Assembly (NCBI RefSeq): GCF_000003605.2
Contig: NW_003135342.1
Location: 319,387-353,827 of the forward strand
DNA: 34,441 bases
Direction: 5' to 3'
Source: Saccoglossus kowalevskii
Lineage: Eukaryota > Hemichordata > Enteropneusta > Harrimaniidae
Shown here: positions 1 to 34,441 of the stretch, piece after piece
Layout: each line of letters begins with the position of its first letter
Numbering within the stretch: position 1 is the stretch's first letter
The notes under the pieces: generated by a model
What the model was told of the DNA's origin: nothing
Database searches by the model: none
What the model saw: only the letters and a program-made list of their open reading frames with translations
Program-made: the position numbers and the translations under genes

Positions 1-1392
1 AGCTGGCTGGAGCCTTCATTCCTTGTCTATATTTTACACTAGATACCAGCCAATACCCCCCCCCCCCGCTCATAGGGAGTGCGCACAGTTGATCATAGTT
101 CCTGGGCTTCCTGTGGTTACTAAAAAAGTAACCGTGCGTTTTAGCGTTATCTTTTTTCGGGCGCCATAGTTTTTATCATTTTTGTTGATAACTTTTGAAC
201 AAACTGTAGGCTTCATTAATAATTCGAAAAACAAAACAATATTAAAACAGTTTTGATACGAGTTTGATTTTGTGAAAGTTTACAAGAAAGGTACAATTTG
301 GCGTTTACAGTGTGAAACAAGGAGTGGATATGACTGTAGAAATAATGCCAGTTTTTGTTTTAATAACGAAGACTTTACTTCTCGGTGCTCGACTGCACTC
401 GCTAACTTTCTGTCAGTACGGAATACAAATTATCATTGGAATATGCCAGCCTAAGCTTTCGTCACGAGGAAACGCAATTAATTTGCAAATAGTAACCAAA
501 TTTGGATACACGTTTTTAAATTGAATAGTGGCAACATTATATTACATTAATTTCATAATGTCCTACTTAATTGCACTCTAAGTGCATCGTTTTACTTCGA
601 TTTGATGGAAGTAGCCATTAAAAGCGAGGTCGAATTATGGCAAACGGAACCCACGATGCTGAAAGCCGGGCTGTTATCTCGTATTAGTAATGCTGATGCT
701 ATTAACGGGTATTCCGGAGTCAAAAGTCCGACACAAAAATTGGACAGCGAAAAGCAATTTTGGTGAGGATGTAGCAGACATAACCCTGTGAATTTCACGA
801 AGGCATGAATGACTGTTTTATATAACATAATGACATTTATAAATGTTTTATAAATTTAGAATGACGGTTGAAAACAACTTGACAAATCACAACGCGTTAA
901 TTGCATAACACTAAATCAATGATTGAACAAAACTCGCAAAGTATCATGATGGGTAATGGGGGGGGGGGGGCGTCCCGAATAGATTTTATAGTCGAGTGTA
1001 TTCATTGGTTATGAATGAAATGCGAAGGTCTTCCAGAGTAACATATTTTATGAATATTGTTTAAATTTTCATATAACAAATATTTTATGAATATTTTATA
1101 AATTTTCATATACATAATCATACATCCATGAATTTATTGTATTGAACTGAAATTCATAGATGTTTTAAAGCTGATTTTATGTGGTAAATGCTCGTTTTAG
1201 GTGGTTGGGCAGTTTTGCTACCGAAAACAAATCTCCCTCTTTTTAGCACCATAATAGAACACGTCCAGTATCTTTCAAATGATCGGGAATACACGACAGA
1301 CTGCGCATGCGAGGAGATTTGACATTCTATGGCGGTCATTGACCTTATAAAGAAAGAGAAATGAAAACAACAGAACACAACGTCATGCAATG

Positions 1393-1555
1393 TTGAAGCG
1401 GGGAGTCGTCACTTGCGCATGCGTCAGATGACCATAGCGTGTCATTGTTTACAAACAAGCGTCTACCCATGAGCCTTCGCGTTTTTACGTGTGTTGTTAA
1501 CGTTGCTTGGGTCTCAATTCTTGCGCATGCGCAGGTGAGGACCCTCCCGCTTTTA
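1393..1555. mobile_element. MITE family B, copy B1
   Basis: About 163 bp, from TTGAAGCGGGGAGTCGTC to a complementary GGACCCTCCCGCTTTTA. The interior CATAGCGTGTCATTGTTTAC and AAGCGTCTACCCATGAGCCT are shared almost exactly with B2. The arm near the right end carries TGCGCATGCGCA (1522-1533), a perfect NRF1-type palindrome. Confidence 0.88.
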
Positions 1556-1755
1556 TATCATTACCTTACGTCATATAAATTAATATATACTGATGAAATT
1601 GTTTGCATCTCAATATTTAATACTGTCTATACTCATAAATCGAGCGTTGTATGTTCACGCTACCCCGGATGTAGCCTCAAGTAGTAAATACATGTACACA
1701 AATACATCAGTCACTTGTGGGAATATAAAACTATAAAAATCTATACAATATTCTG

Positions 1756-1769
1756 TTTACCATGGCAAC
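1756..1769. promoter_or_regulatory. RFX X-box-like motif
   Basis: TTTACCATGGCAAC, two mismatches to the palindromic X-box. Confidence 0.35.
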
Positions 1770-3240
1770 AAGTCAATAATTACTCATACGTTATGTTACA
1801 AAAAAACAAAACTACAGTGGAATATGTCTAAGCTAATCACTTGGACGTCTGGCGCGAACGAATTTGTATTGGGTACTTGTTTTGGCAGGTATTGTGTATT
1901 AGAGTGCGCCCTCACTGGCAATTCAACATCTCGCCATTTTGTTTTACGTCCAATGTCATAAGCTACGTAAACTCTGATTGGGCGCATGTTGTACTGGTAC
2001 GTCCAATCAGATATATTTATTTTACCAAGGTCAACGTCTCGATAGAGCTATTTACGCGTTCGTGACGGAATTTATTTACTCCGAGTAGGCGAAACACATT
2101 ATCATTGAGACAAAACAAGAATCTAAATCCCACTTGTTTTGTTTGTTTTGATTTTAGCTAAAATTTGTTTTGAGCATTTGTTATGCAGAATTGTGGTACA
2201 ATTAGATGAACTCCGTTGTGGCGCCCTCTCGCAGCAAGCATTTTTGTTCATCTACGTCATATTTATCCGCCATTTTGTCGTCTTTGGCCGAAGTTTGTCG
2301 TTATAAAACCACTAATATAAATCTCCAAGTTCTCTTTTGATATAACACAACCAAGTGTTAGCTGATAAACGTTCAGCTTTTATTATCGTGAACTCCATAA
2401 ATTTTAGTAATCACGAGACGTTGGCCACGTGAGTCGTGAACGAACTTCGAAACGAACCTGCAGCGCCACTGGCGTAATCGCACAACATCATGATACTCGC
2501 ACGCTTAAAATGCGCAAATGGTCTAATACAGACGGTGGTTTATCTGATATTCACCCGATGTGTCCGAAATATAAAAAAGAAAAATTCATCACATATCATT
2601 ATTATAAAAATTGAAAACTAAAAATGTCAACAAATCTATAAAGCACTCTAAAATTAATTTTTCGGTAATTATCAAATATTTCTGAATAAAATACATTCTA
2701 TTGAATTATGAATTACAAGATAGACACATATATAATATAAATTTTCCATCAAAACAGCGATGAAGACAAATGATTCAATAATTTACAAAATATGAAAATG
2801 AAAAACGGTATAGTAATAATCTATATTAGATATTTCAAAATGTATTCCTATAAAAATATCTAGTTACTTGTTGTAAAATTCTATGATAACGAGACTTTTT
2901 TGTAATCGTAAACTAAAAACCGCTAGCTACCTCTATACGAGAACAAATAAACTAGCCGAGAGCGTTCGTAACTAAAATATCCATGATACAGCCACTCTCG
3001 TCTACTGAACACGACGCAGGTACAAAAACGTCACAGAAAAATGAAACGTACAACCTAGCTTTTAATAACCTAATTTCCAGCGATGATGTTCACTCATCAA
3101 GACTAGAACTAATTAAAATAATAATTAATTATATATACAATTTAATAATTCAAGTATAGTACTATATTCTGCATTCCCTGCTTGTGAGTGTTTGATAATA
3201 TTTGGCACACGTTTAAAGCCTGAGTGACGGTAAAAATAGA

Positions 3241-3408
3241 TTAAAGCGGGGGTGTCGTAGTCTCCTGCGCATGAGTCAGATGGCCATAGCGTGTCATTGT
3301 TTACAAATAAGCGTCTACCCATGAGCCTTTGCGTTCCTAGCGTGTGTTGTTATCATCGCTTGGGACCCAATTCCCGCGGGTGCGCAGATGACGACCCTCC
3401 CGCTTTAA
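3241..3408. mobile_element. MITE family B, copy B2
   Basis: About 168 bp, TTAAAGCGGGGGTGTCGTAG to ACGACCCTCCCGCTTTAA, near-perfect inverted ends. Aligns to B1 along its full length with scattered substitutions. The NRF1-like palindrome of B1 is altered here (GCGGGTGCGCAG). No coding capacity. Confidence 0.88.
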
Positions 3409-3988
3409 ATTGTTGAAAAGTATGAGGTAGATCATTATTTTTTTGAAAGGTGGGAGCAAGAATTTACGACCAGATTGTTTCTTCATGACCCTGATTTTAA
3501 TTTTTCTCAAGAAGATGATTTCAAGGTAGGTTAGCAACTTGAACCCCTTCCAGAAAAATAATGTCCACCCCTTAATTGTTCTAATGTGCACTACCTATAT
3601 TGCTTCTTCGTTTTGTACTCTGGTGATGATTGATCACGTGACAGTTCTGATGTCACAATAGTATATATATGATACATCCCTGCCTTAATACCATGACTGG
3701 TGTACAAATACAAGTTCCACATTTTTGACAGCTTATAAAAACTGACACTAAATATTTTTTTTTTCATTTTTACAAATTGTTGTTTACGGATCTGCTCTAT
3801 ATAAAAGTATTAAGTGAAACCTCGTTAAACAAATTACACGTTCCTCTGCATTCTGTATGACCTTGACCCACCTTATTGTCAATCGGTAATTATAAACCGA
3901 CATGACTGACAAGGAGGAGTAGAGTGCTCTTGAACTTGTACCCGAGTATATATTTAAATCCAGTGCAGAAAATAATAACACTATTATG

Positions 3989-4130
3989 CAGGGGCGGATG
4001 TTCAGTTAGAAGGAGGAGGAGGGCTTTAAAATGACGTCATCGACGCAGTGCATTCTGGGATATATGGGTACGAGTAAAGACGACACGGTATTTTCGAGGA
4101 GGAGGGAGGGGGCAACCCCTGCACCCTCTC
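3989..4130. mobile_element. Possible remnant of a GGGGCGGAT-type repeat, region 1
   Basis: Starts CAGGGGCGGATGTTCAG, with purine-rich GGAGGAGGAGGG blocks, and ends near GGGGGCAACCCCTGCACCCT. A GGGGCGGAT head with G-rich and CCCCTGCACCC blocks is, from memory, typical of abundant DNA-transposon ends in aquatic animals. No second end is clear. Confidence 0.3.
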
Positions 4131-4471
4131 TAAATACGTCATTACCATTCAACGCCTTAATGGCATCATATTATTTAAATCCCTCGGTGTTTTTGAATAA
4201 TGTTTATAAGAAAAATAATCTATCGTCATTTATAAAAATTATTTTGTGTCGTAATATCGGCAATAACATCTTAACTGTGTTACTCACCATATTTTAAAAA
4301 TACAAAACTTATAAAATTTATATAAATATATACTTGCCAAAATAAATAAAAAAACGAACCATTTTAAGTGTTGTGGTATTTAAAAAAAAAACGATCCAAC
4401 CTTTGTTCGAAAATATTTCCCAAATGATTTATCTTTGAATATATCGCCAAAACTTGAACAGCACGTAGTGC

Positions 4472-4485
4472 GTAGCCATGGCAAC
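4472..4485. promoter_or_regulatory. RFX X-box motif just past the receptor stop
   Basis: GTAGCCATGGCAAC, one mismatch to the palindromic X-box, 12 bases beyond the stop codon in the presumed 3' UTR. Confidence 0.45.
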
Positions 4486-4497
4486 ATGTGTGGTCTT

Positions 4498-4868
4498 TTA
4501 TATTTGCCCATATGCCTTGTGTGAAAAAATGTATTTGCTCTCAATTGCCCCTAATTGTTCAGCCTCCCTGCTCACCCCAGCGCGCTCTTGTGTCTCTCCC
4601 TCCCTACTCCGTCTTTCGTTCTCTCGCTGTTCGGCCTCCCGTCTTTTTCTCTCGTTCTCCAATTGTTCAGCCTCCAGGCTCTTTCGCTCGTTCTCTTGCT
4701 GTTCCACTTCCATGCTTTTCCTTTCATACTCTTGCTGTTCTGCGTCTCGGTGTCTTCTCCGGTGATCACGACGCTTTGATAAGTAGAACAACACGAATGC
4801 GGCGATTGCGCATACGGGGACAACAACTCCAAACGTGACACCAATTATCATTTCCAGTCTCGCTTTAC
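4498..4868 (-). CDS. Last coding exon: transmembrane helix and repeat-rich cytoplasmic tail
   Basis: Phase-1 acceptor (TGCGTCGACAG) to a TAA stop at 4500-4498; residues 420-542. After GKARLE comes a membrane span (about 426-449, core GVVVPVCAIAAFVLFYL), then a basic stop-transfer run (SKRRDHRRRHR), giving a type I topology with the tail inside. Residues 463-522 are five tandem copies of a 12-residue unit, of which EQQENERKSLEA is typical; the last copy is degenerate. The alternating acidic and basic residues predict a charged stable helix. The protein ends AYGQI, where YGQI fits the Y-x-x-hydrophobic endocytic signal. I see no exact AATAAA on the minus strand in the 500 bases after the stop; a TATAAA variant lies at 4322-4317. 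Confidence 0.88.
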
Positions 4869-7800
4869 CTGTCGACGCACAAGTATAGAACACATGAGTA
4901 TGTCGATTTCTCTTAGAGTAAACACATGCACAGGCAATGAGCTTAAAGGGAGGTAGTCGTCGCTCCACACATGCGCGAGATATATGGGTCTCATATAAAC
5001 AAAGATGGCGACTTTGACTGTTACGCAGATCAACGAATACAAACTGAGATGTTATCAACCTGTAATTAGGTATTTGTAGGTGATTGGAAGGTATCGAAAG
5101 AGTCGCCGGCGGTAATTAGTGCAAGTCGCGCCCAGGGCAAACCTCATACTTGTGATTTCTATTAGAAGAGCGCATTGGATTGTGGGAAAATCAATGTTTA
5201 TCAACACAAATGTCGCACATGCGCAGCGCGACGACCACCACCCTTTAATAGTAAATGTAACGTTATAATTATCTCATTCATTACACTGATTCACCAAGAC
5301 AACATACATTCAGCAATGGACATTCACCACTGTATCACATTTCGTCAGACCCAACAAGTGAGATAGAAACAAGAGATAACAATATTTGGGAGAAAATATA
5401 TCAATATCTAAGCAGGTGACCATATTTTCAGAATTCATACATATGCATGTAAAGTGGGTCCATCAAGGGATATAACATAATCAATTCATAGATTCATAGA
5501 TTAGAAGAAATAAAATGGATTATATGGCTCACAGCAGTAAACATGAGAACCCGCAGGTGTACTGCATACATTGATAGCCTGTCAACACGGACTGGGCAGT
5601 ATGTACCTCACATGATGCGTGGGCAGGTCAGTGTCTCGCATTGGCACATGGCACCGTGTCACCTGTGACCGTGCCATTAGGACCGGTGGAAGTGTTAAAC
5701 TAATTTTGAGTAACATTTATTGATTAAATTTACACGACCCATATGGGTCATATTTCTGAACATTGTCAAATCAGGTCAAACGTCTTGAGTCGAGTGACAC
5801 GTAGTTTCGGTACACGCGACTACCTTTCAAAAAGACACTAGATAGACACAAATTTCGTACTTGGCTTGAATATGCACTTTGTCATGTTTTCTGACATTTG
5901 ACCGTCTCCAAGAGTCACGTGAAAGTGTGTATCCGTCATCCCTTGAATATAGTTCTACAATGACCACCTATCTAGTCTTGATTTCAATTCTGACTAAGTT
6001 GTAGTTTTGTACATGTATTAACACACGAGTTTAACCCCCGTTTCAGCGTGAGCCACTCGTTTAAATTTTTTTCTAACCACAGATCCAGGAAAATAATAAT
6101 ATTCTCCATTCTTTGCACTCGCTCTGATACATAGACGGATATGTTGCCATAGTTACTTCCTCTATTACTAAAGATGGAGTAAGGATGTTAGAATAGGTAG
6201 ACTGTCTTGTTTTGAGGTTGGAGGAGAATTGAGACATGGAAATTGAGAATTGAGTTTGAAAATAATCATTTATTTCTACCCAATAGATACACAATTACAA
6301 TTGCTTAACTGTAATTGCAAATCCAGGATTGTTTACCTCCAGGGCGTTTTTGAAGAAGTAAGCACTTCGTTTTATTTTTTTCGTTTCAATGGGTAGTATA
6401 AGAATTCACCGCTTGGACGATGACGGAGTGACTTGCTTGAAGCCGCTCTCGTACCTTATGCCGTTATATAGGCTATGGTGCTCCACAATGTGTGTACAAT
6501 TCCACAAAAAGCTCATTAATCTCTATTATTATGCCAGGCGACGTGAGTTACATACCCAATCGTTGCGTCATTGACTGTTTATCAATAACAGAAAGTAGAG
6601 CAGATTAAAAATAACATGTTATTTTAGAACCTCCCAAAAAACCCTTAAAATAGTTGTCAGATGCTTTATACAGCATCGTAAAATATTTCATTCAAAACGC
6701 ACGAAATACCCTTTGCCCCCTGTTATCTACGACATTAATCTTCTGCTGAGGCCTTTGACCGGGCAGGAAATGAGGTTAGTAAGCCAACGTGGGCAGAGTT
6801 TTAGTTTAATACGCACATATTCTTTATATGTTGTGTTTCGAGATTAGATCCTGTGTTATTTCTACAGGCATATCTCATCGTAGTATCGCTCACTCTTATA
6901 GAATAATATACGACTTCTATGACCTCTAAAGGTCACACATCCTGGTACTAATGTTGGTATGGAAATCGAAATTAATTCATTTTATAGATATTTCAGCACT
7001 TGACTATTTATTTTATCTACTTAAGTAAAATGTTTTTGTTAGGAAAAAAAAATAACACATTAAAAGTTACCCAAATTGTGTTTGTCTGACCTTTAGGGTC
7101 ACGAAAGTGGCCTATTATGCGACACTGTTTTGTGTGTAGGGGAGGTACTCCAGAAACTGAAAGATAAACGCGCAGTATTTTACGATTTACTGTGTTGTTG
7201 AATTCATAATTAGCCTCAAAGCATGGATACTGATTGTTAACAAATGAAAAATAATACTGGCATTCTTTAAAATACACCCTTAACCTAAAGGGTGGTGGTC
7301 GTCGCGCCGCGCAAGTGTGTTGATAAACATTGATTTCCCCCACAATCCAATGCGCTCATCTAATGAAATCACGAGTACGAGTTTTGACTTGGGCGCGACT
7401 CGCACTAATTACCGCCGGTGACTCTACCGATGCCTTCCAATCACCATTACCTAATTACCATTCGTAACGTCTCAGTTTGTAGTCGTTGGTCTGCGTAACA
7501 GTGGCAAAGTCGACATATTTGTTCATATGAGTTGCGCGACGGCCACTGCCCTTTAAAGTTCGAAATGATGCGACCAAATGAAAGGAACACACTCGTACTC
7601 CTAGCGTACATGCCTAGAAAGAAATGAGCAAGTCAATCGCTATTGACGATTTCAACCTCAGTGAAAACACGTCAGATAAATAAAACGCAAGAAGAGTCTT
7701 TAAATTTCACTCTAACATGAAAATAATATTAATACAAATATCATGCCGAGTAATGGGAATTTATAACAGAGATCCCACTGACATAATATAACGATCGGCT

Positions 7801-10800
7801 TATTAAATGAAAGTGCCAACAAAGATAAATTCCGAACGACTGATTTCGTAACAGTTTCATCAGGAAACGTGACGAGTCCAACAATATAACTGACTGTTCT
7901 GTACCATTCATGGCTTTCATGCGTTTCTCACTTTGAAAGAGGAATTTCAACAAAGAACTACGTGGGATAATAATTGTGGACACATGGTATAATGTAACAA
8001 TATTACTCAGCAAGTCAGATTACCCAACATCCCACTCGCACATCCGCTAACTAGTCATTCGGCCAGTCAGTCAAAAAAATAACACTGAATGCATGACAAG
8101 CTAAATACTATATTGAATGTATGTAAACTTGTACTGTGCGTGACTCGAACTACTGGCGGATCCAGAAATTCGGTAAGGGCGCGCGCTCATATTGACGTGG
8201 TCGGAGGCCGCGTCCTTGCACCTCCGGTGGGCTGGGTTTGTCAAATTGATTTGTCAATTTTTTTTTGCGGGCTGAAGGGGGAGTGGGCGCCGCGAACCGC
8301 CGCTCACGCACGGCACTAAATCACGGATGCTTGATAGCTGAGTTTATTACCACAGAGGGCATGAAATCTCAAATCGATCGTAGCCGACCGGGACGTTGGG
8401 CAAAGGTCGTCAGATCTGCCTTTCGCGAGCGTCGATTCGAGTCACACAAGTAGTACATTTTTACTTCTATTAACTATACGTAGTATAGCGGTGCGATGAT
8501 ATTCCCTTGTTTTACTTCCTATGTTGGCAGCTACTATGAGTTTACAGCCAGCCAATCAGTTAGTCAGGCAGTGAGGGCAAAATCAAACTAAAAAATCCTC
8601 TTTCAAGACTGACTAAAGTTACATGACCCATCGTGGATATCTATGGAGTGCGTTAATTCAACAATCGTTCGTATATGGGCTTTCTAGTAATATTACATCC
8701 ATGGCCAGTCAACACGCAAACAAAATATGTATATCCGTATGTAAATATATTGACGATGAAACAAAAACAAGCCTCAATGGTAGTTACAGTACCATCACGT
8801 GACACGTAACCTTATCAGCTACGCAGTACAAACAATATTTTATTAAAAAAAAATATAATAAAGAACAATAAAAGATTACAAAAAAAAACATTACCTAAAG
8901 GTATACAAAAAGTAGCATTGACATCTGACATATCTCCACAGTGGTCGAGACAATCAGTCGAAAGGTAAGGTACGATGCAGTGATCATTAGCACACTTGAA
9001 GTCTTTATCCTCGCATCTTCCATCCTCTGAAACATCAATCACAAACGCAACATTTATTAAAACGTGCTCGGGATAATGAAAGCACAACTCAATTCTAGGA
9101 GCAATGTTGAAGCAACTGTTAGCTTCGTATACACACAGCGTTTCAAGTTCACTGCGAGTAAGGTTCATGACAGTACTAATAATAGAACTTCTCAAGTCTT
9201 AATTAAGCACGCCTACTCTAATTAATAGCAGGAGTACTGTCTGCTAAGCATTCTTCTCCTTGAGTGTATTTACATTTTGCTTTTTGAATGCGAGCTGTAC
9301 AGTAGTAGCCAATCAGAGATCGCTCTGCATCACGCCGATGTTATTCTGTGCATACATACTTTTATCCATCGCCATGTGTGTTTAATCATGATTATTTTGC
9401 ATTCACGATTTGTCGGAACATACACTGCTATAGTATGTTTACTTTCTATGCTAAAAATAACTACTGTTTTTTTTAATTGTCAACCTTTAGATGACTTTAA
9501 AAAAACGCACAATGAAGAAGTTTTTATTGATGATGTATTTATCGATGGTGTATGAGAAGTGGCACTGGAAACGTCTAAGTGTGTACTCGCTGGTCAGTCA
9601 AAGTCGCCATCTTTGTTCACATGAGTCCCATATCTGGCGCATGCGTGGCGCGGCGACCACCGCACTTTAATCAAGTCGCTTTTAGACAAAATTGAATCTA
9701 AGATTTACACCAATCTCAACTATTACAGCGATATTCATATCTCCAAATCTATTACATACGGGCTATTGGTCGCTCGGATTTCACGGCTCAATTTCCAATT
9801 TGAAGTCTTAAAGGACACATGATAGGTTCAGCCAAATAGATTTGTAATTACATTACCTGCCATGTAATAAAGGGAGAATACTGCTTTGAAACCATTACTG
9901 CCTTCTGTTATGTTTTTAAGAGTTGACCTAAGTTCCAGAGACGAGGAGGCCATGAATGTTTTCTTCTCCACCCCATAGCAGGCACCTCCGAGAAGCTTAT
10001 TAGCTTCGAACAGCTGCACTTTCTCAAATTGATCGGTGCACGGATCAATAATACCTGAAAATACACGAGGAATACACCGAGATTCGATCAGGGTCAGTTT
10101 GGGACATGCATTTCCATTATAGTGAGATTTATAATTATCTGGGCGAGCGAACACGAGTGTTCGACAATGTCTCCCAGGACCAGGACCAACGAAGTAAGAA
10201 AATTGATTTTTATTTTTTTGAATCATCAAAATTACGTTGTCTTTAGGTAGTGACATGAACACATACGAGTGTTCGACAATGTCTCCAAAGACCAGGACCA
10301 ACGAAGTAAGAAAACTGATTTTTATTTTTTGAATCATCAAAATTACGCTGTCTTTAGGTAGTGACATGAATATGGCGTCTAATGAGTAAATGCACGGATT
10401 ACTTATCTCTCTGATATGAACATGTCTACGCTTAGACTAGTATCGATGTAAGTTGGTTGATAATTTCATTAAAGGATAATGCTGTTAGCTAATGCAATAA
10501 TATATCACCGTCTTAGCTTGACAATACAACGACAAAACATGCATGAGTATGTTCTACCTGATTTTCCCGCATATCATTTAATCCCATCGTCGTTTTTTTT
10601 TTTTTTACCTGAAACAACGTCCACTGCATCTATTGGGTACGGGTGAGTATCTTTCAACCAACAGTTGCCGTATTCCGTATCTCCCCTATTATTATCAAAG
10701 TCCCAAGCTTTGCAACCTTTGGTAGCCTTACATGACTGGCAACAGGATTCAGCACCTGCTGTTTTATAGTGATGCCCGTAGGTGATATCTCCACCTGGTC

Positions 10801-13800
10801 GACGAACACCAATCTCTATTACGCAGGTAATATCTGCGATACAAAATAGAAGAATAGGTATTACGAACGAAGAGCGCAAAGGGTGTCATTTTAAAAGATT
10901 TAAAGCGGCGGCAACATATTATCAATTGCTATTTCACCCATTCGATATGTTTTTACAAATTAACATATGTAAGATGGATCGATTTAGTATAAAATCGATC
11001 CAACAGAAAAAACACGCGAATGTTGGAATCGATCCCCGAATCACAACACTGATACTACTGATATTTAATACTTCTCTTTACCTGTTCGTTTTTCCGAAGA
11101 CATTATAACATCTAAAACCGTCAGTTGTATGCGATTGAACCTCTGAAGGGGGTCGATGGTGATCGAGCAGTTTGATTTCGGAGGTGATTGCGACTTCTCG
11201 TACCCGGCATGGGAAATTATCACTCCACCGTATGACTTTGTGGCCTCGTGATCTCCACACACTGTAATGAAAATATGCAAATAAATAAATTGCGTTTGGT
11301 GAATACGACACAATGAGACACACAGTTACCTTATGATATGTTTTAATGCTCGGATAAAAATATCAATACACATCCCTTAAAACGATAACCTCTGAGAACG
11401 CGTACTTGAAATTATTGAAGTTATGCTTCGTATGGGAAGGGGATGTGCGCACTTGTTCTTGTGGTTAATGCGACCACGTTCAAGGGTATGGTGGTTCTGC
11501 AGTGTTGTGATTTAAGTAAACCCGATTTTGCTATTTGTTTCTTTCGCTTGTTTTATGCGCCATGTATAAATTTTGATTTAATGAACTTAAGTGAACCATG
11601 TTAAGATCAGCCAACTTATTTGGTGTGGTCCCTCTACTGACTGAGCTAAGTGGGTGATTGGCGATGGAATCCAACAAGTGTGGTCCATGAGTATACACGT
11701 ATGTATCAAGTACACCGTGGATATCCGTTTGTTCTGCTCATTTTATCGCCACACTATCGTCACAAAAACAAAAAAACAGTTACATGACATACGCATGCAC
11801 GCAGTAAACAAGGTAAGAATATGTGGAGAATCCTACCGAAACTGATAACATTGAAAATAAAAAAGATTAAAACTTTAATAAACGTAGTACACATTTTTCT
11901 AAAAACAGTACGATTAATTTTGATGGGCACGTTAAATCCATATATTTATGCCTCTTTTTGTTTATGCAGATTTAAAAATTTGTATTCCATTTAAATTCAT
12001 ATGTTCATGGCAGAATTTGGTTCGTCGAAAAAAAACAAACTGTTAAACAAACTACCTGCTTTCTACTTGGTTTCTACAGATAACTTTACATAACTCGTGA
12101 AATGTCATTGTATAATAATTTACTTATATATAAGGTCATTGACCCATATAATCCAATATAAGGGCGGTGGTCGTCATTCAGCGTTTGCTCGGATTTCATG
12201 TAAACAATGTATTTTACACGCGTTGTGTACATCGCTATGAGTCCCATATCGAACAGGACGCGGCGCGACGACCACCGCCCTTTAATGAATACAGCGATAA
12301 TAAGAAATACTAATATATTTACAGTAAGTCTGATATCTCATGCCTAAGATAAGCAGCTAATAGTTTTAAGATTACACCATCCTGTGTTTTCATTAACTGG
12401 ATGAATTAGTCAACAGATGGTTGATCATAAAAGAAGCGAAGAGGGAGATTCAATGTGCAAAGCCCGTTTAAAATTGGCAAATTAAGACAACATAGAATTC
12501 GTCTTTAGTTTGGTTGGAATTGATCGAAGTGTGCGTAAGAAAATGATTTTTACAGTGAGAAATTTTCAGGTACAACTGACGTTTTAAAATCTAGAGAATT
12601 CATATGTCGTATTCATAATGCAAATATGTTTTAGATCATTCAGAGAAAAATATCCATGAATATATTAATAATACTAATTTCTTGGGAATTTCAGACTTGG
12701 TATTGATCAAATGTATTAGCAAATGCTTCATATTCGCTACACGCGTAATTTGAGCCCAGACTCTTCTTTTATACTTACGAGGATAATACTAGTCACTCGT
12801 ATTTCATACAAAGTGTTTTCGCCGCAGTATAAAAAGCAAATTGAATATCTCCAACATTAATATTACATAGTTGTTCGGTAATCTGGGATATGCCAAAAAT
12901 GTCTGCATTTTTTAAACTTAGTATATTTCGATTCTTTCCAGTATGTTAATATTGGTGGTACCTCTCGGATTTAGATAAATGTCCGCCATTTTGAAATTTT
13001 GAAATCATTCATTCATTCTCCACGTGTCACAATATACATTTATAACATTCAATGAACGTTTGAATCCAATGCCTGTGTATGAAAACATGACAACAACATC
13101 TGCAATTCGCAAATTTGTTCAAGCCCCCCTTGGTCAAATTGCAATGTAGTAAGTTGATAAATAGTTTTTTGTCAACTATTGAAAAAAGTTGACCAAGGAG
13201 CGGGGTTTGACTTTAGTGGGTAGCGCCTCTAGCGACTGAAGATTTTTGAAATCCGATGAAGGTTTTCGCCAAATATGTTCATTAGAATGATCGTTTCGTG
13301 TCTTTTCGATGTGGTATGCATCGAATTACCAATCAGCAAATGGTAGACTTTGTTTCTATAGTAACAGGGTTGTTTCATATCTCAAAATTGCGTTCGGTTA
13401 CATGTAGTGAGAGTGTTATGTGTAGTTATACGATGAGTACGTATGGTTGTCACGGGTTACTAGAAAATGCTAATGAATATTAAGCCTTGTTTATGAAATA
13501 ATGCTTTATCATGGATGCCTGTAATACCGTTCTAAAACATGTTCATTTTTTTTATTTCCAAAGTTTTTTTTCATACACACGAAATACATATGTATCAAAT
13601 TCGAGAACTAGTCAAGGCAATTCATTGACTCGACCTTGAACAATTAATACTATATTTTCGGTGATTATAGGAGGATTGTCGTCGATTCTGCTGCTACAAT
13701 ACACATTATTGTTGATATATGTACAGATTACTCGGAATCAGTAAAGAAAAATCAATATATTGTTATAATAAGGAGGGACCATGCTTTCATAAAAAGGGTG

Positions 13801-16800
13801 ATTCCAGTGTCCATTTACTATATATGCCCGGAAATCCCCGGCTACTGAATTTAATTACTACTGCATAGACATGACGGTGCCTCTCGACAGTAGATAATGC
13901 AGTACTAGTCAGTTTAGTAAACGCAAGTATTAAATTAGTATTTCCAGTACGAAGAATGTCGCTTCATTGTGTTCTAATTTATCTTTTCATTTTCTAAATC
14001 TGACAAGTTAGGCCGATTTGTAGGAATTTGAATCGATGTTTTGCGACAGTGTCTGTTTACATTTATTGAGAATAATACGATTGTATGCACGGCATTGGAA
14101 AATACGTAGTTTTCAGATTCATAAATTGGCCTGATCGTATGGAAAATACGTAGTTTTCAGATTCATAAATTGGCCTGATCGTATTATTTAAGCCCCGTTT
14201 TATTTGCATAAAAAATCTCAAAGAATAATTGAAAATAATTCGTTTTTAGAAAATGATAGCAGTCGAATAAGAACACGACCCAGTCATACATACCGTAGTA
14301 TTCCTTCCTTGTTGCATCGTAACTTCCGTCATCAGGAACTCTCTCAACAAATGCTTTGAATCCCGTTTTTTCTTCCGATCCGTCTGTTAAAAAGTTCATT
14401 GTCATTCTGTTGCCGCTTGTTACGATGTTATCGGGCGCTTTTTGCCCACAGTAAACACCTAAATCAAAAGAATATTGATCGCCATCTTTGATGAAAAGTC
14501 CGTCGTTCTGACAATTAGGAGAGTCTTCGATATCGAACTCCTCAAATTGAAGCTGCAAATAAAAATCCAGATATTTTAATTAAAAAATAATAAAATATCT
14601 TTAATTGATATATCGACCTACATAATCGATACACATCGCGAATTGTCCTAGTGACGCAGATCCATCTTATGAAAGAGCGTTAATGGCAACTGTCAAACTC
14701 AGCTTCCCGAAGTTTGAACTTTCACAGTATATCCTGGATTAATTTCATTCACTCACATACCAGCTTTTATTTGACCTAATCCGGCAGTGATTGCATTTAC
14801 CGTAGTTGCTTTCAGTCTACAATTGCACAAATGCTAATCAGATTAGTAAACGATCCACCCACGAACACTCCGCCAGTTAATGCTAAAAGTGTGCCTTTTG
14901 GATAAAAGACCGCAAAGAGACGAACATCTTTATTTATCACAAAAAGCAATGAACACTGACAGTTTGGTTTGAGCTCCCAACAATTTAAATTCAAATATCA
15001 GGGTGACACAACGCGACATTCATCGGGATCTTGCTTGATTATTTAGATTTTCTCCAACTGTCACAAATACGTTTTATCACCAGGATTTCTAGCATATATT
15101 CCTGAGATTTACTATATGTAAATTTCTCGTCAAGTAATACGATATTGCGTCTATGTTAATAATTAGTGTTCATGCATATATTTACTTAGTTAATGCATGC
15201 ACATAAGCAGTTCATGTGCATACCTAATTATTTAATATACATGTACATACATAATTTATTCTTACTGTGCATACGTAATTAGTTATTGTGCATACGTAAT
15301 TAGTTATTGTGCATACGTAAATAATTATTGCAAATATGTGATTAATCAGCATGTATACGTAGTGTTGTACAATTAGTGTTTGTGCATACGTAATTAATGA
15401 TTGTACATAAGTAGTTAACAATTCCGAGTCTGCATACGTATTTAGTTTTGTGTATGCGCAAATAATTATTGTGGATAAGTTACCGAGATTGTTAGTGTGT
15501 ATACGTATTTAGTTAATGGGCATAGGTGATTAAATACTGTGCCACACGTAATTTGTCAATGTGCACACGTAATTAGTTAATGTGCATACGTAACTAGTTA
15601 TTATTCTGCCCAATAAACACAATCTGTTTCGTAGACCAAGATAGGAGAACATATTTTGATGGATCGCTGAAATAAATAGCTTAATAATATTTATAATTCG
15701 ATGCACCATACCATTATAAGGTATCCTTCATCGGTGTATATGTTATAGTTGCACTGATCGTAGATGTTGTATTCTGCCGGGTGGTTTGGCGAGACGATCG
15801 TCAGGCTTTCATCGCTGACATAAGTGGGCCCTTCGTCACAGATCACTGCAATGATTAAACAAATACAATGCATCGGAAGAAGTGTCTCACCGAAGTAATC
15901 ATTTGGAAGTTTCAATTAATAGACATGGGACTAGAAGGCCACGGTTGGGTTAGCCTAGCATGATTGATTTTTACACGTCCCCCCCCCCGCACAAAACGGG
16001 ACTAAATAAAAACTCATACTCACACGCACGCACACATACATACTGCAAACTCAATTCGACCCGATTTGTAATAGTACGCTGCTATTACCAGAGCTTTTCA
16101 CTACCCCTGAAGGATATGATGTACTTTGTTTAACTGTTTTTCCATATACAATTATGCTAAAATAAAAAAAAAGTGGATTATCTTACCGACGCCTTCATTG
16201 TCGGTGGTGGTTCTTTCTACTACAAAGGAAATGGAGAAATAAAGCTATTGTTAGGCAGTCACTCGTAAAAAAAATCTTTCTGGTAAGTCGCGCCCTCTGG
16301 CGATGGAGATTTTCTGTGACGTAATTAGGTCATAGAAAGGCCTTCCACATCGTCGATATTGTTGAAAATAATATTTGTGGGAGATTTACTATACTTGTAA
16401 TTTAAATTCCGAACGAACGCACACCCAAAGACATTTTGACGTCACCGAGCGTCACGTCTCACCAGGAAAAAAATGTATTACGCGATTCAATGAAAGAAAT
16501 CATATATCAAATAAACTTTCATTACATTAACATTGTAAAAATATTTGGTATGAGGTAAATCATCATTATATTGAAGAGATTTTGTAGCAAAACTTGGATT
16601 TGAATTGGATTTGCGTCGTGACATTCTATGTGTCGTCCAATCCGTTATATATTTATCATGTCATCGAGCTCTTCATTTGAAAACAAAAATTGTTTGGCGT
16701 GGTGATTTAGACTCAACTTGAAAATTATTCATCTCACCTGTTACTTCTATTCCGGCAGCTCGGGTGACACCAATTTCTACTAAAAAAGTAAACAGATAGA

Positions 16801-19800
16801 AACACTGAAGATCGCAATCTGAATACGCGGATGAATACATCATTCTGAGGTGTAAAATTACATGTGATTATTTTTATATGAAAGCTGCAACAGGAACATG
16901 CATTGAGAAATTGTAAAAAAAAAAACGATGAACACATCAGCACATCATGGATAGAAAAAATAGCTCTATCCTCGGGAGCGGAGCTACGTCACGGACGTTC
17001 TACGTTGCTAAGACGCGCACCACTGTACCACGTATTTCTATGGGCTTTGTGCGCGCTGCTGTGGAACGCCTGTGGAGCCGGTGAAAATTCGAGAAAACAA
17101 CACAAACTCAACTTTGAAGTAATCCTGAACAACCAAATTCATATATGTTACACACGTAGGGCTAATCTTGTTACACTGTTCAGGGCACTCTCAACAACCA
17201 TCGCAAAGTACCGTTTTCTGTGAGTTTTTGGTCTTTGTTTTCACCGCGAAGGTTGCCAGGCGGTAGAAAATGCCCGGATGTTCGCCCCCGAGGATTGGTA
17301 GATACTGTAAAAGCATTGTTACAGTGATGCTTTGGGTAATTTTGCTGGGATTTAATTTCACTAACTTGGCAGGGAAACAATGACTGTTTTAGCTCTATTG
17401 TTAGATAGTGTAAAACGATTTATTTAATTTAGTGGATTTTATTTATCAGCGAAAAATTGTGAAATTAAAACCCAGTGAATAATCAATGCATTTACAGTAC
17501 ATAAACAGACTTTAACATACAAGGTCAACAGCCTTGAATAGTCCTTATGGAATATATAATGTAATCATGTTTCTAATCGTATTGTATTTCTTCTTATACC
17601 CCTTGTTATTATTATAATAATTGTTAAAACGTGCAGGAGGGAGATTGCGCGTAGTGTTATCTACTCGTTGCTATGGAGAAATGCATTCAAGATGGCGCTG
17701 GTTGCTAATTGCCTACTCTTTTTTAAAGGGGTAAATATTGAATTTCATTGTACATTAAGTTTTGTTACGTATTTTGCGCGTTTCGACATATCCGAGTATG
17801 GTATATAGTGTATATGTTGAGATAAGCTTATAATGAAAGAGGAGTGTTATCTCGACTTGGAATCGGTTGACAATGTGTTTTTCGGGTCGCTAAAATGTAT
17901 GTCCACCTCTCAGGCTTTTGGAGCATTTGTATAATATCATTCTGTGTTCATCTCACACTACACGTCAGTCATTTTAGAACACACACTGACATCACGGATT
18001 TGAACGGAAATTTGAAGAAAAAAAACCATGGAAATATCTTTTAGTATTCCTCTCATCTCGTTACAGTAATAAACGACGTCTCTGCTAAAATTGATATTCA
18101 AATCTTCAGTTACATCGGCATTTATCTCTTATTTAATTGTTTCCTGAAAGGAGATCGAATAAAACGCAGTACAATTGGGTAACTATGGCGTACGCCCTGT
18201 GTGGTGAGAAATAACACGTTGTTCGTGACCCGGAACCCACATAAAAATCAATAAAAATGTATTCTATCACCATAGCAACTAAATCTAAATAGTTGATCCT
18301 GTTTGTCAGGAGAATTTCACATTTAGCATGCCTAAAGCCTGTTCACATTTGTTTTTTGTTGTTGAATGAACAAGATTAAAATGTGGTTCGCATTCACACA
18401 GTCAAAACGTCATTCTTTAGGCCGGCCTAAACCCTGGCCTTCTCTTTTCTTCGGAATGCAGATTTCTGATGTGTCGGACGCGGCGGACCCCAACGTGTTG
18501 TTTCTCTCCACCGATTTTTCTGTATTTATTCTTTCAGTTTGGTTTCCCTTCCATATAACAATCGGTGATTTTGTTTCCTCGGCAGTCCAATTGGCTGCTC
18601 ACTCATTCATCGTCGCGATTTTTGCGATTGTGAAAAGGTTTTTGTGACTGTGCAACAAAGGCCACGAACGTAATTTAGTAAAGAACTGATAGTGGCGATT
18701 ACGCAATCAGATGCGTTTTACTGTAGTTAGGCCGGCATAACTTGGGGATTAAAATTAGGGCCGGTTCTGGCACCTCTTCCCTGGCATGACTCACTCAAGT
18801 ATTTACGTTCGTGTTCACATACGAAATTTTGACAAGCCTAAAATTGTTGAAAAAATAAGGCCTGTCTTATTTTCCAATGTGAAACCACCTCATGCTCACT
18901 CAAATATATATAATATCGGCCACACATAACAAATACGACGTACATTTCCTAGACTGAATCGATTTGTCCATCTCTACTGAAGGCTTCATTCCTAACTTTG
19001 GACATGACGCATGGAACTTTTGCGGTGTTTGCATTACATTTCACAGTAAACATTTGAAATGTATCTAGTATCCAGTTTCCGCCCTGGTCAGAATAAACAA
19101 ATTCCACATATTATACTGGTAGTGGGGTTTTGAGAAAAAAAACCACATTGCATCCGGGTTGCTAGTGTGATTTTGCTAAAGTTTAATTTTCAATTGGTGA
19201 ATTCTCGTTCACTGCGAGATTTCACGTAATGCGTGAAAAGGCGCGAACCTATCGTCTGCGACAAAAATCGAAAATTTGATTTTGAACTTGTTTGCAGCTG
19301 TTTCATGGTTCAATGTCGAAATGCAGATCTTTTAGAGGAATTTGTAGTGTAGAAACATTCTTACCTCAGCGTTAAAATAATCAAAAATACAGTTTCTCGT
19401 TTTTCGAATCCTACGAGATGTGTTATGTCACTACGACGCTATGACCTTTGTTCGTCCTGTTTTTACGGTCGATTTCACGCATAACGCGAGATCTCGCAAT
19501 GGGCGGAAAATGGTTTATTGATGGTTACGTTACCAGTGTTTTTATTTTCCCAAAACTTTGGGCAAATGTCTATATGATAGGAACAATAGTTTGATTATCG
19601 TGATTTATTTATGATTTCATTAAAGGGACGCCATGCATATAGCTCTCATATGAACAAAGATGGCGACTTCGACTGTTTCACAGACCAACGCAGTACAAAC
19701 GTTACCAAGCTTTAACTAGATAATTTCTTTGGTGGTTGGAAGGTAACAAAGAAGTCGCCGGTGGTAATTAGTGAACGTTGCACCCGGGTCAAAACTCGTA

Positions 19801-22800
19801 CTCACGATTTCCTTTAGAAAAGCGCATTGGATTATGGGAAATTCATTGTTTATCAACACAAATGTCGCGCGTGCGCGGCGCGACGACCACCGCCCTTTAC
19901 ATCATACCATATTGCTGTTATCAAGACATGTTTACAGAAAAAAATATTACCCAATTATGATCAAAGCTATCCACGTTGCCTCTTTACTTTCAATGTCACG
20001 TGACACACATATTATATTCAGATAGGGCAGGTAAATACTTCACTAAACGACAACGTCAATCTCGCAATTCTCGAGTAGGTAACGTGACCTTTAACCGTAT
20101 TTACAAGTGGAGGCGCTCATCAATTATGATACAAGTTCACACAAACTGAATCAAGAACACTCCCATCGAAATACTTAGTGCATAAATAAGTTTCCAGATC
20201 GTAGGCTTGTCTGGCTAGGCTATAGACCGGTTGAGGTAAAATTTATTGCACCAAAAAATCTCTGGAGAAAAATGTCGTCTGCTCATTCATGTATTGAAAT
20301 ACACACTCTCTGTTGAAACAGATATTTGCATTTGCAGCGGAAAACCATTGCACCCGTGATTGCCCACACACAGTCTACTCTCGAGTATCTATATGTATTA
20401 TGATATTATGAGGCAGACAACTACTTTAAACATTTAACGTACGTCCGACGATCAAAACCTCTGTTTTATATTTTAGTATAGGCACGTATTTGCTCATCTG
20501 GGGCTTCTGAACCCTAGTTTCCAAGGGCACAAAGCACGTCTAGTGGGGTAATCGCGTGCTCTTGTGGAGACGGTATTAACCCCGATTAGACAGGGAAGTG
20601 AGTTATTCAAAAAATAAAAGTGGTGTCATGTTGGTTATTTTTCACATTAATGGTGCTTCACAGTGCCATATCGCGCATAACGTGAGATAAAATTACGCGG
20701 CTTCCGTGAAAATCCCTTAGGGAAACCCGGTGTTTTGATTTTATCTATCTCGCATGCACTGGTAAAAAAAATTTTAATCAGTTACACACGTACTCCGAGA
20801 ATCGAGACTAGTCCCGGGATTATGTTTATTTTTAGATCTAAGAAACGATGCTACATTTTTGTCAATATATACGGGATTTTTTTTCAAATCGTTTTTCGTC
20901 ATAAAACTTTTGAATTCATGTTCAAGTTGGTCAATGTAATATGACGTAATCAAGCTATGGTGCCATAAACACCGTGACACTGATTAACGGGCGCGTGGTC
21001 GCGCAGCGCAGTGTTTGATACAGGTTCTACGTAACGCACACAGCGAACAGGCGCTGCACGGCAACCTTCTCTAGCAAGAATGATTTTGTAGTGATCCTCA
21101 GTCAAATAAGAATCAAGTTGAGTTAGGTTGACTGTTGGGAAAGTCGGTCTTCAATAAAAAAATTTAAATTGTGTGTGACTGCATAGGTCAAAGATGTTCT
21201 GACCCAGGATTTCCTTCGTTTTCACACTTAATTCGTTTATAAATTGTGAATTTCATTTTTCCAAATTACAAATGCCACGACTATAGTAAGTTGTTTTCAA
21301 GATCACTATATGAATGTTCTGTTGTGTCAATGGCGCGCCATAGAATTAGCATAACTCGTAGCCAATCGTCGTTGTCAATGGCGCGACATGTCGGCTTAGA
21401 GAGACCATAGCTGGATACATTCTTTTACTGGGATGAAATGAATACATCTAAGAGAACTGAGGATTTTTTTTTTCATTTGCAGTTATCGATATAGTATATC
21501 CATCAGTGTAACCATCTGACTCCTAGTCTGACCTATGTACTGATTGGTTACCAAAGGCCATAAAAAAGGATATTACTCAAAAGACTGCGAGTGAAACCAT
21601 TCACCCAGGAGACAACGAAATGTCTTATTCATGTCAGACTTAGTGCAAAATGCTGTACATAAATTTCCTATTTATATGCATGTCTTGACTAAGTCGTCCA
21701 CTTTGTAGGCACGGGTCATGTAATGTAATGTAACTATAAGACAGTCTCCCCTGAAGACAAATGCGAGGGATGAACCATTAGACACAAAAAAAACAGAGAA
21801 AAGTGATCATCATGGCGTGATAAGTACCATCTGTAAATATGCCTCTCTGTATCTTCGCCAGCCAAAGTCACGATTCGTTATCATACGGCCATTGCTTTGG
21901 GAGGCAGTAAACTGGGAGATCGGGCTTAAAAAGCCCGTAAATTTCAACCACGTCACCCAGTAAAAAGAATGTCCCTTCCCTAATTCATATGTATGTCATT
22001 CTTCGTTCGTAATAGAACTGTTTGGGATTATTGATTAGGTAATTTAAATACGGATTATAATCTGCATCTCTAGTTCATACTAATTGTAATGTTATTCATC
22101 CGGGTTGCGGTTTTCATGTTGTCACGTGATCTGATCACGATTCGGAACTAAATCCAGCGTATTAAGTAATTTGCATACTAACCACGGATTTCGGCAAGCT
22201 TGAATCGAATACCGTTACTCTGAATGTCGCGATACCTCAGTTCCAAAGTTTATTATGATATATATGCATGTATTACAACATGTTTTAAACATGGGCGTTT
22301 AATAACCATGCTAATCACATGGGAGTGCTTGTCACAGCCGCCTGGTCACCATGACAACCGAAATCTTGATAAATTGAGTAAATTTGAATCAGATTTTTCC
22401 TCTATCGTCATATTCTCTTGAGCACAAAGCAATTAAGTAACAAATAACCTTATTCTCCGACGATAACATCGATAATACTATAATACTAGCATTGCAATTT
22501 TCGATCGGAATTTTAATAGAAAAGTAATAGAAGACAAACATTTCTTGACATTTGCGTTTTGTACTCATACATAGACAAATAAAATCGAAGATATTTCATG
22601 ATATTTATTTTATTGATGAAAGACCATTATTTTTACGGAATTTTAATATCACTATATTTACAACTTGCGTTGACATCAAAGCGAGCAGGCGTGGGATGAA
22701 AATAACATACACTGTTAGCGATTGTTTAAAGGGCGGTGGTCGTCGCGCCACGCATGCGCGAGACATGGAACTCATATGAACAAAGATGGCGACTTTGACT

Positions 22801-25800
22801 GTTGCGCAGACCAGCGAGTACAAACTGAGAGGTTACCAAACTTTAATTTGATGATTGGAAGGTATCGAAGGAGTCACCGGCGGTAATTTTACGTTACGCC
22901 TTGGTCAAAACACGTACTCGTGATTTCCATAAGAAGAGCGCATTGGATTGTGGGAAAATCAATGTTTATCAACACAAATGTCGCACACGCGCGGCGCGAC
23001 GACCACCGCTCTTTAAGCGCGTTACGTCGCGCTATCGCAGGACGCGTTATTCAAATTGTCAGGAAAAAGCAATAAATAATATAAATATACCGAACTCGGA
23101 AAACGGGCAAATATGCAAACAACTCATTTGAATATGTTCGACAACCAGTCAGTGTTAGCTAACACAGTTATGTTCAAGTCACCCTGCTAGTTCGATAAAA
23201 TCAACAAAGTGTTTTCACGCTGTATAGTCTGTATAAGGTATTCGGTTAATTACCAGTATATTGAATATGCACGATTTGCGTTGGAATAGTGTAGCCTTCT
23301 AACGTTTGATTAGTCTAGTTCATACTACATATAACTAGCCAGGTAATTTGTGTTCGATGGCTGTCCTAGGTGTGGTAAATTCGAATTCGTTCAAGACTGA
23401 AATATTATTTGAAATACTAATCACAAAACTAGACAATCAGAGATATTTAAAATGTCAATTTCCTACCTAGGTACGTACAAAGACTGTTGCAGCTCGCATT
23501 TAACGTTAACCTTAAGTCACCCTAACGAAATTCACAAAAAATCATTGTCATTTACGTTTCTACAGAAGTCCGACATTGATAAAATGTTCGGTTGTCATGA
23601 ACGATTTATATTTAATTTGCTGAAGTACGTGTTTAAGCACACCACGCAAGTATACACAGAACTTGATGCTGTCTATCGTACGACAGGGATATAATTCGTA
23701 GTAAGCGCGCAAAAAGAGCTATGAGAAGGATATATTATGCTATGCTTCGAGTGACGTATCCAATATTCATGGTGTCGTTCGATACGGGCAAACATAAAGT
23801 CACACGTGTCAGATTCGACGGCAATACATTTTGTGAGAGGATTATCTTTAGCAGAAAGATCTTGTTCCGCGTTTATCGACGGGACTACATCAAACGTCGC
23901 GATGAAAGGACGTGCATGATTTCCGAAGCGCTGTATTCTTTCAGATATGCACGTACATAATTACAGCTGAGAATTTATAGGTGGGAGAAATATTCCACTG
24001 ATAGATTCAGGAGGAGTAAAAAAACAAAGCGGTAAAAAGGTCAATACATCTACGCATGCGCTGGCAGCGTACATTGACAGCCAAATAAATGTAACCGTTT
24101 CAACGGAAAGTCTAAATAAAATACAAAAATAAATGGAATGTATATTATGAACTCAAATGTTAATGTATCCAGGATTAACCTTTGAGTTCAGCACGCATGC
24201 GCAATAAGATTACAAGTAAAACAAACACGCTGCCCTGTAAACAATTTCTATTATTTGCCGTCGCCTGAAAATACATATCACGGATTTCAATCTTACGGAG
24301 ATGATATTTATATATATATGATTCATCTACAATAAACAAATACAAAAAATAAAACTGAATTAGCGACCCTTCTTCCCTTCCTCCCAGCATAACCAGCGCG
24401 ATATGACGTTGAGATGACGTGACATTGTATCAGAATCTTAGGGAGTCAATTTTCCACTCATCCGATGGGTGGAAATGGCTCGCCAAATTCGATCTAATAG
24501 CCCCATGAGGTCCGTTTGCCGTGACCCAGAGGCAGCCAAGCTCCGAAACAGACTTGGAGAAAACTATAGTAAAAAAAAATCAATATAAGATTATGCCGAA
24601 GACGGCCTGCGTGTATAGGCTTGTGTGCACGTGACATCATACCTTTAAAATCACATCTTTCTATCATTCAATGCCGTCTCATGTAAACTGGTAAATACTG
24701 GCAAAGGTTTGGCTCAAAATTGATGACAAGAAGAAAGCTGCTCGAACACTCGGAAAGCCCTTTGCATGAGATTGTCTTTCACATGGCCTGGCTGCCCATG
24801 CATTGGTGGTAGCATGCCCAATCTTCACAGTAAGTGATTACAACGAATAACTTTGACAAAATGACGTACCCCGTTACAGATTCAATGAGTCAATTATCAG
24901 TGGATATGGCAGGGTTGCCAAAGCAGCAGTAGTATGGTAGCAACAAATATTCGGCTAATATTTAATAGCATTTCATGATTACGGTGCAAATGCGAGATTA
25001 TGCCATTTTATACCGTAGAAAGAACACCTCCTTGATGAGAATAAACGCGAGAAAATTAATTCTAATACCAGCTAGCCACCATCGCTATCAGTTGATATAT
25101 ATATATATATATATATATTGGCAGGACGGTAATGAAATAAAACAAAATGAATTCTGTGTAAGCTGAATTACGTTCCACCTCGCTAGTTCATAATGTATGG
25201 CGGAGTATGCAAGTATAATAAACATGCGAAATCAGAGCTCAGTGTCCAGCGAAGCGTATTTTACGCTTTTTGAAAGTGTCGATGTATGTGTTTTCATCGT
25301 TACTATTTGGCAGCGAGGTTTGACACATTAAAAGTGGCGGCTTCACCCCGACAGTGTTTATGCTGCGCCCCGTAAGCACAATGACGATTCATTTAGAATA
25401 TGACAGATCGCATAGCTGGTCGGAAATGACTTACTAGTGATTTTAGTGCAGAAGTCACTGCAGATAATTGAAGTGAATGAGAACCGTTTCTTAAAAAATG
25501 AGTTTCCATTTCACCCGTTCAGTAAGTTTAGCCCTCTATTGATGAAAAGCGTTTGTGAAATAAATGATTGGAAAGTCTTAGACTCGCACTGATGCGGCTC
25601 TTACGTCACTCGTAACGAAAAAAAAAAGATTACGGAATAATATATAATTATTTGCATGATTTCACAGAGAATTATGTCAAACTGCGTCGCACATGTGATC
25701 TAGGTCTCATGACAAACACCGGCATCAGAATGAAAAGCGATGCTCAGCACAGCCTACTACATGCTACTAAATGAACTGACGTAAATTTATTTTAACCACA

Positions 25801-28800
25801 TTTTTTCTGAAATTTCAGTTGTATTTCTGGAAATGAAGAAGGGGGAAATGAAGTTTCCAAACTCACTCTACCATGTTATGTTTTTCAATTGTGCTCGTTA
25901 ATATTCAAATCAGTTTAATAATTTGTTAGTTCTCTCCTCTTCATTTGATACAGTGTCTACTACGATGACAGACAGGCCCCCACTTGTATGTTTACGACAT
26001 GGAAACAGACACGTTGCCCACAAGATAGCACGAAAAAGTGTATATTATTTAACAAAGTACACCTGTATTTTTCATAGCAGTATTATTAAAGGGCGGTAGT
26101 CGTCGCTCCGCGTCCTCTTCGATATGGGACTCATAGCGACGTATACAACGCGTGTAAAATACATTGTTTATTTACATGAAATTCAAACACGCGCTGCGCG
26201 ACGACCACCGCGTTTTAAGTGTGCGGGCGTAACGTTACAAATGCGTAAACGTCGACCCCAGACACTTCACAACTCAATCAAAAAATATCTCTACGCGGTG
26301 GAATTAGGAGTCTCTGACAGCACGGAAAGATGGTTTCCACACAGGCGTGAATATTTGATGAGGGAAAATGAAGGCATGCGCTCTTGAGTACGTGAGGATA
26401 GGATAAAAAGGATATCGCTGCCAGTGGAGTAGAGAGTGGTGACGGAGCATGTAGTGCTTGAAACAAGAAAATAGATCCAGAAATAACCGAACATTTTAAA
26501 AATGAGGCGAATGAATTGAAAGCGGAAGACGTTTTTTGCGATATGAAGTGGCAAAGCCCTTAAGATTTCTTCAAACAAAGATTCTCGCCAATCTAAAACT
26601 AGCTCTTAGCGTTGATGTTGCGGGGGTGGATACTGATCGCTATCGATTTTGCGGGCACGTACTGGCAACGCCGACGAACAGTTGCTGCTTTCATACGAAG
26701 ACTTCGTCCGGAAGTTTGCCATCATCGCAAACAACGCATTTATTTTTAACCCGAATCGTGGCAGTGAAAGTGGAAACGCTTGCGGCGCTTTGTAGCAGTA
26801 ATTTTTAGAATCTCAAACTTGTTAACTCAAGCCTACGTTGTTGTTGGCGCGTGTAATTAGTTTACGAGAACGCACTATCTGTTTTATTGGACCCAATTTG
26901 TTCGTCTGCGAGGTAATAACACACTGCCTCGATAGTGTTTTCATAGCTCGGTTACTTGCATTACTGAGTTAATACCCGGATGAGTACAGTGTGGTTAGAA
27001 GAGTGATTATACGCCTCAATTTCATCGTGATACGGCAATATCAAAACAAACAATTAAAATAATTAAACAGACGAGCTAACTAACGAAAAAACAAACAAAC
27101 AAGCCAATGAACGAACGTATGAACAAATAGTTGAAGGCAGTCGAATACGGCGAAAACACCATGACGTTTGCTTTATATAAAATTTCTGAAACTCGTTTCT
27201 ACGGATTTCTTAATATTGACATCAGCGATATAGTATGCATCGGACATCTAAGCGTTTGTAACAGTGTATGGAACCTCTAGGGATACTACCTTGTCACACA
27301 GATGGAAAAGATTCTTTGATTATTTATACTAGCCCCAATTGTTCATAATTGACCTCTTATAAAAATGACTCATAACATAATCTAATTTCGCATGAAATAT
27401 GAATAAGTAGTTGAGGCGGATCATTTTTCGATATTACATATGGAACGTGATTTAACGTGAATTACAAACGATACCTCGTCTTTGAAGTACAGTATTGCGG
27501 GTACGTACCATTAAGTAAGAGTGCATGCGCATTTGAGCGGCTAGTTATTCGACCAATCATATATTAAACTAAAAATGGCTTGTATAATGTGAAAACAACA
27601 ACCGCAGTTTCAATCCGCTGCATAAGTGCGTATTACACCCCTAAAAATGACTGGAATATCCCCGAAGTTTGCTTAGACACAGTCCCGTGTCTAGTATGAT
27701 GACGTCATCTGACATCTACGCAATTTTGGTAAATGCCAGGTGCACATACGAGCAAGCGTACTGTGTGTACCGTAGATTACTCGGAGGGATGGAATATGAA
27801 AAAGATAATGCATCAATACTTAATAAAATTTCCTTGCGCTGATTTATAAATACGACTCAATGACGAGCGATGCTAGCTCCCTATACGTGACGTATTTCTC
27901 GTTTACTTTCGCCTAATAATTAATCCATCGTGTCAATGCATTGAAGAATGTGAAGTATCTCCGACAGTGTACACCGCTACCGTCAATTATCGAAACGGTC
28001 TTTTAAAAGGAAAATAATTACGCGAAGTTGTGATCTTGATAAAGAGGACTGTCAGTGTATGGAGTCCCACGAGAGCCTAAGTCATTATTGAAGAGGTATA
28101 CTGGTGATTGTCGAGTTCTCGTTCACCGTGGAGTTTAAATCAGGGCTTGAGTCCCTTGGAGCTCCCGTTGTCAGCAGGTGTTAAACACGACCCTTCGCGG
28201 GCCTTGCAACAATGCCAACGAAATTCAATTGTCGAAAACGAAATTAAGTGTTTATCTCTTTACTACGCTGAAGCTATTGATTGAATTACAACACAAAATA
28301 CCGCATCTGACATATCAGTCGTTGCCACTGGAGACGGAGCTGGAAAAATTAGCCGTATATTAACGTGTTTACGGCAATGAAGGAATTAATGTAGCAACAA
28401 ACATACGCACTCCAGAAAACGTGTCAAGTTGCATGATGAAGTGTACGTGCAAGCTAGGGAGTAACCCAGCGGAATAAGCTACTGACGTTTACAAACTATG
28501 ACGTTTAGTTTTTATTATATACTGTAAAACGATTTATTTTCATTGACATTTAATTTCACTATTTTGATGTTTTGAGCATATTCACTGTGTTTTAATTTCA
28601 CGAATTTATTAAGGAAACAATAAGTTTTATTGTTATTTTACATGTTCACGTGCATTTACTTTTAGACTTATGAAGAAAAATAGCGAAAATTAACTTAACC
28701 CAGTGAATAATTAATGTTTTTACAGTATATGGAAAATTGGACCCGTTGAGTACGACAGACGTATCTGTATTCAAGCAGATGTGAAATACCAATACTAGTA

Positions 28801-31327
28801 GTACCATGCATGACGTCATATGATTGAATACAGAGAATTGCTTATATTACTTATTAATGAGCGTTCCCCTTTTGAATTATTTGCATCGCTGATGAGCCTA
28901 AATTCACTGGGTGTGTAGCGTGAATGCAAATCATAGATGCATTACCTGATCGGTGTCAATAGGTCAACATCGATATTAAAGTCTCAGTAAAGCCCCCCCC
29001 CCCCCACTCAAGCTATATCACGTCACGTCCTCTCGTTTGTCAGTATAAATCCTGTCGTGTTTTGCACGACGGCCCTGGCGATGATTTATTTCCGGTTTTC
29101 CCTGAAAACTAAAAAGCTATACACGAGACATCATTACACAGAACACTAGGCAAATGAGATCAAGCACCATGCAACAAAACAAAATAAAACTGGGTCACGT
29201 AGCCCTTTCATCTACTGACAAGATATTTTACTTTTCTAGATTGTTTTACACTTCAAATTAATAGCACACAACATACCAAACAAACCATGGGTATAATTAA
29301 CAGTGTTTTTTTTTAATTCACACTCTCAGAGATTATTATCGAAATAGTTTCAATCACCGTCCCTCAAAAGTGTTGAGGGACGGTGTTTCAATCTAGAACG
29401 CGTGGCGCGAACTTGAATGCGGAACGCGTTGCACGGCCATGGAAGGATTTTTAATACGTTTATCACGAAAACGAGTAAAACAAAAACACACACACACAAA
29501 AAATAGCAAATTCTGTCTTCAGGAGTAAGATCAAGTAGTATGTGTTTTCAGTGGCATTGAAAAAATCCCGACCTTGAGATCCGATATTATGTTGACACCC
29601 GCGGCGAGCCATCGAAGAAATATATACACTCCGTCATTATCCGTCGAAACGCGCTCTTTGTTTGGTTCACAGCAAACTGTTAACATCAAACTAATCAATA
29701 CGATGCATAATTGTACTTTCATCACCGTACAAAGCACATCAATGGTAATAATTCAATTTCCTCATTATACACAAAATTACTCAGTAACCAAATACATCAC
29801 TGACATTTTGGAACAGATCGGAATGCGATGAGAGACTATGAAGAGAGTGTGTAGAAGGAGGGGTGTATTGATCGGAAGGCGATGAAAGATTAAGAAGGGG
29901 GTGTACAGAAGGAGGGGTGTATTGATCGGAAGGCGATGAAAGATTAAGAATGGGGTGTACAGAAGGGGTGTAATGATCGGAGGGCGATGAGAGACTAGGA
30001 ATGTGGTGTAAAACGAAAGGCTTCTACTGAAAGAACGAAGGATTTCTATGTATGTAATTGATTGTAATACTACGACCTGGAATTATTAAACAATGTCAAC
30101 AGCCGTCATTTCCACTCCAATGTGGCGAGTCATACAATCGGGGCAATTTACATATAACAACATTGAATCAATTTTCAAACAACTCTAATCACCTTGTGCG
30201 GTGTCGAACATCCGGGTATGTGCCAATGGCTTGGAGAAGAATAGTGGGCGTGAATATCTGGGGCGCAGTTTTTACTGGTAATGTTTTAGATCTTGAGGTT
30301 GCAAAGAGGATTACAATCCAAATCCCTTGTCGGTTGAAAATGGATGATGCTTAAGGGGTACTTAGAGAAAACCGATACCTCGCTCCACCGTGACGGAGTT
30401 ATCAGATTCGGGATTTTTTTATTTGTTCTATGGGTACTGCGCACGGGCTACGGCGCACGAATTCTGAGATCTCGCGACTGACGGTTTATCGTCGCTGTCA
30501 CTGCATTCGCCACATGATTGCGTGGCACTGCATATGCAATGTGATGTGGCAGTGGATAATTTCCGGAACAATACGTGTGCCCTGTTACCGTCAGTTGATC
30601 CGGGCACAGTTTCGAGTGACACAAATACTCGCCACCTCTGGGCCGCTCTCCATGATTGTCACATCTGTCGACATATTTTGGTTTCAAACAAAAAACTGTG
30701 CAAAGAAAAAATGTGAAATTCGCTTCCCAGAAATAAAAAAAAAATGATAAATACAATTAATTAAAATATATACAACGTTGAATAAATAAATACAAATAAA
30801 GAGAAACAGTATCAAACAAATAATTATCGTCATTCTTCCAATAAATCAAACGCATTCTTTCGATGTCATTCATGTTTAAGTCTCTATAGCAACCACAATC
30901 TGACACTAACGACTTAAAATGAAATCATCATACCCGACCGTGCAGACGCGATACTCCGCAGCATAATACTTCGTTTAATTTTATAATAAAAACAAATCTT
31001 TCGCGTCAAAGAAACGTCTTAGTATGAACGCTTCGTGGTCTTTCAAGGTATACAGAGGAAAGGTGTAGTTATGAACAACAACAAACAAACAAACAAACAA
31101 ACAAACAAAAACAGTCTTACTAGCGAAGATTAATGTATATGGCACGGTAAAACTGAGGAAAACATGTCCAGGGTGAGAAATAATTTGTGACCACCCCTAT
31201 CCCAATCGTTTCGATCTACCTTTCACTTGAAGAGTAACAATGGATAGTTTAGTGGCAAAAACGCTTTCTTACCTGCACATTGAAATGGCAAAGCAATGAC
31301 CAAAAGCATATAATACGTCTCCATCAT
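4498..31327 (-). CDS. Ten-exon gene for a NETO-like CUB-CUB(PAN)-LDLa single-pass membrane protein (whole gene span)
   Basis: Assembled by hand from ten minus-strand exons: 31327-31273, 16779-16738, 16219-16187, 15845-15712, 14552-14294, 11261-11082, 10833-10609, 10054-9857, 9026-8895 and 4868-4498. Each has a GT donor, an AG acceptor and a compatible phase; coding length without stop is 1626 nt, or 542 residues. Domain order: signal peptide (1-18), short linker (19-43), CUB1 (about 46-165), CUB2 (about 176-372) interrupted by PAN (235-309), LDLa (379-416), membrane span (426-449), tail (450-542). Known: NETO proteins have signal-CUB-CUB-LDLa-TM order at about 530 residues and modulate ionotropic glutamate receptors. 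Inferred: a type I surface protein of this architecture; orthology to NETO is not shown and the tail does not look like theirs. Other CUB/LDLa receptors remain possible. I may have missed exons in the 14.5-kb first intron. Confidence 0.82.
4561..4740 (-). repeat. Coding 36-bp tandem repeat (5 units) in the cytoplasmic tail
   Basis: Five 36-bp units read on the minus strand give five 12-residue units that start Glu-Gln or Glu-Thr and end Glu-Ala, Glu-Val or Glu-Gly. The first four are close copies (ENERK or similar core); the fifth (ETQERAGVSREA) has diverged. The unit is a multiple of three, so copy-number change would lengthen or shorten the tail without a frameshift. Confidence 0.9.
4944..5247. 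mobile_element. MITE family A, copy A1 (long form)
   Basis: Starts TAAAGGGAGGTAGTCGTCGC and ends with the complementary GCGCGACGACCACCACCCTT. The interior shares blocks with A2, A5 and A6: the AAAGATGGCGACTTTGACTG block, a GGTAATTAGTG block and a GCGCATTGGATTGTGGGAAA block. No transposase frame. It lies about 75 bp upstream of the acceptor of the last receptor exon. Confidence 0.88.
6143..6156. promoter_or_regulatory. RFX X-box-like motif
   Basis: GTTGCCATAGTTAC: perfect left half and an acceptable right half (TAGTTAC). In the LDLa-TM intron. Confidence 0.35.
7286..7555. mobile_element. MITE family A, copy A2 (long form, inverted relative to A1)
   Basis: Starts TAAAGGGTGGTGGTCGTCGC and ends GCGCGACGGCCACTGCCCTT. 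The interior blocks appear in reverse order relative to A1 (TTTCCCCCACAATCCAATGC near the left end), so it is inserted in the opposite orientation. The YY1-like block is degraded (AAGTCGACATATTTG). Confidence 0.85.
8153..8330. mobile_element. Possible remnant of a GGCGGATCC-type repeat, region 2
   Basis: A GC-rich island in AT-rich intron sequence starting CTGGCGGATCCAGAAATT, with GTCCTTGCACCTCCGGTGGG and a GGGGGAGTGGGCGCCGC block. The head resembles that of the region at 3989. Short open frames here are not supported as genes. Confidence 0.3.
8895..9026 (-). CDS. LDL-receptor class A module
   Basis: A 132-nt phase 1-1 exon, acceptor TGATGTTTCAG, donor G|GTAATG, residues 376-419. Six cysteines follow the LDLa spacing: GRCEDKDFKCANDHCIVP, then STDCLDHCGDMSDVNATFC. 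LDLa repeats are small calcium-stabilised modules. Here the usual Asp-x-Ser-Asp-Glu ends Asp-Met-Ser-Asp-Val, so one acidic calcium ligand is missing and binding may be weak. An N-glycosylation sequon (NAT) lies in the last loop. Its place after two CUB domains and before the membrane span is the NETO-type order. Confidence 0.92.
   Translation of the reverse strand, partial: RMEDARIKTSSVLMITASYLTFRLIVSTTVEICQMSMLLFVYL
9580..9669. mobile_element. MITE family A, copy A3 (one half only)
   Basis: Only one arm is present: GTACTCGCTGG, AAAGTCGCCATCTTTGTTCA, then GGCGCATGCGTGGCGCGGCG and a terminal CCACCGCACTTTAA. The other half is missing, by deletion or recombination. Located in the CUB2b-LDLa intron, 187 bp upstream of the CUB2b donor's downstream side. 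Confidence 0.8.
9857..10054 (-). CDS. CUB2 domain, second half
   Basis: A 198-nt phase 1-1 exon, acceptor TTTTCAG, donor G|GTAATG. Residues 310-375 begin GIIDPCTDQFEKVQLF and carry the third and fourth CUB cysteines (DPCTD and GACYG), an N-glycosylation sequon in KNITEG, and the closing NGFKAVFSLYY strand. The Cys-x-Asp pattern and the GF-x-A-x-F ending are CUB hallmarks. The frame remains open upstream to 10367, but that part is a tandem duplication in the intron and is separated by a good acceptor. Confidence 0.88.
10153..10371. repeat. Tandem duplication, 112-bp unit, two copies
   Basis: ACGAGTGTTCGACAATGTCT begins at 10153 and again at 10265. The two 112-bp copies differ at few positions (CCAGGACC versus AAAGACC, one T in a T-run, ACGTTG versus ACGCTG). 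It lies in the intron between the PAN and CUB2b exons, about 100 bp upstream of the CUB2b acceptor. The open frame across it is an artefact. Confidence 0.93.
10609..10833 (-). CDS. PAN/apple-type module, symmetric exon nested in CUB2
   Basis: A 225-nt phase 1-1 exon, acceptor TTTTGTATCGCAG, donor G|GTAAAA preceded by VVS. Residues 235-309 include EIGVRRPGGDITYG, the paired cysteines ESCCQSC, the GCKAW motif and GNCWLKD, which is the cysteine pattern of short PAN (PAN_4-like) domains that bind protein or carbohydrate. It lies between the two halves of CUB2. Because it is a whole number of codons flanked by phase-1 introns, it can be included (PAN inserted into a CUB loop) or skipped (normal CUB2). 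An alternative in-frame acceptor, TAATAG, would start the exon at 10815 and remove six residues including one cysteine. Confidence 0.88.
11082..11261 (-). CDS. CUB2 domain, first half
   Basis: A 180-nt phase 1-1 exon, acceptor TTTCATTACAG, donor G|GTAAAG. Residues 175-234 begin VCGDHEATKSYGGVIISH and hold the first two CUB cysteines (CGDH and KSNCSITI), an N-glycosylation sequon at NCS, and the strand NRIQLTVLDV. It ends KRT plus a split codon, just before the loop that should carry the third CUB cysteine. On its own it is half a CUB domain; the complement is the exon at 10054-9857, with the PAN exon lying between the two in the genome. Confidence 0.9.
12159..12284. mobile_element. MITE family A, copy A4 (short 126-bp form)
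   Basis: Termini TAAGGGCGGTGGTCGTC and GACGACCACCGCCCTTTA are near-perfect inverted repeats around a short core containing TCATGTAAACAATGTATTTT and TGAGTCCCATATCGAA. Same termini as the long form but a different interior, so it is a separate subfamily. Confidence 0.88.
13120..13209. repeat. Fold-back inverted repeat, about 90 bp
   Basis: CAAGCCCCCCTTGGTCAA at 13120-13137 pairs with TTGACCAAGGAGCGGGGTTT at 13189-13208 (CCTTGGTCAA is exact, with a small bulge beyond it). A smaller palindrome (AGTTGATAAATAG and CAACTATT) lies inside. Likely the relic of a small fold-back element. Confidence 0.7.
13352..13365. promoter_or_regulatory. RFX X-box-like motif
   Basis: GTTTCTATAGTAAC fits the GTYNCCATRGYAAC-type consensus except for one T. 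In the CUB1-CUB2 intron. Confidence 0.3.
14097..14184. repeat. Tandem duplication, 44-bp unit, two identical copies
   Basis: GGAAAATACGTAGTTTTCAG through TGATCGTAT occurs at 14097 and again at 14141 with no differences, so the duplication is recent. It lies about 110 bp downstream of the CUB1b donor. Confidence 0.95.
14294..14552 (-). CDS. CUB1 domain, second half, plus linker
   Basis: A 259-nt exon, phase 0 in and phase 1 out, acceptor TTTATTTGCAG, donor G|GTATGT. It encodes residues 89-174: LQFEEFDIED, then the third CUB cysteine (PNCQND), the fourth in VYCGQK, and the closing GFKAFV strand. The acidic residues in EEFD and after the third cysteine lie where calcium-binding CUB domains place theirs, so CUB1 may bind calcium. 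After the CUB fold comes a polar linker rich in Asp, Tyr and Arg (VPDDGSYDATRKEYY) leading to CUB2. This is the clearest domain in the window. Confidence 0.93.
14553..15711. other. Intron inside CUB1
   Basis: Contains the 21-bp minisatellite. A short stretch at 14760-14815 reads ESNYGKCNHC on the minus strand and vaguely recalls the end of the PAN module, but its phase does not fit the flanking exons. Confidence 0.65.
15170..15605. repeat. Degenerate minisatellite, unit about 21 bp
   Basis: Around twenty units of the type GTGCATACGTAATTAGTTAT. Two adjacent perfect units lie near 15270-15312 and the array decays outwards in both directions. It sits inside the intron that splits CUB1. Its minus-strand frame gives a repeated YVCTITN peptide, which is a by-product of the repeat. 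Confidence 0.92.
15712..15845 (-). CDS. CUB1 domain, first half
   Basis: A 134-nt exon, phase 1 in and phase 0 out, with acceptor CATTGCAG and donor ATG|GTATGG. It covers residues 44-88 and carries the first two CUB cysteines (in VICDEG and DQCNYN), the typical SPNHPAEY turn between them, and the strand GYLIM at its end. It joins directly to the next exon (LQFEEFD) to give an unbroken CUB core. CUB domains are extracellular beta-sandwiches used for protein binding. The reading frame stays open upstream of the acceptor (from 15915), but that extra peptide lies before the splice site. Confidence 0.9.
16187..16219 (-). CDS. Mini-exon B (33 nt): Thr/Asp/Glu linker before CUB1
   Basis: A 33-nt phase 1-1 exon with acceptor CCTTTGTAG and donor G|GTAAG. 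It encodes VERTTTDNEGV, a hydrophilic threonine- and acid-rich linker that would sit just before the first cysteine of CUB1. Like mini-exon A its acceptor is a TAGTAG tandem, so two isoforms differing by one residue are possible. Skipping it keeps the frame. It has no domain signature of its own; splice-site quality and phase are the only evidence. Confidence 0.55.
16738..16779 (-). CDS. Mini-exon A (42 nt): PAN-start-like linker
   Basis: A 42-nt phase 1-1 exon with a polypyrimidine acceptor (TTTTTTAG) and a GTGAG donor. It encodes VEIGVTRAAGIEVT plus a shared glycine/valine codon. Its EIGV..R..G....G pattern matches the start of the PAN exon at 10833 (EIGVRRPGGDITYG) at 7 of 14 positions, and the DNA around the two acceptors is also alike. 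The rest of a PAN module does not follow, so this looks like a remnant or split copy now serving as an N-terminal linker. The acceptor is a tandem TAGTAG, which would allow gain or loss of one residue. It is very short, so its use as an exon needs transcript support. Confidence 0.55.
17303..17499. mobile_element. MITE family C, copy C1
   Basis: Begins TACTGTAAAAGCATTG and ends CAATGCATTTACAGTA, an inverted repeat of about 16 bp. Shared interior with C2: TTTAATTTCACTA, GGAAACAAT, TGTAAAACGATTTATT and CCCAGTGAATAAT. No open frame. First intron of the receptor. Confidence 0.75.
18266..18279. promoter_or_regulatory. RFX X-box-like motif
   Basis: ATCACCATAGCAAC fits the GTYNCCATRGYAAC-type consensus except for the first base. 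In the first intron. Confidence 0.3.
19211..19500. mobile_element. Inverted-repeat element D (290 bp)
   Basis: The left arm CTGCGAGATTTCACGTAATG continues GCGTGAAA; the right arm TTTCACGCATAACGCGAGAT continues CTCGCAAT. They match over about 27 bp with a few mismatches. A related single arm, CGCATAACGTGAGAT, lies at 20674-20688. Interior about 230 bp, non-coding. Confidence 0.65.
19621..19899. mobile_element. MITE family A, copy A5 (long form, left end eroded)
   Basis: The right end GGCGCGACGACCACCGCCCT is intact; the left end TAAAGGGACG is followed by a deletion of the rest of the inverted repeat. The interior matches A6, with AAAGATGGCGACTTCGACTG and GCGCATTGGATTATGGGAAA. In the receptor's first intron. 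Confidence 0.85.
21417..21972. mobile_element. Possible inverted-repeat element E (556 bp)
   Basis: ACATTCTTTTACTGGG at 21417-21432 and CCCAGTAAAAAGAATGT at 21956-21972 are inverted repeats differing by one T. The 520 bp between them has no long frame. With a single copy in the window and short ends, this could also be chance or an old solo element. Confidence 0.45.
22727..23015. mobile_element. MITE family A, copy A6 (best preserved long form, 289 bp)
   Basis: Termini TAAAGGGCGGTGGTCGTCGC and GCGACGACCACCGCTCTTTA. The left arm continues with CGCATGCGCGAGACATGG and AAAGATGGCGACTTTGACTG; the right arm has GCGCATTGGATTGTGGGAAA and TTTATCAACACAAATGTCGC. This copy makes a suitable reference for the long subfamily. 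Open frames read through it are artefacts. Confidence 0.9.
23452..23960 (+). other. Two adjacent unexplained open frames
   Basis: Frames of 80 codons (23452-23694) and 79 codons (23721-23960) follow each other 26 bases apart on the plus strand, immediately to the right of MITE A6. The second is basic (many Arg and Lys). I recognise no domain, signal or splice pattern, and the spacing suits neither an intron nor a eukaryotic operon. Probably chance in the intron of the receptor, but this is the densest non-receptor open sequence in the window. Confidence 0.12.
24442..24850 (+). pseudogene. Possible decayed coding fragment
   Basis: In plus-strand frames short protein-like stretches appear between stops: WVEMARQIRSNSPMRSVCRD followed by PEAAKLRNRLGENYS near 24466-24570, and ILAKVWLKIDDKKKAARTLG flanked by in-frame stops near 24692-24751. 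The Ala/Lys/Leu pattern resembles helical repeat proteins, but I cannot assign a family. Stops and frame change suggest a broken retrocopy or chance. Confidence 0.15.
25095..25118. repeat. (AT)n microsatellite
   Basis: Twelve AT units in the first intron. Confidence 0.95.
26087..26218. mobile_element. MITE family A, copy A7 (short form, inverted relative to A4)
   Basis: Termini TTAAAGGGCGGTAGTCGTCG and CGCGACGACCACCGCGTTTT. The core is the reverse complement of A4 (TTCGATATGGGACTCATAGC and AAAATACATTGTTTATTTAC). The two short copies share nearly the whole 126-132 bp, which shows a distinct recently mobile subfamily. Confidence 0.88.
28520..28727. mobile_element. MITE family C, copy C2
   Basis: Begins TACTGTAAAACGATTTATTT and ends CCAGTGAATAATTAATG followed by TTTTTACAGTA. 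Shares terminal and interior blocks with C1 about 11 kb away, though internal order and length differ slightly. A TA dinucleotide flanks each end, compatible with a TA target duplication. Confidence 0.75.
29347..29393. repeat. Perfect 13-bp hairpin flanked by a 9-bp direct repeat
   Basis: CACCGTCCCTCAA (29355-29367), five-base loop AAGTG, TTGAGGGACGGTG (29373-29385). The hairpin is bracketed by GTTTCAATC at 29347-29355 and 29385-29393, overlapping the stem by one base on each side. The pattern looks like a small insertion with a target-site duplication. Confidence 0.85.
29531..29722 (-). CDS. Candidate small secreted peptide (63 aa) or alternative first exon
   Basis: An open frame starting MKVQLCIVLISLMLTVCC, which reads as a signal peptide, followed by a 45-residue hydrophilic-then-mixed segment to a stop at 29531. 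A longer in-frame start lies at 29737. It falls inside the first intron of the receptor on the same strand. I do not recognise the mature part and see no good phase-1 donor that would splice it to the receptor exons. It could be a real small gene, an alternative signal exon or chance. Confidence 0.25.
   Translation of the reverse strand: MKVQLCIVLISLMLTVCCEPNKERVSTDNDGVYIFLRWLAAGVNIISDLKVGIFSMPLKTHTT
29816..30010. repeat. Minisatellite, 54-bp unit, about 3.6 copies
   Basis: Units begin GATCGGAAGGCGATGAAAGA and end AGGGGTGTATT. Copies start at 29816, near 29870, near 29924 and near 29975; the third is three bases shorter. First intron of the receptor. Confidence 0.93.
30448..30735 (-). other. 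Candidate cysteine-containing exon in the first intron
   Basis: On the minus strand a pyrimidine-rich acceptor (TTTTTTCTTTGCACAG) is followed in phase 1 by an open frame with regularly spaced cysteines: CLKPKYVDRCDN, EYLCHSKLC and HTYCSGNYP. The local GC content is higher than the flanking AT-rich sequence. Phase 1 entry matches the receptor's exon style and the position is just after the signal exon, but no convincing phase-1 donor follows and I recognise no domain. It could be a missed exon, an exon of another gene or chance. Confidence 0.22.
31073..31112. repeat. (ACAA)n microsatellite
   Basis: About nine uninterrupted ACAA units with short imperfect ends, just downstream of the signal exon in the first intron. 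Confidence 0.95.
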
Positions 31328-31366
31328 GTTGACGTGTATGTCCACACAACCGCAATTACCGAGCTT
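31273..31366 (-). CDS. Exon 1 of the receptor: 5' UTR end and signal peptide
   Basis: Coding starts at 31327 with two consecutive ATGs; the peptide begins MMETYYMLLVIALPFQC and has the hydrophobic core of a secretory signal. The donor after base 31273 is G|GTAAG, phase 1, as expected for the exon before extracellular modules. The first ATG of the pair was taken as the start. Upstream, the minus strand reads a pyrimidine-rich tract ending in TTTTCGCAG with AG at 31368-31367, so the exon probably begins at 31366 with 39 nt of 5' UTR and there may be a non-coding first exon further upstream. Joining to mini-exon A at 16779 is inferred from phase and order; no transcript is visible here. Confidence 0.72.
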
Positions 31367-31766
31367 CTGCGAAAATAAAGAGAGGACGTAGTAGCAGTCT
31401 TCGCTTCTCCCTTATTAAGATCAGCCATGGTGTTATGTCAACTTGCAATTCACAATATCACTGTTTTTTTTTCTACAATGGCATCGCATGGGGAGCTGTA
31501 TCGCAGCGAGGGATAATGGATGATAAAAAAATCTGTGCCTGACGATTTGACCTACCTCTGCGTGGTTCTTGTTTCACGGCGGTGAGTTTGACCGAATAAT
31601 CGGTTCCACGACATGTAGTGAATAGACGTTTCAATATGGAAGAATTGTATTTACTGTGTGTACGTTTATTTTGATTCACGCATGCGCTTAGATTCCCAGT
31701 GACAAATTGTATTTACTGTGTATACGTTATTTTTGAATTGCGCATGCGCTTGGATTGTCATTCAGT
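31367..31766 (-). promoter_or_regulatory. Candidate promoter region of the receptor gene
   Basis: The 400 bp upstream of the signal exon hold two CGCATGCGC cores (31679-31687 and 31741-31749, the second as TGCGCATGCGCT), which match NRF1 sites apart from an end base, within the tandem duplication. No clear TATA box was seen. If the 5' UTR is spliced at 31367 the true start lies upstream, and these sites are well placed for it. Inference from motif and position only. Confidence 0.3.
31643..31766. repeat. Tandem duplication, about 62 bp, carrying CGCATGCGC twice
   Basis: AATTGTATTTACTGTGT, a TACGTT-ATTTTGA block and CGCATGCGCTT-GATT occur at 31643 and again at 31705. It lies about 320-440 bp upstream of the receptor start codon. 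Confidence 0.9.
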
Positions 31767-32192
31767 GTAATAAAACCCGACCATCTCAAACTGGAATGTG
31801 TTCTACGCTAATACGAAAAAAAAAACACACCGACAAAAGCGCAAGTATTTATGATGCGGATTTAGTACAGAATAGCTTCTTGGAATATTTGTTTTTGTTT
31901 CCAATTATAGATTAGGTGTGAAACACACAGATATTCGAGTTAAGAATTATATCTGTTCGCGTTCTCAGATGTGATGTTAACACCTGATCAGGTTGTTCAA
32001 GTATTGTATTTATTTCGCGGAAGCAAACCGATGCGTGTGGTGTGTGTAACTTAAAACGATGGCTCTGCCCTTTATACACTGAAAACCTGGACGCCCAGAA
32101 CGGAATACATGTATTTGAAACGGCGGTGATATGTTTCATTCTTTAATGAAATGCATATTGTTCAGCATACTCCGAATAGCGTTTGTTCCAAA

Positions 32193-32200
32193 TGACGTCA
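32193..32200. promoter_or_regulatory. Full CRE/ATF palindrome upstream of the receptor
   Basis: TGACGTCA, followed 11 bp later by a TTACGTCATG half-site variant. About 870 bp upstream of the receptor start codon. Other exact TGACGTCA copies lie at 4032, 16437, 27700 and 28811. Confidence 0.35.
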
Positions 32201-33435
32201 CTAGGCATTACGTCATGAGATTAATTATTCACGGAGACGTTGAATTCGGACAAACAAAAGAGTAAACAGAAACAAAAATAGTGAGTGCCTCATTTATAAC
32301 TGCTCGTGGCGTTGAACTAATATAGCAATGTCGCTGTTCAGGCAGTAAATTACACCGAGACTCACGACAAATCACTGTAAAGCCACCATGGTTAAGTAAC
32401 GCAACCGGGGTTGTTATTGTTAGTATCGTCTGCGTGTCGTTGACCACATGTTAACGATTTGAATGACTGATTACTTCACTTCTAATGTTTTTTTAGTAAA
32501 AACTCGCAATCGCTGCAAACTTTAAATCTTTTAGTCATGGCTCATTCTCGCCGCCAGAGTTTATTTCCACTTCGAGACTTCGAGACTTCGAGAAATAATT
32601 CTCTATGTACGTACAGCGATGGTCATGGCTATGATAAAAGAGGCTGTACTGAATTCTACGAATTACATGCAATGCATATCAACACCAACACACACAAAAC
32701 AGTTACACATTCATTCAATATATTATATAATTTAAAATATTTTTTTTATGTAGTTCAGAATTGTGTCAAACTCATTTTGCGGTACTGCAGAGATATCAAT
32801 TCATAATATTAAACGGTTTTTAATCTGAACTGAAACACAATTCCAGAGAGTTATAGACGTAACCCGAGCAGTTAGCTCCTCGCCGTAAACCCTACTGTGT
32901 CTTACGCGAATTCGCAGTGTTCCAATTTCCCATGTATTTAATACAGCTTTGCGTTCGATGCGGCTTTCAGTGTACACCAAATGTAATTACTTGCAAGGTT
33001 TACAATTTTAATGAGATTTACTCAATAATATTATACAGAAAAAAAATCATACAGGGTCGCATTTCAGTGAACAAAAACTAAAATAAAATAATAATGATGT
33101 ACAATACTTAGCTCGGGAGGGGCGTGTTCATTTTTTTCTCTGAATGACAAGGTAATAAAAGCAAAACGGGTTTCTTGAATCGAATTATCCATTGTCAGTG
33201 TATTTCACTGGAGCGGGGTTTTAGAACGCTCTGTGATCGGATCTGCGTACAGTAGCGTTATTTTCGATGCACACATAGCGGAAATGAGGTAACTTACATC
33301 GTCGCGGGCTCGATTAGTGCGAAGCAGTCTTTATTTGGATATTTTATCGTTTGTAGGAAAACAGAATAAATTTCCTTAAAGCTGCGCTCAGCTAAGTCAT
33401 GTGCAAACAATATCACTCAGTGTCCAGGAGGAATC

Positions 33436-33449
33436 GTTGTCATGGCAAC
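33436..33449. promoter_or_regulatory. RFX X-box motif
   Basis: GTTGTCATGGCAAC differs at one base from the palindromic X-box GTTGCCATGGCAAC bound by RFX factors. About 2 kb upstream of the receptor. Confidence 0.5.
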
Positions 33450-33692
33450 GAGAGATTGCACTTTTTTCAGTCGCATGTAAGTTGTATCGTCAATATATAC
33501 CATATATGTTTACCGTATATTTCAGTGATCATACCAGCCCGCAGTAAGACTACATTCAGACCGCCGTTTGTACAATGAATTTCCACCCTAATCATTCAGA
33601 TCCATCACATCCAACACTTTCTGCTAATAAAGGAGGTTAATAAACGACAAGTTAAATGATTTGTTTATCGAAACGATTGAAGTGCAATTAAC

Positions 33693-33713
33693 AAAAAAAA
33701 AAAAAAAAAAAAA
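33693..33713 (+). repeat. Poly(A) tract, 21 bases
   Basis: A-run followed by GAGTAGA. No open frame or recognisable retroelement precedes it, so it is a simple repeat, though a short retroelement tail cannot be excluded. Confidence 0.85.
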
Positions 33714-34089
33714 GAGTAGAAATCGATCGGTTTAACACGTAAGTTTTGTCGGTGGCACTTCAAACAGAAGATGCAAAACATCTTTTTTTTCTGCAGAGAC
33801 CCAGGGTTGGCTTTCTAAAGCAGGTCAAGTCCTCGTCATTCACGTTATACTTTGTCAATATTACTATATGCTATATAGCTGATTCTGTAAGTTGATTGTT
33901 ACAGTAGAATAAATAGATAATTCCCCGGGCGTTCACGACTTTAATCTTATGAGAAGTACATAAACAGTCGTAAGCCAAATTCATTTCAACGCGTTACCAT
34001 GACGACGGCCTTGACTCGAAATCCCAACGCGTTTTCTGAGTCAGATTCGCAACAACGAAGGCGTGTCGTACATTTCTGGTGACAGCGAA

Positions 34090-34161
34090 ATGGTGTTTGT
34101 CCCTGATGTATTTGTTGCCATGCCCCGCAGGCAATTCGCGAAGGAATTAGCTTTCAAAAAG
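34090..34161 (+). CDS. Candidate first coding exon of a plus-strand gene running off the window
   Basis: ATG at 34090 opens a 24-codon frame (MVFVPDVFVAMPRRQF then AKELAFKK) ending AAG|GTCAGT, a plausible phase-0 donor; without splicing it stops three codons later. No second exon is seen before the window ends. Weak evidence, reported because it sits at the window edge where a neighbouring gene could begin. Confidence 0.15.
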
Positions 34162-34441
34162 GTCAGTGGGTGAGATGTTCTCTATCATATTTTGCTTTGA
34201 AAACATCATAAAATATAAAGTATATATATTTATGATATATGCATCGTAGCTACTTGTTAGCTGACACGGCCCTTTGATCGACGAGAGAACGTGACTTTTG
34301 CCATGAAGCTGGAAATGGATGTAGTGGGAATTAAAACAATGTTTATTTTACAATTTAATTCTTGAGATACAAATATTTTGCCACGAAACACCCAACGATT
34401 TAGTCGATTGTACTTTACTCATCACTCGTTCAGGACTCACT

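What the first reader, a model, noticed from the sequence alone, without database searches (positions are those of the whole stretch)
9857..11261. A PAN module encoded by a skippable exon nested inside a CUB domain
Seen: the exon at 11082-11261 carries the first half of a CUB domain (cysteines 1 and 2) and the exon at 9857-10054 the second half (cysteines 3 and 4). Between them lies a complete 75-codon PAN exon. All three are phase 1-1. Known: phase 1-1 exons are the currency of extracellular exon shuffling, usually between domains rather than inside one. Inferred: the transcript either makes a CUB2 with PAN bulging from the loop before the third cysteine, or skips PAN and makes a normal CUB2. 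That would be a splice switch that changes a binding domain from within.
Basis: partly seen in the sequence, partly recalled or inferred. Interest (0 to 1): 0.85.

Follow-up and report, generated by a model that had tools for sequence, protein, structure and literature searches.

The report
PAN module nested inside CUB domain
An animal cell-surface receptor gene carries a whole small protein module (PAN) on its own exon inside the coding region of another module (CUB), where sister genes of the same genome have the same break but no PAN; whether cells can leave the exon out is not known.

Summary
The anatomy is confirmed. On the minus strand lies a receptor gene: CUB1, CUB2, LDLa, transmembrane segment, tail of about 90 residues. 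CUB2 is split between exons 11082-11261 (Cys1, Cys2) and 9857-10054 (Cys3, Cys4), with a complete 75-codon PAN_4 exon (10609-10833) between them; all three are phase 1-1. CUB2 alone misses Pfam's CUB model, but aligned with three sister genes it matches a CUB profile (hhalign E 4.9e-07), and it aligns end to end with a sister CUB2 (BLASTP 2e-13, two sequences). New here: six sister places in the same genome carry CUB2 broken before Cys3. In five the intron reads phase 1 at both ends; in the sixth only the donor was established. None of the six has PAN there. So PAN most likely entered an existing intron inside CUB2 on this gene's branch. The CUB2-with-PAN protein is probably made. Skipping would be in frame, but there are no transcript data, and PAN's splice sites are as strong as its neighbours', so constitutive inclusion is at least as likely as a switch. 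The kind is known (domain insertion through exon shuffling, as the integrin alpha-I domain, recalled). My limited open-access search found no PAN-in-CUB case.

The parts
15712..15845 (-). exon CUB1a, first half of CUB1 (phase 1-0)
   Evidence: CUB1 joined: Pfam CUB 1.7e-26
14294..14552 (-). exon CUB1b, second half of CUB1 (phase 0-1)
   Evidence: also C2723:333738-333947
11082..11261 (-). exon CUB2a, first half of CUB2 with Cys1 and Cys2 (phase 1-1)
   Evidence: joined halves 0 of 1000 shuffles; sister exons
10834..11081 (-). intron CUB2a to PAN, 248 nt
10609..10833 (-). PAN exon, 75 codons, six cysteines (phase 1-1)
   Evidence: Pfam PAN_4 9.3e-12; 12-row PAN alignment from this genome; model
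10055..10608 (-). intron PAN to CUB2b, 554 nt, holding a tandem duplication of about 111 nt
9857..10054 (-). exon CUB2b, second half of CUB2 with Cys3 and Cys4 (phase 1-1)
8895..9026 (-). exon LDLa (phase 1-1), weak Pfam match
   Evidence: Pfam Ldl_recept_a 0.0088, below its cut-off; tblastn matches to sister LDLa exons
4498..4868 (-). last exon: transmembrane segment (by eye) and E/R-rich tail, stop 4498-4500
   Evidence: translation, 123 residues; stop codon

Best explanation
This is a gene of a CUB/LDLa transmembrane receptor family. In this genome the family has a phase-1 intron inside CUB2, shortly before the third cysteine (shown at both ends in the window gene and five sisters). In the window gene a symmetrical (1-1) PAN exon has entered that intron (inferred from the sisters). 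The transcript joins CUB2a-PAN-CUB2b in frame (shown at the DNA level only). PAN brings six cysteines of its own and CUB2 keeps its four, so each can pair within itself, and PAN would stand out from the CUB2 loop before Cys3 (inferred). I think inclusion is the rule in at least some tissues. Skipping would give the sister-type CUB2 and is possible but unproven.
For: Exons, phases and splice sites. PAN identity. CUB2 identity (the C136 sister's CUB2 by itself 0 of 150 shuffles). Continuity of CUB2 across the junction: BLASTP 2e-13 to the C136 sister over 127 columns, 29% identity. Intron site: residues from Cys2 to the junction 28, 28, 28, 26, 23, 25 and from the junction to Cys3 6, 2, 2, 4, 2, 2 in window, C136, C2787, C1091, C2971-A, C2971-B, all phase 1. 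No PAN match in six of six sister introns (best E 0.63, against 3.3e-28 for the window). PAN is intact although its relatives in the genome found are at most 47% identical, which argues that selection keeps it.
Against: No transcript, no orthologue from another species, no fold of the joined protein. CUB2 of the window alone is below Pfam's threshold and not significant in hhalign. The first half taken alone is weak: 6 of 300 half-shuffles reach the score, and PAN placed before CUB2b in its stead scores 27.5 against 29.2. With PAN present my simple aligner does not place PAN as one clean insertion. The gain is inferred without an outgroup; loss in the sisters cannot be excluded. The sixth sister (C3582) could not be checked at its acceptor. 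The PAN model's matches to apple domains have weak E-values (2.6 to 8.5).
Confidence: 0.72

Rival explanations
1. PAN is a cassette exon: some transcripts skip it and make a plain CUB2, others include it, so the gene changes a binding domain from within.
For: Skipping is in frame and leaves the four CUB cysteines; sister genes show that a PAN-less CUB2 exists; [quoted passage not shown]
Against: PAN's splice sites are not weaker than its neighbours' (donor score 7.8 against 7.9 and 7.4, pyrimidine fraction 0.81 against 0.75 and 0.75; weights recalled). The Cys2-Cys3 stretch left by skipping would be 34, against 25 to 30 in five sisters, though a longer loop need not harm. No RNA data.
Confidence: 0.35
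2. PAN is a dead exon: it lies in the intron but is normally not used, and the protein has a plain CUB2.
For: None of the six sister introns has it; no transcript is known.
Against: Open frame, PAN signature residues, acceptor and donor intact although its relatives differ at more than half of their residues.
Confidence: 0.08
3. PAN was present in the ancestral gene and lost in the other members.
For: A single loss suffices if the tree is rooted on the window gene; no rooted tree was made.
Against: One of seven members has PAN; other roots need several losses. Among the four members compared, C1091 and not the window is the most distant (17, 20 and 26% identity).
Confidence: 0.15
4. The two halves are not one CUB; they are unrelated exons around PAN.
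For: No Pfam CUB match for the joined halves; no BLASTP match to CUB1.
Against: End-to-end homology to a sister CUB2, profile match of the family, shuffle tests, one of four members at Pfam CUB 0.0012.
Confidence: 0.03

Closest known systems
NETO1/NETO2, Drosophila Neto, C. elegans SOL-2 (CUB-CUB-LDLa transmembrane proteins)
   Same: Order CUB, CUB, LDLa, transmembrane segment (their layout from passages of PMC9083331).
   Different: PAN inside CUB2; E/R-rich tail of about 90 residues; divergent CUB2; weak LDLa. Orthology not tested.
LEV-10 and CULD (other CUB/LDLa proteins)
   Same: CUB, LDLa, one transmembrane segment (CULD from passages of PMC4732287; LEV-10's layout recalled). The C136 and C2787 sisters show more than two CUB exon sets.
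   Different: CULD is described with one CUB; no PAN in the passages seen.
Integrin alpha-I domain inserted in the beta-propeller (recalled)
   Same: A whole extracellular domain nested inside another domain of a receptor.
   Different: Other domains; a constant part of its subunits, as far as I recall.
PAN/apple modules, PAN_4 (PF14295)
   Same: Cysteine and W/F pattern shared with 11 relatives in this genome.
   Different: Here nested in another domain.
Neuropilin-2 second CUB (PDB 2qqk)
   Same: Extra residues in the same loop before the third cysteine (alignments).
   Different: Six residues, not a module.

Membership tests
CUB domain (CUB2) | match to the Pfam CUB model over its cut-off | tested here: not met
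   no match up to E 1; one of four family members at 0.0012
CUB domain (CUB2) | four cysteines in CUB order and CUB sequence profile | tested here: met
   against: window sequence alone not significant in hhalign
CUB domain (CUB2) | CUB fold | not tested
   the joined exons are not contiguous DNA, so I did not hand them to structure prediction
PAN_4 | Pfam match over cut-off | tested here: met
   45.2 bits against 27
PAN_4 | PAN/apple fold | tested here: inconclusive
   mean pLDDT 67.8, strand-helix-strand-strand; apple domains among 42 hits, E 2.6 or worse
LDLa | Pfam match over cut-off | tested here: not met
   16.7 bits against 24.1; the C136 sister exon meets it with 39.5 bits
NETO family | CUB-CUB-LDLa-TM order | tested here: met
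   CUB2 and LDLa divergent, TM by eye
NETO family | PDZ-binding end of the tail; nearest relative by phylogeny | not tested
   tail ends ...KAYGQI; no animal protein database on hand
Exon-shuffled domain insertion | symmetrical exon in an intron that relatives have without it | tested here: met
Cassette exon | transcripts with and without the exon | not testable with these tools
   no RNA data

The most novel reading that the evidence does not exclude
A receptor gene gained a PAN module inside its CUB2 ligand loop by insertion into an existing intron, and regulated splicing toggles the module, so one gene makes an ancestral-type and a nested-type binding domain.
Probability: 0.3. Interest if true: 0.75.

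Novelty: new variant of a known kind. Interest (0 to 1): 0.48.

Why it matters
Exon shuffling is usually shown between domains. Here the host domain, the guest exon and sister introns without it stand in one genome, so the step from plain to nested domain can be read directly. One survey (PMC2926785, passages) puts likely domain insertions into introns below 10% of the domain gains it studied in animals; the passages seen do not single out insertions inside a folded domain. If splicing really toggles PAN, it would be a natural on/off test of what a nested module does to CUB binding, in proteins laid out like NETO and SOL-2, which act on synaptic receptors (passages of PMC9083331).

Tried and rejected
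PDB sequence searches with joined CUB2 and PAN gave nothing useful. BLASTP of CUB1 against CUB2 found nothing. hhalign of the window's CUB2 alone against the CUB profile was not significant (E 0.14; with PAN 0.092); only the four-gene alignment was. An hmmsearch of the PDB with the four-gene alignment gave two hits, both MASP chains with CUBs, but at E 0.35 and 0.41. A 38-residue open stretch beside and overlapping the end of the PAN exon in another frame scored 11.5 bits with the PAN profile (E 0.029, 0.0029); I judged it chance. Pfam scans of the minus strand, stops as X: three frames of about 16.0-31.0 kb gave none; 2.0-16.0 kb was scanned in one frame only and gave PAN alone. The plus strand was only listed as open frames. 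Other PAN-in-CUB cases were sought only by eye, comparing the 13 PAN places with the 150 scored CUB places (of 402 candidates): none lie side by side except in the window. The genome-wide PAN_4 family search did not complete. A repeat-mediated origin of the PAN exon was not supported by flanking inverted repeats (none in 9800-11300).

Full report
The gene. The window is C2723:319387-353827 of an unnamed 572-Mb genome. On its minus strand seven exons can be joined in frame: CUB1a 15845-15712, CUB1b 14552-14294, CUB2a 11261-11082, PAN 10833-10609, CUB2b 10054-9857, LDLa 9026-8895, and 4868-4498 with a transmembrane segment (by eye), a charged tail of about 90 residues and the stop. CUB1 is plain (Pfam 1.7e-26). 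The LDLa match is weak (0.0088, below its cut-off). The 5' end was not settled; a possible signal-peptide exon lies at 29.5-29.75 kb.

The observation. PAN is beyond doubt by sequence: PAN_4 45.2 bits against a cut-off of 27, and 11 of the 12 other PAN places that one search found at E up to 1, aligned with it, share C30, C40, W43, F45 and C57 (the twelfth, L026, was not used). CUB2 needed proof: Pfam gives no match, BLASTP to CUB1 none, hhalign of the window's CUB2 alone E 0.14. Against a profile of 8 CUB domains from the PDB the joined halves score 29.2 bits; 1000 shuffles have mean 7.5, s.d. 4.8, maximum 25.6, and none reaches 29.2. With cysteines held in place 0 of 150 do. Shuffling only the first half reaches the score in 6 of 300, only the second in 1 of 300; a random 66-residue window frame after CUB2a in 2 of 200, a random 60-residue frame before CUB2b in 4 of 200; PAN before CUB2b scores 27.5, CUB2a before PAN 12.0, the halves in reverse order -1.5. 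So the proof from this gene alone is good for the whole, fair for the second half and modest for the first.

The sister genes. A search of the whole genome with joined CUB2 found, besides the window, a place on C136 (E 0.0127) and one on C3582 (E 2.84). The C136 locus has CUB1b, CUB2a, CUB2b, LDLa, transmembrane and proline-rich tail exons in order. Its CUB2 aligns with the window's over the whole length, across the junction (37 of 127 identical, 2e-13 for two sequences). Fourteen further stretches of about 10 kb (thirteen chosen from the CUB places, one the neighbour of C136) held CUB2 exons in two, C2787 and C1091 (E up to 0.05; details). A search with the C136 CUB2 added C3582 and two places on C2971 about 37 kb apart, which I count as two. 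An LDLa match lies downstream in five of the six; the second C2971 place showed none in the stretch fetched, and its first half is partly masked. In C136, C2787, C1091, C2971-A and C2971-B the intron inside CUB2 reads phase 1 at both ends; in C3582 the donor is phase 1, but its acceptor was not established and Cys3 may be missing. Residues from Cys2 to the junction are 28, 28, 28, 26, 23, 25, and from the junction to Cys3 6, 2, 2, 4, 2, 2, in window, C136, C2787, C1091, C2971-A, C2971-B. None of the six sister introns holds a PAN match (best E 0.63; window 3.3e-28). With window, C136, C2787 and C1091 aligned, CUB2 matches the CUB profile at E 4.9e-07, probability 92.5, over 101 columns; each member alone was mostly silent in Pfam, one of four reaching CUB at 0.0012.

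What this means. Either the intron inside CUB2 is older than PAN's presence in it, or PAN was lost elsewhere. With one of seven members carrying PAN, gain on the window's branch is the simpler reading. No outgroup was available, and a root on the window branch would allow one loss. The stretch from Cys2 to Cys3 is 34 in the window with PAN left out, and 25, 27, 30, 30, 30 in the five sisters; the window also has the longest run from junction to Cys3, 6 against 2 to 4. These may be linker residues beside PAN, but the sisters vary too.

How it probably works. PAN has six cysteines and CUB2 four, so both can close their disulfides whether or not PAN is there. The site is the loop before Cys3, where Neuropilin-2's second CUB also has extra residues. 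From recall, this loop lies near the calcium and ligand site of many CUBs. CUB1 here keeps acidic residues of that site; CUB2 seems to have lost some (by eye). So CUB2 with PAN may be a CUB whose ligand loop carries a second binding module. That is inference.

Skippable or not. Leaving PAN out is in frame, but so is leaving out CUB2a, CUB2b or LDLa. PAN's donor scores 7.8, its neighbours 7.9 and 7.4, and its acceptor has the highest pyrimidine fraction of the six measured (weights recalled). Nothing in the DNA marks it as a weak cassette exon. In primates new exons are often alternatively spliced (abstract in a listing, PMC2592719). I put the switch at about one in three.

Structure. The PAN exon with 11 relatives gave a model with mean pLDDT 67.8. 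Among its 42 PDB matches are apple-domain proteins (prekallikrein and plasma kallikrein, TgMIC4 apple-5, NK1 of HGF, and the lectin SML-2, apple by recall), all with E above 2. This agrees with PAN but proves little.

Literature. In the held open-access library 'PAN domain' with 'CUB domain' gave one paper, on a yeast sensor (listing only); with 'exon shuffling' none; the other term sets showed nothing on PAN in CUB in their listings. Most subscription papers are not held, and no animal protein database was on hand, so absence from print is not shown. I saw passages of PMC2926785, PMC9083331 and PMC4732287; the rest as listings.

Noticed in passing
window 10153-10370: Two tandem copies of a stretch of about 111 nt, 94-95% identical, in the intron between PAN and CUB2b.
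   Followed up: no
window near 12160-12290, 9620-9670, 7300-7560, 5050-5250: Repeated short element with ends like GGGCGGTGGTCGTCGCGC, perhaps a MITE; seen by eye.
   Followed up: no
window 29534-29752 (-): Possible first exon with a signal peptide (MKVQLCIVLISLMLTVCC...); not joined to the rest.
   Followed up: no
window about 16738-16776 and 16186-16219 (-): Two tiny possible phase-1 exons upstream of CUB1; the first reads EIGVTRAAGIEVTG, like the start of the PAN exon (IEIGVRRPGGDITYG). By eye, may be chance.
   Followed up: no
G000:C3233:136650-144356 (-): One open frame of 2656 codons holds 16 of the 150 scored CUB places: a long intronless CUB array.
   Followed up: no
L013 (G000:C136), about 4720-5140 (-): The C136 sister has a proline- and tyrosine-rich repeat tail ending PPPMYDDVVKNPSPM, unlike the window's E/R-rich tail.
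   Followed up: no
L050 (G000:C3582), about 8780-9320 (-): CUB1b region with several repeats of one short stretch (SFDTESCCDEVYVYDGS), perhaps an assembly or tandem-repeat effect.
   Followed up: no
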